This document shows positions 1-64,000 of a DNA stretch of 64,000 nucleotides, one piece after another. The notes beneath the pieces were generated by a model that was not told the origin of the DNA, did not search any database, and saw only the letters and a program-made list of their open reading frames with translations. The position numbers and the translations under genes were made by a program. Location: assembly GCF_014697475.1 (NCBI RefSeq), contig NZ_JACJRV010000009.1, positions 1 through 64,000 of the forward strand, in the 5' to 3' direction. Within the stretch, counting starts at the first letter, position 1. The number at the start of each line of letters is the position of its first letter. The DNA is from Nostoc sp. FACHB-152. GTDB lineage: Bacteria; Cyanobacteriota; Cyanobacteriia; Cyanobacteriales; Nostocaceae.

Positions 1-62
1 CTGCATCAGTGAAGTCGCTGGAATACGCCATTAGCATTGGATTTTAGATGCTGAGGAGTACC

Positions 63-272
63 TTAATTCAAAACCTCATAAGATGTCAAATGGGTTCTAT
101 ATTGTTGCGATCGCAAATCATAAAAAACTTCTGGTAATCTCTCCCCTGTCCAGAGATCGCAGCGAAAGGGGTGTGTAAATTCTCTCAATAAAACTGACTC
201 TACTACTTCACTGTAATCTGGACGTTGGATGTTAAAAATCATTTGTACATGTAATTCCAGGTTAGCATCCAT
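63..272 (-). CDS. Small hypothetical protein
   Basis: A 69-residue reading frame with an ATG start. I do not recognise the family. It is soluble in character, acidic to neutral, with no membrane segment and no obvious motif; its centre is rich in charged and aromatic residues (EVVESVLLREF, RCDLWTGERLP). It could be an intact small gene or the remnant of a longer one. It stands alone upstream of the Trypco1 gene on the opposite strand, inside the presumed transposon cargo. No clear Shine-Dalgarno sequence was seen. It is reported mainly because nothing else explains the first 300 bases. Confidence 0.3.
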   Translation of the reverse strand: MDANLELHVQMIFNIQRPDYSEVVESVLLREFTHPFRCDLWTGERLPEVFYDLRSQQYRTHLTSYEVLN

Positions 273-606
273 GCGTTCTGTAAGTACCTGGAATAATTAC
301 CGCTATCACGGCTTTGAGAACTACCTTTTGGTCAGTCCATACCAACTCATGTGATGTATACGACAAACTGCTCCGCGTCTACACGTATTTGTTGAGATGC
401 ACTTCGTTCTAATACTCTATTTGTCGCAAACATTTTTTGAATTGGTATAAGTTTTTAGAGGAATGGTTTTTTTGGTATCATTTTTTTAGCAATTATCCTT
501 AGTTAAATTTCCTCCGAAAAAAATATTTACTTAAAAATTCTAGATGAATTTATTTGAAAAATTACTTAATTGATACTTTTATAGATATTCACAAGCTAAT
601 TGAATT
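273..606. other. Non-coding stretch upstream of the Trypco1 operon
   Basis: About 330 bases, AT-rich, especially 480-600. No recognisable gene, RNA or repeat was seen. It should hold the promoter of the 607-5690 operon, but I could not assign -35/-10 boxes with confidence. Confidence 0.4.
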
Positions 607-951
607 ATGGCTCGTAAACTTTTAGAACTGAATGCAGATGATGGCGGAACGATTTTGGTAGCAGTTGATGTACCAGATGTATCAGTAGGCCGTGTATCGG
701 CCCCTGGTGAATTGCCTATAGAAAAAGTAGAAGCCAGCTTTGATGCAGTGAGAGATTTGATTGTTCATGGGTGTCGCCCAATTACAAAAGCATTTCGTAC
801 TTTGCAACAAGAATCGCAACCCATGAGTGGAGAAGTTGAGTTTGGCGTGAATTTTACTGCCAAAGGCTCTGTCTATATAGTCGAATCTGCTGGACAAGCA
901 TCACTTAAGGTGAAAATCACATGGAATCTGACACCAGAAGTAAACAAGTAA
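607..951 (+). CDS. Trypsin-co-occurring domain 1 (Trypco1, CU044_2847-type) protein
   Basis: 114 residues. The N-terminus (KLLELNADDGGTILVAVDVP) and the compact all-beta look with a conserved central helix (FDAVRDLIVHGCRPITKAF) resemble the small CU044_2847/Trypco1 family, whose members are encoded next to trypsin-like proteases in predicted bacterial conflict systems. Here the very next gene, 9 bases downstream, begins with exactly such a protease domain, which supports the assignment. The partner role is unknown: it may be a substrate, a sensor or a regulator of the protease. No signal peptide or membrane segment. First gene of a three-gene operon with the two AAA/protease genes. Confidence 0.7.
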   Translation: MARKLLELNADDGGTILVAVDVPDVSVGRVSAPGELPIEKVEASFDAVRDLIVHGCRPITKAFRTLQQESQPMSGEVEFGVNFTAKGSVYIVESAGQASLKVKITWNLTPEVNK

Positions 952-960
952 TAAATTTTC

Positions 961-3096
961 ATGAGTTGGGATTTAGTTAAAGCTTGTACTGTGGCGATCG
1001 CTACTCCAGAAGGCAATATCCAAGGCACGGGCTTTTTCATCTCATCTACAGGACATTTACTCACCTGCGCCCATGTAGTTGAGTCAGTCGGTGGTTGGAC
1101 AAAAGTCCGAATCAATGGTCGGAGAGTTGAGTTAATTTATTTGGGTGATCGCACCAGCGATGATTTTGCCATATTGCAATTACCTGGTTATCAGGGTGCT
1201 TCAGCACCTATATCTTTAAATTTTCAGCCAATGGATCGATTTTTGTCTATTGGCTATGGACGGCTAGATTTTCCTCTAGGCGCTTCGATTGATGGCACGA
1301 TCACTGACATGAACTCCCAGTCTGAATTTGGCAATTTGCCAATGCTGCGATTGCGTGTCAAAGCGAATTCTCAACAGGTACAAGGAGGTTACAGTGGTTC
1401 ACCTGTGTTTGATGCTGAAACTCAACGAGTCATTGGATTAATTGCGGCTTACGACAACACAGAAGGTGCATTGGCTCTACCACTATCGACAGTGTTAGAA
1501 AAATGGTCAAATTTATCAAAGTTTATAGATATTCATCTCAATGTGCCACCATTACCACCAGCCAGCAAAACTGCCAGAGTTTTCATTAGCTATCGCAGTC
1601 AAGATCCAGATTTGAGCCTTGCCCAGAATTTCTACGAAGCTATCAAAGCTGCTGGGCATCAAGTATTCATGGCAGGGGAGAGTATTCGCTTAGGAGAAAA
1701 CTGGCCTCAACGCATTGATAGAGAACTAGAACGTTGTGATTACTTCTTACTGCTGTTGTCTCCACAATCAGCCACTAGCGAAATGGTGACAGAAGAGGTG
1801 AGACGGGCAAAACAGTTGCAGGATTTACGTTCAGAACATAAACCAGTAATTTTGCCGATTCGCGTCAACTTCCCTTGGAGTGAACCACTTAATTATGATT
1901 TGCGAGGTTATTTAAATCAGATTCAGCAGCGAGAATGGAAGTCGCCTGCTGATACTTCTAGAATTTTGCACGAAGTCTTGAGTTTACTGGCAGGTAGTAA
2001 GGAAGCTAAAGACTTCACCACTCACACAGAGGAGAAAATTATCCTTCTGTCTTCAGATCCACCCATGCCAGTAGCAGAACCAGAATTACCTGAAGGACAA
2101 GTGGATTTAGCTTCAAAGTTTTATGTTGAGCGTCCTCCCATTGAATCTCGCTGCCATGAGGCAATTTTGAAGCCAGGTTCTCTGATTCGGATTAAAGCAC
2201 CTCGGCAAATGGGTAAAACCTCTCTCATGGCGCGGATTCTTCATCAAGCTTCACAACAAGATTATTTAACTGTGCCTTTAAGCTTTCAGTTAGCCGACGG
2301 AAAGGTTTTTGCTGATTTGGATAAGTTTCTCCAGTGGTTTTGTGCCAGTATAGGACGGAGGTTAAAGATACCCAACAAGTTAACGGATTACTGGGACGAG
2401 ATTTTTGGTAGTAAAGATAACTGCACTGCTTATTTTGAGGAGTATCTCTTGGCAGAAATCAACCAACCGCTAGTGTTGGGATTGGATGAAGTTGATTGTG
2501 TATTTCAATATCCCGAAATTGCTGCCGACTTTTTTGGACTATTACGCGCTTGGCATGAAGATGCAAAAAATCGAGAGATTTGGAAGAAACTGCGGTTGGT
2601 AGTGGTACATTCGACTGAAGTTTATATTCCTTTGAATATTAACCAATCGCCGTTTAACGTAGGCTTGCCAATTGAATTACCGGAGTTTAATGCCCAACAG
2701 GTTTTGGATTTAGCACAAAGGCACGGACTTGATTGGAATTTTACCGAAGTTGAGCAGTTAATGAGAATGGTAGGAGGGCATCCTTATCTTGTACGGGTAG
2801 CACTTTATCGCATTGCCAGAAAAGATATTACCCTCGATTTGCTTTTACAAAAAGCACCCACAGAAGCGGGGCCTTATAGCGACCATTTACGACGGCATTT
2901 GTGGAATTTAGAACAGCGTCCAGAATTAGCTGCTGCAATTAAGAAAGTAGTTGCCACTACTAGCCCTGTTCGCTTGGATTCGATAGAATGCTTTAAATTA
3001 CTCAGCATGGGCTTGCTACAACAGCAAGGAAATGATGTCACGCCGCGTTGCAATTTGTATCGTCAATATTTCCGCGATCGCCTGAGAGTGAGTTAA
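961..3096 (+). CDS. Trypsin-like protease - TIR - AAA ATPase fusion protein
   Basis: 711 residues in three parts. Residues 1-190 are a trypsin/HtrA-like protease with a complete triad: His38 (TCAHVV), Asp68 (DDFAIL) and Ser145 (GGYSGSPV). Residues 205-345 are a TIR domain ([11 protein letters not shown], ..CDYFLLLLS). Residues 380-711 are an AAA-like ATPase with a Walker A-type loop APRQMGKTS (413-421) and a Walker B strand LVLGLDEVD. The protein is soluble. TIR domains of bacterial immunity usually degrade NAD+ or make signalling nucleotides, and STAND-like ATPases act as the switch; that this protein works so is inference. Its stop overlaps the next start as TAATG, so the two are translationally coupled. 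It likely belongs to a predicted defence module carried as transposon cargo. Confidence 0.85.
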
Positions 3097-5690
3097 TGAA
3101 CGCAGCACCAAACCCAGCCTACGAATATCAAGTCGGAGGAAGTCTGCCAGTAGATGCCCCCAGTTATGTGGTGCGCCAAGCAGATATAGATTTGTATGAA
3201 GCGTTGAAGGCTGGCGAGTTCTGTTATGTTTTGAATTCGCGGCAGATGGGCAAGTCTAGCTTGCGAGTGCAAACAATGCAACGGCTACAAAAGGAAGATA
3301 TTGCCTGTGCTGTGATTGACTTAACAAAAATTGGTAGCCAGTATGTTACACCAGATCAATGGTATGCGGGTGTAGTGCGGATTTTGGTGAGTAGTTTTGA
3401 GCTTGTAAGCAAGTTTAATTTACGTAGTTGGTGGCGCGATCACGATCATCTTTCTCCATTACAGCGATTAAGCGAATTTTTTGAAGAAGTTCTGCTGGTT
3501 AAAATTTCTCAACCCATTGTCATTTTTGTAGATGAAATCGATAGCGTTCTCAGCCTAAATTTTGCGACTGACGACTTTTTTGCATTAATTCGAGACTGTT
3601 ATAACCAGCGTGCCGATAAACCAGAATACAAACGGCTGACGTTCGCCCTGGTTGGTGTCGCCACACCTTCAGATTTGATTGCCGATAAAAGGCGCACACC
3701 TTTTAATATTGGTCGTGCCATTGAAATCAACGGTTTTCAAGTCGATGAAGTTGAACCATTAGCCCAAGGATTGGTGGGGAAAGTTAGCAATCCCCAAGCG
3801 GTGCTGCGTGAGGTGTTGGCTTGGACAGGCGGGCAACCTTTTCTGACACAGAAGCTTTGTGAATTGATTCGCCAGGGAATGGAGGCAGGGAAAGTTGCAG
3901 AATTAGTGCGATCGCATATCATTAACAATTGGGAATCTCAAGATGAACCAGAGCATTTAAAGACGATACGCGATCGCATTCTTAGGGATGAGCAACGTGC
4001 AGCAAGGCTGTTGGGGTTGTATCAGCAAATTTTGCAGCAAGGAAAAGTAGCCGCTGATGACAGTTCCGAACAAATGCAACTGCGGCTGTCGGGTTTAGGA
4101 GTCAAGCGTCATGGAGAGTTAAGCGTTTATAACCGGATTTATCAGTCAGTTTTTAACACTAACTGGGTAGATAAGGCATTAGCAGATTTGCGACCTTACG
4201 CTAAAGCAATAGCGGCGTGGTTCGATTCTAACTGTCAAGATGAATCTCAACTACTAAGAGGACAAGCCCTGATAGATGCTCGAAATTGGGCAGTTGATAA
4301 AAGCTTAGGCGATGCGGATTATCAGTTTTTAGCTGCTAGCCAGGAGTTAGATAGACGAGAAATGCAAATTGCTTTTGAGGCTGAGAAGCAGGCAAAGCAA
4401 ATATTGGAAGAAGCGCAAAAAAAAGTAGAAATAGCCTTGGAAAAAGAAAGGAAAGCAAATCAAAGACTTAGAAAGACACAACAGAAAACAGAGCGAACAC
4501 TTCGTAGAGGTTTGATTGGGTTAGCTGGGATTTCTATGGTGGCAGCAAGTACAATCTTGCTAACAGCTAGAAATATTGAAAATACATATGAGCTAACTCC
4601 ACGAACTTCATCAACTTCATTAAGTGTATCTCAGAAATTAGGAATATTCATCAAACCATCTGTAGTAAGAATTTTACGCTCTTGCAGGGGTATATTTCAA
4701 TATAAACAGAAAACCTATTCGGTTGAAAAAACCTCCATTGGTTCAGGTTATTTTATAAATTCTAATGGCTATATAGTAACCAGCGCACATCTGGTAAAAT
4801 CAGTAGAACTTGTAAAACAAGAATGTGAACCCCTGCTTTTAAACCAACTAGTCAAAGATATCATTTCAAAATATCCAGGTGAAGTTGAAGAAGATATAAA
4901 AAGAAACAAGCAATCTTTGGAATTTAACTTTTTAAACTATGTATTACTGCCAAATATGGATGGTTTTTGGCCTTTTGAATTGAAATTAATCAGTACACGT
5001 GCAAGCTTTCAAGATGTTGCAATTATCAAAATTGAGATTAAAAATGCCCCAACCCTGAAATTAAGAGATTCAGATACGGTACAGTTATTGGATGATGTCT
5101 TAGTTATTGGATATCCATATGCTGGCGATATTGGTGATGAACTAAAAGCGGAGTCAATTTCAGAAGCCAGCGTAAGTGAAGGTAAAATTTCAAATACTAA
5201 AAAAAAGTTATCAAATAATTCCCCAGTACTCCAAATTGATGTATTAGCCGATAAGGGTAGTTCAGGCAGCCCTGTACTAAACTATAAAGGTGAAGTGATT
5301 GGTATGATCGCGCGTGGTGGCAGAGATGAGGATGAAGAAACTTTCATACCCTTTGCAATACCCGCAAACACGATTCAGGAATTTATTAGGAGAGCCGGTA
5401 CTGTAAATGAGCAAGGCGTAATTGACCGTCTTTATCGCGAGGGTCTCGAATTGTATTGGAAGGGAGATTATAAGGGAGCTAAAGCAAAGTTTGAAGTTGT
5501 TAAGGGACTTTTTCCGCAACAATCGGAGATAGATCAACTCATCCGTGACAGCGATCAAAAAATTGCTAATTGGTATTCATCAATATCAATCGTAAGTTTA
5601 ATTAGTATTACACTTATCATTACAACTATACTCTCACTTAGCTATTTTCTGATGCTGCTTAGATCAAGTCAATCAACTAATTCGAGATAG
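3096..5690 (+). CDS. AAA ATPase - transmembrane - trypsin-like protease protein
   Basis: 864 residues from the ATG that overlaps the previous stop (TAATG). An in-frame start 48 bases earlier is possible but would run deeper into the upstream gene. Order: AAA-like ATPase with Walker [10 protein letters not shown] (47-55) and Walker [13 protein letters not shown]; charged coiled coil (about 420-470); membrane segment (about 472-492); trypsin-like protease (about 515-765) with His in TSAHLV (about 563), Asp in FQDVAIIK and Ser in GSSGSPV (about 720); a TPR-like pair of helices; and a second membrane segment (about 832-855). With the ATPase in the cytoplasm the protease would lie on the far side of the membrane. 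It shares the ATPase type and protease class with its neighbour, as if the two were built from one toolkit. Confidence 0.82.
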
Positions 5691-5710
5691 AGAGGTTTTA
5701 CTTTGAGCGC

Positions 5711-5758
5711 AAAAACAGCGATCGCACCCTCACCACAAAGTAAGCGATCGCCGTTTTT
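5711..5758. terminator. Bidirectional intrinsic terminator between convergent operons
   Basis: A 15-bp inverted repeat with one mismatch: AAAAACAGCGATCGC at 5711-5725 pairs with GCGATCGCCGTTTTT at 5744-5758. The stem contains HIP1 octamers and is flanked by A- and T-runs on both sides, so it can end transcription from the protease operon (plus) and from hsdR (minus). Confidence 0.6.
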
Positions 5759-5824
5759 AGCTATAGTTATGTAGCTTTGGGCTAATTACCTAACTGGGGT
5801 GCTTAATTGTAGCGATCTGCCCAA

Positions 5825-8179
5825 TCAAGCTGCTATGTCCTGTGAATACAAATACTGCTGAAACCCGATAAATACTTCACTAATATTCGCAACGCTTCCT
5901 AGCTCTTCAACAGCATCACGAACGGTATGGTATTTCAACTCTAACAGTTGAGGTAATTTAGTGCGATCGAGTTCTCCCACTCCGGCTTTGATGTATTGCT
6001 CTAGTACAAAGTCAAGAAATTCTTGCTGTTTGCCGAGATACTGCGAGAATATTAAAGACTTGTGAGCAAGGACACGCTCTCGTCGGCTAATGGGTGGAAA
6101 GGCATAAGCGATATAAGCCAGTACATCGTATAAATCGCTTTTCTCGGCATCAATCAAGCGGCTAATTTCTGTAAGTTGTTCCTCCCCGTAGCCCTTCTCT
6201 GCTAGTCCTTCTAATAAAGCTCTACGAGTATCAGGGCGACTCCAGATGGCTCGTAGCTGGTCTTCGTCTTTGAATAGCTCAGGAATTTCTCCAAACAAAC
6301 GTTCTACAAATTCTGCTGCACTCATGGGTTTACCGTTTGGACTCCAAAAGCTGGTAGAAATCCGGTGTTGGAGGGTGCGTTCTTTACCGTCAGCGAGTTT
6401 GATTTTGATGGTTTTGGGGCGGTAATCTTCTGTACTTTCGTTTCTATTGTTGCTTCTATCTTTGCCACTATCTGCTGTGGAGGTATTGTATTTATCTGAT
6501 TTCTCCCCACCTTTGGAAATTGTAACTACACCAGGTTCTTGGGGTTCGCCGTCCCATTCAGGATCGTCGAAGCGTTCGTAGGCTTTGACAAAATCATAAA
6601 TGGTGAAGTAGTCCTTCCCTTCAAATAAGCGAGTACCGCGACCAATAATTTGCTTAAATTCAATCATCGTGTTGATGGGACGCATCAGCACGATGTTGCG
6701 AACATTCCGAGCATCAACCCCAGTGGACAGCTTGTGGGAGGTGGTGAGAATAGTGGGGATAGTTTTTTCGTTATCTTGAAAGTTTTTGAGGTGCTGTTCT
6801 CCCAGTTTGCCATCATCGGCGGTGACCCGGACACAGTAATTAGGGTTACTGCTAATCTTCATTTGATTGATTAAATCCCGCACAGCTAGAGCATGGGGTT
6901 GGTTAGCACAAAACACCAGAGTTTTTTGATTCTGGTCAATTTCTTCCATGAACAGTTGCACTCGGTAACGTTCGCGCTCGGCAATTTCGATGATGCGGTT
7001 GAAGTCGGCTTCAGTATATGTTCTGGCTTCGTCTACTGCACCTTCAATCAGTTCATCTTCACTGCTGTAAATATATTCGTCCAGGGTGGTTTCGATTTGC
7101 CTGACTTTAAAGGGAGTCAGAAAACCATCATTAATGCCGTCTTTGAGGGCATAGGTATAGACTGGCTCGCCGAAGTAGGCGTAGGTGTCTGCGTTGTTTT
7201 TTCGTTTAGGAGTAGCGGTGAGTCCCAGTTGTACTGCTGGGGAGAAGTATTCTAAGATGCCCCGCCATGTGCTTTCGTCACTGGCTCCGCCTCGATGACA
7301 TTCATCAATGATGATGAAGTCAAAGTAGTTAGGGGGATAGTCGCTGAATTTGGGCGTAGAATTGCCAGCGTCGTCCCGTCCGGTCATAAATGTCTGGAAA
7401 ATGGTAAAAAAGATACTACCATTTTTGGGGACTCGACCGCGTTTTTTGATGGCTTCGGGATCGATGCGGACTAAGGCATCGTCAGGGAACGCAGAGAAAG
7501 AGTTATAGGCTTGGTTGGCTAAGATATTGCGATCGCTTAAAAACAAAATTCGCGGACGACGGGTAGGTTGTCTGCTGAGGTTCCAACGACTTTGAAAGAG
7601 TTTCCAGGCGAGTTGGAAGGCGATGAAGGTTTTACCTGTGCCAGTTGCCATTGTTAACAAAATCCGGTTTTGTCCTTGGCAGATTGCTTCTAGGACGTGC
7701 TTAATGGCATTGTGTTGATAATAACGGGCTTCCCATGTGCCGCTTTTGTCTTCAAAGGGGATGGCAGCAAAGCGATCGCGCCACGCATTATTTTCGCTAA
7801 AGGTCGCTTCCCACAGTTGCTCTGGGGTAGGATATTGCTTGATGTAGCCTTCTGCCCCTGTGAACATATCTACTTGGTATATACCGATGCCATTTGTAGA
7901 GTAGGCAAATCGAGTCTGCAATTTTTCGGCGTATTTTTTGGCTTGTCCTAAACCTTCGGTATCTGGTAAGTCACGTTTTTTCGCTTCGATGACTGCGAGT
8001 TTTTCACCACGATGAACCAGGACATAATCGGCGATGTCTGATTGAGCGCGTCTACCGTTGCCAATTAATCGACCAGGGGCAATAACTTCGCGGCGAATGC
8101 GACTACCTTCGATAACTCCCCAGCCTGCGGCTTTGAGTGCGGGGTCAATTAGTTCGGCACGGGTTTCGGCTTCGTTCAT
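5825..8179 (-). CDS. hsdR: Type I restriction enzyme R subunit (HsdR)
   Basis: 784 residues. The N-terminal part is an HSDR_N nuclease domain with the PD-(D/E)XK pattern Asp51...Glu65-Ala-Lys67 (IEAKK). It is followed by an SF2 translocase: Walker A MATGTGKT at 177-184, a DECH box (IIDECHRG), motif III LTATPKR, motif VI QIIGRGTRL, and a C-terminal helical region. With HsdM and HsdS it forms the enzyme that pumps DNA and cuts unmodified DNA away from the recognition site. Last gene of the minus-strand operon; its ATG overlaps the DUF1016 stop (TAATG). The length fits the shorter HsdR class with C-terminal EcoEI-type helices. All motifs look intact. Confidence 0.93.
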   Translation of the reverse strand: MNEAETRAELIDPALKAAGWGVIEGSRIRREVIAPGRLIGNGRRAQSDIADYVLVHRGEKLAVIEAKKRDLPDTEGLGQAKKYAEKLQTRFAYSTNGIGIYQVDMFTGAEGYIKQYPTPEQLWEATFSENNAWRDRFAAIPFEDKSGTWEARYYQHNAIKHVLEAICQGQNRILLTMATGTGKTFIAFQLAWKLFQSRWNLSRQPTRRPRILFLSDRNILANQAYNSFSAFPDDALVRIDPEAIKKRGRVPKNGSIFFTIFQTFMTGRDDAGNSTPKFSDYPPNYFDFIIIDECHRGGASDESTWRGILEYFSPAVQLGLTATPKRKNNADTYAYFGEPVYTYALKDGINDGFLTPFKVRQIETTLDEYIYSSEDELIEGAVDEARTYTEADFNRIIEIAERERYRVQLFMEEIDQNQKTLVFCANQPHALAVRDLINQMKISSNPNYCVRVTADDGKLGEQHLKNFQDNEKTIPTILTTSHKLSTGVDARNVRNIVLMRPINTMIEFKQIIGRGTRLFEGKDYFTIYDFVKAYERFDDPEWDGEPQEPGVVTISKGGEKSDKYNTSTADSGKDRSNNRNESTEDYRPKTIKIKLADGKERTLQHRISTSFWSPNGKPMSAAEFVERLFGEIPELFKDEDQLRAIWSRPDTRRALLEGLAEKGYGEEQLTEISRLIDAEKSDLYDVLAYIAYAFPPISRRERVLAHKSLIFSQYLGKQQEFLDFVLEQYIKAGVGELDRTKLPQLLELKYHTVRDAVEELGSVANISEVFIGFQQYLYSQDIAA

Positions 8180-9225
8180 TATGGCTCATCTCTCGAATAT
8201 GGGAGTCGGCGGCGAGCAGAGGCGATCGCTTCTTGCAGTTTAGCTTGTAACACCTCTTTCGGTGGTAATACGGTGAGGTATTCGGCAACGTGAATACCGC
8301 TTTTATCTAGTTCTAATAATTCGATTTGCTCTTGCTTTTTACCTGCACATAAAATAATTCCTAGTGGTGGCTGTTCGTCAGGCTCTTGGTCATATTTAGC
8401 CAGCCAGCGCAGGTAAAGTTCCATTTGTCCTTTATATTCGGGTTGGAAGCTACCTAGTTTGAGGTCAATGGCTACAAGGCGTTTGAGTTTGCGGTTATAA
8501 AATAACAGGTCAATATAAAAATCATCGTTGTCGATTTGCAGGCGTTTTTGACGGGCGATGAAGGTAAAGCCTGCACCGAGTTCTAGTAAAAATTGCTCAA
8601 TTTCTCTCAGTATGGCATCTTCGAGGTCTTTTTCGAGATAGCGATCGCTCAATTCCAGAAAATCTAAAATATAAGGGTCTTTGAGTAAAATATCGGGTGA
8701 TACCTGTTGAGTTTGGCGCAGTTGCTCTAAATCATTGCGGATGGTTTCTTCGGGTTTCCGGGATAGGGCAGTACGCTCAAATAGCATAGAGTTAATGCGT
8801 TCTTGCAGTTGGCGGACGCTCCATCGTTCCAGTTGGGCAATTTCAATATAAAATTCTCGTTTTAGGGGATCGTCTATTGCTGTTAAAAGTCGCAGATGTG
8901 ACCAACTCAATTTGGAACACAGTGTGTTCACAATCTCGATATTTGGAAATGTCTCGGCAAACTGGAGGCAATGTCGCAGTTGTCTTTCACCCCAGCCTTT
9001 ACCATAGGTTTGGGTTAGCTGCTGAGATAAAGAAACAATGATTTGTTTACCATATTCAGCGCGTTGACCTTGTAAAACTTCGGTTTGGATGCGTTTACCA
9101 ACTTGCCAATATAACAAAGTTATTTCTGCATTGATGGCAACGGCGGCGCGTTGTTTGGCAGTGTCGATCAGTTGACGGATTTCTTGAAATAATAGATCGT
9201 TTGGTTGCGTCAAATCATCGCTCAT
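8179..9225 (-). CDS. DUF1016 / YhcG-type PDDEXK nuclease
   Basis: 348 residues. The N-terminal part (1-170) matches the DUF1016 helical domain (YWQVGKRI, YGKQIIVSLSQQL, GWGERQLRHCLQF). The C-terminal part is a PDDEXK nuclease fold with the core FYIDLLFYNRKLKRLVAIDLKLG split around Asp and D-x-K; the usual (D/E)XK Glu is Asp here. Such proteins often sit inside type I R-M operons, where their job is not settled. Its start overlaps the hsdS stop by 4 bases and its stop overlaps the hsdR start, so all four genes are tightly coupled. An accessory nuclease of the R-M system is the likely role (inference from position). Confidence 0.85.
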   Translation of the reverse strand: MSDDLTQPNDLLFQEIRQLIDTAKQRAAVAINAEITLLYWQVGKRIQTEVLQGQRAEYGKQIIVSLSQQLTQTYGKGWGERQLRHCLQFAETFPNIEIVNTLCSKLSWSHLRLLTAIDDPLKREFYIEIAQLERWSVRQLQERINSMLFERTALSRKPEETIRNDLEQLRQTQQVSPDILLKDPYILDFLELSDRYLEKDLEDAILREIEQFLLELGAGFTFIARQKRLQIDNDDFYIDLLFYNRKLKRLVAIDLKLGSFQPEYKGQMELYLRWLAKYDQEPDEQPPLGIILCAGKKQEQIELLELDKSGIHVAEYLTVLPPKEVLQAKLQEAIASARRRLPYSRDEP

Positions 9226-10442
9226 GCTGCCATTTCCTGTTTAGCAGTTTTTGGGGTATCTGCGGTGAGTTCGCCAGTGAATGCTTTTTGCAGGATGGAT
9301 TGTTTGAGTTCGTTGAGTGCAGCGATTTTTTGGCGGTAAATGGTTTCGAGGCGACCAATTTTTTCTGATAAGGCATCGAGTTCAGCGACAATTATTTCCT
9401 GTTGTTCTTTAGGGATTTTAGGAACAGAGAAACGCCGAAGTCCACTCAGAGAAACTGTTTTTTGTGCAGTACCCGTGGCACATTCATCAGCTTGAGCCAA
9501 AAGATAACGTGATAAAAGTATGTAATACAAACATTTTGAATTAGTTTCAGCGTTTGGTCTTATCAACCCAATATGTCGCTGAAAGCAAAAATCAATATCA
9601 TGATCAACGATAACTGGAATTCCATACGAACCAGTAACTGTGTAGAGCAAGTCACCTTTACGCGGTTTTCTATTGCTCTTTAGCTTTTCAAAATATTCAG
9701 GTGGAACCTTAAATGTATTAGAGAAATCAACTTTCCGATTTTGTTTATCTATGTTCGATATTGTAATAAACGGAATGCCAGATTGTGATTTAGGCGGAGG
9801 TTGATGATCTCCATCAGTAATATCCGTTGTTATCTCAGACAAACTGATCCATTCCCACCTGTTGTTTTTCTGGGTAAAAATGGAATTTAGATAGCTTTCA
9901 AATAGTTCACGGGAGTTAGCGAGGTTCTTTTCGGTGTTTGCGATCGCTCTATCAATCCCCTCAAACGCCTCATCCAAAATTGCCACAATTCGCTTTTGCT
10001 CAGATATCGGTGGAACAAAAATAATCTGCTCCTTAAAAATTTTATGCGTAATATCTGGTTGTGCTGTTCTTGAAGCTAATTTTAAAATTTGGTTTTTAAA
10101 GCTCTCACTCTGCAAAAACCAAAAAAGATACTCTCTGAGCAAAGACTTGTCAGGTTCAATTTTAAAGCTGTTATTGTGTAAAATTCCAAACCTTCCAGTA
10201 AAAACCAGCCCAATTTGTCCTGTTCTTGTATAAATCAAATCCTTCTCAGTAACTAAACAGTTTTTTGGATAATTATTTGGATCGACATATTGTTCTACTG
10301 TGTTATTTTTCAGATCCTTGATTCTCAATAGTGGCAAATCACTTTTTTCAACTAGATAATGTTTTGTTTTGACATTAATTGCTAGTCCTTGAGAAAGTTT
10401 GCACACTTCTCCTATCTTCTTCCTTTCCCAGTTATTCTTCAC
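9222..10442 (-). CDS. hsdS: Type I restriction enzyme specificity subunit (HsdS)
   Basis: 406 residues with the two-TRD layout. A first target-recognition domain (1-150) is followed by a conserved helix (PPISEQKRIVAILDEAFEGI), and a second TRD (200-340) by a second helix (EQQEIIVAELDALSEKI) and the tail LKQSILQKAFTGEL typical of HsdS. It sets the DNA sequence recognised by the methyltransferase and the restriction complex. It overlaps hsdM by 4 bases (ATGA) upstream and the DUF1016 gene by 4 bases downstream. The TRDs appear AT-richer than the rest, as usual for exchangeable specificity domains. The recognition sequence cannot be read from the protein. Confidence 0.93.
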   Translation of the reverse strand: MKNNWERKKIGEVCKLSQGLAINVKTKHYLVEKSDLPLLRIKDLKNNTVEQYVDPNNYPKNCLVTEKDLIYTRTGQIGLVFTGRFGILHNNSFKIEPDKSLLREYLFWFLQSESFKNQILKLASRTAQPDITHKIFKEQIIFVPPISEQKRIVAILDEAFEGIDRAIANTEKNLANSRELFESYLNSIFTQKNNRWEWISLSEITTDITDGDHQPPPKSQSGIPFITISNIDKQNRKVDFSNTFKVPPEYFEKLKSNRKPRKGDLLYTVTGSYGIPVIVDHDIDFCFQRHIGLIRPNAETNSKCLYYILLSRYLLAQADECATGTAQKTVSLSGLRRFSVPKIPKEQQEIIVAELDALSEKIGRLETIYRQKIAALNELKQSILQKAFTGELTADTPKTAKQEMAA

Positions 10443-11953
10443 AGCCTTCCCCCAATACCCGCCAAAATCTCTGCACTCTCTGCATCCAAGGCCGCAATTT
10501 CATCCAAAATTTCCTGCGGTTCTCGTAACGTCGATTCCTCTGCTTTATTTGGATTCTTCACCGACAAATCGAACGTCTCCCGATCCACATCAGCAATATC
10601 CACCAGCCAAGACTTTTCTGTTTCCGCAAACCTAGCCTGTAACTCCACAAACTCGCGCAAATCCTCATCATTCAGGGAATTGGTTTTACCCATATTCCGC
10701 CCCGGATCGAGTTGATAATACCAAATTTTCTGAGTAGCCATCCCCTCAGTTAAAGGTTTCCCCTGAGAAAATAAAGGCGTTCCCTGAACGGAGTCAAAGG
10801 GCTTTCCTTTCTCAAAAAACAGCACCACCGTCTTCACCCCCGCCCCGATAAAAGTCCCACTTGGACAATCCAAAATCGTGTGCAGATTGCAACTACTCAA
10901 AAGCTCTTGACGCAACCCCCGCGAAGCATTGTCCGAATTTGACAGGAATGTATTTTTTATTACCACCGCCGCCCTACCGCCTATCTTCAGCATTTTGATG
11001 AAATGCTGCAAAAACAGAAACGCCGTTTCCCCAGTCTTAATCGGGAAATTCTGCTGTACTTCCTTGCGTTCCTTACCCCCAAATGGCGGATTAGCCAAGA
11101 TGACATCAAAACGATTCTTGTCTTGAATATCACTGAGATTTTCCGTCAGCGTGTTGGTGTGGATAATATTCGGCGCATCAATGCCATGCAAAATCATATT
11201 CATGATGGCAATCACATACGCCAAACTTTTCTTTTCTTTACCCGTAAACGTATGTTTCTGAAGAATCTCAAGTTCTTTTGTTGTCAGCTTACCCCGACGT
11301 AAATAGTCATAACTTTCACACAAAAACCCAGCCGAACCACAAGCACCATCATAAATGCGATCGCCAATCTTCGGCTTCACCACCTGAATTATTGCTCGAA
11401 TCAACGGACGCGGTGTGTAATACTCACCCCCATTGCGTCCTGCATTGCCCATATTTTTGATTTTGGCTTCATAGAGATGCGATAGCTCGTGTTTCTCCTG
11501 TTGGGATCGAAACCGTAGCTCATCAACATACTCCAGCGCATCTCGCAAGCTGTAACCACTTTGAAACCTATTCTTAATCTCGCTAAAAATTTCCCCAATC
11601 TTGTATTCGATTGTGTCTGGACTAGTAGCCCGTTCCTTAAAACTTTGTAAATACGGGAATAATTTGCGGTTGACATAATCAATCAGATCATCGCCAATCA
11701 GCGCATTATCATCATCCAATGTGCCATCCGCTTTTTTCGGTGCTGCCCAAGATGACCAGCGATGCGCCTCATCAATAATAAATTCGTATTGCTTGCCAGC
11801 TAACTCCGCCTCTAACGCCCTTTCCTGCTCCAAATCATCCAAATACTTCAGAAACAGCAACCAAGACGTTTGCTCGGTGTAATCTAACTCTGTAGTACAA
11901 CCCGCCTCTTTCCAGAGAACATCATCAATATTTTTAAAAGTCTGCTCGAACAT
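10439..11953 (-). CDS. hsdM: Type I DNA N6-adenine methyltransferase (HsdM)
   Basis: 504 residues. An N-terminal helical HsdM_N domain (WKEAGCTTELDYTEQTSWLLFLKYLDDL) spans about 1-140 in part, followed by a class I methyltransferase with the SAM loop DGACGSAGFL (202-211) and the catalytic NPPF (288-291), marking it as an N6-adenine enzyme. First gene of hsdM-hsdS-DUF1016-hsdR. Oddity: residues about 384-406 (GKPFDSVQGTPLFSQGKP..) look like an in-frame insertion between FFEKG and TQKIWYYQLD, two blocks that normally lie close together; the motif PFDSVQGT is typical of palindromic repeats that jump into genes. The catalytic parts are untouched, so the enzyme is probably active. Confidence 0.93.
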   Translation of the reverse strand: MFEQTFKNIDDVLWKEAGCTTELDYTEQTSWLLFLKYLDDLEQERALEAELAGKQYEFIIDEAHRWSSWAAPKKADGTLDDDNALIGDDLIDYVNRKLFPYLQSFKERATSPDTIEYKIGEIFSEIKNRFQSGYSLRDALEYVDELRFRSQQEKHELSHLYEAKIKNMGNAGRNGGEYYTPRPLIRAIIQVVKPKIGDRIYDGACGSAGFLCESYDYLRRGKLTTKELEILQKHTFTGKEKKSLAYVIAIMNMILHGIDAPNIIHTNTLTENLSDIQDKNRFDVILANPPFGGKERKEVQQNFPIKTGETAFLFLQHFIKMLKIGGRAAVVIKNTFLSNSDNASRGLRQELLSSCNLHTILDCPSGTFIGAGVKTVVLFFEKGKPFDSVQGTPLFSQGKPLTEGMATQKIWYYQLDPGRNMGKTNSLNDEDLREFVELQARFAETEKSWLVDIADVDRETFDLSVKNPNKAEESTLREPQEILDEIAALDAESAEILAGIGGRL

Positions 11954-12220
11954 TTAGCCTTACTGTGGGATTTTTAATATTAATAGCTTGGCTCATAATT
12001 TTGCACCTACAGGGTGACATGAGCGTATGATTTGTTAAATGCTACGTAACGGTTAAAAACCATACATAGTTAATGAAGCCCAAGGCTCCTAACCCTAGAT
12101 TTAACTTCCTGATTAATGCAAGTGTAAACCTTGATTTTTCAGAAAGGCTAAGGAATCAATAATTAATAAGTTTTAAGCCATATATTATACAAACGTTTCA
12201 GGAGTTTTAACCATAACCCT
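11954..12220. other. Intergenic region between hsdM and the Arc-like repressor gene
   Basis: About 270 bases, AT-rich, holding the hsdM promoter on the minus strand by position. No gene, inverted repeat with T-run, or other clear element was recognised. Confidence 0.35.
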
Positions 12221-12394
12221 TTAACTCCCCTGCGACTTTCTATCAGTAGGGGAATCTTTTTTTTGCAACCAATCTCTAATCGCTTCCTCCAAAGCCGCAG
12301 TCTGTGTGATTTCCAGACGCGCACAGGCAATTTCAAATGCGATTTTTAAGTCTTTAGGGAGTCTCCCCCGAACTTCTCTTGTTTCTTCTGCCAT
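12221..12394 (-). CDS. Arc-like ribbon-helix-helix repressor next to cas12k
   Basis: 57 residues, ATG at 12394, TAA at 12221. The N-terminus EVRGRLPKDLKIAFE has the strand-then-helix start of ribbon-helix-helix (Arc/MetJ) proteins; it is followed by helix IACARLEITQTAALEEAIRD and a polar tail. It is divergent from cas12k, with 162 bases between the starts. V-K CASTs commonly carry a small regulator (MerR-type CvkR, Xre or Arc-like) at this position that represses cas12k, so that role is likely here. A direct repeat overlapping the cas12k promoter (12463-12488) is a candidate binding site. The family is recognised from fold pattern and position, not by search. Confidence 0.75.
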   Translation of the reverse strand: MAEETREVRGRLPKDLKIAFEIACARLEITQTAALEEAIRDWLQKKDSPTDRKSQGS

Positions 12395-12462
12395 CCTAAT
12401 TTGAAGCCAAAGCTTGCGGCTTTCATTTTTGCACAGCCTCTCAGGAAAAAAACATTTGCGTC

Positions 12463-12491
12463 ATTGCGCTATTGAGGAATTGCGCTATAAT
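12463..12491 (+). promoter_or_regulatory. cas12k promoter with direct-repeat operator candidate
   Basis: The 10-mer ATTGCGCTAT occurs at 12463-12472 and again at 12479-12488, a 16-bp period. The second copy merges into a perfect -10 box TATAAT (12486-12491); TTGCGC at 12464-12469 gives a possible -35 with a 16-bp spacer. A further TTGCG lies at 12456. Repeats on top of a promoter fit an RHH repressor site. Binding is inferred. Confidence 0.55.
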
Positions 12492-12556
12492 CTGATAAGT
12501 AAAAAAACAATTAACAACCCTGTCAGTTTTACCGAAACCACAAAGCTGAGGACACC

Positions 12557-14464
12557 ATGAGCGTTATTACAATTCAATGTCGCTTGGTCGCCGAAGAAAA
12601 AACCCTCCGCACTCTGTGGGAACTTATGGCTGGCAAAAATACACCACTTATCAATGAACTATTGGCACAGGTAGGAAAACACCCAGAATTTGAAACCTGG
12701 CTAAAAAAAGGCAAAATACCTACTGATTTACTTGAAACACTTGTTAATTCCCTCAAAACTCAAGAGCATTTTGCTAATCAACCTCACCGCTTTTACGCTT
12801 CCGCGATCGCTCTAGTAGATTATTTATATAAATCCTGGTTCGCTTTACAAAAAAGAAGGAAGTATCAAATAGAAGGGAAAGAACGTTGGCTCAAAGTTCT
12901 CAAAAGTGATATTGAACTGGAACAAGAAAGCCAGCGTAGCTTAGAGGTAATTCGTACTAAAGCCACCGAAATTCTTACCAAACTTACTTCCCAGTCCGAG
13001 CAGAATAAAAACCAGAGAAAACGCAAACAAACTAAAAAACCTAAAAAGTCCGAGAAACCTTCGCTTTTTCAGATTGTTTTAAATTCTCACGAAGAAACAG
13101 ACGACCCTCTTATTCGTTGCGCTCTTGCATATCTGCTCAAAAATAATTGTCAAATTAGTGAACTTGACGAAGACCCAGAAGAATTTACTAGAAAAAAACG
13201 TAAAAAGGAAATAGAAATTCAACGATTAAAAGACCAACTCCAAAGTCGCATACCTAAAGGTAGAGATTTGACAGGGGAAGAGTGGTTAGAAACTTTAGAA
13301 ATAGCTACGACCACTGTACCTCAAGATGAAAATGAGGCAAAAGCTTGGCAAGCATCACTTTTAAGAAAAACTGCTGATGTCCCCTTTCCTGTAGCTTACG
13401 GTTCTGGCGAAGATATGACATGGTTGCAAAATGATAAAGGTCGCTTCATTGTTCGATTCAAGGGTTCAAAAGAACTAATCTTTGAGATTTACTGTGATAA
13501 GCGTCATTTGCACTACTTTCAGCGTTTCCTAGAGGATCAAGAAATTAAACGCAACAGTAAAGATAAACACTCAAGCACTTTGTTTACGTTACGCTCAGGA
13601 AGGCTTGTTTGGTTGCAAACAGACCAAAAAGGCGAAGCCTGGAAAGTAAATCAACTGAATCTTTACTGTGCTTTAGATACTCGATTGTTGACTATTGAAG
13701 GAACTCAACAGGTAATTGAAGAGAGAGTCAGGAAAATTACTAAAACTTTAGCGAAAGAAAAAACCAAAGAAGACCTCAATGCTCAAAAACAAGCTTTTAT
13801 TACTCGTCAGAAATCAACGCTAGATCGAATTAATAACCCTTTCCCTCGTCCCAGTAAGCCTAATTATCAAGGGCAATCCTCCATTCTTGTTGGCGTTAGT
13901 TGTGGTCTAGAAAAGCCAGTAACAGTAGCTGTAGTGGATGTTGTTAAAAATGAAGTTCTAGCTTATCGCAGTGTCAAACAACTACTTGGCAAAAACTACA
14001 ACCTTCTCAATCGCCAGCGACAACAACAGCAACGCTTATCTCACGAACGCCATAAAGCTCAGAAAAAGAATGCGCCAAACTCCTTCGGAGAATCAGAGTT
14101 AGGGCAATACGTGGATAGATTATTGGCTGATGCAATAATTGCGATCGCCAAAACCTATCAAGCAGGCAGCATAGTGATGCCAAAACTCCGCGATATGCGT
14201 GAGCAAATCACTAGTGAAATCCAATCCAGAGCAGAGAAGAAATGCCTTGGTTACAAGGAAGCTCAACGCAAATATGCCAAAGAATACCGTATAAGCGTTC
14301 ATCGCTGGAGTTATGGTCGATTAATTGAAAGTATTAAATCCCAAGCTGCAAAAGTCGGAATTTCTACTGAAATTGGTACACAGCCAATCAGAGGGAGTCC
14401 ACAGGAAAAAGCGCGTGATTTAGCCGTCTTTGCATACCAAGAACGTCAAGCTGCTTTAAGTTAA
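12557..14464 (+). CDS. cas12k: Cas12k, nuclease-dead type V-K effector
   Basis: 635 residues, close to the 639 of the ShCAST protein, with strong resemblance along the whole length (N-terminal SVITIQCRLV, NTPLINELL, PKGRDLTGEEWLETL, GLYC-type core, LLGKNYNLLNRQRQQQQRLSHERHKAQ, VHRWSYGRLI, PIRGSP). It binds crRNA and tracrRNA, finds a GTN PAM and recruits TniQ/TnsC/TnsB for insertion without cutting. The RuvC centre is degenerate as in other Cas12k: GVSCGLEK (about 446) has Ser where active enzymes have Asp, and VMPKL (about 540) has Pro where Glu is expected. Start chosen at the ATG 5 bases after a GAGGA ribosome site. The gene is followed by tracrRNA and the array on the same strand. Confidence 0.96.
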   Translation: MSVITIQCRLVAEEKTLRTLWELMAGKNTPLINELLAQVGKHPEFETWLKKGKIPTDLLETLVNSLKTQEHFANQPHRFYASAIALVDYLYKSWFALQKRRKYQIEGKERWLKVLKSDIELEQESQRSLEVIRTKATEILTKLTSQSEQNKNQRKRKQTKKPKKSEKPSLFQIVLNSHEETDDPLIRCALAYLLKNNCQISELDEDPEEFTRKKRKKEIEIQRLKDQLQSRIPKGRDLTGEEWLETLEIATTTVPQDENEAKAWQASLLRKTADVPFPVAYGSGEDMTWLQNDKGRFIVRFKGSKELIFEIYCDKRHLHYFQRFLEDQEIKRNSKDKHSSTLFTLRSGRLVWLQTDQKGEAWKVNQLNLYCALDTRLLTIEGTQQVIEERVRKITKTLAKEKTKEDLNAQKQAFITRQKSTLDRINNPFPRPSKPNYQGQSSILVGVSCGLEKPVTVAVVDVVKNEVLAYRSVKQLLGKNYNLLNRQRQQQQRLSHERHKAQKKNAPNSFGESELGQYVDRLLADAIIAIAKTYQAGSIVMPKLRDMREQITSEIQSRAEKKCLGYKEAQRKYAKEYRISVHRWSYGRLIESIKSQAAKVGISTEIGTQPIRGSPQEKARDLAVFAYQERQAALS

Positions 14465-14498
14465 CTCAACAATCCGAACCTTGAAAATATAATATTGT

Positions 14499-14763
14499 TG
14501 TAATAGCGCCGCAGTTCATGCTCTTTTGAGCCAATGTGCTGTGAAAAATCTGGGTTAGTTTGGCGGTTGGAAGACTGTCATGCTTTCTGACCCTGGTAGC
14601 TGCCCGCTTCTGATGCTGCCATCTGTAAAATTTTATAGATGGGATAGGTGCGCTCCCAGCAATAAGAAGTAAGGCTTTGAGCTATAGCTGTTATTCATAA
14701 CGGTGTGGATTACCACAGTGGTGGCTACTGAATCACCCCCTTCGTCGGGGGAACCCTCTCAAA
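14499..14763 (+). ncRNA. tracrRNA of the V-K CAST
   Basis: Begins 35 bases after cas12k. It keeps the signature segments of V-K tracrRNAs: AATAGCGCCGCAGTTCATG near the 5' end, CTTTCTGACCCTGGTAGCTG in the middle, GGATAGGTGCGCTCCCAGCA, and the 3' stem around CACCCCCTTCGTCGGGGG leading into the anti-repeat AACCCTCTCAAA (14752-14763), then a T-run. It pairs with the crRNA repeat and scaffolds Cas12k. The ends are estimated from these landmarks; the 5' end may vary by some bases. Confidence 0.9.
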
Positions 14764-14959
14764 TATTTTTTTGGCATATCGAAGCGGGGTCAAAAACCCT
14801 GGAGACTTGCCAAAATCTTAAAACCCTTGTCATATCTTAACTTTAGAAACTAGTATGTCAGTTGATTTACTTTTTTGATGTAAGACAAAGGAGGCTTTTT
14901 CAGAGATATGCCAAATTTGTATCTGGAAAGCTTTATTTACAAGGGGTCTAGACGGCGGG
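14764..14959 (+). promoter_or_regulatory. CRISPR leader region
   Basis: About 196 bases between the tracrRNA and the first repeat, AT-rich, without a credible gene. By position it is the leader and may carry an array promoter, or the array may be co-transcribed with tracrRNA; no clear -10/-35 pair was assigned. Confidence 0.4.
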
Positions 14960-15507
14960 GTTTCAACAACCATTCCGGCTAGGGGTGGGTTGAAAGATTC
15001 TTTACGCGCATTGCTACGCACTAAAAAAGCAAGTTTCAACAACCATTCCGGCTAGGGGTGGGTTGAAAGAATATACCTAGTTGCTCTGTAACTCAATGGC
15101 TACGTTTGTTTCAACAACCATTCCGGCTAGGGGTGGGTTGAAAGATTCATCAAGACTATAGATGCCGTGATACAGTACCGTTTCAACAACCATTCCGGCT
15201 AGGGGTGGGTTGAAAGATCAAACCGCTTCCCTTTCTTTGGATGGCAGCACTGTTTCAACAACCATTCCGGCTAGGGGTGGGTTGAAAGAATATAGAAACG
15301 ATAAGCGGAATGTAGAAATCGCTGAAGTTTCAACAACCATTCCGGCTAGGGGTGGGTTGAAAGGAAGCAAGATCGTTCAACACCACTACCCCAGATAGGT
15401 TTCAACAACCATTCCGGCTAGGGGTGGGTTGAAAGGGCAGGACAACTTTGGCTAAATGGCGTGTTGTTTGGTTTCAACAACCATTCCGGCTAGGGGTGGG
15501 TTGAAAC
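14960..15507 (+). CRISPR. CRISPR array, 8 repeats of 37 bp, 7 spacers
   Basis: Repeats start at 14960, 15033, 15108, 15180, 15252, 15327, 15399 and 15471. Each begins GTTTCAACAACC and ends GGTGGGTTGAAAG, the V-K type repeat. The seven spacers are 36, 38, 35, 35, 35, 38 and 35 bases. Copies 1-7 are identical; copy 8 ends in C instead of G, as expected for the leader-distal degenerate copy. No cas1/cas2 lies nearby, so new spacers must come from another system in trans or none at all. No spacer was seen to match the window, but I could not search thoroughly. Confidence 0.98.
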
Positions 15508-15509
15508 AG

Positions 15510-15542
15510 AAAAGACTCACAAGTAATTCTCGTGAGTCTTTT
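15510..15542 (+). terminator. Intrinsic terminator after the CRISPR array
   Basis: A perfect 11-bp stem: AAAAGACTCAC (15510-15520) and GTGAGTCTTTT (15532-15542), loop of 11 bases, three bases after the last repeat. It ends the array transcript and therefore separates it from the delocalised guide further on. Confidence 0.75.
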
Positions 15543-15604
15543 GGTTTAAATAAACATTACAGTTAGAACTGGGTTAAGAAGAATATTTGAAGCATTAAAA
15601 TTTT

Positions 15605-15638
15605 TTTGAGAGGGTTGAAAGGCGCACTTCGTTCGGGA
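15605..15638 (+). ncRNA. Delocalised short crRNA that targets tRNA-Pro (homing guide)
   Basis: A truncated repeat TTTGAGAGGGTTGAAAG (15605-15621) is followed by the 17-base spacer GCGCACTTCGTTCGGGA (15622-15638). The spacer is identical to minus-strand bases 15883-15867 inside the tRNA-Pro gene, and the match stops exactly after 17 bases. Such short, separate guides directing V-K CASTs to tRNA genes are known. It lies 97 bases past the last array repeat and beyond the array terminator, so it likely has its own promoter. TTTGAGAGGGTT is the exact reverse complement of the tracrRNA anti-repeat. Confidence 0.92.
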
Positions 15639-15700
15639 ATATTCTGAACTTTTTAGCATATTCTACAAGTGTAGTGGAATCACTCCACCACATCACAGTT

Positions 15701-15823
15701 GCGACATTAATTTGCGAAAACTTAGTATAATCTAAGTTGATTGCAAAAAACAGTCAAAGCGACACTAATTTGCAAAAAACGACATTAATTTGCAAATTGC
15801 GACATATAATGTGCGAATGTACA
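15701..15823 (-). repeat. Transposon end with four TnsB-type binding sites
   Basis: Four related motifs of the form GACA(T/C)TAATTTGC occur with GACA at 15703, 15761, 15781 and 15801. The outer three are spaced exactly 20 bp; the outermost runs into the terminal TGTACA (15818-15823). Arrangement and terminus resemble the ShCAST left end as I recall it. The bases just outside, AAAAC (15824-15828), are the predicted 5-bp target duplication. Confidence 0.88.
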
Positions 15824-15831
15824 AAAACATA

Positions 15832-15905
15832 TCGGGATGACTGGATTCGAACCAGCGGCCCCTTCGTCCCGAACGAAGTGCGCTACCAAGCTGCGCTACA
15901 TCCCG
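15832..15905 (-). tRNA. tRNA-Pro (anticodon CGG)
   Basis: Cloverleaf read on the minus strand: acceptor CGGGATG/CATCCCG, D-arm GCGC...GCGC, anticodon stem CTTCG/CGAAG with loop TTCGGGA giving anticodon CGG and G37, T-arm with GGTTCGAATCC, discriminator A. CCA is not encoded. The gene is intact and serves as the attachment target of the CAST, whose end lies 8 bp beyond its 3' end. Transcription from this gene would run into the transposon end. Confidence 0.96.
15867..15886 (-). other. Protospacer and GTA PAM of the homing guide
   Basis: Bases 15867-15883 (minus strand) equal the 17-base delocalised spacer and cover the anticodon arm of tRNA-Pro. The preceding three bases (15884-15886) read GTA on the minus strand, which fits the GTN PAM of Cas12k. 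Sixty bases (15824-15883) lie between the PAM and the transposon terminus. Confidence 0.92.
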
Positions 15906-16086
15906 CCAAAAAATGGCACTATCTGTCTATTTTACCACAACAAACAATGAAAAGCGAGTGCTAGCAATCAGGCTGATGAAAGTAACAAAGGACAAATGAC
16001 TATTGACCAATAACTATATATGTGTGCAGCAAGGGCTTTGCTTGCTACGATTAAATTTGTATAACTTTCAGTGGTAAAAGCGGATT

Positions 16087-16992
16087 GTGACTGTAAAGCC
16101 AGACTGGTTGCGAGTAAAAGCTCCTCAATGGGAGCGCGTCGGTAACGTTAAAGAAATTTTGCGGGATTTAGCACTCAATACGGTTTGTGAGGAAGCGTCC
16201 TGTCCGAATATTGGTGAGTGCTTCAATGCAGGTACTGCCACATTTTTGATTATGGGGCCAGCTTGTACACGCGCTTGTCCTTATTGTGATATCGATTTTG
16301 AGAAAAAACCGAAACCTTTAGATCCTACCGAACCAGCAAGATTAGCCGAAGCAGTTCGCCGCATGAGGCTAAATCATGTGGTAATCACTTCTGTGAACAG
16401 AGATGATTTACCTGATGGTGGTGCTTCTCAGTTTGTAGAGTGCATTACAGAGGTGCGTAGTGTTTCACCTAAGACCACAATTGAGGTACTAATTCCTGAT
16501 TTGTGTGGCAATTGGGATGCTTTGGAAATAATTCTGCAAGCTAGTCCAGAGGTAGTCAACCATAATACAGAAACGGTTCCCCGCCTATACCGTCGGGTGC
16601 GTCCTCAAGGAAACTACGATCGCACACTCGAATTATTGCAGCGAGCGCGTCAAATAGCACCTTGGGTCTACACTAAATCTGGCATCATGGTGGGCTTGGG
16701 CGAAACCGATAGCGAAATTCGCCAAGTTATGCAAGATTTACGCGCAGTCGATTGTGATATTTTGACAATAGGGCAATATCTCCAACCCAGTCAAAAGCAT
16801 TTGCAAGTCGATGCATTTATTACCCCAGAACAATTCGCTGCTTGGCAAGCATTTGGCGAAGAACTGGGATTTTTACAAGTCGTTTCTTCTCCGTTGACAC
16901 GAAGCTCATATCATGCAGAACAAGTCCGGGAATTAATGCAACGTTATCCTCGACAAGTTCTGAGTGCCAATAAATCAGTGAACAGGGAGTAG
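16087..16992 (+). CDS. lipA: Lipoyl synthase
   Basis: 301 residues. Radical-SAM enzyme that inserts two sulphurs into protein-bound octanoate to make the lipoyl cofactor of pyruvate dehydrogenase and the glycine cleavage system. Both cysteine clusters are present: [12 protein letters not shown] for the auxiliary 4Fe-4S cluster and CTRACPYC for the radical-SAM cluster; the C-terminal RSSYHAE supplies the serine ligand. Length is normal. The start is a GTG (MTVKPDWL); no better ATG is near. Cyanobacteria often have two lipA paralogues and this could be either. First gene past the tRNA on the chromosomal side, 95 bases before gpsA. Confidence 0.95.
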
Positions 16993-16994
16993 AC

Positions 16995-17024
16995 TTGATA
17001 ACTGATAACTGATAACTGATAACT
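16995..17024. repeat. Short tandem heptamer repeat (TGATAAC), about four copies
   Basis: Four consecutive TGATAAC units between lipA and gpsA, a typical short tandemly repeated sequence of heterocystous cyanobacteria. The gpsA start codon follows directly. Confidence 0.85.
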
Positions 17025-17025
17025 G

Positions 17026-17958
17026 TTGAAAGTGGTGCAAGAAACTACCATTGCAATTTTGGGCGCAGGTGCTTGGGGTACAGCTTTAGCAAATCTAGCT
17101 GCTACCAATGGCCACAGGGTACGAATATGGTCGCGTCATGGCAAAGAAACTCTAGAAGCTGTTCTCCAAGATGCTCAAATAGTGCTATCTGCCATTTCAA
17201 TGAAAGGGGTAAGAACTGTCGCCTTGCAAGTACAGTCTTGCTCCCTTTCGCCACAGACAATTTTTGTCACAGCAACAAAAGGCTTAGACCCACAAACAAC
17301 TGCAACGCCATCGCAAATTTGGCAAGCTGCATTTCCTGACAATGCAGTAGTTGTATTGTCAGGCCCGAATTTATCAGCAGAAATTCAACAATCATTACCT
17401 GCTGCAACTGTAGTAGCCAGCAACATCACAACTGCGGCAGAAAAAGTTCAATTGGTATTTTCTTCACCGCGTTTCCGAGTTTATACAAATCCTGATCCCT
17501 TAGGTGTGGAATTGGGGGGAACACTTAAGAATGTAATGGCGATCGCATCTGGTGTATGTGATGGCTTACAATTAGGAACCAACGCCAAAGCTGCTTTAGT
17601 CACCCGTGGACTTACAGAAATGGTTCGCATCGGCAATTTTTTAGATGCGAAAACGGAAACTTTTTATGGTTTGTCAGGTCTGGGAGATTTGTTAGCCACC
17701 TGCAATAGTCCTTTGAGTCGCAACTACCAAGTCGGCTATCAGATGGCTTGTGGCAAAACCCTGACAAATATTCTTGCTAATTTGCCAGGTACAGCCGAGG
17801 GAGTCAACACTTGCCAAGTTTTGATGCAATTAGCCAAGCAGCAAAATATTTATATGCCAATTACAGAGCAAGTTTATCGATTACTCCAGGGTGAAGTTAC
17901 GCCTCAACAAGCACTTGATGAACTGATGCTGCGGAACATTAAGCCAGAGTATCACTAA
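17026..17958 (+). CDS. gpsA: Glycerol-3-phosphate dehydrogenase [NAD(P)+]
   Basis: 310 residues. Cytosolic enzyme reducing dihydroxyacetone phosphate to sn-glycerol 3-phosphate, the backbone for membrane lipids. The Rossmann loop GAGAWGTALA is at about 14-23; the central GLxPQT, LSGPNLSAEI and the substrate-site block GGTLKNVMAIASG and LSGLGDLLATC are present. The first domain is short compared with E. coli, lacking part of the region after WSR, which I believe is usual in cyanobacteria. The start is uncertain: TTG at 17026 is used here, but GTG at 17032 or 17035 is equally good. Downstream of lipA on the same strand with a heptamer repeat between. Confidence 0.93.
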   Translation: MKVVQETTIAILGAGAWGTALANLAATNGHRVRIWSRHGKETLEAVLQDAQIVLSAISMKGVRTVALQVQSCSLSPQTIFVTATKGLDPQTTATPSQIWQAAFPDNAVVVLSGPNLSAEIQQSLPAATVVASNITTAAEKVQLVFSSPRFRVYTNPDPLGVELGGTLKNVMAIASGVCDGLQLGTNAKAALVTRGLTEMVRIGNFLDAKTETFYGLSGLGDLLATCNSPLSRNYQVGYQMACGKTLTNILANLPGTAEGVNTCQVLMQLAKQQNIYMPITEQVYRLLQGEVTPQQALDELMLRNIKPEYH

Positions 17959-18427
17959 TATTTAGTTATTTGTCATTAGTTATTATCCCTACTCCCCACT
18001 CCCCATATTTTGCTTTTCTTTTTACCTTCTGAGATTCCCAAAAAATCCTGAGACAAAAAATAGTAAATCGTCAGGAAATCACTTTCATAGCTCTGTAGAT
18101 AGGACTAACAGATGTTAAACATAACTTTACTGAAAGATGTTTATACCACTTAAAAAGTAAAATTTAATACTTATTAAGTTAAAACACTGACGAGGTAGCG
18201 CAAAATTTAAAGCCTATCTATAGATTTGAATAGCTATTGGTTCAATCAAAATCTTCAGCAGCCGAAGCTTTTCGGCATTAAATGTTGGAAACACTAGTGC
18301 AATTTTTGAAAAAAAATTGTATTGGAACCCTTTACCGTGTTATTTCATCTTGAATCACGGGAACAATAGCAACAGTTGATTCTGATTAGCTGACCGAAAT
18401 CTATTGTTACCTGGAGCCATTGAGACT
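17959..18427. other. Intergenic region upstream of sigC
   Basis: About 470 bases. Near gpsA it has a short C-rich ACTCCCCACTCCCC repeat fragment, the rest is AT-rich. It should contain the sigC promoter; no consensus promoter, small RNA or other element could be assigned. Confidence 0.4.
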
Positions 18428-19678
18428 ATGCCAGCAACATCTTTTTACCCGGATGCCGCCTACAATTCCCAAAAATCCCGCCAGGTTTTAGACCCAGATC
18501 TCACGGTTGACGACGGTGATTTGTCGGTCGAAGATCTCCAAGATTTGGAGATAGTTACTGTTGACCCTGCTAGCTTTGGTGCAAATACTAACCGTCGTAG
18601 TACTGATTTAGTACGTCTATATCTTCAGGAAATTGGCCGAGTCCGGTTGTTGGGGCGTGATGAAGAAGTTTCAGAAGCTCAAAAAGTTCAACGCTACCTG
18701 CGGATGCGGACAGTACTAGCCAATGCTGCCAAGCACGGAGATGCTGTAGTTGGGCCTTATCTGCGATTAATTGAAGTTCAAGAACGTTTAGCATCTGAAC
18801 TCGGACACCGTCCTTCTTTGGAAAGATGGGCTTCTACTGCTGGTGTGCAAGTGTCGGATCTCAAGCCGATTTTGTCAGAAGGCAAACGCCGTTGGGCCGA
18901 AATTGCCAAAATCACAGTAGAAGAACTGGAGCAAATTCAATCTCAAGGACTTCAATCTAAAGAACACATGATCAAGGCGAACCTGCGTCTTGTGGTTTCT
19001 GTTGCCAAGAAATACCAAAATCGTGGTTTGGAATTATTAGATTTAGTCCAAGAAGGAACTCTTGGTTTAGAAAGAGCTGTAGAAAAATTTGATCCTACTA
19101 AAGGCTATCGCTTTAGCACCTATGCTTACTGGTGGATTCGTCAAGGGATTACAAGAGCGATCGCTACTTCTAGCCGCACAATTCGCCTACCTGTCCACAT
19201 TACCGAAAAATTAAACAAAATTAAAAAAGCTCAACGCAAAATTGCTCAAGAAAAAGGTCGGACTCCTACCTTAGAAGATTTAGCAATTGAGTTAGAAATG
19301 ACACCATCTCAAGTTAGAGAAGTGTTATTAAGAGTTCCTCGTTCTGTTTCTTTAGAAACTAAAGTCGGCAAAGATAAAGATACTGAGTTAGGAGAATTGC
19401 TAGAAACAGATAGCGTTACTCCAGAAGAAATGTTAATGCGAGAATCTTTACAAAAAGACTTGCAAAATCTGTTAGCTGATTTAACTACCCGCGAACGAGA
19501 TGTAATTCTGATGCGGTTTGGTTTAGCAGATGGTCATCCTTACTCTTTAGCCGAAATTGGACGCGCACTTGATTTATCACGGGAACGAGTACGCCAAATT
19601 GAATCTAAAGCTTTGCAAAAGCTACGTCAACCCAAACGGCGCAACCTCATCCGCGATTATTTAGAGTCTCTGAGTTAA
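18428..19678 (+). CDS. sigC: Group 2 RNA polymerase sigma factor SigC
   Basis: 416 residues from the ATG (MPATSFYPDAAYN); a TTG 24 bases upstream is also in frame. Regions 1.2 (STDLVRLYLQEIGRVRLL), 2 (KEHMIKANLRLVVSVAKKYQNRG, FDPTKGYRFSTYAYWWIRQ), 3 and 4 (TTRERDVILMRFG, LDLSRERVRQIESKALQKLR) are complete. It directs RNA polymerase to a subset of promoters and is non-essential in relatives. Length and N-terminus recall SigC of Anabaena, and the next gene is furA, as in Anabaena, where the two are neighbours. A distinct paralogue of the group 2 family cannot be excluded without a tree, but the context makes sigC the best call. Confidence 0.88.
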   Translation: MPATSFYPDAAYNSQKSRQVLDPDLTVDDGDLSVEDLQDLEIVTVDPASFGANTNRRSTDLVRLYLQEIGRVRLLGRDEEVSEAQKVQRYLRMRTVLANAAKHGDAVVGPYLRLIEVQERLASELGHRPSLERWASTAGVQVSDLKPILSEGKRRWAEIAKITVEELEQIQSQGLQSKEHMIKANLRLVVSVAKKYQNRGLELLDLVQEGTLGLERAVEKFDPTKGYRFSTYAYWWIRQGITRAIATSSRTIRLPVHITEKLNKIKKAQRKIAQEKGRTPTLEDLAIELEMTPSQVREVLLRVPRSVSLETKVGKDKDTELGELLETDSVTPEEMLMRESLQKDLQNLLADLTTRERDVILMRFGLADGHPYSLAEIGRALDLSRERVRQIESKALQKLRQPKRRNLIRDYLESLS

Positions 19679-19680
19679 CA

Positions 19681-19730
19681 AAGTATGAAGTATGAAGTGT
19701 GAAGTGTAAAGTATGAAGTGTGAAGTGTGA
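19681..19730. repeat. Heptamer tandem repeat (GAAGTGT/GAAGTAT)
   Basis: About seven imperfect copies of a GAAGTNT unit with 7-bp period immediately after the sigC stop. It is the same class of short tandem repeat as at 16995. Confidence 0.8.
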
Positions 19731-20039
19731 AATTTTATCCTTCATCCTTTATTCTTTACATTTCCAACACTTTTTAATTTCGGACTATTCAGTTATAGCA
19801 AAATTAATTTGCTTGTCCATAGGTAGAATTTATAGCAATAGTAAAAAGATCGGCGATTTTGAGAGCGTGAATGTTAAGAACAGTAATGTTTTTACCGCCT
19901 GCCATCTTTAGCTTATGAAAAACTTTTGCAGCTAGTCTAATCTATGCTAATTTATTCGGCTGCCGGATAGAGCTATAGAAGGGGATCGCTACTAGATTAG
20001 TCGCTTGAAAAGTTCAATAATAATTTATGGGAACTTAAT

Positions 20040-20094
20040 AAACATTATCAATAAGCATTGTTTGTTGCAAATTGCTCAAGACATTTGTTATATT
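20040..20094 (+). promoter_or_regulatory. furA promoter with possible Fur box
   Basis: A possible -35 TTGCAA (20065-20070) and -10 TATATT (20089-20094), 18 bp apart, 33 bases before the furA ATG. Directly upstream is an AT-rich stretch AAACATTATCAATAAGCATT resembling a Fur iron box. Autoregulation of furA is known in Anabaena; the box here is only a pattern match. Confidence 0.4.
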
Positions 20095-20127
20095 CTCAAC
20101 TAATAGGCTTTGTTGAGAAAAATTAGT

Positions 20128-20583
20128 ATGACTGTCTACACAACTACTTCACTCAAAGCAGAATTAAATGAAAGAGGCTGGCGTTTAACTCCCCAGCGCG
20201 AAACGATTTTACATATTTTTCAAGAACTTCCGCAAGGTGAACACCTCAGTGCCGAGGATCTTTACCATCGATTAGAAGCCGATGGCGAAGGGATAAGTCT
20301 TTCAACCATCTATCGGACGTTGAAACTGATGGCACGGATGGGAATTTTGCGGGAACTAGAATTGGGGGAAGGCCATAAACATTACGAAATCAACCAACCT
20401 TACCCCCACCATCACCATCATTTAATTTGTGTTCGGTGCAACAGCACTATTGAGTTTAAAAACGATTCGATTTTAAAAATTGGTGCAAAAACTGCTCAAA
20501 AAGAAGGATTTCATCTGCTCGACTGTCAAATGACAATCCACGCAGTATGCCCCAAATGCCAACGCGCACTCATGCCGTTGTAA
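20128..20583 (+). CDS. furA: Ferric uptake regulator FurA
   Basis: 151 residues from ATG (MTVYTTTSLKAELNERG); an upstream in-frame TTG is less likely. N-terminal winged helix (LTPQRETILHIF, STIYRTLKLMARMG) and a C-terminal dimer/metal domain with the His run PHHHHHLICVRC and a second CPKC motif, so both zinc/redox CXXC pairs are present. It is the iron-responsive global repressor of iron uptake and, in heterocystous strains, links iron to nitrogen control. The identity as FurA rather than Zur or PerR rests on the sequence start and on the neighbours sigC and the peptidoglycan-binding gene. It converges with that gene, 123 bp apart, allowing an antisense overlap. Confidence 0.9.
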   Translation: MTVYTTTSLKAELNERGWRLTPQRETILHIFQELPQGEHLSAEDLYHRLEADGEGISLSTIYRTLKLMARMGILRELELGEGHKHYEINQPYPHHHHHLICVRCNSTIEFKNDSILKIGAKTAQKEGFHLLDCQMTIHAVCPKCQRALMPL

Positions 20584-20706
20584 CATTGGGGCTGGATAAT
20601 CAAAAGAAGTTACTCAAAACTATCAATAATTTGAGCAATTTTCTATTTGATGTTATCGGAGGCAAGTAACCGATTGGGAATTCACATTGGCAAATCTAAG
20701 CGGATG

Positions 20707-21897
20707 TTAAAAGCGTCCGCTTCTGATATCGCTTAGACTGACACCATAAAATTCTTGGGCTTGTTTGATGGCTTTTTTGGTGTCGTCTGCCATCACTCCG
20801 GTTAATTTACCTTTGTAGAAGCCCTTATCTTGGAGTCTTCTTTGAATTTCTAACACACTAAAATTATTTTTTGATGCAGGGTTTACCTTGTTGTATAACC
20901 GAGCGCGGGTAGTAGGGCCAGCGATCCCACTTGCAGCTAAGTAATTGTCTGCTTGGAAGCGACGCACAGCATCGGAAGTGTAAGAACCAAAGTATCCATT
21001 TGGCTCTCCTTGTAAATATCCAACTTTAATTAATTGTTCTTGCAGAACTCTAACAGCTTCACCGCGATCGCCCCTGCGAAGATTGTCTCTATCAGCTGAC
21101 CGTTTTGGCGCAGGATCTTCTCCATAACCTACGCCTGCTGGCGGCAGTTTGCTGGCGGTTGCAGGGCCAACAATCCCATCAACGCTTAATTTATAAGCTT
21201 CTTGGAAGCGTTTGACAGCTTCTTCGGTGATGGGGCCAAATACACCTGTGGCGTTTCCATAATAATAACCAGCAACCCGCAAACGTTCTTGCAGATTTCT
21301 GACTTGTTCTCCTTCATCACCTTTTATCAGGTATTGAGAATTGCTGCGTTTGGTAGCGGCTGTAGTATTTCTGGTAGATTGTGTTGTACTAGCAGCCGCA
21401 ACCCTAGTTTTTTGGGTTGGTGTACTAGCTGCCGCCGCCCTAGTCTTGGAAGCTGATGTCCGCGCCACTGCTGGTTTTTTGGCTTGGCTAGTTGCAGATG
21501 ATTTCCGCCAGTTGTCTAATTTTTGCAGGGTGCTGGTTCCTACTACGCCATCAACTGGTAAACCTGCTGCTTTTTGAAAGCGTCTGACAGCTTCTTCTGT
21601 AGGAAAATCATAAACTTGGGTGACAGGAGCTTGATAAAAGCCTGCTTGTTGCAGTTTTTGTTGCAAGCTTCTGACGGAAGGGCCTTGATCCCCTCTTTCT
21701 AGAGCCAAGACACTATTAACACTACTGAGAATAGACAAGGTAAGAGCCAGAGGTAACATATACTTCCAAGCCTTACCAGAAAGTTTACTCCAGTCTGGTG
21801 CTGATGCTTTGTCTAACAAAGCACTCAGTGACACCAAATCACTAGATTCATAGTCTTCATAGGCGAAAGCTAAGTGCAAATATGCAAGGTTGTCCAT
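20707..21897 (-). CDS. Peptidoglycan-binding protein (alr1690-like)
   Basis: 396 residues. An N-terminal cytoplasmic-looking part (1-45) precedes a hydrophobic segment (WKYMLPLALTLSILSSVNSVLA), which can be a signal anchor, then three clear PG_binding_1 domains (GDQGPSVRSLQQKLQQAG, GDEGEQVRNLQERLRVAG, GDRGEAVRVLQEQLIKVG) and a fourth weaker repeat at the C-terminus. Between domains 1 and 2 is an Ala/Thr/Ser/Lys-rich linker. It should act outside the membrane, holding on to peptidoglycan. Position and direction match Anabaena alr1690, whose transcript reads through into an antisense RNA of furA. No strong intrinsic terminator was seen on its 3' side. Confidence 0.88.
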   Translation of the reverse strand: MDNLAYLHLAFAYEDYESSDLVSLSALLDKASAPDWSKLSGKAWKYMLPLALTLSILSSVNSVLALERGDQGPSVRSLQQKLQQAGFYQAPVTQVYDFPTEEAVRRFQKAAGLPVDGVVGTSTLQKLDNWRKSSATSQAKKPAVARTSASKTRAAAASTPTQKTRVAAASTTQSTRNTTAATKRSNSQYLIKGDEGEQVRNLQERLRVAGYYYGNATGVFGPITEEAVKRFQEAYKLSVDGIVGPATASKLPPAGVGYGEDPAPKRSADRDNLRRGDRGEAVRVLQEQLIKVGYLQGEPNGYFGSYTSDAVRRFQADNYLAASGIAGPTTRARLYNKVNPASKNNFSVLEIQRRLQDKGFYKGKLTGVMADDTKKAIKQAQEFYGVSLSDIRSGRF

Positions 21898-21915
21898 AGT
21901 AGATTCCTACACCAT

Positions 21916-24900
21916 TTATTTGTTTGGAATATATTTTTCTTCGATGGCTGCTTCAGCTTGATGTACTAAATTTCTTAAATTATCTAGTGTCAGTAGATCT
22001 ACATTTTCCCATAAACCACGCTGATGTGCTTCAAGTAATCTTTCAGCAATATCACGCAATGCATGAGGATTATTGTACTGAATAAATGCTGAAACATCTG
22101 TATCAAATAAATAAGACTCTGCGATTCCTTGATACATATGGTCTTCTACGCATTTGGTTGTGGCATCATAGGCAAAAAGAAAATCAACGGTTGCTGACAT
22201 TTCAAATGCACCTTTATAACCGTGGCGCATAACTCCGGCAATCCACTTAGGATTAATCACGCGAGAACGATATACCCGCGCAATTTCTTCTTTAAGTTGG
22301 CGAATGCGGGGATTAGCTGGAATAGAATTATCCCCGAAGTAAATTTGCGGATTTTTGCCTTGCAGAGAACGGGCGGCAACTGTTAAACCACCTTGAAATT
22401 GATAATAATCATCAGAATCAAGCAAATCATGTTCGCGGTTGTCTTGGTTATGCAAGACAATTTGCATTTGCTGTAAACGCTGTTGAAATGCTTCTGGTGC
22501 AGCAAGTCCTGTGAGTCCTCCCTTTTCTTGGGTAGAACTAAAACTAGTGTAGGCGTAACAACTCCAGTTGATATAGGCACGGGCTAAATCTTGGTCATCA
22601 GTCCAATTTTGCGATTCAATTAAACCTTGGAGTCCCGCACCGTAAGCACCTGGTTGGGAGCCAAAAATGCGATAACGCGATCGCGCTACTGCTTCTTGTT
22701 GGGTTAAACCTTGTTCTATCCAATACTGGGTATCTTGTTGAACTTGCACCGCTAAGGGATTTTCTGCTGGAGATTCATCTAAAGCGGTGACTTCTGTCAC
22801 TGCTTGTTCAAATAAGCTAATCAGATTAGGGAAAGCATCGCGGAAAAATCCAGAAATTCTTAAGGTGACATCCACGCGCGGACGACCCAAAATCGACAAC
22901 GGTAAAATTTCAAAATCTACGACTCGTCGCGCTGCACCATCCCAGACAGGACGCACGCCTAACAATGCCAAGGCTTCGGCAATGTCATCACCACCAGTTC
23001 GCATGGTCGCCGTACCCCATAAAGATAGCCCTAGTGTTTTGGGATACTCACCATGCTCTTGAGTATAGGATTCAATTAAGTTTTCGGCTGCTTTTCTACC
23101 AACATCCCAGGCTGTTTCGGTAGGTAAGGCACGAATGTCTACTGAGTAAAAGTTTTTGCCTGTAGGTAGAACTTCTGGCCTGCCGCGTGTGGGTGCGCCG
23201 GAAGCACCACTGGGGACGTATCCGCCCTCAAGTCCGTGGAGTAAGTTGGTGATTTCTGTGGGGGTTTGTTGGAGGGCGGGGAGGAGTTTGGATTTGATCC
23301 AGTCTAGGGTACTGGACAGTGGGGAAGGGGGCAGGGTGGGGAGTTGTTCTACTAGTTCGGCCGCTTGTTGTTCTAGGAGTTCGACGACATCACCGATGGT
23401 GCGACAGGAATTAAGTTTCGCGCAAAGGCGCGGAGGCGCGGAGAGTGATTCTGGAGGGGTAAAGAAGGAGCTAAATTCGGCTGTGAGGGGGTCGATGTCT
23501 AGGTTCCAGGTTCGGGCTAGGGCGCGGGTGATGCCGATGGAATGACAGTTGGGGATGCGGGCGATCGCAACGATTAAGTCTCGCAGTTGTCTACCTTGGG
23601 GACATTGCCCAAATATATGTAAGCCGTCGCGGATTTGGGCTTCTTTGAGTTCGCATAGATAGCCATCTAATGAGTTTAATATTGATAGTTCAAAGTTGAA
23701 AATGGCTTGTTTGTTTTCTAGCCCTAAATCGAGGTGGAGGTTTTCTTTGATCACTAGTTCACGGATGCGATCGCGGATTGCTGGTAATCGGGAAGGGTCT
23801 AAACTTTCGGCTTCGTAAAATTCATCAATTAAATTTTCTAACTGTTGCAATGCACCATACAGTTCTGCACGGGTCATTGGTGGGGTGAGGTGGTCGATAA
23901 TCACAGCTTGGGCGCGGCGTTTAGCTTGGGAACCTTCCCCAGGATCGTTAACGATAAACGGGTACAGGTGCGGCATTGCCCCTAAAGCGACTTCGGGATA
24001 ACAATTGCTGGATAAAGCTAAACTCTTCCCAGGTAGCCATTCGAGGTTGCCATGTTTGCCGACGTGTACCACAGCATCAGCACCAAAACATTCTCTTACC
24101 CAGTAATAAAAAGCTAAATATGCATGGGTGGGTTCTAAATCTGGGGCGTGATAATTCAAGCTAGGGTCAAGATCATAACCCCGCGCTGGTTGGATGCCGA
24201 TGAAGATGTTTCCTAATTGAATGCCGGGAATTGGTATAGGAGTTTGAAAAGCTTCTCCCTCAATCCCAACTCCCCACCTTTCACAAATACCTTGCTTGAC
24301 TGATTCTGGTAAGGAAGCAAAATATTCTCGATATTCTTCGCTTGAAAGACTTTGGTGGATTGGACGCAACTCTCTGGCTTCGGGATCATTGGTTACACCA
24401 TCTGTGAGGCGTTGAATTAACTCATGACTATCTGCGGGTAAATTATCTAATTCATACCCAGCAAGTTGCATGGCTTTGAGAATTTCTACACAACTAGCTG
24501 GCGTATCTAAACCTACGCCATTGGCAAGGCGACCATCGCGGTTAGGGTAGTTAGCTAAAATTAGGGCTATGCGGCGTTCTTGGGGTGGTTTAGAACGTAG
24601 GCGTACCCAATTAGCTGCAAGTTGAGCGACGAAATCAATGCGATCGCTCACTGGTTCATAAACGACTACATCTGTTTCTAGGTCAGGGTTGCGCGTTTGC
24701 AAAGCTTTAAAAGATACAGCACGGCTAATAATCCGTCCGTCTACCTCTGGTAACGCCACATTCATGGCGATATCACGAGGAGATAACCCTTGAGATTGCG
24801 ATTCCCACTGTTCAGCCGAACCGCCACTCAGGATTACTTGTAACACTGGCACATCCAATTTTTGCCACAGGTCTGTTTGGGGCGTTTCTGTGTCCAAACG

Positions 24901-25749
24901 TGCCAAAGAAAAACTAGTAGTATTCAAAAGTACCGCTATTTGCTCGGCATCTTTAGGTTGGAAAAATTCGCTCAGTTCATCTTGAACGCTGGGGTCACGT
25001 AGCGAAGAAACAAAAACTGGGATTGGTTGTAAGTTTTTTTGAACTAAGGCTGTACATAAAGCATCAATCACCTTGGTATTTCCCGCTAAATAATGAGCGC
25101 GGTAAAATAAAATGCCGACTTTGGGGAGTGGAGATAGGGGGGGTGCAGGGGTGAAAATTTCCTTAATATCTCCCTTATCTCCCCACTCACCACTTCCCAT
25201 ACTCCATTCATATAAGCCAACACGGGGAACAATTTGCGGTGGTAAAGGGTTAAAGGATGTGTTTGAGCAAGTATCAGCGATAAACTTCAAAGCATTAACA
25301 AAATTATTAACGCCGCCTTCGCGGAAATATTGCCATACTTGGTTAACAATATCGACAGAAACTGTAGATTGCGAAATTAATTCCGGGTCAAGTCCATCAT
25401 CTCCTGGGATGACAATTAAGGTTGTACCGTTACGTTGTACAATTTCCTGCACCACTTCTAAACCATAAGCCCAGTATGCACGTCCGCCTAAAAGACGTAA
25501 AATAATTACCTCGGCAAGTTCCAAAACTTGCTCGCCATAGGCATCAATACTGATTTGTTGTTGTAACTGCAATAAGTTAGCGACTCTTAATGCAGGAAAA
25601 TTTGTCGGTAATTTGGTAACTGCTGCTGCCAAAGTTTGAATGTCAGTATCCGCGGCCGTAATAAATACAAACGGCGCTGGAGTTTGTTCTACAAAAATTA
25701 ATCCTTCTGACTGATTCCATCCGACTGATTTGGCATTTATCCGATGCAT
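21916..25749 (-). CDS. cobN: Cobaltochelatase subunit CobN
   Basis: 1277 residues, the large subunit size of CobN/ChlH chelatases. Core blocks include GRPRVDVTLRISGFFRDAFPNL, LGLSLWGTATMRTGGDDIAE, HVGKHGNLEWLPGKS and PKWIAGVMRHGYKGA. CobN inserts cobalt into hydrogenobyrinic acid diamide in aerobic B12 synthesis. I prefer CobN to ChlH because of the N-terminal extension and the HGN..E pattern; ChlH subunits are more strongly conserved and longer. Residues about 183-200 (SMGSGEWGDKGD) look like an in-frame insertion of an intergenic repeat (bases 25141-25200). Ends 19 bases before the peptidoglycan-binding gene start, so the two may be co-transcribed. Confidence 0.9.
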   Translation of the reverse strand: MHRINAKSVGWNQSEGLIFVEQTPAPFVFITAADTDIQTLAAAVTKLPTNFPALRVANLLQLQQQISIDAYGEQVLELAEVIILRLLGGRAYWAYGLEVVQEIVQRNGTTLIVIPGDDGLDPELISQSTVSVDIVNQVWQYFREGGVNNFVNALKFIADTCSNTSFNPLPPQIVPRVGLYEWSMGSGEWGDKGDIKEIFTPAPPLSPLPKVGILFYRAHYLAGNTKVIDALCTALVQKNLQPIPVFVSSLRDPSVQDELSEFFQPKDAEQIAVLLNTTSFSLARLDTETPQTDLWQKLDVPVLQVILSGGSAEQWESQSQGLSPRDIAMNVALPEVDGRIISRAVSFKALQTRNPDLETDVVVYEPVSDRIDFVAQLAANWVRLRSKPPQERRIALILANYPNRDGRLANGVGLDTPASCVEILKAMQLAGYELDNLPADSHELIQRLTDGVTNDPEARELRPIHQSLSSEEYREYFASLPESVKQGICERWGVGIEGEAFQTPIPIPGIQLGNIFIGIQPARGYDLDPSLNYHAPDLEPTHAYLAFYYWVRECFGADAVVHVGKHGNLEWLPGKSLALSSNCYPEVALGAMPHLYPFIVNDPGEGSQAKRRAQAVIIDHLTPPMTRAELYGALQQLENLIDEFYEAESLDPSRLPAIRDRIRELVIKENLHLDLGLENKQAIFNFELSILNSLDGYLCELKEAQIRDGLHIFGQCPQGRQLRDLIVAIARIPNCHSIGITRALARTWNLDIDPLTAEFSSFFTPPESLSAPPRLCAKLNSCRTIGDVVELLEQQAAELVEQLPTLPPSPLSSTLDWIKSKLLPALQQTPTEITNLLHGLEGGYVPSGASGAPTRGRPEVLPTGKNFYSVDIRALPTETAWDVGRKAAENLIESYTQEHGEYPKTLGLSLWGTATMRTGGDDIAEALALLGVRPVWDGAARRVVDFEILPLSILGRPRVDVTLRISGFFRDAFPNLISLFEQAVTEVTALDESPAENPLAVQVQQDTQYWIEQGLTQQEAVARSRYRIFGSQPGAYGAGLQGLIESQNWTDDQDLARAYINWSCYAYTSFSSTQEKGGLTGLAAPEAFQQRLQQMQIVLHNQDNREHDLLDSDDYYQFQGGLTVAARSLQGKNPQIYFGDNSIPANPRIRQLKEEIARVYRSRVINPKWIAGVMRHGYKGAFEMSATVDFLFAYDATTKCVEDHMYQGIAESYLFDTDVSAFIQYNNPHALRDIAERLLEAHQRGLWENVDLLTLDNLRNLVHQAEAAIEEKYIPNK

Positions 25750-25885
25750 AATCCCGCCTTACCGTCTTAAACTGTTGATTAGAACACAATTAAAAAACAT
25801 TTCAGCCTAGCAAAGCCAGTTGCTAAGACGGAGTTAATATCTCCAATACACTGGCTCTTCACCCCCTCTCACCCGACCATTGAAA

Positions 25886-27820
25886 ATGCTTAGTTCACCT
25901 GATTTGAGCTTTTCTCGAAGTTTGCCTTTAGTTGTATTTAATCAGCTTGGGAAATTATTACAGCAAATGGCTCAATCTGTGGAAAGTTCTGTGCTAGTGC
26001 TGACAGAAGCCTTGCTGGCGAGAATTATCATACCTGAAGAATGGCAAGGTCAAAGATTTACATTAGTGGTTTCTGAACAGTTTAGTGCGCTTTTGCTAGG
26101 AACCTGTGAGCAGGGGAGCAGGGGCGCAGAGGCGCAGAGGAGCAGAGGAGCAGTGGAAGAACTTAACACTAGCTTGACATTTAGTTCAGAGGCGATCGCT
26201 TCTTTTGTTGGCAAATTGAAAGATTTGTTTGCTAGTAATTCTGATACTTATCAAAATCTTGAATACTACAGTCAAATTCTGCGTCCTAATGATGCTACGC
26301 TCCAAAGTCAATTCACGCTGTTGTTACTAGAATATCTGCTGCCGCACAAGAATGAGCAAGCCACAGAAGCTCTGATCGCAAATCAGGGCGAAAATTTCTG
26401 TCAAGCAATCGAAATTGCTTTGCAAAAACAAATATCTCAAGAGCGACTGTTAAATCAAGTTACCACTCAGATCCGCAAAAGTTTAGATTTGCCACTCATT
26501 ATGGCAACAGCGATCGCACAAGTACGTGATTTTTTAAAATTAGACAGGTTAGTAATCTATAAATTTGAGAGTGCAAGGGTCAATACTCAAAACTCAACCC
26601 TGAAAGCGCAAAATTCTTCTCAACCCCCAATCCAAGACTGGCAAAAGTATGGGGGTTGTATAGTCTATGAAGCTAAGGCTACGGATGCGATTCCTTCGGT
26701 GTTACATTCTCAAGAGGCAAACTGCTTTACACGCCATTCTGTTTGTTGGGATAAGTATCGCCAAGGTTTTACCCTAGTTGTCGAGGATGTGGAAAAAACT
26801 TATGCCTTAGAAGAATGTTTATTGAATTTTCTCCGCGCTAACCGTGTTCGGGCAAAGTTGGCAGCACCAATTATGTTTGAGGAAAAACTTTGGGGCTTGT
26901 TAATTGCTCATCAATGTGATGTTCCCCGCCAATGGAATGAAAATGATAGCAATTTACTGACTGCTATTGCCGAACAATTAGCGATCGCAATTCATCAATC
27001 GGAGTTAATGCGCTCATTAACTCAAGAAAAACAAACCCTCGAACAACGAGTCCTTGAACGGACAATGGCTTTACGTGATGCCTTATTAGCTGCGGAAGCT
27101 GCTAGTCGCTTGCGTAACGAATTTCTCGCCACAATTAGCCATGAATTACTCACGCCGTTAACTTATGTTATTGGGATGTCTTCTACATTGTTACGCTGGC
27201 CTATAGGAGAGTTGAGCCAACGTCAGCGAGATTATCTGCAAACAATCCACGACAGTGGAGAACATTTATTAGAAATGATTAATGACATCCTTGATTTATC
27301 ACAAATTGAGGCTGGCAAAACAGTTTTAAATATTAGCGAATTTTCCTTGGCACATATAGGAGAAAATGCTATTTCTGCCTTAATAGATAAGGCCACTGAA
27401 CAACAGGTTAATCTCAAACTAGATTTGCAAATCGATCCAAAACGCGATCGCTTTAGCGCAGATGCCGAGCGTATAGAACAAATTTTGTGGAATTTATTAA
27501 CCAATGCTATTAAATTTACTCCCGAAGGTGGCAGTGTAACCTTGCGCCTTTGGGTAGAAGAGGATACAGCTATTTTTCAAGTAGAAGATACGGGAATTGG
27601 CATTTCTGAAGAGCAATTACCAGTGATGTTCGAGAAATTTCAGCAACTCGACACGCCATATCGCCGTCGCTACGAAGGTACTGGACTCGGTTTAGCTTTA
27701 ACAAAACAACTCGTAGAACTGCATCGCGGCCGAATTGAAGTAGAATCCACAGTAGGTATAGGTTCAATTTTTACTGTCTGGATACCTGCTCAGTCAATAA
27801 AGGTGCTGAGTGAGGAGTAA
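25886..27820 (+). CDS. GAF-domain sensor histidine kinase
   Basis: 644 residues from ATG; a TTG two codons earlier is possible. N-terminal part (1-190) of unknown fold, a phytochrome-type GAF domain (about 195-380; contains CFTRHSVCWDKYRQG), a linker helix, HisKA with phospho-His in LATISHELLTPLTYV (about residue 418) and HATPase_c (NLLTNAIKFTPEGG, DTGIGIS, GTGLGLALTKQLVELH). Soluble two-component kinase; partner and signal unknown. An in-frame G-rich insertion (bases about 26106-26152, encoding EQGSRGAEAQRSRGA) belongs to the same repeat family found just after the gene. Divergent from cobN; this pairing recalls the Anabaena order. Confidence 0.9.
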   Translation: MLSSPDLSFSRSLPLVVFNQLGKLLQQMAQSVESSVLVLTEALLARIIIPEEWQGQRFTLVVSEQFSALLLGTCEQGSRGAEAQRSRGAVEELNTSLTFSSEAIASFVGKLKDLFASNSDTYQNLEYYSQILRPNDATLQSQFTLLLLEYLLPHKNEQATEALIANQGENFCQAIEIALQKQISQERLLNQVTTQIRKSLDLPLIMATAIAQVRDFLKLDRLVIYKFESARVNTQNSTLKAQNSSQPPIQDWQKYGGCIVYEAKATDAIPSVLHSQEANCFTRHSVCWDKYRQGFTLVVEDVEKTYALEECLLNFLRANRVRAKLAAPIMFEEKLWGLLIAHQCDVPRQWNENDSNLLTAIAEQLAIAIHQSELMRSLTQEKQTLEQRVLERTMALRDALLAAEAASRLRNEFLATISHELLTPLTYVIGMSSTLLRWPIGELSQRQRDYLQTIHDSGEHLLEMINDILDLSQIEAGKTVLNISEFSLAHIGENAISALIDKATEQQVNLKLDLQIDPKRDRFSADAERIEQILWNLLTNAIKFTPEGGSVTLRLWVEEDTAIFQVEDTGIGISEEQLPVMFEKFQQLDTPYRRRYEGTGLGLALTKQLVELHRGRIEVESTVGIGSIFTVWIPAQSIKVLSEE

Positions 27821-27884
27821 GGGGAGCAGGGGTGCAGGGGGGCAGAGGAGCAGGGGGGCAGAGGAGCAGGGGTGCAGAGGAGAA
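27821..27884. repeat. GCAGAGGAGCAGGGG low-complexity repeat
   Basis: A run of imperfect GCAGGGG/GCAGAGGA units, seven to eight bases each, after the histidine kinase stop. The same family is found inside that gene at 26106-26152 and inside the metalloprotease gene at 39222-39262 (other strand). Confidence 0.85.
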
Positions 27885-27918
27885 TAACTTTTGACTATGG
27901 ACAAATGACTAATGACCA

Positions 27919-28611
27919 ATGACCAATGACTACTCAATTAAAAGCCTAAAAAACGGGCTAATTGTCTCTTGCCAAGCACCTGTTGACTCACCCCTGCATG
28001 AACCAAGAATTATGGCTGCAATGGCGCAGGCTGCTGTTAATAACGGTGCAGTTGGTGTACGGATAGATACGCCAAGCCATATCAGTGCAGTCCGAAGACG
28101 GGTGAAAGTTCCCATAATTGGGCTATGGAAACAAGTAATACCTGGATATGATATATACATTACGCCGCAGTTTTACCATGCGGCTGAGGTTGCTCAGGCT
28201 GGAGCCGATATAATTGCGATCGATGCAACGACCAGGCATCGTCCTGATGGCGAGACAGTAGGCGATATAGTTACCCGAATTCATCAGGAATTAGGTAAAC
28301 CTGTCATGGCTGATGTAGATACTATTGAAGCAGCAAGAGCAGCCACAAGCGCAGGTGCAGATATTTTAGGCACAACACTATATGGCTACACTGCCAAAAC
28401 TAATAATGATTCTCCTCCCGGCTGGGAACTCTTGACGCAGATAGTCGCAGAATTAGACATTCCGGTAATTTGTGAAGGCGGTATTTCTTCACCACAGATG
28501 GCGCGTCAAGCTTTAAACTTGGGTGCTTATGCTGTTGTAGTTGGTACCGCCATCACTGGAATTGATGTACAAGTGAAGAATTATCAACAAGCACTCAAAA
28601 ATTCCGGATAA
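27919..28611 (+). CDS. nanE: Putative N-acetylmannosamine-6-phosphate 2-epimerase
   Basis: 230 residues, a complete (beta/alpha)8 barrel of the NanE family: LIVSCQAPVDSPLHEPRIMAAMAQAA, VGVRIDTPSHI, PIIGLWKQ, ITPQFYHAAEVAQAGADIIAIDATTRHRPDGE, PVMADVDTIEAARAA, ADILGTTLYGYT, PVICEGGISSP. It converts ManNAc-6-P to GlcNAc-6-P in amino-sugar use. No other sialic-acid genes are nearby, so the physiological substrate in this organism may be cell-wall recycling (inference). Start chosen at the ATG at 27919; the preceding ATGACCAATGAC copies are in other frames or hit stops. Confidence 0.9.
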   Translation: MTNDYSIKSLKNGLIVSCQAPVDSPLHEPRIMAAMAQAAVNNGAVGVRIDTPSHISAVRRRVKVPIIGLWKQVIPGYDIYITPQFYHAAEVAQAGADIIAIDATTRHRPDGETVGDIVTRIHQELGKPVMADVDTIEAARAATSAGADILGTTLYGYTAKTNNDSPPGWELLTQIVAELDIPVICEGGISSPQMARQALNLGAYAVVVGTAITGIDVQVKNYQQALKNSG

Positions 28612-28654
28612 TGCCTAATACTAATTCAGAAAAATCCTGATACAAATTACATCG

Positions 28655-28684
28655 CCTGCTCTTCTAATTCAAGAGCAGGTTTTT
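28655..28684 (+). terminator. Intrinsic terminator after nanE
   Basis: Perfect 9-bp stem CCTGCTCTT (28655-28663) / AAGAGCAGG (28671-28679), 7-base loop, then TTTTT. Located 43 bases after the nanE stop. Confidence 0.85.
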
Positions 28685-28897
28685 CTAGTTTGTGCCGAAA
28701 AACTCATATTTATTTTAGCTTCGTTATTGGTGATGTCACTAAACAGTCACCAAGTTCACAAATTAAAAGTGAACAGGCTTGAAAGTGTTTTTTTGTATAG
28801 GTTTTATGAAGCTTTTATGTCCTAAGCTATTAGGCGAAAGCTACAAAACTTATTAACTAGTTACAACTCTAGATAACAAATAATATGTTTTGGAATC

Positions 28898-29833
28898 TTA
28901 GCCTTGAGATGAGATAGCCTGATTTAGTGCGCGGCGTTTGAAAATAATTATTTGATTGCCGACAACAGGATTTCTAGCAATCAACTTATCTTGAGCATCA
29001 ACTATTTCCAAATGAGTAAAGTCGAGTTCTTGAGAACGTTGTAGAATCTCATCTGCGAGTTTATCTTGTTGAGATTCTTTAAGAGTGTACCAATCGTTAC
29101 TAATTTTGACAGTTAAATTGCTAGTACGAAAGTTAGCTTGAATTGACTGTATCAGACCAGAGGCAATGCGATCGCTAATTTCTGCCACTTGATTCTCGAT
29201 GGATGCAATTAAAATTTGTTCTGGTGTCAATTCTACGGCTGGTGTTGGTGTTGGTTCTGGTGTCGGCGTTGGAGTTGGTTCTGCTTCTGGTGTAGGTGTT
29301 ACTTCGGGTTCCGGTTCCGGCGTTGGAGTTACTTCTGCTTCTGGTGTTGGGGTGGGAGTTGCTTCGGTTTCAGGTTCGGGTGCGGTTGACTCTGGCGGAG
29401 TAGTTACTGTTGGCGTAGGTACAGGAACCTCTTCAACTGGTGGAACTGTTGCTATCTCAGTAGGTTTATTCGTAAAGATGCTAGAAGTTGTCCAAACTAA
29501 AATCACAGCAATTCCAGCAATAATTCCGGTCAAAGCTGTGTCTGACAACTGCCTTGATAAATTTACTGGTAATAAAGACCGAATTTTAGCTAACAGTCCA
29601 CTCCATAGCGACTGTAACTGTTGCCAAAAACCCGGAGTTTCCTCCGTTCCTGGAGGTGGTGCAGTCTCTAGCTTGACCACTGCTGTTTCTAAAACCCCAA
29701 TAGTTCCCCGCAGAATTCGGATAATTGTAGTCTTCCAAATTGGCTGCTGTCTCTGGTAGCGTTCTTGGCGAGAACGATTTCTCTTTGGTTCAGGGGAAGC
29801 AGGGGGTTGTGAATTCTGGTTGTCTTGTGACAT
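28898..29833 (-). CDS. Pro/Thr-rich single-pass membrane protein, function unknown
   Basis: 311 residues. Not recognised as a named family. N-terminus is basic and Gln/Pro-rich (1-35), then amphipathic helices, a membrane segment (LTGIIAGIAVILVWTTSSIF, about 103-122), a long Pro/Thr/Glu-rich spacer built from PTPTPEP and TPTPEAE units (about 130-205), and a C-terminal globular part (about 208-300) with alternating helix and strand. The layout suggests a cytoplasmic N-terminus and an outside domain on a stiff stalk. The spacer DNA is a repetitive tract (29230-29420) that may vary in length between strains. Divergent from the metallophosphoesterase. Confidence 0.8.
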   Translation of the reverse strand: MSQDNQNSQPPASPEPKRNRSRQERYQRQQPIWKTTIIRILRGTIGVLETAVVKLETAPPPGTEETPGFWQQLQSLWSGLLAKIRSLLPVNLSRQLSDTALTGIIAGIAVILVWTTSSIFTNKPTEIATVPPVEEVPVPTPTVTTPPESTAPEPETEATPTPTPEAEVTPTPEPEPEVTPTPEAEPTPTPTPEPTPTPAVELTPEQILIASIENQVAEISDRIASGLIQSIQANFRTSNLTVKISNDWYTLKESQQDKLADEILQRSQELDFTHLEIVDAQDKLIARNPVVGNQIIIFKRRALNQAISSQG

Positions 29834-30001
29834 GGTTTCACCAAAAGCAGCGAATCAAAGAAAAGCAACTATGATATTGCTGCTGTTTCTTCTGCCTTAA
29901 TGTATCTTATACTGCGTGCTTGTATGAAACTATTGATGCATAGAGACAGTCTAGCCAACTTTCATACTTTACACTCTACATATACTTCATACTGAAAAAT
30001 T

Positions 30002-30898
30002 ATGAACCTAAAACGTCGTCAATTTTTATTTTTAAGTAGCTTAGGAACTATTGGTACAGGATTTCTCGGCTGGAGTTTAGCGCGTCAAAATAATTTGGCT
30101 GTCATAGCTGCTAAACCAGCGAAAAAAGACTTACTATTGCGTTTTGTCTCTGTAGCCGATACAGGTACAGGTGCAAAAGGACAGTATGCTGTAGCGGAGG
30201 CAATGAATTTTTATCATCAGCAACATCCTTATGATTTAGTCGTTTTAGCTGGAGATAACATTTACAATAACGGTGAGATAGAAAAAATTGGTGCAGTCTT
30301 TGAGCGTCCCTATCAAGCATTGCTCAAAAAAGGCGTAAAGTTTCAAGCTTGCTTAGGAAATCACGATATTCGTACAGACAACGGTGAACCGCAGGTAAAA
30401 TATCCCGGCTTTAATATGCATGGCAAACGTTACTATACATTTCGCCGCAATCAAGTACAATTTTTTGCTTTAGATACTAACAGCAATGCTGACTGGAAAA
30501 AACAATTACCTTGGTTAGAACAAGAATTAAGCCGTAGTAAAACACCTTGGAAAGTTGTATTTGGTCATCATCCAATTTATGCTTCTGGTGTTTATGGTAA
30601 TAATCCAGAGTTTATTAAAATTTTTACTCCTTTATTTCAAAAATATGGTGTTCAACTTTATATAAATGGTCATGAACATCACTATGAACGTACTAGATCT
30701 ATTAATGGTACAACTTATTTAATTACTGGCGGTGGCGCGGGTACTCGTCCTGTAGGTCGTTCTGAGTGGACAGAGTATTCTGCTTCTAGTTTAAGTTTTG
30801 CTGCTTATGAAGTTTATCCAGATAGGATTGAAGTGAGTGCGATCTCTACTGATAAGCGTGTTTTTGATAAGGGTGTAATTCAGATTAAAAGTGTTTAA
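30002..30898 (+). CDS. Exported metallophosphoesterase (purple acid phosphatase-like)
   Basis: 298 residues. Begins with a Tat-like signal (NLKRRQFLFLSSLGTIG). The calcineurin-type metal motifs are complete: VADTGTG, LAGDNIY, LGNHDI, VVFGHHPIY and NGHEHHYER. It should remove phosphate from esters outside the cytoplasm. Substrate is unknown; the block order fits the acid-phosphatase/tartrate-resistant type. Start is a clear ATG. Divergent from the Pro/Thr-rich membrane protein with 168 bases between, which must hold both promoters. Confidence 0.9.
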   Translation: MNLKRRQFLFLSSLGTIGTGFLGWSLARQNNLAVIAAKPAKKDLLLRFVSVADTGTGAKGQYAVAEAMNFYHQQHPYDLVVLAGDNIYNNGEIEKIGAVFERPYQALLKKGVKFQACLGNHDIRTDNGEPQVKYPGFNMHGKRYYTFRRNQVQFFALDTNSNADWKKQLPWLEQELSRSKTPWKVVFGHHPIYASGVYGNNPEFIKIFTPLFQKYGVQLYINGHEHHYERTRSINGTTYLITGGGAGTRPVGRSEWTEYSASSLSFAAYEVYPDRIEVSAISTDKRVFDKGVIQIKSV

Positions 30899-31210
30899 TT
30901 AAGTTAGTTAAATTTAAATTTGCGCGCAATAGCACAAAATTGCATGAGTAGCTTGATGCTAATGGGTAGTATACTCAATTTTGTGCTGCGATCGCTTATT
31001 TACTTAAAAACTATTTCTGCAATAGCTAAACCATAGAAGACTGCCATTTTCGGCATGATTCATACCAGAGTTAGAAGCCAAACGATAGAAAGGTTATCTA
31101 GGATACTGGGGTAAGAACGGTAATGTACCTCTAAAAACCCTAAAAATAGGATTGCCATTTTTGAGGAGATAAAGATGAGGTCGTGACCGACTAGAGTGGT
31201 GGAATTCATT
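30899..31210. other. Intergenic region upstream of susA
   Basis: About 310 bases. One HIP1 core (GCGATCGC) and an AT-rich stretch; a purine-rich GAGGAG lies about 40 bases before the susA ATG. No RNA gene or repeat was recognised. Confidence 0.35.
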
Positions 31211-33628
31211 ATGAATGAACTGCTACACGCTGTACTGAACAGTGATGAAAAAGCTGATTTACAGCAATTGATATTTTTATTAACTGCCTCAGGTAAAAAT
31301 TATTTCCTGAGAAATCAAATTCTGCAAGTATTTGCTGATTATTGCCATAACTCCCAAAAGCCTGCATATTTTTACTATTCTTCCTCTCTTGGCAGACTTA
31401 TTGACTATACTCATGAAATAATTTTGGCAGAGGAAAATACTTGGTTTGTGCTTCGTCCCAAGATTGCTAGCCAAGAACTATGGCGACTAAACGCTGACTT
31501 GAGTCAGTGTGAGTTAATGTCACCGCAGGCTTTTTTAGATATGAGAGATCGCTTAGTTAATCGCTACCAACCTCATATTCTCGAAATTGACCTCGACCCG
31601 TTTTATGAAGATTTGCCCTCAGTCGATGACCCCAGAAATATTGGTCAAGGTTTAGCGTTTCTCAACCATTACCTGTGCAATCAATTATTAAATGATCCTC
31701 AACGTTGGTTAGAAATATTGTTTCGAGCCTTGCGGCGAGTGCAGTATGATGGAAAACGCTTGTTAATAGGCGATCGCATTCGCTCAGGTATACAATTTGC
31801 CAAACAAATCAAACAAGCACTCCAATTTTTAAGTGACAGACCAGCTGACGAACCCTACGAAAAATTTCGCGTTCATCTCCAAGATATCGGTTTAGAACCG
31901 GGATGGGGAAATACTGCGGCGCGTGTTAGTGAAACTCTATCATTACTTGATAGGCTAATTGATACCCCCCAACCTGCTATCTTAGAAGCATTTGTTGCGC
32001 GTGTTCCTGCTGTTTTTCGCGTCGTCTTGGTTTCCATTCACGGTTGGGTGGGACAAAAAGATGTTTTGGGACGCGATGAAACATTAGGTCAAGTTGTCTA
32101 TGTTCTCGAACAAGCACACAGCTTAGAAAACAAACTCCGCGAAGAAATCAAACTTGCTGGACTTGACGTATTAGGTATTAAACCTCATATCATCATTCTG
32201 ACTCGGCTGATTCCCAACTGTGAAGGCACATCCTGTGGACTACGCTTAGAAAAAGTTGAAGATACAGAAAACGCTTGGATTTTACGCGTACCTTTCGCTG
32301 AATTTAATCCAGAGATTACTAACAATTGGATTTCTAAATTTGAGATTTGGCCTTATTTAGATAACTTTGCTAATGATGCTGAAAAAGAACTCCTAGCTGT
32401 ATTTCAGGGTCGCCCAAATTTGATAATTGGCAATTATAGTGATGGTAGTTTAGTTGCCTCAGTTTTATCCCAACGTCTCAAAATAACTCAATGTAATATT
32501 GCTCACTCTTTAGAAAAACCCAAATATCTATTTAGTAACTTATATTGGCATGAACTAGAAGATAAATATCATTTTTCGGCTCAATTTACTGCTGATTTAA
32601 TTAGTATGAATGCAGCCGATTTCATTATTACCTCATCTTATCAAGAAATTGTTGGCACACCCGACAGCATAGGACAGTACGAATCCTATAAATGTTTTAC
32701 CATGCCTCAGCTATATCATGTAGTGAATGGCATTGATTTATTTAGCCCTAAATTCAATTTAGTACCACCAGGAGTTAATCAAAAAATATTCTTTCCCTAT
32801 TCACAAAAAGCCGGACGGGATCTCAATCGAACTAAACAAGTTGAAGACCTAATATTTAACCGCCAAGACCAGCACATATTGGGTAATTTAGATGAGCAAA
32901 ACAAACGAAATATCTTTGCTGTAGCTACGTTAACATCTATTAAAAATATGGCGGGGTTAGCCGAATGCTTTAGTAAAAGTGAGGAATTACAAAAACGGTG
33001 TAATTTAATTTTATTAACAAGTAAATTACATCCATCAGAAGCGGCTAATGCAGAAGAAGCCGAAGAAATCCAACGGCTGCATGACATTATTAATGAACAT
33101 CATCTCCATAATCATATTCGCTGGTTGGGAATGCGTCTTTCGAGCGACGAGCTTGGCGAAGCCTACCGTGTAATTGCCGATCGCCAAGGAATTTATGTTG
33201 ATTATGCTCGCTTTGAAGCTTTTGGCATCAGTATTTTAGAAGCAATGATTTGTGGCTTACCGAGTTTCGCTACTAAATTTGGTGGTGCTTCCGAAATTCT
33301 AGAAAATCGAGAAGATGGATTTATTGTTAACCCGACCGACTTAGAAGGAACAGCACAGTCAATTTTAAATTTCTTTGATAAGTGTGAAAATAATCCTCAT
33401 TATTGGGAGGAAGTTTCTGAATGGATGAGTCAGCGAATTCTTAACAACTATAATTGGTCATCACACGCTAACCAAGTATTGTTACTAGCCAAAATGTTTA
33501 GCTTCTGGAACTTTGTCGCTCCGGCAAACAATGAAGCACGCGATCGCTACATGGAAACCTTATTCCATCTCATCTATAAACCAAGGACAGAAAAAATTTT
33601 AGAACAACATATGCACAAGCACAATTAA
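31211..33628 (+). CDS. susA: Sucrose synthase
   Basis: 805 residues, the usual sucrose-synthase size. Start set at ATG (MNELLHAVLNSDEKADL), which aligns with the start of Anabaena SusA as I recall it; a GTG five codons upstream is in frame. The N-terminal regulatory region is followed by a GT4 two-domain core: GLRLEKVEDTE, IIGNYSDGSLVASVLS, CNIAHSLEKPKY, NGIDLFSPKFNLVPPGVN, and the UDP-glucose E-x7-E motif in FEAFGISILEAMICG. It reversibly cleaves sucrose with UDP (or ADP) to fructose and NDP-glucose. In filamentous cyanobacteria it mainly breaks down sucrose to feed glycogen and nitrogen fixation. The next gene is a disaccharide phosphorylase, suggesting a sugar-use cluster. Confidence 0.95.
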   Translation: MNELLHAVLNSDEKADLQQLIFLLTASGKNYFLRNQILQVFADYCHNSQKPAYFYYSSSLGRLIDYTHEIILAEENTWFVLRPKIASQELWRLNADLSQCELMSPQAFLDMRDRLVNRYQPHILEIDLDPFYEDLPSVDDPRNIGQGLAFLNHYLCNQLLNDPQRWLEILFRALRRVQYDGKRLLIGDRIRSGIQFAKQIKQALQFLSDRPADEPYEKFRVHLQDIGLEPGWGNTAARVSETLSLLDRLIDTPQPAILEAFVARVPAVFRVVLVSIHGWVGQKDVLGRDETLGQVVYVLEQAHSLENKLREEIKLAGLDVLGIKPHIIILTRLIPNCEGTSCGLRLEKVEDTENAWILRVPFAEFNPEITNNWISKFEIWPYLDNFANDAEKELLAVFQGRPNLIIGNYSDGSLVASVLSQRLKITQCNIAHSLEKPKYLFSNLYWHELEDKYHFSAQFTADLISMNAADFIITSSYQEIVGTPDSIGQYESYKCFTMPQLYHVVNGIDLFSPKFNLVPPGVNQKIFFPYSQKAGRDLNRTKQVEDLIFNRQDQHILGNLDEQNKRNIFAVATLTSIKNMAGLAECFSKSEELQKRCNLILLTSKLHPSEAANAEEAEEIQRLHDIINEHHLHNHIRWLGMRLSSDELGEAYRVIADRQGIYVDYARFEAFGISILEAMICGLPSFATKFGGASEILENREDGFIVNPTDLEGTAQSILNFFDKCENNPHYWEEVSEWMSQRILNNYNWSSHANQVLLLAKMFSFWNFVAPANNEARDRYMETLFHLIYKPRTEKILEQHMHKHN

Positions 33629-33738
33629 CCTATTTTCTCAGCTTTTATAGCAATTCCCAATCACACGAGGTGTACATTTCCTAGCCTCTAGCCTCTAACC
33701 CCTAGCCTCTAACCTCGCATTTGGAATTTAGCTTAACA

Positions 33739-36639
33739 ATGGATACAAAAAGTAAGACTGGCAATTTTATCTATACAGACTGGACATTAACCGAAACCCA
33801 GTTTGAGCCTGAGCAATTGCATTCTAGAGAAACTATTTTCACGATTGGCAACGGATATTTAGGAACACGCGGTAGTTTTGAAAGAGACTATCCTGGTGAA
33901 TTGCCAGCTACTTTTATCCACGGTGTCTATGATGATGTGCCTGTGGTGTATACCGAGCTTGCCAACTGTCCTGATTGGCTACCTTTGGTAGTGATTATCG
34001 ATGGTAATCGCTTTCGCCTCAACGAAGGAGAAATCACCCATTATGAACGGCGGCTTGATGTGCGTCGCGGTCTTCTCAGCCGTTCCTTACGTTGGCGCAC
34101 TCCCAATGGCAAAACTATAGATATTCACTTTGAACGTTTTGCTAGTCTTGCAGATCAGCATATTTTGGCACAACGCTGTCAGTTAACACCGCTAGATTTT
34201 GACGGCTTGATTGAAGTGCAAGGCAGCATCAATGGCTATCCTGAAAACCAAGGATTCAATCACTGGGTAGATTTAGACCAAGGTAAAACCCAGCAAGGCA
34301 TCTGGTTGCATAGCCGCACCCGTACTTCCCGGATTGCGATTGGCATGACAGCTACGATGACAGTATTAGGGACAGAAGCATCTATACAAGTTAACACTGC
34401 CCCTGGTTATCCCTCCTTAAATGCTACCTTTATCGCTAAAACTCACCAAACTGTGACGGTGGAAAAAATTATCACAGTGTTTTCCTCACGAGAGATTGAT
34501 AATCCAGTCCTAGCTGCTCAAGAAAAACAGGCTCAACTCCCAGATTACGAAATCCTATTCAATGCCCATACTCAAGTCTGGGATGAAGTTTGGCAGCAGA
34601 GTGATATCCAGATCGAAGGTGATAATACAGCAGCTTTTGCGATTCGGTACAACATTTTTCAACTGTTAATTGCTGCGCCTCGGTATGACGATAGGGTGAG
34701 TATTCCAGCAAAAACTCTTTCTGGGTTTGGCTATCGCGGTCATATTTTTTGGGATACAGAAATTTTTATCCTGCCATTTTTTACATTTACTCAACCAGCG
34801 ATCGCCCGAAATTTACTTAGTTATCGTTACCATACTTTACCAGGAGCCAGACGTAAAGCATCGCATTCTGGGTACAAAGGCGCAATGTATGCTTGGGAAA
34901 GTGCGGTGACTGGGGATGAAGTTACGCCCCGGTGGTCACTTCCCAATGATTTTTATGGTGAGGATATACGGATTTGGTGCCGCGATCGCGAAATTCATAT
35001 CAGTGCAGATATTACCTATGCTGTTTGGTATTACTGGTTAGTCACTGGTGATGATGAATGGATGCGAAACTACGGCGCAGAGATTGTTTTAGATACGGCT
35101 ATCTTTTGGGACAGCCGGGTTGAGTATAATCCAGAACAAGAACGGTATGAAATTCGGGGGGTAATTGGAGCCGATGAGTATCACGAATTAGTGCATAACA
35201 ACACCTTCACCAACCGCATGGTGCAATGGAATTTAGAAAAAGCACTAATTATTGATAATTGGCTGCGGCAAAACTTTCCAGAACAGGCGGCAGAATTAGA
35301 ACAGAAACTCCAAATCACATCCGAAGTGCGATCGCACTGGCAAGACATCATTGATAAAATCTGGATTCCCTACGACCCAGAAACCGGATTAATTGAACAG
35401 TGTGAGGGATTTTTCCAACTCCAAGATATTAACTTAGATGACTACGAACCACGAAGGCGTTCCATTCAAGCTATTTTAGGTATTGAAGAAGGCAATAAGC
35501 GGCAAGTCCTAAAGCAGCCAGATGTCTTGATGCTGCTTTATTTAATGCGGGAATCGGCAGAATTTCCTTACAATCCAAAATCATTACAAGCAAATTGGGA
35601 CTACTACGCACCGCGCACAGATATTACCTACGGTTCATCTCTCGGCCCAGCAATTCACGCCATTCTAGCTGCCGATTTGGGCAAATCAACAATCGCCTAC
35701 AAACAATTTATGCAAGCTGCAATGGTTGATTTGGAAGATACTCGCGGTAATGCCCATGAAGGAATTCACGGTGCAAGTGCTGGCGGTGTGTGGCAAGCAG
35801 TAGTTTTTGGATTTGGTGGAATTCAGTTAACAGAAAATGGACTCGTAGCGAACCCGCACCTACCTTCTCACTGGACGCGCCTCAAGTTTAAACTGCACTG
35901 GCGCGGCAAATGGCAAGAATTTGATTTGCACCCCAAACAAAAGACAATGGAAACATTTACCCAATCCTCAACCCCGGATATTCGTGGGGTGATTTTTGAC
36001 CTTGATGGTGTACTGACCGATACAGCAGAATACCACTATCAAGCTTGGCAGAGGTTAGCTGATGAAGAAGGTATTCCTTTTGACCGTGAAGCTAACGAAG
36101 CATTGCGTGGTATATCTAGGCGGGAATCTTTAATGTCAATTATTGGGGATCGAAAGTATTCAGAAGCACAAATCCAAGAAATGATGGATCGGAAAAATGG
36201 CTACTATATAGAACTAATTCACCACATGACACCACAAGATTTATTGCCAGGCGCGATCGCACTTTTGGATGAATTACGGCAAGCTGGAATTAAGACTGCG
36301 ATTGGTTCTGCTAGTAAAAATGCCCATACTGTTGTTGAGTTATTGGGAATTGCTGATAAAGTAGATGCGATCGCTGATGGTTACAGTGTGGAACAACCTA
36401 AACCTGCACCTGATTTGTTTTTATACGCTGCTAAGGAACTAGGACTGCAACCATCACAATGTGTAGTTGTAGAAGATGCCGCCGCCGGAATTGAAGCCGC
36501 TTTAGCAGGCGGTATGTTAGCAGTAGGACTAGGCCCCGTTGAACGCGTCGGCGCAGCCCATGTGGTATTACCAAGCCTAGACGGTGTGACGTGGGTAGAC
36601 TTAAAAGCCAAGTTGAACGTTGCAGTAAAAAACAGGTGA
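33739..36639 (+). CDS. GH65 disaccharide phosphorylase fused to beta-phosphoglucomutase
   Basis: 966 residues from ATG; a TTG six codons earlier is also open. Residues 1-745 are a GH65 family phosphorylase: beta-sandwich N-terminal domain, (alpha/alpha)6 barrel with GYRGHIFWDTEIF and the catalytic acid Glu in VIGADEYHE (about residue 479), and the sugar/phosphate blocks ITYGSSLGPAIHA and GIHGASAGGVWQAVV. Residues 750-960 are a HAD hydrolase of the beta-phosphoglucomutase type: nucleophile in VIFDLDGVLTD, GSASKN, KPAPDLF and VVEDAAAGIEAA. Phosphorolysis gives beta-glucose 1-phosphate and the mutase turns it into glucose 6-phosphate, so the fusion runs two steps. The disaccharide (maltose, trehalose, kojibiose or nigerose) cannot be told from sequence. 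Confidence 0.92.
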   Translation: MDTKSKTGNFIYTDWTLTETQFEPEQLHSRETIFTIGNGYLGTRGSFERDYPGELPATFIHGVYDDVPVVYTELANCPDWLPLVVIIDGNRFRLNEGEITHYERRLDVRRGLLSRSLRWRTPNGKTIDIHFERFASLADQHILAQRCQLTPLDFDGLIEVQGSINGYPENQGFNHWVDLDQGKTQQGIWLHSRTRTSRIAIGMTATMTVLGTEASIQVNTAPGYPSLNATFIAKTHQTVTVEKIITVFSSREIDNPVLAAQEKQAQLPDYEILFNAHTQVWDEVWQQSDIQIEGDNTAAFAIRYNIFQLLIAAPRYDDRVSIPAKTLSGFGYRGHIFWDTEIFILPFFTFTQPAIARNLLSYRYHTLPGARRKASHSGYKGAMYAWESAVTGDEVTPRWSLPNDFYGEDIRIWCRDREIHISADITYAVWYYWLVTGDDEWMRNYGAEIVLDTAIFWDSRVEYNPEQERYEIRGVIGADEYHELVHNNTFTNRMVQWNLEKALIIDNWLRQNFPEQAAELEQKLQITSEVRSHWQDIIDKIWIPYDPETGLIEQCEGFFQLQDINLDDYEPRRRSIQAILGIEEGNKRQVLKQPDVLMLLYLMRESAEFPYNPKSLQANWDYYAPRTDITYGSSLGPAIHAILAADLGKSTIAYKQFMQAAMVDLEDTRGNAHEGIHGASAGGVWQAVVFGFGGIQLTENGLVANPHLPSHWTRLKFKLHWRGKWQEFDLHPKQKTMETFTQSSTPDIRGVIFDLDGVLTDTAEYHYQAWQRLADEEGIPFDREANEALRGISRRESLMSIIGDRKYSEAQIQEMMDRKNGYYIELIHHMTPQDLLPGAIALLDELRQAGIKTAIGSASKNAHTVVELLGIADKVDAIADGYSVEQPKPAPDLFLYAAKELGLQPSQCVVVEDAAAGIEAALAGGMLAVGLGPVERVGAAHVVLPSLDGVTWVDLKAKLNVAVKNR

Positions 36640-36866
36640 GTAGTGATTGTCAATAGATTTTTGCTGCGTGAGCGGTATGAACCCAAGGATTTATTTGATG
36701 AAATCAAATCAAACATTCAACTTGGTAAGAGGGACATTAATTAAGTGGAGACGATACTGTAGTTGATAAACCGCACAGCGACTCAAAAATCACAGAATTA
36801 ATTGGTTACTATGCTTTTAGTGCTAGGGTTTCACCATCAACTCTAGCAAGACAAACTTTATTTAAC

Positions 36867-37020
36867 GTGAGTTCGATGAACCTCACCCCAACCCCTCTCC
36901 GACGCGGAGAGGGGCTTAAATATGTTTAAAACTCAACACAAAATAAAGGTTTTGAAGCCTCTCTCCTTGCAGGGGAGAGGTTTGGAGAGGGGTTTTTTAG
37001 CTCTGTCGAACTCAGGTTTA
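36867..37020. repeat. Palindromic repeat element (MITE-like)
   Basis: The left arm carries TGAGTTCGATGAACC and then ACCCCTCTCCGACGCGGAGAGG; the right arm reversed reads CTGAGTTCGACAGAGC with ACCCCTCTCC and a second GGAGAGG-type hairpin. The arms are imperfect inverted repeats around an AT-rich centre, with no coding capacity. This is a common family between cyanobacterial genes. Confidence 0.65.
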
Positions 37021-37021
37021 T

Positions 37022-37321
37022 TTAATTATCCTCTGCAAATAAAGATTCTAAATTTCTATAACCGCTAACCACACGCACAATTTCAATACCGCTATCTATA
37101 ATTCGGTAAAGAATAATGTACCCATCCAATGGAACACCTCTCAAATCATTGTTAATGTTGGCATAACTGCGTCCCATATTAGGAAAATTAGCTAAGTATT
37201 TACACTTTTTTTCAAACTCATCAATAAAACGCTCTCCTGCTTCAATATTTCTGATAGTAAAATAATCAATAATTTCTGCTAAATCAAGGCTAGCTGCTGG
37301 AGAGATAATATGTTGTTTCAT
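37022..37321 (-). CDS. ParE/RelE-family toxin
   Basis: 99 residues with the ParE-type fold pattern: SPAASLDLAEIIDYFTIRNIEAGERFIDEFEKKCKYLANFPNMGRSY, then RGVPLDGYIILYRI and VVSGYRNLESLF. Members block gyrase (ParE) or cut ribosome-bound mRNA (RelE); the helix start and the P-MGR motif favour ParE. It overlaps the antitoxin gene by 4 bases (ATGA), the standard antitoxin-first operon. Confidence 0.88.
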   Translation of the reverse strand: MKQHIISPAASLDLAEIIDYFTIRNIEAGERFIDEFEKKCKYLANFPNMGRSYANINNDLRGVPLDGYIILYRIIDSGIEIVRVVSGYRNLESLFAEDN

Positions 37322-37584
37322 CCCTGTGTCTCTCTCGGTTGACGCAATTTGGAGCGTAATCTTTCAATTACAACTTCCCCCTCTATCCCTTCCCCTCTAT
37401 CCAACTGTTCAATAGCTACTTCAACTTTTTGCCGTGTTTCTTCTACCCATTGTTGATAACCTTGTTCCCACTCTAATAACAGCTTTAATGCTTTACTAAT
37501 TACTTCTTCAGGATTACTATATCTACCTGTAGCAATTTGTGCTTCAATTATTTGCTCTAATTCAGGTTTAAGTTGGATATTCAT
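37318..37584 (-). CDS. ParD/CopG-family antitoxin
   Basis: 88 residues. The N-terminal ribbon-helix-helix part reads MNIQLKPELEQIIEAQIATGRYSNPEEVISKALKLLLE (split here for reading: strand NIQLKPE, helix LEQIIEAQIATG, then YSNPEEVISKALKLL), followed by an acidic and helical C-terminal toxin-binding tail (EEVAIEQLDRGEGIEGEV-like). It should neutralise the ParE-like toxin encoded immediately after and repress the operon. First gene of the pair. Confidence 0.85.
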   Translation of the reverse strand: MNIQLKPELEQIIEAQIATGRYSNPEEVISKALKLLLEWEQGYQQWVEETRQKVEVAIEQLDRGEGIEGEVVIERLRSKLRQPRETQG

Positions 37585-37804
37585 GATTTTTACTTTTAAT
37601 TTATGAAAAGCTTTAATCTTGTTATAACAGCATTCAATTGTTATCAGGGGACACTGGACATTTTTAATCGCTTCTCATAGGGCATTATGCCTTCTGCCAA
37701 CATAAGATCTGCAAGTTTGTTAGTGAGTTATAAGTGCTATAGTACCAGCTAGAACTCGCTAACTATATAAACTAAACAGTATATAATACACCCTACTTCA
37801 GCCT
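37585..37804. other. Upstream region of the toxin-antitoxin operon
   Basis: About 220 bases, AT-rich, between the start of the antitoxin gene and the end of the metalloprotease gene; it should carry the operon promoter. No gene seen. Confidence 0.3.
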
Positions 37805-40573
37805 TTACCTAGAAACCAACTGCGCGTTTAACGCTTTCGTAATGCGATCGCCTGCAAATTCTAAATGGGCTACTGTGTAAATATCTAATGTTGTGCCAAA
37901 TTGTTTCAGCTTGGTGTCAATTGCTTTTTGCAGTTGCTGCAATTGGTACCAAGCTAATGTTCGGCCGTCTTCTAACTCATCATGATTATTCAACACCATT
38001 TCTAACAAAAGATTGAGATGTTCTCGTTGCAATGAACGGCGAATGCTAGAAATTGATTTTGGTTGTTCTGGGGTTAAAACTTCTGTCCAAATGCCTGTTT
38101 GCAGGGTGTCAAATAACTCTGGCAGAGAAAGTGCTTGCCCAGGTTGAGTTTTTAATTCTACATCTCTTAGACGATTAAGGCGATCGCTATCTAAAAGCGA
38201 TCGTAATATGGCACTCTGAAAACTAAGAATGCGATCGTGTATGGGATAATCAAGGCGGCTGTGAGGTATAGGGCTTCCCCAATGTTGCCAGCGCGACGGT
38301 GCAAGCTGATTTAACAATTGTGGTGAGAAACTAAAAGCATCTTCAGCAAAGACATACTCTTGCAACTTTGCTAAAGCCTGACGTTGCTGTGATAGCGTAA
38401 CGGGTACAAAAGCCCAAGAACTTTCATCACCAGTATGAAGTCGCCGAAATGATTGTCCACCAATATACTGAGCAAGTAAACTAGCATTACGAAAATAGTA
38501 TCTCAGCACTCGATTAAATAAGACGCGTAAGCTACTATAGCTTTCTCCCCTTGGTAAATCACTCTCATCAAGACGTTGCCACATCATACGGGCGTTGTCC
38601 ATTTGCCATTGAGAATAAACCAGTACATCACTACTCATATCCCAAAGATTTGCTAGTGGGTTGATGTCGCGGATATCTTCATCAGTTGCATAAGATAATT
38701 CTGGCTGCGGCGATGCTAACGCAATTTCTTCTAAAAAGCTTTTTTCTGCTTCCGGCGTGACTACCTCACCTACTACATCAGGGATTTTTTGATACCCATA
38801 TTGAATCGCCCATTCATCATAAGGCCCAACAACACTAGGAAAATACTCACCTTGTTTTACTCCCTGAGGTGCAATATTCACGGGTAAATAATCCATCACC
38901 GAACCCGCTAAACCTTTGGTATGGGTAATTTCCGTGTTATTTAACTCTTGGGGCGATAACATGGTGCTGCCATGAAAATTGTGCCGTAAACCGAGAGTAT
39001 GTCCAACTTCATGGGCAATTACAGAACGTAAATATTGATCTACATACTCCTTCATCGTTTCACTATTGGGTTTAGTATTTTGTAGCAGGGATAATGCTAA
39101 TGCTCCCATAGCTACTTGATCTGTAGATTCTGCACCATAACAAAACTCTGATGCAGACATTGGTAAAGAGGAGTGGGGAGTTAGGTGTGGGGAATAGGGT
39201 AAAAAATGAGTTTCATCATAAATGCCCCCCTGCGCCTCTGCGCCTCTGCGCCTCTGCCCCCTAACTTCTGCTTGACACATTGACGCAGCCCCTATCAGTG
39301 CATGATATTCTTGCCCAATTGAGCGCACCATATTGGCATCAACAATAATATCTGCATCTAAGATTTCGCCAGTGAGTGGGTTAACCCGCATCGGCCCTCT
39401 AGCAAAACCTGCATCTAAAGAATTGAACCAGCGAATAGTGTTATAGCGCACATCTGCTGGATGCCATTCAGCATCATCTGGCATTTGACGCACTTCAATC
39501 GCATTTTGAAATCCGGCTTTTTCAAATGCTTGATTCCACATCAAAACGCCTTCACGAATTGCATCTCGATAGATAGGTGGGACAGCATTTTCAATCCAAA
39601 ATACAATTGGCTTTTTAGGTGGAGATAAAGGTACGTTAGGGTCAGATGGTTCTAAATGCCAACGATTAATATAACGAACAAAGGGTTCTTGAATATTATT
39701 CTGAGAAAAGTCTTGAAAAGCAGTCAGAAAATATCCTACTCTGTCATCAGCAATTCTGGGAATATAACCGTTGTTTTCTGGCAGTTGAGAAAAACTATAA
39801 TGAACTTTGAGGCTCAGAGCGCGGTTATCAGGTAAGGTGACTAAATTTGCACCTTCTGGTGAGGAAAAACCATAAATTGAATCAATCTCTACGTTTTCAG
39901 AAAAACTGTTGACATCACCAAAATAAGATTTATTTTTATCTAATCTATAATCAGCCTGTAACGAGTACTTTAGTAAAGAAGTTAAGTCTGGAAAATCTTC
40001 CAACAGCAAATCTTCTAGGTTAATTAAAATATTTTTACTATGTGGATCAATATTAGCTATATCTAATGAATAAAGTACTGAATCGCTAAATGAACGAGCA
40101 AGCGATCGCTGTTCTGGTTCACCAGATTTTATCCGAAATTTGACATTCTGAATTACAAAATGCAAGTTACTATTTACGCGTTTAAAATAAAACAAAAAAT
40201 CAGCTAGGTTTAATCCACTATAAATCCCACTTTCACCAACACCTGATTCTAAAGTTACTGTTGCTAGATAACTTTTATTTAGCTGTTCTGGTTTAATTTC
40301 TAAATAAACTTTGCCAGATTCTTCATTACTATAAAGTGTGAATAGTCCTTCTTGCTTATTCCCCCCTCTAACTATGTCACGGTATCGGCGAAAGTCTTCT
40401 TTTTTAGTCTCTCCCAGATTATTAGCAATAGCTAAATTTTCAACTACTGGGATGGGGTTGAATTGCTGAACATCATGTTCTGAAAGTTGATTTGCTGTTG
40501 CCCAACTATTGTTTAGAAAAAAATTATATAGCAATATAATACAGATTGCTAATTTGGAGATCCAGTGTTTCAT
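37805..40573 (-). CDS. Secreted zinc-dependent metalloprotease (DUF5117/DUF4953 family)
   Basis: 922 residues. Signal peptide at 1-27 (ISKLAICIILLYNFFLNNSWATA). The middle has the family block FWIENAVPPIYRDAIREGVLMWNQAFEKAGF, DPADVRYNTIRW-like segment, and the metzincin zinc site HEVGHTLGLRHNF with the later Met-turn candidate SVMDYLP. The family is large, widely distributed and of unknown substrate. Residues about 433-469 (EVRGQRRRGAEAQGG... PHSSLP) are a repeat-derived in-frame insertion between the SMCQ and SASEFCYGAES parts; the insert sits before the zinc site and may form a surface loop. Acts outside the cytoplasm by inference from the signal peptide. Confidence 0.88.
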   Translation of the reverse strand: MKHWISKLAICIILLYNFFLNNSWATANQLSEHDVQQFNPIPVVENLAIANNLGETKKEDFRRYRDIVRGGNKQEGLFTLYSNEESGKVYLEIKPEQLNKSYLATVTLESGVGESGIYSGLNLADFLFYFKRVNSNLHFVIQNVKFRIKSGEPEQRSLARSFSDSVLYSLDIANIDPHSKNILINLEDLLLEDFPDLTSLLKYSLQADYRLDKNKSYFGDVNSFSENVEIDSIYGFSSPEGANLVTLPDNRALSLKVHYSFSQLPENNGYIPRIADDRVGYFLTAFQDFSQNNIQEPFVRYINRWHLEPSDPNVPLSPPKKPIVFWIENAVPPIYRDAIREGVLMWNQAFEKAGFQNAIEVRQMPDDAEWHPADVRYNTIRWFNSLDAGFARGPMRVNPLTGEILDADIIVDANMVRSIGQEYHALIGAASMCQAEVRGQRRRGAEAQGGIYDETHFLPYSPHLTPHSSLPMSASEFCYGAESTDQVAMGALALSLLQNTKPNSETMKEYVDQYLRSVIAHEVGHTLGLRHNFHGSTMLSPQELNNTEITHTKGLAGSVMDYLPVNIAPQGVKQGEYFPSVVGPYDEWAIQYGYQKIPDVVGEVVTPEAEKSFLEEIALASPQPELSYATDEDIRDINPLANLWDMSSDVLVYSQWQMDNARMMWQRLDESDLPRGESYSSLRVLFNRVLRYYFRNASLLAQYIGGQSFRRLHTGDESSWAFVPVTLSQQRQALAKLQEYVFAEDAFSFSPQLLNQLAPSRWQHWGSPIPHSRLDYPIHDRILSFQSAILRSLLDSDRLNRLRDVELKTQPGQALSLPELFDTLQTGIWTEVLTPEQPKSISSIRRSLQREHLNLLLEMVLNNHDELEDGRTLAWYQLQQLQKAIDTKLKQFGTTLDIYTVAHLEFAGDRITKALNAQLVSR

Positions 40574-41101
40574 CCTTTAGCGTTGGTTATGAAGTGGTTA
40601 GTGTCGGAGAAAAACTGTTGGAATCATGTGTAGTGATTCAGTCAGCTTATCCAAGACTTCTTCAATACTTAAGGCTGACCTTTTGTGTAAATTTACTGTG
40701 GTCAGACAAAAGATTGTTGTATCTAAAAAACATGAAAAGTTTTGTAATTGATAGTTGGGCTTTTGAAAAATTTTCATGTAGGAAATGGAAGCAATTGTAT
40801 CTTAAGGTAGATGATTTTTCCATCTGTAGATATATGTTATTTTGAAATATATATGGTGTGTATGATCCAAGAAAGTATTGACTGCTACATTTATCCGTGC
40901 TTGCACTCTTCAACGGCTCCGATGTAGCAGCTGATGGTTAAATATCGACTTGAATACTTCGTTGCGTTAAGCTACACCACAACACGCCCTACCTCATCTC
41001 AAAGTTAGGAAATGTGTACTTCTGGCGTTTTGTGCTGCAAAAAATAGAAAAATAGTGGCATCACAACATTGTTGAGTTCTGAATTATCAGAGGAAAACAA
41101 C
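40574..41101. other. Intergenic region between metalloprotease and adenosine-specific kinase genes
   Basis: About 530 bases with no convincing gene; the open frames here are short and have neither family features nor ribosome sites. It must contain the divergent promoters. No terminator or repeat element was recognised. Confidence 0.4.
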
Positions 41102-41584
41102 ATGGAACTCAAAGCAGTAGAATTGCAAATTCCAGAGGGTTGCAACTTGATTTTGGGGCAAACCCACTTTATTAAGACTGTAGAAGACTTGTACGAAATT
41201 ATGGTGGGTACATCCCCACAAGTGAAATTTGGCATTGCCTTCTGTGAAGCATCGGGGCCATGTTTAATTAGAATTGTGGGTAACGATCGCTCTTTACAAG
41301 AAATCGCCACTCAAAATGCTCAAGCTGTTGGCGCAGGTCATAGTTTTATAATTTTGTTAAAAGAGGCGTATCCGATTAACTTTCTCAATGCAATTAAGCA
41401 GTGTCCTGAAGTCTGCACGATTTATTGCGCTACAGCTAACCCAGTGCAGGTAATTGTGGCGGAAACTGACCAAGGCAGAGGAATTATGGGTGTAATTGAT
41501 GGTTTTTCTCCCAAAGGCATTGAAACAGAGGCGGATGTCAAAGCGCGTCAGGAGATACTACGTCGGTTTGGCTATAAGTTATGA
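41102..41584 (+). CDS. Adenosine-specific kinase (DUF355 family)
   Basis: 160 residues from ATG ([25 protein letters not shown]). The conserved blocks of the PAE2307-type family are all present: [66 protein letters not shown] and the tail [15 protein letters not shown]. Members bind adenosine and AMP/ATP; the physiological role is not known. A longer frame from a TTG at 41069 exists but the ATG follows a purine-rich GAGGAAAAC. 84 bases upstream of the transaldolase gene. Confidence 0.88.
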
Positions 41585-41668
41585 AAGGTAACAGGTGACA
41601 GGTGACAGAATAAAGGAAGCCAAAATTGGTATGATGCCAGCGATAGCATATTAAGGAAAAAAGATTCA

Positions 41669-42310
41669 GTGAGCTTATTTTTGGACTCAGCGATCGCGGC
41701 GGAAGCAGAAGCTGCTAGAAAATTAGGTTGGGTAAAAGGCATCACTACTAACCCAACATTATTAGCCAAAAGCCCATTACCAGCCGAGACTACACTCAAA
41801 CAGCTGGCAGAATTGACCACAGGCCCAGTATTTTATCAGTTGATAGCAGATGAATTTGAAGAGATGGTAGCAGAAGGAAGGGCTGCTTTTAAACTGATAG
41901 GAAAACAAACTGTTTTAAAAATTCCCGCCTCTTTGGTTGGTTTTCAGGTAGTAGCTGAACTAGCGTCAGAAATTCCTTGTGCAGTCACAGCTATATATAG
42001 TGCAGCGCAAGCAGCCGTTTCTCAAGAAGCTGGGGCAAAATATGCGATCGCTTATGTCAATCGAGCCACTAGACTTTTAGGTGATGGAGTAGCTTTAGTG
42101 CGAGAAATGGCGCGTGTTGTAGCTGGAAGCAACACAGAAATTATGGCAGCTAGTATTAAATCTCCCGAAGAAGCTGTCGCATCTTTACAAGCTGGCGCGC
42201 ATCATTTGACATTACCTTTAGCTATGTTGCAAGAAATGACAAATCATGAATTATCACTGCAAAATATTGATGAATTCGCCGAAAATGGCCGCGGAATTTT
42301 ACATTTATAG
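41669..42310 (+). CDS. Small transaldolase / fructose-6-phosphate aldolase family protein
   Basis: 213 residues, the size of the TalC/FSA subfamily. Blocks: LFLDSAIAAEAEAARKLGWVKGITTNPTLL (start of barrel), QTVLKIPAS with the Schiff-base Lys, VTAIYSAAQAA, and IMAASIKSPEEA. The enzyme moves or cleaves three-carbon units of sugar phosphates in the cytosol. The start is a GTG 9 bases after AAGGAA; no ATG is near. Whether it acts as transaldolase or aldolase cannot be decided; a classic larger transaldolase usually exists elsewhere in cyanobacteria. Confidence 0.87.
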   Translation: MSLFLDSAIAAEAEAARKLGWVKGITTNPTLLAKSPLPAETTLKQLAELTTGPVFYQLIADEFEEMVAEGRAAFKLIGKQTVLKIPASLVGFQVVAELASEIPCAVTAIYSAAQAAVSQEAGAKYAIAYVNRATRLLGDGVALVREMARVVAGSNTEIMAASIKSPEEAVASLQAGAHHLTLPLAMLQEMTNHELSLQNIDEFAENGRGILHL

Positions 42311-42347
42311 GTAGTAATGGGGAATATTAAAATAAAAATAAGTTCCT

Positions 42348-42375
42348 GGTGCGTTGCACTAAACAACAACGCACC
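42348..42375. terminator. Hairpin between convergent genes, possible terminator
   Basis: GGTGCGTTG (42348-42356) pairs perfectly with CAACGCACC (42367-42375). It lies between the 3' ends of two convergent genes but has no long T-run; the same GGTGCGTTG core recurs at 53492, so it is also a dispersed repeat. Confidence 0.45.
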
Positions 42376-42391
42376 TTACATTTGTCTAGAC

Positions 42392-42859
42392 TCATTTCTT
42401 TTGAATTTTTCTGTTGAATAACGCATCTAAACTTAAAGCAGACAATAAACCAATCAAGCTAACAGGTTGAGGTTCAGGAACAGCAGCTACAGTATATATA
42501 CTTACACTACCACCAGGCACAAAAGTATATCTATTTGGTACAGTAAATACCCAATTTTGTGTCTTATCGAAAGTTAAATCTTCAGAGATTGATGGGGTGC
42601 TGTTATTTAATTTGAAAGGGTTAGAAACTGAAACAAATGCATTGGAATGTGCAATATCTACAATAATAGAACGAAAAGCTATACCTACTCCACAGGTGTT
42701 AGTTACTATGAGCGTTCGACGAGGACAGACAACATTTGGTAAAGTACCGCCTGCTATACCTTGATAAGTGATTGTCGCACTCTGGACAGGGTTGCTAAAA
42801 GCCATGATGTTTCCTACAGCCAAGAAAGATATCAATGGCAGAAATAGTTCATATTTCAT
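42392..42859 (-). CDS. PEP-CTERM-type secreted protein
   Basis: 155 residues. Signal peptide (KYELFLPLISFLAVGNIMAFSNPVQSA), a beta-rich middle with two Cys pairs, and a C-terminal sorting tail VPEPQPVSLIGLLSALSLDALFNRK: the PEP motif, a hydrophobic stretch and a basic end. Such tails are recognised by exosortase. The PEP motif is fine but the helix is somewhat weak. Function unknown; likely an extracellular or surface protein. Convergent with the transaldolase gene. Confidence 0.78.
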   Translation of the reverse strand: MKYELFLPLISFLAVGNIMAFSNPVQSATITYQGIAGGTLPNVVCPRRTLIVTNTCGVGIAFRSIIVDIAHSNAFVSVSNPFKLNNSTPSISEDLTFDKTQNWVFTVPNRYTFVPGGSVSIYTVAAVPEPQPVSLIGLLSALSLDALFNRKIQKK

Positions 42860-42997
42860 ACATTCGGAAAATTTTGAGTTTAATTACCAGATGACCATGC
42901 TTTTATGTTGAAACAATTGCCCTGAAAAATGCAAGGAAATTTAAGACTTAAACATTTAATAAAATTTACCTAAAAAAATTTAGCTTAACCTTGCCTA

Positions 42998-43144
42998 AGA
43001 AGATGTTTGAAAAGCGAATAGACTTCGCTACTACACAAGCAAAGTCCACCTGCGTGGACTAACACAAAATCAAGGTTTTCAAACCCACGTAGGTGGGTTT
43101 CGTCTGTGTAGCCGCGATTTCCAATCGCTTTTCAAACAACCTCT
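42998..43144. repeat. 147-bp palindromic MITE-like element
   Basis: The two ends are imperfect inverted repeats of about 60 bp. Left: TGTTTGAAAAGCGA, then CTACACAAG, then CCACCTGCGTGG; right arm reversed: TGTTTGAAAAGCGA, then CTACACAGAC, then CCACCTACGTGG. It has no coding capacity and can fold into a long hairpin. It looks like a non-autonomous element or dispersed repeat of Nostoc-type genomes. Confidence 0.75.
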
Positions 43145-43421
43145 AAGCTTTTGTCCTTACAAGTTACACAATTGAAATTTTGGGTAAAAACTTCAAACCC
43201 TCTCCCCTGCACCCCTGCGGTCTGAATGAGAAGTCTTTTACCGGACACGATATTACCCCTTGGGAGAGTTAATTCAAAATCTTGGGTATGTTATGCTCCG
43301 ATTTACAAGCGAAATTCCAGATGGTTAGATCCTAAGCAGGCAAGCGATCGCAAAATCCGACTAACTTTAGGGTTTTAGATTTTGGTTCAAAATTATATGT
43401 AGAAAGCCAAACTAAATCATA
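43145..43421. other. Region upstream of the hybrid histidine kinase
   Basis: About 280 bases with C-rich repeat remnants (ACCCTCTCCCCTGCACCCC) and an AT-rich part before the start codon. It should hold the promoter; no gene seen. Confidence 0.3.
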
Positions 43422-46400
43422 ATGCGCTCTTGGTTAAATAGCCGACTCTTATCCAGCCTTCGTACTCGTCTAATTCTTCTCGTCCTTTTAGCTGTAGTTC
43501 CAGCATTAGGGCTAATTTTTTACACCGCTTCAGAACAACGGCGTACTGCCATTACAGAGGCACAAGAAAATACATTACGGCTAGCAAGATTAGCAGCTAA
43601 TAACCAAAGGCAGACTTTTGAAATCACACGTCAACTTTTAAAAGTATTGGCACAGTTGCCAGTTGTCCGGCAAAATAACTCAGCAGAATGTAATCAACTC
43701 CTAGCAGATATCCTCAAACAGGATTCTATTTACGCTAACTTTGTTGTTTCGGATACCAAAGGAAACCTAATTTGCAGTGCAATTCCTGATTCTGGCTCGG
43801 TAAATGTAGCAGACCGTAGTTATTTTCGACTTGCTTTGCAAACCCGCAAATTTGCAGTAGGTAATTATCAAATAAGTCGGCTCGCTAAAAGAGCAACCAT
43901 AAATTTTGCTTACCCCATTCTCGACAAAGCTGGGCAAGTGCAAACTATAGTCGTGGCGGCGGTTGATTTAGCTCATTTGAATCAATTAGCGGCGCAAATC
44001 AAGATGCCCCCAGATTCAGTCCTGAGTTTAGTTGATCATAAAGGAACACTATTAGTTCGCTATCCTGATTCGCAAATTTGGGTAGGAAAGTCAATATCAC
44101 AGGATGCCTTCAACAAAATGACAATTGGTGGAGAAGGTGTCTATGAAGTGAATAGCCTTGATGGTGTGCGTCGAATGTTTGCTTTTGTTTCGTTGGGTGA
44201 AAACCCACTGCAACCGGATGCATATGTGAGAATTGGTATTCCGACATCTCAAATATTGTCAGAGGCTAATGGTTTATTAATCTGTAATTTAGTCAGTTTA
44301 GGTGCAGTAACTATTTTGGCGTTAATTGCTGCTTGGGTTGGTGGAGATGTTTTCTTTCTCAGGCAGATAAACTCTTTAATCCAAACAACCCAGACTTTAG
44401 GCAGTGGTAAATTAAACGCACGTACTGGACTTGCTCATTTATCGGGAGAAGTTGGTCAACTAGCGCAAGCAATTGATGAAATGGCTGCGGCACTCGAAAG
44501 GCGGGAAGAAGCGATCGCTTCTTTGAACCAAGACATAGAAACTCTGTTTAAATTAATTCCCATCGGGATTATCATTACTCCCAGTCTGGATTTCCAAGAG
44601 GTACGAGCAAACCCAGCATTTGCTGAGATTTTGGGACTTGCATCAAAAGCTAATGCTTCTTACACTCCAGCAAGTGGCGATCGCCCTTCATATAAAATTT
44701 TGCGCGATGGCAAGGAACTCTTACCAGAAGAATTTCCGCTACGCTATGCTGCCCTAAATAATATAGAAGTCAAAGGCACAGAAGTTGATATTGTCCGGGG
44801 CGATGGTCAAATATTTAATTTGTTTGGTTATGCTGCCCCTTTAGTCGATGAGCAAGGTAATGCCAGAGGTGCGGTAGCTGCGTTTTTAGATATTACTGAA
44901 CGCAAACAGGCAGAAGCACGCACACATCAGTTAATGAGTCAGGTGCAACACCAAGCTAATATTTTAAATGCCATTCTTTCTGCCTCGGTAGATCACATTT
45001 TCATTTTTGATCGGGATGGTCGTTATCAATATGTTAGTGGAGATGGTGCTGCCGTTTTGGGCTGGAAACCAGAGGAAATGGTAGGCAAGGCTTGGCAAGA
45101 ACTTGATTTTGCCCCGGAATCTTTGACTACAATGCAACAGCTAGATAGCCAACGCGAACAAGTGATGGCAACAGGGCAACCCTTCAGGGCAGAGACAGAA
45201 TATACTGCCGTGGATGGGCTGCATTGTTACGAATATATTTTGGCTCCTCTATACAATCGGGAGCAAGCCATCGCTGGTGTGATTGCAGTATCGCGCGACA
45301 TTAGCGAACGCAAACGTACAGAGGAAGCACTGCGACAAAGCGAACAAAGGTTAAGGTTGGCACAACGGGCAGGAAAAATTGGCACTTGGGAATGGCATTT
45401 ATCTAACAATGAGGTTTCTTGGTCGGAAGGAATTTGGGATATTTTAGGATTGGAAGTAGGTACAGAAGAACCAGGCTTGAAACCGTGGGTAAGTTTCATC
45501 CATCCTGAAGATCGCTCACGGGTGATGGAAAAGGTGGAAAAAGCCTTGGCTGAAAGTGATGAATATTACGACGAATTCCGCATTATTCGTAATGACGGCA
45601 CAGTTATATGGTTAGCATCAAAAGGGCAAATTATCCGAGATGCCACAGGACTTGCCGAGCGATTTTTAGGAGTAAACATTGACATTAGTGAACGCAAGCA
45701 AGCCGAAGAGGTGCGGCGTGAAAGTGAGGAACGCTTTCAGGCTTTCATGGCACATAGTCCTGCTGCCTCTTGGATTTCAGATGTAAACGGTCAAATTATT
45801 TACCTTAGCCCAACTTATGTCAAGACATTTGGACTGTTTACTCAAGATGCGATCGGTAAAAATGTATATGAACTGTATGATGCTGAGTTTGCCACGCAAT
45901 ATTTAAACAACATCAGAACAGTCGCTCAAAGTAATCAAGTTTTAGAGACAATTGAAACAGCACCGCGTTTGGATGGCACAATCGGCGAGTTTCTCGTGTA
46001 TAAATTCCCCATTACTGATTTATCTGGGCAATCTCTGGTGGGAGGAGTCGCAATTGATGTCACAGCACGCAGGCGAGCCGAAGAAGAACGCGAAGAGTTA
46101 CTCCAACGTGAACAAGCAGCACGAGAAGTTGCTGAAACTGCCAACCGCATCAAAGATGAATTTTTGGCAGTGTTATCTCATGAATTGCGAACGCCACTAA
46201 ATCCGATTCTTGGTTGGGTAAAATTGCTGCGGACTCGCCAACTAGATGAAGAGAAAAAAGCGATCGCATTAGAAACAATTGAACGTAATGCCCAATTACA
46301 AACTCAACTAATTGGCGATTTATTAGATGTTTCTCGCATTCTGCAAGGCAAATTAACCCTAAATATTTCTCAGGTGGATTTAGCTACAACTATTGCCGCC

Positions 46401-47264
46401 GCCAAAGAAACCGTGAGGTTAGCCGCAGAAGCTAAATCGATAGAGATTCATACCGAGATTGCACCAGATGTGCAGCCGTTTATGGGTGATGCCAGTCGTT
46501 TGCAACAGGTGGTGTGGAATTTGCTGTCTAATGCAGTGAAGTTTACTCCTGTTGGTGGTGAGATAAAAGTCAAACTTGAATCTGCCTCTAACTATACCCA
46601 GATTCAAGTTAGTGATACCGGCAAAGGCATTACACCAGAGTTTTTACCTTATGTATTTGAAACTTTTCGCCAAGCCGATAGTGCCACAACCCGCAAGTTT
46701 GGCGGTTTAGGATTAGGATTAGCGATCGTGCGTCACATTGTAGAAATGCACGGCGGTACAGTTGGTGCTGATAGTCTCGGAGAAGACCAAGGAGCTACCT
46801 TTACAGTTAAATTACCGTTTATCACTACAGTTGCACAAACAAATTCAAACCAACCTGTAGCCCAAGACTCGATAAATTTGCGCGGTGTGCGGGTGCTAAC
46901 AGTTGAGGATGAACCTGATACACGAGAATTTCTTGTTTTTATGATTCAGCAATATGGTGCGGAAGTTACCGCCGCCGCATCAGCAATTGAAGCCTTAGAA
47001 ATTTGGCCACAATTTCAGCCAGATATTCTCGTGTGTGATGTTGCGATGCCAGAGATGGATGGCTACACCTTTATCCGTGAGGTAAGAACTTGGACAAAAC
47101 AGCAAGGCGGAGAGATACCAGCGATCGCATTAACTGCCTATGCTGGTGAAGCTAACCAACAACAAGCCTTAGCCGCAGGGTTTCAAAAGCACTTATCTAA
47201 ACCAGTAGATCCAGAAAAATTAGTGCAAGCGATCTCTAGTTTAATTTCTGATAAAAGGCAATAG
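43422..47264 (+). CDS. Hybrid sensor histidine kinase with Cache, HAMP, PAS and receiver domains
   Basis: 1280 residues. Order: membrane helix (about 12-34), extracytoplasmic dCache sensor (35-285), second membrane helix (about 286-308), HAMP (to about 365), four PAS domains (about 375-900, each ending in the ITERKQAE / ISERKRTE type linker), HisKA with phospho-His in DEFLAVLSHELRTPLNP (about 920), HATPase_c (NLLSNAVKFTPVGG, DTGKGI, GGLGLGLAIVRHIVEMHGG), and a C-terminal receiver with Asp in ILVCDVAMPEMDG (about 1206). It should sense an outside ligand and redox or light cues via PAS, then pass phosphate on. The downstream partner is unknown and no regulator gene is adjacent. Confidence 0.93.
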   Translation: MRSWLNSRLLSSLRTRLILLVLLAVVPALGLIFYTASEQRRTAITEAQENTLRLARLAANNQRQTFEITRQLLKVLAQLPVVRQNNSAECNQLLADILKQDSIYANFVVSDTKGNLICSAIPDSGSVNVADRSYFRLALQTRKFAVGNYQISRLAKRATINFAYPILDKAGQVQTIVVAAVDLAHLNQLAAQIKMPPDSVLSLVDHKGTLLVRYPDSQIWVGKSISQDAFNKMTIGGEGVYEVNSLDGVRRMFAFVSLGENPLQPDAYVRIGIPTSQILSEANGLLICNLVSLGAVTILALIAAWVGGDVFFLRQINSLIQTTQTLGSGKLNARTGLAHLSGEVGQLAQAIDEMAAALERREEAIASLNQDIETLFKLIPIGIIITPSLDFQEVRANPAFAEILGLASKANASYTPASGDRPSYKILRDGKELLPEEFPLRYAALNNIEVKGTEVDIVRGDGQIFNLFGYAAPLVDEQGNARGAVAAFLDITERKQAEARTHQLMSQVQHQANILNAILSASVDHIFIFDRDGRYQYVSGDGAAVLGWKPEEMVGKAWQELDFAPESLTTMQQLDSQREQVMATGQPFRAETEYTAVDGLHCYEYILAPLYNREQAIAGVIAVSRDISERKRTEEALRQSEQRLRLAQRAGKIGTWEWHLSNNEVSWSEGIWDILGLEVGTEEPGLKPWVSFIHPEDRSRVMEKVEKALAESDEYYDEFRIIRNDGTVIWLASKGQIIRDATGLAERFLGVNIDISERKQAEEVRRESEERFQAFMAHSPAASWISDVNGQIIYLSPTYVKTFGLFTQDAIGKNVYELYDAEFATQYLNNIRTVAQSNQVLETIETAPRLDGTIGEFLVYKFPITDLSGQSLVGGVAIDVTARRRAEEEREELLQREQAAREVAETANRIKDEFLAVLSHELRTPLNPILGWVKLLRTRQLDEEKKAIALETIERNAQLQTQLIGDLLDVSRILQGKLTLNISQVDLATTIAAAKETVRLAAEAKSIEIHTEIAPDVQPFMGDASRLQQVVWNLLSNAVKFTPVGGEIKVKLESASNYTQIQVSDTGKGITPEFLPYVFETFRQADSATTRKFGGLGLGLAIVRHIVEMHGGTVGADSLGEDQGATFTVKLPFITTVAQTNSNQPVAQDSINLRGVRVLTVEDEPDTREFLVFMIQQYGAEVTAAASAIEALEIWPQFQPDILVCDVAMPEMDGYTFIREVRTWTKQQGGEIPAIALTAYAGEANQQQALAAGFQKHLSKPVDPEKLVQAISSLISDKRQ

Positions 47265-47402
47265 GCAATAGGCAATAGGCAATAGGCAACAGGTGACAGA
47301 GTTAAAGTGTCAACACAAGTCCAATTACCCCCCTTAATCCCCCCTTGGAAAGGGGGGAAATTGTTCCCTCCCCTTTCCAAGGGGAGGGTTAGGGTGGGGT
47401 AT
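47265..47402. repeat. Heptamer tandem repeat and palindromic repeat, possible terminator
   Basis: After the kinase stop come four GGCAATA heptamers (47258-47288), then an inverted repeat: CCCCCCTTGGAAAGGGGGG (47340-47358) beside CCCTCCCCTTTCCAAGGGGAGGG-type arm at 47367-47389. The GC-rich hairpins lie between convergent genes and may stop transcription both ways. Confidence 0.7.
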
Positions 47403-47458
47403 GGCATTCGGTCGCTAGACTCTCTCACTGGCGTGTGAATTGCCCACTTCACGCTTCA

Positions 47459-48124
47459 TTAATCAAAATCTGTTGGCTTATTTGGATCGCGGTAATATTC
47501 AAACAATTGAGTAATTTGCGATGGCACAACACGAGTAAGCGACAAGTTTGGAATTTCTTGTTCTCCGAAAAAGGCAACTTCCTCGGTTTCATAACTTGCT
47601 TTTGGCATTCCACCGATCAATTCGCACTGAAAAAACAGCTTGTAAACATGGTGTGCCAGTGGTGGATGTCCATGACGAATGTGATTGCGATCGTAAACAG
47701 CGACTAATTTAACAACTCGTGTCTGATATCCAGATTCTTCATATACTTCTCGAACAATAGCTTCACTGGGCGAATCACCTATATCTGCCCATCCGCCTGG
47801 TAATGTCCAGCAACCATCTTCTTTTTCTTTAACTAAGAGAATTTTATCTGATTGAAACACAGCAGCGCGGACATCTACTTTTGGCGTGGCATAACCGACT
47901 TCACCACTGAACAAATCAAGGATATAACTAGTTTCAACATTAGAGTAAGTTGAAAGAATTTCCGCAGCAATTTGACGCACTTGCTGATAACGTTCTATAT
48001 CATATGGGTTGTTATTGTAAGTTAAACCAATTTGAGCGATCGCTTGTAATTTTTGTCCCCACTCTAGCCACTTATGGCTCATTTCAGCTTCTTGTGTGAT
48101 TATTTCTGGCGGAATTTTGGTCAT
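47459..48124 (-). CDS. NUDIX hydrolase with N-terminal helical domain
   Basis: 221 residues from ATG (MTKIPPEIITQEAEMS); a start nine codons earlier is also open. The NUDIX box is complete: GGWADIGDSPSEAIVREVYEESG (G-x5-E-x7-REVxEExG). The N-terminal 65 residues (HKWLEWGQKLQAIAQIGLTY..DIERYQQVRQIAAEIL) match the helical domain that precedes the NUDIX fold in a family acting on nucleoside diphosphates linked to another group. The natural substrate is unknown. Convergent with the hybrid kinase. Confidence 0.9.
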   Translation of the reverse strand: MTKIPPEIITQEAEMSHKWLEWGQKLQAIAQIGLTYNNNPYDIERYQQVRQIAAEILSTYSNVETSYILDLFSGEVGYATPKVDVRAAVFQSDKILLVKEKEDGCWTLPGGWADIGDSPSEAIVREVYEESGYQTRVVKLVAVYDRNHIRHGHPPLAHHVYKLFFQCELIGGMPKASYETEEVAFFGEQEIPNLSLTRVVPSQITQLFEYYRDPNKPTDFD

Positions 48125-48181
48125 AATCTTGCAACTGCGATTTGCTACCAAGGCTAATTCTAGCGAACTGCAAACATAACC

Positions 48182-51022
48182 TTATTTCCATTCACCTTGT
48201 AAAGTAAAAGCCGCCCAATAATAAGGTGCAGTGTATTTTTGACTGCGCCAAATTTCAATTTGTGCTGCACGCAACGCCGCCGCAGGCTTTAATTTTGCTT
48301 TGAGCATCTTCTCATAAAATAGTTTCATCAACTCTGATGTCGCTTGGTCATCTACACTCCACAAACTCACTACAACTCGCGGACTCCCCGCGTACATAAA
48401 CCCTCTAGTTAACCCAACTAATCCTTCTCCTTGTACTTCTTCACCCAGTCCAGTTTGGCAAGCGCTCAGTACCACTAGTTCTGCTTGCAGTTTCAAATTG
48501 AAAATATCATGCAGGCGTAAAAATCCGTTTTGTGGTTTTCCCGACTGATCAAATAAAGATAAAACAATTCCCGAAAGTTCTGGATGTTTGCTGTTAATAA
48601 TGCCATGAGTAGCAAAATGTACAATGCTATATTGACTCAACTCATTACTAGTGGCGGTGCTACGACTAGCGGTAAAGTCAACAGCTTCTTTGGCTTTATT
48701 AGCAGGAACAAGAGCCAAAATTTGCTCTGCTTCTTGGCGTGTAAAATTTAAACGATCAAAACTAATATCTGCATCTCTAGCAGATCTAGTTAAAGCCAAA
48801 CTTTCTAAGTTATTGTTAGCAACAACTTGGCTTTTTCCCTGGATACGCTCATCATCGCTGCTAAAAATAGGATCTGCCAACACAACTAATGTTTTTGCCG
48901 CAGATTTACGCTGTTTTTGTTCACGTCGGAGAATAGCTACTGTAGACGCTGAAGGTAAAGTAATAATTTCGTGGTTAAGTAGCAATGGTTTATAGCTACT
49001 TTTTTGTAAATTAGGTTGAGTTAGGGCGGCAAATGGTACATACTGCAAAGCACCGTCACTAACAATTAGTAATCGTTTATTTTTTAGTTGTTTTGCTACT
49101 GGTGCAAGGACTAACTTAGAAAGAGAATTTATCGATGAATTATTTCTAATATGTGGGCTAGTTATCGCTTGACGAAAATCTTGTACGACCGCTTCAATAT
49201 CTGCACGTTTAGGCAGTTCATAACTAGTAATATTTTTATTAGTAACCAGCCAAAGATAACTGCAATTTTTCCCTAAAGAATATTCTAAAAGTAAGGTGTC
49301 ATCATCAAGTACTTGCTGCTGAATTTGTGTCAGAGAAAGAGGTTGTGGTTGAGTTAGGGCTGCATAACGCGGACTAGTAGCACGAATCTTTGCTTGGAGT
49401 TGCTGATATTGTTCTAAAAGTGTTTGACTTTCTGTTTCTAAAGCTTCTACCTGGGCTGTCGTAGGTTCGCCACTTAATATTTGGATTCGACGTTTTTCTA
49501 AAGTATCCAGTTGTTGCTGCAAGTTTTTTTCTTGCGAAAGTAACTTTGGCTCTACACCTTGGCGAATATCCGCGTTTGCTTCACTCAGAAGTTCTAAAAG
49601 ACTGCGAGCGCGAGCGCGTTCACTAGTTTGAAGTGCCAAAGCATCATATCCTTTTGCTGGTTGCTGTTTATGCAACTGCATTAGCAAATCAATGTAAAAT
49701 TGATAATAGTTTTGAACTGTTGCAAAATAAGATGTGCGAAGTTCTTGAGAGTTAATTTTAGTGCGTTGGTCTTCAATAATATTGATAACTATTTTAATAT
49801 TATTTAGGGCTGCTTGGAGATTTCCTAAATTGCGTTGTGCAGTAGCAATGGTATATAAAGCCTGAGCTTCTCCGCCTCTATTGCCGACTTGTTGATATAG
49901 AGGTAGAGATTGCTGAAAATAATCTAGTGCCTTTTGTTGTTCTTTGGCATCTAAATAGACATAGCCAATATTATTGAGATTAGCAGCTAATCCTAATTTA
50001 TTTTCTACAGATTTAAATAAAGGTAAGGATTTCTGAAGATAATCAAGAGCTTGTTGTTTATCTCCCAAAGCTAAATAAACTCTACCAATATTATTAAGAG
50101 TTCTAGCTTCTCCTAATTTGTCTCCTAGAAGTTGTCTGAGAGCTAGAGATTTCTGAAAATAATCAAGAGATTGTTGTTTGTCTCCTGAATTTAAGTAGAT
50201 TGATGCAATATTGTTGAGTGTATGAGATTGGGCTGATTTATCTTCTGTTTGTTTATACAATGGCAAACATTGCTGAAAATACTCAAGAGCTTTTTGCTGT
50301 TCTCCTAATTCTAAATAAACTACGCCAATGTTATTGAGAGTCCGAACTTCCCCTAGTTTGTCTTTGACTTCTCGCCTAATAATCAGAGATTGCTCGAAGT
50401 TATCTAAAGCTTTTTGTGGTTCTCCTAATTCTAGATAAACATTGCCAATATTATTAATACTTATAGCTTCTCCTGCTTTATCTCCCATCTGCCGCTTGAG
50501 TAATAAAGCTTGCTGAAAATATTCCAAAGCTTTTGGCAGTTCGCCTATATCTGTGTAAACATTGCCAATGTTATTGAGAGTAATAGTTTCGCCTTTTTTA
50601 TCTCCTATCTCTCGCCTAAGTACCAAGGCTTGATTTAAATAATCAAGTGCTTTGCGCTGTTGTCCTAAATCGGAGTAAATTTTGCCAAGGTGCGCTACAG
50701 TAAAAGCTTGTGAAGTGCGATCGCCTGCTTCACGATATAGTAAAAGTGCTTTTTCAAAAAATCCAATTGCTTGTTGTAGAGACTCTCCTGTACCTTGCTG
50801 ATATAGTTGCTTTGCTTTTTGATAAGCTTCATCAGCAGCAGTAGAAGTTGTATCTGCTGGTTTTGTCTGTTTCAATTGTGCAATATTGACTGGATGCTGT
50901 TCAGTTATTGCCAAACTTGAATGAGAAAATAATATAATACTGCTTAAGAGAAAAATACTGCGGCTAAATGCAAATAGAAGAGATTGCCGTTGTAGTGACT
51001 TAGATATCTTCCATTTGCTCAT
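48182..51022 (-). CDS. TPR - CHAT protease-like protein
   Basis: 946 residues from ATG ([16 protein letters not shown]), giving a signal peptide ([24 protein letters not shown]); a start 18 codons upstream is less convincing. About eight to nine 40-residue TPR repeats follow ([12 protein letters not shown], NNIGxVYLELGE-type units, residues about 70-430), then a helical linker and a C-terminal CHAT domain with His in VHFATHG and Cys in [12 protein letters not shown], both catalytic residues of the caspase-like fold. CHAT-TPR proteins are abundant in cyanobacteria; a few are active proteases in immunity, but this one is probably exported and its role is unknown. The TPR DNA is itself repetitive. 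Confidence 0.9.
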
Positions 51023-51115
51023 AAAAGCCTCTTGTTTCTTTGCAGTTTCAGATTTTTCTAGAGTTAGAATTCCCAAAAATAAGCTAAAACTCGCATGACA
51101 GTATCGGACAGAAGC

Positions 51116-51342
51116 AAAAAAGCTTCATTCATGGAGTTCCGATACTCATTAATGAAGAAAAAAGCTTCATTCATGGAGTTTCGATACTCATTAATGAAGA
51201 AAAAAGCCTCATTAATGGAGTTCCAATACTCATTAATGAGCAAAAAAGCCTCATTAATGGAGTTCCAATACTCATTAATGAAGAAAAAAGCCTCATTAAT
51301 GGAGTTCCAATACTCATTAATAAAGAAAAAAGCCTCATTAAT
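51116..51342. repeat. 42-bp tandem repeat, five copies plus partial
   Basis: The unit starts recur exactly every 42 bases: 51122, 51164, 51206, 51248, 51290 and 51332. Each has GC(T/C)TCATT, ATGGAGTTCC and ATACTCATTAATGAAG. Because 42 is a multiple of three, frames on both strands stay open (KKASLMEFQYSLM and LMRLFSSLMSIGTP). No ribosome site, family or codon bias supports translation, so it is listed as a repeat. It lies between the CHAT gene start and hisC. Confidence 0.92.
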
Positions 51343-51443
51343 CTAGCTTGAATAGTAATTAACAAGCTAAAATACTCATCCACCCATTTCTTACCGAGAC
51401 TTTTTACTCTGTAACCTGTCACCTGTAACCTATCCCCCACCAT

Positions 51444-52493
51444 ATGACCAATTTTTTCCGCGCCAATGTTGATGCAATGGCTAGCTACATTCCTGGTGAA
51501 CAGCCGAAACGTGGTACTGGAGTCATCAAACTCAACAGCAACGAGAATGCTTACCCTCCCTCACCAGCAGCTTTAGCCACACTACAAAACATTGACGCTG
51601 AGTGGTTACGGCGTTACCCCGAACCTTTTGGCGGAGAGTTTCGCCAAGCCGCCAGTCAGGTTTTAGGTGTACCGAGTGATTGGATTATTGTTGGTAATGG
51701 TAGCGACGAAATTTTAAATGTCATCATGCGCGCCTGTACAGAACCAGGACGCAAGGTAGTTTATCCCACACCAACCTACGTCCTTTACCGTACACTTACA
51801 GAGATGCAGGCGGCAGATATTGTCGAAATTCCCTATAGTGAAGACTATCAATTACCTATTGCAGAATTAATTGCTGCCAATGGTGCGGTAACATTCATTG
51901 CTTCACCTAACAGTCCTTCTGGTCATGTTGTACCCATTGAAGACTTAGAAAAACTCGCCAGTCAGTTATCTGGGGTTTTAGTTATTGATGAAGCCTACGT
52001 AGATTTTGCTGAAGGGGATGCCTTAACTTTGGTGAAAGAATACGAGAATGTAATAATCATCCGCACCTTATCTAAAGGTTACTCTTTAGCAGGTTTACGC
52101 TTGGGTTTTGGTGTAGCGCATCCCAAGCTGTTGCAGGGATTATTTAAAGTTAAGGATAGTTATAACATTGATGCGATCGCCTGTGCAGTTGCCACAGCCG
52201 CCATCACCGACCAAGCTTATAAAAACGCCTGCGTAGCTAAAATTAAAGCCTCACGCACTCAACTAGCCAGCGAATTAAAACAATTAAACTTCCAAGTTTG
52301 GGACTCTCACACCAACTTTTTACTAGTGCAACCACCCCAAGGAAACGCCGAATTTATCTATCAAAAACTCAAAGAACAAAAAATCCTCATCCGCTACTTT
52401 CCCCACCCCGGACTGTTAGATAAACTCCGCATCACCGTTGGCACAGATGAGCAAAATCAAGTTTTAATAGATGTAATAAAAGCGTTAATATGA
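51444..52493 (+). CDS. hisC: Histidinol-phosphate aminotransferase
   Basis: 349 residues, normal length. PLP-dependent fold-type I enzyme of histidine synthesis: KLNSNENAYPPSPAA, IIVGNGSDEILNVIMRA, ASPNSPSGHVV, VIDEAYVDF, and the PLP Lys in IRTLSKGYSLAGLRLGFG; the C-terminus keeps RYFPHPGLLDKLRITVGT. Converts imidazole-acetol phosphate to histidinol phosphate with glutamate. Related aromatic aminotransferases exist; many cyanobacteria have two HisC-like genes, so specificity is not certain. Start is a clear ATG. Confidence 0.93.
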   Translation: MTNFFRANVDAMASYIPGEQPKRGTGVIKLNSNENAYPPSPAALATLQNIDAEWLRRYPEPFGGEFRQAASQVLGVPSDWIIVGNGSDEILNVIMRACTEPGRKVVYPTPTYVLYRTLTEMQAADIVEIPYSEDYQLPIAELIAANGAVTFIASPNSPSGHVVPIEDLEKLASQLSGVLVIDEAYVDFAEGDALTLVKEYENVIIIRTLSKGYSLAGLRLGFGVAHPKLLQGLFKVKDSYNIDAIACAVATAAITDQAYKNACVAKIKASRTQLASELKQLNFQVWDSHTNFLLVQPPQGNAEFIYQKLKEQKILIRYFPHPGLLDKLRITVGTDEQNQVLIDVIKALI

Positions 52494-52515
52494 GAGTTTT
52501 AATGTAACTCAGAAA

Positions 52516-53100
52516 TCATCTACTCAGCATACAGTCATACAACTCAGCTTTTTTCAAATCTACCTGTGATAAATCAAGGCTACTCAGGTCAGTTTTAATC
52601 AAAATAGTTTTAATCAGACTGGCATAACTCAGATCTGTATTACTCAAAATTGCCCCAGTCAGGTTGGCACTATTAAGATTTGCGCCTGCCAAATTTGCCC
52701 CACTGAGATTTGCATAGCTTAAATCTGCACCACTTAAATCTGCACCACTGAGGTCGGCTTTTTGCAGTTGTGCTAAACGCAGGTCGGCTTTTTGTAGCGC
52801 AGCTTTGTGTAAGTCTACATCATTCAGATTTGCCCGAATCAAATTAGCTGCTTTCAAATTTGCCCAAATTAAATTTGCGCCACTTAAATTAGTTCGCCAA
52901 AGACAAGCCGCAGTTAAATTTGCCTCAATTAAGTTCGCTCCCCGCAAATTAGAATGAGATAAAGTCACATTCACTAAGCTTGCTTTATCTAAGTTAATCC
53001 CAGCTAAACATACCTCGCTGAGATTAACTGAGTGCAGGCATACATGAGTAAAATTTCTCTCTCCTGCCTGATAGCGTCTGAGAAGTTCATCAGCGTTCAT
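52516..53100 (-). CDS. Pentapeptide-repeat protein
   Basis: 194 residues from ATG (MNADELLRRYQAGERNF); a start eight codons earlier is open. From about residue 25 it is almost wholly A(D/N)LxX repeats (ANLIEANLTAACL, ADLSGADLSGADLSYANL, ANLAGANLNSANLTGA), which fold into a right-handed quadrilateral beta-helix. The N-terminal leader ERNFTHVCLHSVNLSEV resembles that of HetL-type proteins, but the two are not the same protein. Function unknown; such proteins can mimic DNA, act in signalling or protect gyrase. Convergent with hisC. Confidence 0.9.
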   Translation of the reverse strand: MNADELLRRYQAGERNFTHVCLHSVNLSEVCLAGINLDKASLVNVTLSHSNLRGANLIEANLTAACLWRTNLSGANLIWANLKAANLIRANLNDVDLHKAALQKADLRLAQLQKADLSGADLSGADLSYANLSGANLAGANLNSANLTGAILSNTDLSYASLIKTILIKTDLSSLDLSQVDLKKAELYDCMLSR

Positions 53101-53559
53101 ACAGCCTGCCTTCCAAATCTTCATTTACCTAAAAATCACTGGGTCAGTTGACATTGGTTAATAAATGCACGCTTGAACAGGCTTTTCCATTGGAGACTGA
53201 GAAACAATGCTTGAGTCTGCCGCCTACAATGTAAAGCGTGTGAGATATCTTTTGTCTCGTTATGTAAAGAAATATAACAAAACCGTTACAAAATCACAAT
53301 AATTTCTCAGCTATTGGCTGATAGTTCCTAGTTATATGAGAGATAGGAATAAATAAAACTAACTGCATAAACGCGCTAGTACGTTAAATATACAGTATCT
53401 CCATGACCTCTGCTCTACGCCAGTTCTCTCAAGTCGGGAAGCCCGCCCACGCGACTGGCTCCTCTGTGGTTCGTAATTCTAATATTAAAATGGTGCGTTG
53501 CGCTGCGCGACAACACACCCTACTGGCTACATTTTATGTCTAATTAATTTTGCTGCTTG
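53101..53559. other. Intergenic region with dispersed repeat remnants
   Basis: About 460 bases. At about 53410-53465 there is the Nostoc-type repeat fragment with CTACGCCAGTTCTCTC, GGGAAGCCCGCCCACGCG and ACTGGCTCCTC, and at 53492-53522 a GGTGCGTTGCGC...ACACACCCTAC hairpin. The rest is AT-rich upstream sequence of the pentapeptide gene. No gene seen. Confidence 0.5.
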
Positions 53560-54915
53560 TTATAATTTCAACTTCACACCCCGAATGGAATAATCTAACA
53601 ACTCCATTGGATGGATGACAGAAATATTTTTACCCTGCAACTGCAAATGCTTGGTAATTTGCAAAGTACAACCAGGGTTAGCAGAAGCAATTAATTCAGC
53701 ACCAGTATTTAATAAATTCTGTACTTTTTGCTGACCCAATTCCTCAGCTACTTCTGGTTGCAGCATATTATAAACACCTGCGCTACCACAACACAAAGCC
53801 GCATCTAAAGGTTCTCTTAAAGTTACACCTGGAATTTGTCGCAATAACTGACGCGGTTGTAAGCTAATTTTTTGTCCATGTAATAAATGACAAGCATCTT
53901 GATAAACCAAAGTTAAAGGTTTATTTGTGAGTGGTGAAAGTTTTGCTGTTAAGCCAACAGTTGCTAAAAACTCTTGCGCGTCTTTTACTTTAGCAGCAAA
54001 ATCTCGCGCTTTTTCCCGATATTCTGGGTCATCTTCTAAGATATGACCGTATTCTTTTAATGTATGACCACAACCAGCAGCATTGATAATTACGAAATCA
54101 ACATCAGTATCAGCAAAACTATCAATCATCTGTCTTGCTAATGCTTTTGCTTGTTCTGTTTGTCCTTGGTGTTCGGGAAGTGCTGCACAACAACCTTGCG
54201 ATTTAGGAATGACAACTTCACAACCATTTGCTGTTAATACTCGTACTGTCGCCTCATTTACAGGTGAGAAAAACAGCCGTTGTACACATCCTAAAATCAC
54301 GCCGACTCGGTAACGTTTCTTGCCTTTTGCCGGAATAATATCTGGTAAATTATCTTGAAAAGTTTTGAGGGTAATTTTTGGCAGAATTGATTCCATTGCT
54401 GCCAACCGAGGAGATATATTCTTGAGAATTCCCGTAGACTGGACTAACTTATAAATTCCTAACTTTTGATAGAAAAATAATGGTACAAGTAAAATTCTTA
54501 AAAGGTCGGGGTTAGGAAACAGTGAAAATATCAGTTTGCGAATAAGTGTATCTGGTAAACTGCGAGGATAATTCCGTTCAATTTGGTGGCGAGTTGCTGA
54601 AATTAACTTGTCGTACTGCACACCAGAAGGACAAGTTGAAACACAAGCCAGACATCCTAAACAACTATCAAAATGCTCGACTGTAGCTGTATTAAGGGCA
54701 ATTTCACCTTCATTAATCGCATCCATTAAATAGATACGTCCTCTAGGCGAGTCCATCTCTTTACCAATTACCCGATAACTAGGACAAGTAGAAAGACAAA
54801 ATCCACAATGTACACAAGTATCAATTAATTTTGGATCGGGCGGATGATTGGCATCAAATCCTTTTAAATTTTTTAAACTAGCTGTATTGTTAACAGAATT
54901 GTCTGAAACTTGCAT
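53560..54915 (-). CDS. glcF: Glycolate dehydrogenase-type iron-sulphur subunit (GlcF-like)
   Basis: 451 residues from ATG (MQVSDNSVNNTASL), chosen because it follows AGAGGGGAATT; a TTG upstream would overlap the previous gene. Two 4Fe-4S ferredoxin motifs lie near the start (CVHCGFCLSTCPSY and CLGCLACVSTCPSG), followed by two CCG domains (GCVQRLFFSPVNEATVRVL, CCAALPEHQG and DACHLLHGQ, LCCGSAGVYN). This is the GlcF build. With a flavin subunit it oxidises glycolate to glyoxylate in photorespiration, passing electrons to the quinone pool. Follows the GlcE-like gene by 40 bases on the same strand. Confidence 0.9.
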   Translation of the reverse strand: MQVSDNSVNNTASLKNLKGFDANHPPDPKLIDTCVHCGFCLSTCPSYRVIGKEMDSPRGRIYLMDAINEGEIALNTATVEHFDSCLGCLACVSTCPSGVQYDKLISATRHQIERNYPRSLPDTLIRKLIFSLFPNPDLLRILLVPLFFYQKLGIYKLVQSTGILKNISPRLAAMESILPKITLKTFQDNLPDIIPAKGKKRYRVGVILGCVQRLFFSPVNEATVRVLTANGCEVVIPKSQGCCAALPEHQGQTEQAKALARQMIDSFADTDVDFVIINAAGCGHTLKEYGHILEDDPEYREKARDFAAKVKDAQEFLATVGLTAKLSPLTNKPLTLVYQDACHLLHGQKISLQPRQLLRQIPGVTLREPLDAALCCGSAGVYNMLQPEVAEELGQQKVQNLLNTGAELIASANPGCTLQITKHLQLQGKNISVIHPMELLDYSIRGVKLKL

Positions 54916-54955
54916 AATTCCCCTCTTTGCATCCCTGTAACTTGGTGGTTTGTAA

Positions 54956-56242
54956 TTAAATTCCACCGACAAACCGACCTGGACTTAGAATATTTTTGTG
55001 ATCAAACTGTTCTTTAATGCGGCGCATTAATGGCAAAGCGTTACCTGTATATCCCCAAATATCAAATTTTTGTTTAACTGTTACAGGTGCATCTAATATA
55101 GTTAAAAAACCTTGATTAGCTTGGCAGTGATCGCGCACTTTTAAAGCCTGTTTTTGCTCCTCTAATTGCACCATTCCTAAGCCACTGCTCATGTGAATTA
55201 AACCAATTTTTACCTGATTCAAAATTTCGACAGCAGCACTAGGTAATACTCCTATTTTGCAACTAATTGTAGTTTCTGTGGACGGAAAGTGGATTTGTTT
55301 TTGCAATCTCTGCCATAGATTAGCATCAGCTTCATCAGCATATATTGCCCCATCTAAACCTAAATTTCGCCCTACTTCCAAAAGTCGGTTTGATTGTTCT
55401 TTGACACTCTCACTAATACTTTGAAAACGGGCAATTAATCCTAGTCCTTTACCTATCTCTAGGTTAGATACCAGTTGTGCAGATAGTAAATCTGCTTGAG
55501 TTGGTGTTAATGCTGAACTGCGCAGGATAGATGCAGCTTGGGCTATAGCATCGGCTGTACCAGTTAAAACTACGCTGCCCGATACTTCTTGGCTAGGGTA
55601 AACACGGAAAGTAACTTGACTAATAATTCCTAATGTACCGTAAGAACCAGTAAATAGCTTCATCAAGTCGTAGCCAGCCACATTTTTTACTACTCTTCCG
55701 CCAGCTTTGGCAATTTGGCCATCAGCACGGACAAAGGTAATACCTAATAGCTGATCTCGCACACTACCATAACGTTGGCGCAGAGAACCTGTATCACCGG
55801 TGGCAACAATACCACCAATAGTTGCTGCTTCTGGGTTAGTAGGATCAAGGGCGAGAAATTGGCGCGATTTAGCCAACATTTCTTGGAGATGGGAGAATTT
55901 CATTCCAGCTTCGACTGTGACAGTTAAATCTCCGATCGCGTGTTCAATAAGTCGATTGATGCGTTCTGTACTAACTACGATATCAACACTTTTAGCTAAA
56001 CCACCCCAGGTAAGTTTACTACTATTACCACAAGGAAGGACGCGCCACTGATTACGGTAGGCAGTTGCAATGACTACGGCCAGTTGTTCTTGTGTAGATG
56101 GATAGACAATACAACTAGGAGGATTGACGGATGTGGTTGTCCGTTGAATAGATTTTTGCTGACGGATTTCTAAATTTTCCCAAGGGCAAACAATGTTTTC
56201 TTCGCCAACGATAGATGCAATATCAGAAGCGATACCTTTCAT
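54956..56242 (-). CDS. glcE: FAD-binding glycolate dehydrogenase-type subunit (GlcE-like)
   Basis: 428 residues. The PCMH/FAD_binding_4 fold is read from PSTQEQLAVVIATAYRN, LPCGNSSKLTWGG, ATIGGIVATGDTGSLRQRYGSVRDQLLGITFV, GRVVKNVAGYDLMKLFTGSYGTLGIISQVTFRVYP, with a C-terminal FAD-oxidase tail (PLMRRIKEQFDHKNILSPGRFVGGI). It binds FAD and works with GlcF and usually GlcD. Its stop is 40 bases before the glcF start, so they form an operon. GlcD is not seen here and is presumably elsewhere. Could also be called a generic FAD-linked oxidase. Confidence 0.87.
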   Translation of the reverse strand: MKGIASDIASIVGEENIVCPWENLEIRQQKSIQRTTTSVNPPSCIVYPSTQEQLAVVIATAYRNQWRVLPCGNSSKLTWGGLAKSVDIVVSTERINRLIEHAIGDLTVTVEAGMKFSHLQEMLAKSRQFLALDPTNPEAATIGGIVATGDTGSLRQRYGSVRDQLLGITFVRADGQIAKAGGRVVKNVAGYDLMKLFTGSYGTLGIISQVTFRVYPSQEVSGSVVLTGTADAIAQAASILRSSALTPTQADLLSAQLVSNLEIGKGLGLIARFQSISESVKEQSNRLLEVGRNLGLDGAIYADEADANLWQRLQKQIHFPSTETTISCKIGVLPSAAVEILNQVKIGLIHMSSGLGMVQLEEQKQALKVRDHCQANQGFLTILDAPVTVKQKFDIWGYTGNALPLMRRIKEQFDHKNILSPGRFVGGI

Positions 56243-56283
56243 TAGTTATTTTCTTATCCTTACATTTAATGAGTAAGCTTTCA

Positions 56284-56314
56284 GATACCCGACTTCTTAA
56301 AGAAGTTGGGTATC
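56284..56314. repeat. GATACCCGACTTCT hairpin repeat
   Basis: GATACCCGACTTCT pairs with AGAAGTTGGGTATC over a 3-base loop, with one G-T type mismatch. It is a dispersed CCCGACTTC-type palindrome common in Nostoc genomes and lies just upstream of glcE. Confidence 0.7.
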
Positions 56315-56374
56315 TTGCTGTTCACGAATATTAAAGACTGCTATAGCCATCCTAGATCATTCATGAACAACAAA

Positions 56375-56403
56375 ATTCCCGACTTTTGCAAAAAGCCGGG
56401 AAT
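56375..56403 (-). terminator. Terminator-like hairpin after the NADH dehydrogenase gene
   Basis: Read on the minus strand, ATTCCCGGCTTTT and AAAAGTCGGGAAT form a 13-bp stem with one mismatch and a 3-base loop, followed by TTTTG. It sits 31 bases past the stop of the type II NADH dehydrogenase gene. Confidence 0.65.
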
Positions 56404-56433
56404 CTGAACCTACCGATTTTGACAAATCAAAAA

Positions 56434-57786
56434 CTAAACGTTGACAGGTTGCCTCGTATCTGATGCTTTGTAATACTGACTATTTTCGACTGTTCGCAAC
56501 GATTCTTGCCCGGTGATCAATCTTGCGCCACGCTTGCGGGTGACGTAGTTCCATGCCCACTGAATCATGACTATTAGTTTGTTGTCGAACTCGATTAAAA
56601 AGTAGATGTGAATTAATAGCCAGAATATCCATGCAAAGAAACCTTTCAGTTTCATAAAGCCTAAATCAACGACGGCTAAGTTCTGGCCAATCATCGCTAA
56701 ACTACCGCGATCGCTATACTTAAATGCAGATAGAGTTTTACCTTTGAGTTTTTGCTTAATTAATGTGGCAACATATTCTCCTTCTTGCATTGCTACTGGT
56801 GCAACACCAGGGAGGGGTTTGCCGTTTTGATGGGAGAAGTTAGCTAAATCTCCCACTACGTGAATATTGGGATATCCTTTAATACTTAAGTCAGGTTCAA
56901 CCATTACCCGTCCGGCGCGATCGCATTCTGCACCTGTGCGTTCGGCTAAAACTTTACCCATTGGCGAAGCTTTCACACCTGCTGCCCATAATACTGTTTT
57001 GGCAGCAATCTCTTTGACTTCATCACCTTGTTTAAGGGTGACAACATCATTTTCAATGTTTGTAACTAAAGTTTTTGTTTGGACTACTACGCCTAATTTT
57101 TCTAAAGATGCTTCTGCTTGTTGCGATAACTCTGGGGCAAAAGGTGGCAATATCCGATCCAATCCTTCTAAAAGCAACACTCTGGCTTCAGATGTGTCGA
57201 TATTGCGGAAATCTTCTTTGAGGGTTTGATAAGCTAGTTCAGCGATCGCGCCTGCTAATTCCACTCCGGTAGGGCCACCACCGACAATCACAAAGGTTAA
57301 CCAAGCCCGGCGTTTTTCTGGATCTGTTTCTTTTTCTGCTGCTTCAAACGCCGAGAAAATTCGGCGGCGCATTTCTATCGCATCTTCAACAGTTTTTAAA
57401 CCAGGGGCAAACTCTTCCCAGTTATCTTTACCAAAATAAGAATGTTTAGCACCCGTAGCAACTATTAATGTATCGTATGGTATTACTTGTTCGCCCAAAG
57501 AAACTTGTTGCGCTTTGGGGTCAATATCATTGACTTCCCCTAATAATACTTTTGTATTTTTGCTCTTGCTGAGTACGGAACGCAAGGGTGAGGAAATATC
57601 AGCTGGTGATAGTGTACCTGTGGCAACTTGATATAGTAGTGGTTGAAATAGGTGAAAGTTTCTTTTATCGATCAGGGTAACATCTACCTTAGCCTTAGCA
57701 AGTGCCTTTGCAGCGTACAGTCCGCCAAAGCCACCACCAATAATTACAACCTGATGGGGTGGTTTATTGTCAAGGGAGTCTACCAT
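56434..57786 (-). CDS. Type II NAD(P)H dehydrogenase (NDH-2)
   Basis: 450 residues. Two Rossmann folds: FAD site VVIIGGGFGGLYAAKAL (about 13-29) and NAD site FVIVGGGPTGVELAGAIAEL (about 166-185). FAD-closing block is GYPNIHVVGDLANF; quinone-site QPLLYQVATGTLSP and the C-terminal amphipathic/membrane helix (FFAWIFWLLIHIYFLIEF) fit NDH-2. It oxidises NAD(P)H and reduces plastoquinone without pumping protons, on the inner side of the membrane. Cyanobacteria have several (NdbA/B/C); which one this is cannot be told. Same strand as glcE but separated from it by a terminator-like hairpin. Confidence 0.92.
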   Translation of the reverse strand: MVDSLDNKPPHQVVIIGGGFGGLYAAKALAKAKVDVTLIDKRNFHLFQPLLYQVATGTLSPADISSPLRSVLSKSKNTKVLLGEVNDIDPKAQQVSLGEQVIPYDTLIVATGAKHSYFGKDNWEEFAPGLKTVEDAIEMRRRIFSAFEAAEKETDPEKRRAWLTFVIVGGGPTGVELAGAIAELAYQTLKEDFRNIDTSEARVLLLEGLDRILPPFAPELSQQAEASLEKLGVVVQTKTLVTNIENDVVTLKQGDEVKEIAAKTVLWAAGVKASPMGKVLAERTGAECDRAGRVMVEPDLSIKGYPNIHVVGDLANFSHQNGKPLPGVAPVAMQEGEYVATLIKQKLKGKTLSAFKYSDRGSLAMIGQNLAVVDLGFMKLKGFFAWIFWLLIHIYFLIEFDNKLIVMIQWAWNYVTRKRGARLITGQESLRTVENSQYYKASDTRQPVNV

Positions 57787-58376
57787 AAGAAATATTTCCT
57801 AGTGTTACGAGTGCTGTAACTATTCTTAACAAAAAAGTATCAAATTTGTCATATGTTTTTCTGTTCACTTTGCACAAACAAAAAAAATGTCAAGGTGAGC
57901 AGCGATACATAAATAAGGTAACAGATATTACCTTTGTATACGTAAACTACATTTATTGCTGTGGCTAGGCCAGCTTAAAACCTGATTCCTTGTGAGTTTA
58001 GAGCATTTCTAGCTTGTTTTAGACCAATATTGAAAAGTTTGTACATTGTTTAGGGAGCATAATATTTTTCGACATCAAAACGAATTTAATTGCACAGATT
58101 AGTAAATTAATTGAGTTTTAGCGATCGCCACAGTAGAATGCACAATAATTCAGTTGTAATTCATAAACCGTTAACAAAAATTAACAAGCCGCGTCAGGTA
58201 GATAATTACTATAAATTTTTAGTTCGTCTAGATTAATGTCCTACTTTCAGGTAGAAACAATCAATTATTTTTTTGACCTTAGATAGATAGAAAACATATC
58301 CAATTTCAATAAGCTGTAAAAGATTGGAAATAAAAACAAAATCCAATATTAAATTTTCTCGGCTTCATTAATTTCT
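57787..58376. other. Long intergenic region between divergent NDH-2 and SemiSWEET genes
   Basis: About 590 bases, AT-rich, carrying the promoters of both divergent genes. One exact GTA-N8-TAC motif is found (listed separately). No RNA gene or further repeat was recognised. Confidence 0.4.
57918..57931. promoter_or_regulatory. NtcA-box candidate (GTA-N8-TAC)
   Basis: GTAACAGATATTAC fits the NtcA consensus exactly, and its flanks extend the palindrome (AAGG ... CCTT). It lies 132 bases before the NDH-2 start and 446 before the SemiSWEET start. The consensus is short and turns up by chance about every 4 kb, and no -10 box is at the usual 22-bp distance, so this is weak. Confidence 0.3.
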
Positions 58377-58640
58377 ATGAGAGAGATAGTCACCTTTTTA
58401 TTTGGGTTAGGCTTTGTCTTTAATGCCAGTCTATTTATTCCTCAAGCTATTAGAATTATTAAAACTAAAAGTGCGCGGAATATTTCTTTAATAACTTTCG
58501 TTGGCTTCAATTTGATTCAATTAAATAGTGTTCTTTATGGTTACTATCAAAAAGATTTGATTTTAATGTATGGAAATTTGATTAGCTTTATTTGTTGCTT
58601 TGCTGTAACATCTCTGGCAATATACTACAGAAAAGCATAG
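58377..58640 (+). CDS. SemiSWEET-like PQ-loop sugar transporter
   Basis: 87 residues forming three membrane helices (TFLFGLGFVFNASLFIPQAI, ISLITFVGFNLIQLNSVLYG, LMYGNLISFICCFAVTSLAIYY) with the PQ motif in the first helix (IPQAI), the build of bacterial SemiSWEETs. Two copies make one transporter; known substrates are sugars such as glucose or sucrose. The specific substrate is unknown. It stands alone; the reading frame begins directly at an ATG. The small PQ-loop family also includes lipid- and amino-acid-related members, so the sugar role is by family only. Confidence 0.82.
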   Translation: MREIVTFLFGLGFVFNASLFIPQAIRIIKTKSARNISLITFVGFNLIQLNSVLYGYYQKDLILMYGNLISFICCFAVTSLAIYYRKA

Positions 58641-59069
58641 TTACTAGTAGATGAATGGCGATCGCAAATGTTTTTTGTTTTTTATTTTAGGTAATTGATG
58701 AGAGCAGGTAAAAAGATGTTTACCTAAATTGATGTATTATTCTTTCGGTAATCTTTAGTGCTAACTTCTCAGGATTCAGGCTTGTTGATGCCAAAATAGG
58801 CAGGGTTATTAGTTAAGCTGTTCAGCCTGCAAACTGCACTATTGAAATTATGAATCACTGACTAAAACCCCTCCTCTGCGGTCTAAACTGCAAATTAGGT
58901 GATTAACAGCTTAATTCAGGCTGTTGCACTCAGCACTTTTAATGCAGTTAAGCTAAGGTGATGAATACAGCCAGTGCCAACGACTGTAAACTTTGCCTTT
59001 CACCGAAAGTTAAACAGATCGTTTAAGCTAGCTGAAAGATTATTTGAGTTGTGGTTAAGAGGCGGTAGT
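58641..59069. other. Intergenic region between SemiSWEET and TPR genes
   Basis: About 430 bases (330 if the longer TPR start is used). AT-rich, with a short repeat remnant ACCCCTCCTCTGCGGTCTAA. No gene, terminator with a clear T-run or RNA was seen. Confidence 0.35.
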
Positions 59070-59930
59070 GTGCCTAAACACGTTCGTTTGATTTCGTTTC
59101 TGGCTGCCTGTAGTTTATTGAGTATGCCTAAAGTGGCTCACGCCCAGGCACTAATTCCCCATACACTGCAATTAGACCCAGCCAAATTAGAGAAGCAAGG
59201 GTTGGTTCTAGCGCAAGAAGCTGCTCAATTAGCCCAGTTTCAGCAGATTGATTTAGCTTTGCCGCGAGCGCGACTGGCTAGCCAATTAGCTCCCAAAAAT
59301 GATAAAGTGTGGCTTCTATTGGGTGGATTGCATTTACAAAATCGGGAATTTGATATGGCGATCGCGTCTTTAAAAAAGGCCCAATCGCTTAACCCCAAAA
59401 ATCCCGATGTTGTTTTTGCGATTGGTTCGGCTAATTTCCAACAGAAAAAGTACGATGCTGCTATCGCTAATTATCAAGCAGGCTTAAAACTTAAACCAAA
59501 TGACCCAGAAGCGTTGTTTGATTTAGGTAACGCCTACTATATGCTTGGTAAACTACCAGAGGCGATCGCGCAGTACAATCAGGCAGTCGTCCAAAATAAA
59601 AAATTCTGGGCGGCAATCAATAACATCGGTTTAATTCAATACGAACAGGGTAATGCTGATGTCGCAATTAAACAATGGCGAACAGCTATATCTATCGATA
59701 AACAAGCAGCCGAGCCTTTATTGGCTTTAGCCGTGGCATTATATGCCAAAGGCGATCGTCAACAAAGTCTGACATTCGGAGAAGCTGCTTTACGCATCGA
59801 TCAGCGTTATGCTGATTTAGATTTCCTCAAAGAAAATCTTTGGGGTGAACGTCTACTAGCTGATACAAAGAAATTTTTGGAACTACCACGCATCCAAGCT
59901 GCTTTACAGCAGCAGCCAAATCAGGAGTAA
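59070..59930 (+). CDS. Exported TPR-repeat protein
   Basis: 286 residues from a GTG preceded by AGAGGCGG; this start gives a clean signal peptide (PKHVRLISFLAACSLLSMPKVAHAQ). A longer frame from GTG at 58974 would bury that signal, so it is less likely. After it comes a helix pair and about five TPR units (NDKVWLLLGGLHLQNREFDMAIASLKKA, PDVVFAIGSANFQQKKYDAAIANYQAG, PEALFDLGNAYYMLGKLPEAIAQYNQA and so on). A protein-protein scaffold in the periplasm, possibly for secretion or photosystem assembly; no specific role can be given. Confidence 0.85.
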   Translation: MPKHVRLISFLAACSLLSMPKVAHAQALIPHTLQLDPAKLEKQGLVLAQEAAQLAQFQQIDLALPRARLASQLAPKNDKVWLLLGGLHLQNREFDMAIASLKKAQSLNPKNPDVVFAIGSANFQQKKYDAAIANYQAGLKLKPNDPEALFDLGNAYYMLGKLPEAIAQYNQAVVQNKKFWAAINNIGLIQYEQGNADVAIKQWRTAISIDKQAAEPLLALAVALYAKGDRQQSLTFGEAALRIDQRYADLDFLKENLWGERLLADTKKFLELPRIQAALQQQPNQE

Positions 59931-60292
59931 TTGTTAAAGAGGCAGGAGGCAGGAAGCAGGAGGAAATTCCTATAAATAAATTTAGGCATTTTAACCTTGT
60001 TGACAGAGCGAAGAATTATTTTACATAATCTTCTATCTCCTGCCCTACTCTAGCCTGTAGCAAGCCGATACGCGTCTACAGCAAAGGCTACGCCGAACAG
60101 GTGACGCTCCTACTTTGCTAACGGTACAGCGTCTCACCTCCTACTCTCTGCCTTTATTTCGGCTCTTCTTGACTATTACTTGCGAAAAACTAGTATTATA
60201 TAGTACGTCTATACTAGATAAAAGTTAAATATTCGCCTACCAATGTCCCAGGCGAATATTCCTTATAAAGTCTAGTCAATTCTCAGTGGTCA
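59931..60292. other. Intergenic region with repeat remnants
   Basis: About 360 bases between convergent genes. Contains GGCAGGAGGCAGGAAGCAGG (59941 on) and a Nostoc-type dispersed repeat with CGCGTCTACAGCAAAGGCTACGCC around 60072-60095. A weak palindrome GGCGAATATTC lies near 60233-60262. No gene seen. Confidence 0.45.
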
Positions 60293-60688
60293 TTATTTGG
60301 GGAGAAGTGCCATGATTTGGTCAACAAATAGTTGGTGGTCAACAACAGGCTTAGAGATGTAACCATCAGCACCGCTTTGCTTGAGGAAGTTCTCGCGATC
60401 GCCTTCCATAGCGTGTGCCGTCACCAAAATTACAGGTAAATTTGCTGTTTGCGGATCAGACTTTAACATTTGAGTAATCTTAATGCCATCAACAGATTTA
60501 CCTTGATAAACACTTCTAGACAAAGAAACATCCATTAAAATTAAGTCCGCTTGCCCCGATTGAGCAATTTCGATCACTTCTTCTACATTTTCAGTATGTT
60601 TTACATCTAAGCCACCGCGCTTGGTCAAAATTTTGGAAAACACGCGAGCATTAATGAGATCGTCTTCAACAATTAAAACAGTTTTCAT
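60293..60688 (-). CDS. Single-domain response regulator (CheY/DivK-like)
   Basis: 131 residues, just a receiver domain: acidic pocket in VLIVEDDLINARVF, phospho-Asp in LILMDVSLSRS (about residue 54), Thr in VTAHAM, and Lys in GYISKPV. No output domain, so it passes on its signal by protein contact. A short insertion after the phospho-Asp (SRSVYQGKSVDG) places the KSVDGI where most members read PGMDG, which resembles DivK-type receivers of cyanobacteria. The kinase partner is unknown. Standalone gene with divergent neighbour the topoisomerase gene. Confidence 0.9.
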   Translation of the reverse strand: MKTVLIVEDDLINARVFSKILTKRGGLDVKHTENVEEVIEIAQSGQADLILMDVSLSRSVYQGKSVDGIKITQMLKSDPQTANLPVILVTAHAMEGDRENFLKQSGADGYISKPVVDHQLFVDQIMALLPK

Positions 60689-60915
60689 GAGAATTTTATT
60701 TATAGAGGTGAAGGGGAGAATGACCTAAGCAACACAGTTGTCTAGCTCCTTTTTAATCATCAAAGTGCATCCCCGTCATCAAGGATAATACTACTGCTTT
60801 TTATCCTCTGACTAGCAAGATTATGTTAGGAATCCCTTTACATCCGTTATGCTGTGTTTGCTGCATTGTTCAGTTATAGCGATTTTTGTATAGTGAAATT
60901 TCAGGGAAAAAACTC

Positions 60916-63417
60916 ATGGCAAAACAGTTAAACCTTCTCTCCACGGGACAGGTAATTACAACAGCCCTGCACACCGAGATGCAACGGTCTTACTTAGAAT
61001 ATGCCATGAGTGTGATTGTTGGGCGAGCCTTACCAGATGTGCGCGATGGCTTAAAGCCTGTGCATCGCCGGATTTTGTACGCTATGCATGAACTAGGTCT
61101 AACGCCAGACAGACCTTATCGAAAATGCGCCCGTGTTGTCGGTGATGTACTTGGTAAATACCACCCTCACGGAGATCAAGCAGTTTACGATGCTTTAGTC
61201 AGGCTGGTGCAAGAATTTTCCAGCCGCTATCCCTTACTGGCAGGACATGGCAACTTTGGCAGCGTGGATAATGACCCACCGGCGGCGATGCGTTACACCG
61301 AAACTCGCCTAGCATCCATTAGCCATGAGGGTATGCTGTCAGAAATTGGTGACGAAACTGTAGAATTTATCGGCAACTTTGATAATTCCCAGCAAGAACC
61401 AACTGTATTACCTGCACAGTTACCCTTTTTATTACTCAATGGTTGTGCGGGAATTGCGGTTGGTATGGCTACAAATATTCCGCCGCACAATTTGGGGGAA
61501 ATAGTCGATGGTTTAATTGCCTTAATTGACCAACCTGATTTATCAGATGAGAAATTACTAGAGTTAATTCCCGGCCCAGACTTTCCGACAGGTGGGGAAA
61601 TTGTTGGTGATACAGGAATTCGGGAAGCATACACCACAGGTAAAGGTGGCATTGTCCTGCGGGGAGTTGCCCAAATAGAAGAGGTTGCTGGTAGTAAAGG
61701 AACCAAACGCCGGACAGCAATTGTGATTACCGAATTGCCTTATCAAGTAAATAAGGCTGGCTGGATAGAAAAGGTAGCGGAGTTAGTTAATCAAGGTCGC
61801 TTGCAAGGAATTTCGGATATCCGAGATGAAAGCGATCGCGAAGGGATGCGCGTCGTAATTGAACTTAAACGCGATACGAACCCTCAAGAAGTGTTGCAAC
61901 ACTTATATCATCAAACCGCATTGCAAACTAATTTTGGAGCAATCCTTCTGGCGATTGTCGAAGGACAACCCCGACAATTAAGCCTGCGGCAATTGTTGCT
62001 AGAGTTTTTAAATTTCCGTGAAGCAACCTTAAACCGTCGCTATAGTTACGAGTTAGGTAAAGCCGAAAGTCGTTTGCACATAGTAGACGGTTTACTCACA
62101 GCTTTATCTCATGTGGATGAGGTAATTAGCATTTTGCGGCAAGCTGCTGATGGTAGCACAGCAAAAATTAATTTGAGCAACCAACTAGATTTGAGTGAGG
62201 CACAAGCAGATGCAATTTTAGCAATGCCTTTGCGCCGCTTAACTAGTTTAGAACAACAGAACTTGCAGCAGGAATTTGAACAACTAACTGAACAGATTGC
62301 CCTCTTGCAAAAGTTACTTGGCGATCGCCGCGAATTATTAAAGTCACTGAAAAAAGATTTGCGATCGCTCAAGCGTAAGTACAGCGATCCTCGGCGCACT
62401 CAGCTAATAACGCATATTCCTGAAGAATTGCCGAAAAACAAAGCAGCAGAAGGTAAAAGAAGCCGCAGCCCAGAAGAAGATGAGGAACTCAAATCAGAAC
62501 AGCCAGCAGAAGAAGCAATTCTAGAGTTTACCCAACGGGGTTATGTACGTCGTCTGTCCACCTCTGGGAAAAAATCAAAAGTAGAAAACGGTCTTCCCGA
62601 TCATGATTTCCTGATCCAAACTGAATTAACCGACACTAACCAAGACTTGCTCATCTTGACTAGTGGTGGCAAAGTCTACCCTGTGCGAGTTGGGGATATT
62701 CCTTTAACCACTGGGCGTTCTCCACGGGGAACACCATTAATTACCACACTCACAACTACTGCCCAAGGTACTCAAGAAGCTGTAGTCAGTCGCTTTTTAT
62801 TACCAGAAGATTTCGACTCCAAGCAAATGATTCTGCTCACAAAACAAGGCAGAATTAAACGCTTATCTTTTGTAGAATTTACTAACCTGACTCGTCGCGG
62901 CATTACAATTGTCAAACTCAAAGATGATGATGAATTGTTATTTACCCAATCTGCTAACACAGGAGAACATTTAATTTTAGCTAGTTCCGGTGGACGGTTA
63001 TTGCGGTTTGCCCTGAATGACGAACAACTACCCGTTATGGGTCGAACAGCGATGGGTTTACAAGCCTTTCGTCTGTTGAGAAGTCAGCAAATGGTTGGCT
63101 GTGCAACTGTAGGCAAAGATGATCAATTGCTATTAGTCACTCAACAAGGCTATGCCAAGCGCATGGCTGCAAGCCAGTTAAGAGCAGCGAACCGAGGAGA
63201 TTTAGGCACACAAGCACTGAAATTTGCTAGTAAAACTGACAACTTAGCTAGTATGGTGAAGACGATTACTCCTGAAGTGGCGTTGGTAACCAACAAAGAA
63301 CGTGTAGTTCGACTAGCTGTAGACACAGTACCTATCTTGGGTCGTGATGCTACAGGTGAGAGCATCATACAACTCAACCGGGATGAAAAAATTATCGCTG
63401 TTGTTGAAGTACGTTAG
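60916..63417 (+). CDS. Type IIA DNA topoisomerase subunit A (GyrA/ParC type)
   Basis: 833 residues from ATG ([16 protein letters not shown]); an upstream in-frame start ten codons earlier lacks a better context. N-terminal breakage-reunion domain: [32 protein letters not shown], catalytic Tyr in AMRYTETRL (about 124), QRT-like region with [14 protein letters not shown]-terminal beta-pinwheel of about six blades ([24 protein letters not shown]). The GyrA box (QRRGGKG-type) is not present where expected, which argues for a ParC-like enzyme or second paralogue. Cyanobacteria usually encode two such subunits. Its partner is not in the window. An acidic linker ([20 protein letters not shown]) is unusual. 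Confidence 0.88.
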
Positions 63418-63422
63418 TGTAG

Positions 63423-64000
63423 ATGCTCCGAAAAATCTTAAATTTTTGGTTGCGATACATACATCCACGGATAGCCCCCTTGATTGCCACAATTGGTATT
63501 TTTGGGCTGGCTAGTTGTCTATTAATTCTGTTTGTTTTAGCAGAGCTTTTTGAAGAAGTTTTAGAGCGAGAAGCTTTTGAATTTGATACCCATTTCTTGT
63601 TGTGGTTGCATCAGTTCGCTAACCCCAGCTTAGACAATGTGATGCTGGCTATAACAAACCTGGGCAATCCTAATGTGGTGGTGATTGTTGTAGTTGTGAG
63701 TTTATCTCTACTCCAGTGGCAACGTTTATTTCAGGAAGCCAGAGTATTGGCCATTGCTTGTTTGGGAGCTTTCATTCTCAATACCGGACTGAAGTTACTT
63801 TTTACTAAACCTCGTCCTCAACTTTGGCCTCAATTAATTACTGAAAAATCTTTTAGTTTTCCTAGTGGTCATGCGCTAGGTTCTTTAGTGCTGTATGGAA
63901 TGCTGGCTTATTTGTTAGCAACGCACTATCCCAGATTTTCTCAATTGATTTACAGTGTGGCAGTTATTGCGATCGCTGCTATTGGTTTCAGTCGTCTCTA
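63423..64000 (+). CDS. PAP2-family membrane phosphatase (truncated by window end)
   Basis: Starts at ATG 63423, three bases after the topoisomerase stop region, and runs off the window after 192 residues. Several membrane helices (IAPLIATIGIFGLASCLLILF, VVVIVVVVSLSLL, ARVLAIACLGAFIL) are read, with the PAP2 motifs KLLFTKPRP, FPSGHALG and the start of the third motif (FSRLY at the end). It should dephosphorylate a lipid phosphate such as undecaprenyl pyrophosphate or phosphatidic acid. Tight spacing suggests co-transcription with the topoisomerase gene. Confidence 0.92.
   Translation, partial: MLRKILNFWLRYIHPRIAPLIATIGIFGLASCLLILFVLAELFEEVLEREAFEFDTHFLLWLHQFANPSLDNVMLAITNLGNPNVVVIVVVVSLSLLQWQRLFQEARVLAIACLGAFILNTGLKLLFTKPRPQLWPQLITEKSFSFPSGHALGSLVLYGMLAYLLATHYPRFSQLIYSVAVIAIAAIGFSRL

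Follow-up and report, generated by a model that had tools for sequence, protein, structure and literature searches.

The left end of the transposon lying beside tRNA-Pro(CGG) raises two questions, namely whether a 17-nt identity between the element and this tRNA gene represents the guide by which the element homes, and what could separate such a home-site guide from the guides of the CRISPR array next to it. Both were addressed in the window, i.e., the whole stretch of 64,000 nucleotides that was analyzed, and in Cas12k loci from the same and from other families.

The left end of the element and its guide to tRNA-Pro(CGG)

The 17-mer GCGCACTTCGTTCGGGA at positions 15622–15638 (plus strand) is the reverse complement of positions 15867–15883 (inverted pair I5, 17 nt, 100%), a minus-strand protospacer within tRNA-Pro(CGG), whose intact gene occupies positions 15832–15905 of the minus strand with its 3′ end towards the transposon (ARAGORN; RF00005, 64.7 bits). 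The three bases located 5′ of the protospacer (minus strand, 15886–15884) read GTA, guide base 18 (15639, A) is unmatched against a C on the protospacer strand, and 60 nt (15824–15883) lie between this PAM and the element terminus TGTACA (15818–15823, plus strand). These readings of an earlier note on this DNA are confirmed by the letters themselves, as is its count of exactly 17 matching nucleotides, which is true to the base but which, being the norm of the family (39 of 49 exact guides stop at 17), adds no evidence of its own. A search of the whole genome (8,618,724 bases in 190 contigs) returned the 17-mer at these two places only, even with two mismatches allowed, and shuffled windows yielded a mean of 0.03 chance matches to the guide at three or fewer mismatches.

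The guide is preceded by TTGAGAGGGTTGAAAG (15606–15621, plus strand), the truncated repeat designated R*; the crRNA start near 15605 proposed earlier lies one base ahead of the segment of R* that pairs with the tracrRNA (15606–15616). The 17-mer is the delocalized (anchor) guide of a type V-K CRISPR-associated transposon (CAST), the anatomy of which has already been published. According to the accessible part of PMC9938897, the left end of V-K elements is situated beside a tRNA gene, an R* of ~12 nt is followed by a 17-nt anchor spacer, the PAM is GTN, the distance from PAM to left end is 46–82 nt, and a regulator gene is reversed next to cas12k, while the accessible part of PMC11406308 states that almost all att-site crRNAs are truncated and separate. 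The window contains Cas12k, a truncated repeat with a 17-nt guide near the left end and a reversed regulator; its PAM, GTA, is of the GTN type, and its 60 nt fall within 46–82. The site is very probably the left end of a type V-K CAST beside its attachment site, with homing directed by the R*-guide crRNA, a reading that is well supported and not new.

The cas12k gene (12557–14464, plus strand; NF038191, 949 bits against a cut-off of 150; PDB Cas12k chains, 786–787 bits) is adjoined by a reversed gene (12221–12394, minus strand) for a ribbon-helix-helix protein of 57 residues (PF21432, 55.9 bits), a likely CAST regulator whose position is that described in the accessible part of PMC9938897. It is followed on the plus strand by a tracrRNA with approximate limits of 14495–14790, placed from a promoter-like site (14466–14493) and the anti-repeat and represented by a homologous segment in the survey loci described below, and by a CRISPR array of eight 37-nt repeats and seven spacers (14960–15507). 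The left end itself (15698–15823, plus strand) carries repeated motifs, including repeat D4, which by analogy would be TnsB sites, and AAAAC (15824–15828, plus strand) occupies the expected place of the 5-bp target duplication. Between the array and the homing guide lies a strong plus-strand hairpin (15510–15542; −15.7 kcal/mol, z −4.4) that may separate the array transcript from the homing-guide transcript; a terminator-like hairpin is present in this place in three of 67 loci. A further plus-strand terminator-like hairpin and T run (15631–15654), with the guide's 3′ half inside the hairpin and TTTTT behind it, may define the 3′ terminus of the homing crRNA, and near-identical sequence occurs 3′ of the guide in L136 and L119. 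The promoter- and terminator-like sites are consensus matches only.

The cargo, as assigned by Pfam, comprises a plus-strand segment (607–5690) encoding a Trypco1 protein and its trypsin/TIR/AAA_35 and AAA_35/trypsin partners, which may have a role in defense, and a minus-strand type I restriction-modification segment (5825–11953) encoding HsdR, a YhcG-like nuclease, HsdS and HsdM.

Anchor guides in other Cas12k loci

The survey comprised 82 loci, i.e., the window, the second CAST of its genome (C186) and 80 loci fetched from Cas12k matches in 192 genomes of the window's family. These 80 were chosen by hand among the matches listed, each reaching the end of the profile, with partial matches, most interrupted ones and the full-length G215:C201, G206:C73, G017 and G088 left out; L097 and L098 are from one genome and alike. 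Anchor guides were sought by locating TTGAAAG, with up to one mismatch, and testing whether the next 17 nt recur inverted outside the element, at no more than two mismatches in total and no more than one in the first six positions, and with no PAM required. A guide of this kind was found in 73 of the 82 loci, and all 73 have a GTN PAM though the search did not require one; the nine loci in which no anchor was found are L094, L117, L120 and L164, which are short stretches at contig ends, and L155, L160, L163, L168 and L170. The target overlaps a tRNA gene in 63 of the 73 anchored loci, and an exact TGTACA lies 40–67 nt from the PAM in 48 (in three loci with two TGTACA 40–90 nt from the PAM, the farther one was counted). 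In control comparisons, array spacers (17-mers adjoining repeat ends in these elements) found a match in the outer flank in 0 of 375 cases, and guides set against flanks belonging to elements aimed at other targets did so in 20 of 876.

Guide and target match exactly in 49 of the anchored loci, and the 39 of these in which the match stops at 17 nt are close to expectation if the base past a 17-nt guide matches one time in four. Among 42 distinct pairs of guide and target, mismatches are confined to positions 7–17, most often position 15, with none at positions 1–6, as a PAM-proximal seed predicts, the search having admitted at most one mismatch at positions 1–6 and two overall. The earlier note had held that the same guide in CASTs inserted elsewhere would speak against homing; the window guide is carried by 13 of the 82 elements, and all 13 lie at tRNA-Pro(CGG). 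Furthermore, in a held-out set of 40 loci (20 + 20), all from outside the window's family and with other matches left out, anchors were found in 33, of which 32 have a GTN PAM and one a TTC (L290, dropped), and the exact sequence of the window guide recurs in L259, L278 and L279.

The guides directed to tRNA-Ala(CGC) in L101, L110, L116, L121, L130, L141 and L145 mismatch their target at position 15, where they carry A, G or T, and that of L169 matches exactly; at the position-15 site this target holds GCGATCGC, a common cyanobacterial palindrome known as HIP1. On a Cas12k tree of 81 rows, 75 of them different, constructed by a quick method after the interrupted L150 had been dropped, the minimum number of changes is 50 for the guides and ten for the tRNA-Pro target, which agrees with the statement in the accessible part of PMC11406308 that att sites may differ even among close relatives.

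Pairing of the tracrRNA anti-repeat with homing and array repeats

The anti-repeat AACCCTCTCAA (14752–14762, plus strand; inverted pair I4) is a perfect 11-bp complement of TTGAGAGGGTT (15606–15616), which is part of R*, whereas each of the eight array repeats has GGGGTGGGTTGAAAG or -AAAC as its last bases and mismatches the anti-repeat from the first base before GGGTT. The duplex with the anti-repeat is computed at −18.1 kcal/mol for R* of the window and at −10.9 kcal/mol for its array. Anti-repeat, R* and array were readable together in 59 survey loci (the 73 anchored loci minus eight with no anti-repeat by pattern and six with no array). R* forms the stronger duplex in 51 of these, and in 52 the base before GGGTT is paired in R* and unpaired in the array, while in the remaining seven neither is paired (four loci), only the array is paired (two) or both are (one). 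Four of these seven exceptions to the one-base rule belong to the ShCAST-like clade, where they account for four of six readable rows. Taken separately, this base is paired in R* of 59 of 65 loci and in 23 of 320 single array repeats.

The anti-repeats fall into two main classes, AA(C/T)CCA (class A, 33 loci) and AA(C/T)CCT (class T, 32 loci). The former is found mostly with R* GGTGGGTT and array GGCGGGTT, the latter mostly with R* GGAGGGTT or AGAGGGTT and array GGTGGGTT. The identical tRNA-Pro guide is shared by both classes, and in 12 of 12 cases the diagnostic base of R* fits the tracrRNA of the same locus; since one guide thus stands behind two R* types, each fitting its own tracrRNA, it is the tracrRNA that R* follows, irrespective of the guide. 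The same division is seen in mean duplex energies, class A R* giving −15.6 with anti-repeats of its own class and −9.8 with those of class T, and class T R* giving −14.2 and −10.4, respectively. By the same computed measure, the arrays of class T loci form a stronger duplex with class A anti-repeats (−15.3) than with those of their own class (−12.2). Only about two changes of the anti-repeat base are seen on the Cas12k tree, and the covariation between tracrRNA and R* was put to an independent-pairs test that, with two pairs only, was uninformative.

The one-base prediction, which had been fixed beforehand, was half borne out in the held-out loci (R* paired in nine of ten, array unpaired in five of nine), because several of these lineages differ at another base. 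A symmetric measure, chosen after that result, was the longest Watson-Crick match anchored at the conserved TT. In the 23 held-out loci with anchor, array and tracrRNA stretch, this run is longer for R* in 20, for the array in none, and tied in three; in the first survey (n = 65) the corresponding counts are 48, seven and ten, the array being favored in L104, L111, L115, L138, L149, L172 and C186. Sign tests give 2e-6 for the held-out loci and 1e-8 for the survey, values that are overstated, the rows being related. Mean run lengths in held-out and survey loci, respectively, are 7.5 and 7.4 nt for the element's own R*, 5.5 and 5.9 nt for foreign R*, and 4.7 and 5.1 nt for the array. Perfectly matched forms include AGCGAGTT, GGTGGATT, GGTGAATT and AGCGGGTT, and therefore the core changes together too. 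When pairing was allowed anywhere in the tracrRNA, energies barely separated R* from the array (40 versus 24 in the survey; 12 versus 11 held-out).

Judged by sequence comparison, the tracrRNA of many V-K CASTs fits the homing repeat better than the array repeats, and this is possibly a new observation: no mention of the fit was found in the literature searched, including the accessible parts of PMC9938897 and PMC11406308, and prior publication in primary papers is possible. By analogy with the family, a short crRNA composed of R* and the 17-nt guide would load with the tracrRNA into Cas12k, the complex would bind tRNA-Pro(CGG) beside the GTA PAM, and TniQ, TnsC and TnsB would insert the element at a distance of ~60 bp, beyond the 3′ end of the tRNA; the tRNA itself stays intact. 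The fit to the anti-repeat would give the homing crRNA a firmer duplex and array crRNAs would be left for other targets; that the firmer duplex indeed gives the homing crRNA preference over array crRNAs is a tentative proposal, to which we assign slightly less than an even chance.

Three accounts of the fit may be compared. In one, which we favor tentatively while stopping just short of an even probability, the tracrRNA of most V-K CASTs has co-evolved with the homing repeat and away from the array, such that anti-repeat pairing sorts homing from array crRNAs. In another, R* fits because it is truncated, a longer 3′ helix compensating in stability for the lost 5′ part without any role in the choice of guide; R* does retain just a short 3′ piece of the 37-nt repeat, and array repeats are about equally strong in duplex energies over the whole tracrRNA, yet a need for stability leaves unexplained that in 56 of 59 loci the array leaves the diagnostic base unpaired, and mostly by different letters in each anti-repeat class (C facing A, T facing T), and we consider this account rather doubtful. 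It is also conceivable, if unlikely, that array repeats drift from the tracrRNA while being held to a host CRISPR repeat that supplies adaptation, R* remaining free to track the tracrRNA. This would accord with a suggestion relayed in the accessible part of the review PMC11406308, that type I-D adaptation serves V-K arrays in trans, but the array repeat of the window occurs nowhere else in this genome within three mismatches.

Occupation of the tRNA-Pro site and relation to known systems

The window begins at the start of its contig (C180), and neither TniQ nor TnsB was found on that contig. A separate 5-kb contig, C74, carries tnsB, tnsC and tniQ adjoining a right end, in the order and orientation of a type V-K CAST, and this right end resembles the left end of the window in 23 of 25 terminal bases. 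C74 is probably the other half of the window element, as judged from TnsB and end similarity, because its TnsB is closest to those of the G133 (88%) and G005 (83%) elements, and these also align to the window in the cas12k region and at the left end. The 5-bp flanks, AAAAC at the window and GCAAC at C74, do not repeat one another, the link between these separate contigs resting on the similarities just given. A target duplication was sought in nine element pairs, both ends being placed only in window/C74, G133 and G005; none was found in G133 (AAAAA/TAATT) or G005 (TCGAC/TAATT), the right termini of which may be misplaced because similarity runs ~8 bp beyond TGTACA.

The earlier note had proposed a survey of related strains for the empty tRNA-Pro site. 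Six relatives (L018, L019, L021, L022, L023 and L025) have a common upstream neighbor of tRNA-Pro, the likeness of L025 being only 71% over 911 bp, and in none of the six was a TGTACA-like end found in the 400 nt before the tRNA gene. These relatives show no CAST end there, but their neighbor was not found in the window genome in a search made without a positive control, and no tRNA was seen within ~1.5 kb of mtnP, the gene flanking the C74 end, in 15 relatives examined. No clean empty-site comparison could therefore be completed, and the pre-insertion junction could not be shown.

Signs of successive CASTs at one tRNA-Pro, i.e., a remnant terminus beside the present one or ends without matching duplications, are seen in L119, L126, L161 and the tRNA-Pro loci L017–L045. 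Upstream of tRNA-Pro in L017, an R*-like segment is followed by GCGCACTTC and then by divergence, ahead of a TCTACA end, and this segment looks like a decayed homing unit.

How the element came to lie at this tRNA may be weighed against two alternatives to a single guided insertion. That the 17-nt identity is a product of chance, or a tRNA-derived duplication with no guide role, is exceedingly improbable: mobile elements may carry tRNA fragments, and nothing beyond that possibility speaks for it, whereas the uniqueness of the 17-mer, the adjoining R*, the PAM, the distance and the recurrence of anchors in 73 of 82 loci speak against it, and the survey contradicts it. Far more serious, with a likelihood not far below one half, is the alternative that there was no single guided insertion, the element having replaced, nested in or recombined with an older CAST at the tRNA, in which case the guide match would reflect homing of the lineage only. 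The AAAAC/GCAAC mismatch itself means that the site may be rearranged or occupied more than once. A matching duplication is missing from all three elements with both ends placed (the window with C74 as its probable partner, G133 and G005); the present terminus of G005 is 66 nt from the PAM, and at 60 nt, immediately outside it, there is a remnant reading TCGACA, which is the type of terminus that other tRNA-Pro CASTs, among them L126 and L161, have; and four of 26 loci, one of them the window, have an exact TGTACA end no more than 12 nt from tRNA-Pro. A series of elements occupying the same tRNA in turn would account for these oddities of flank and remnant, without being proved by them. Against this, the guide match and the PAM-terminus distance of 60 in the window are those of direct insertion, C74 and the window are joined by similarity across separate contigs, and in G133 and G005 the right terminus may be placed some bases off.

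In their letters, guide, PAM, distance and target make up a homing unit in the window, and its tracrRNA is fitted to R*; from the former we infer that the element arrived by this guide. The guide-directed homing advanced in the earlier note is upheld by match, PAM, distance and survey, with the insertion event itself deduced and AAAAC not repeated at the flank of C74. The window guide is one more clear instance of a homing mechanism already known. If true, the tracrRNA match would provide a simple answer, testable at one base, to the problem of how a CAST with a single effector keeps its safe home-site guide apart from array guides, and it suggests that tools derived from V-K elements might be tried with the homing repeat instead of the array one.

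The genome of the window harbors a second, more distant V-K CAST, C186 (L013, 6878–15525), which has its own exact 17-nt guide to tRNA-Ala(GGC) and a different form of tracrRNA, with R* matching it no better than the array does. With published V-K CASTs, as far as the accessible parts of the sources describe them, the window element has in common Cas12k, an array, a truncated repeat with a 17-nt spacer near the left end, a GTN PAM, a tRNA target at a distance of 46–82 nt and a reversed gene for a small DNA-binding regulator. It differs from them in its tRNA-Pro(CGG) home, in its type I restriction cargo and in that its other half is seemingly on a separate contig, without a matching target duplication. 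The ShCAST-like clade (PDB 7pla, ShCas12k; 7n3o, Cas12k) shares the effector family of the window at 786–787 bits, but the ShCas12k chains are much closer to the element L111 (1184 bits), and it is the clade of L111 that holds four of the seven breakers of the one-base rule. Since the near clade of ShCAST mostly breaks this rule, work based on ShCAST could have missed the fit. Type I-F3b CASTs with atypical crRNAs likewise possess a separate, repeat-diverged att-site guide, yet the accessible part of PMC11406308 ascribes sorting in those systems to TniQ together with effector and crRNA, whereas for the V-K elements described here pairing with the tracrRNA is proposed.
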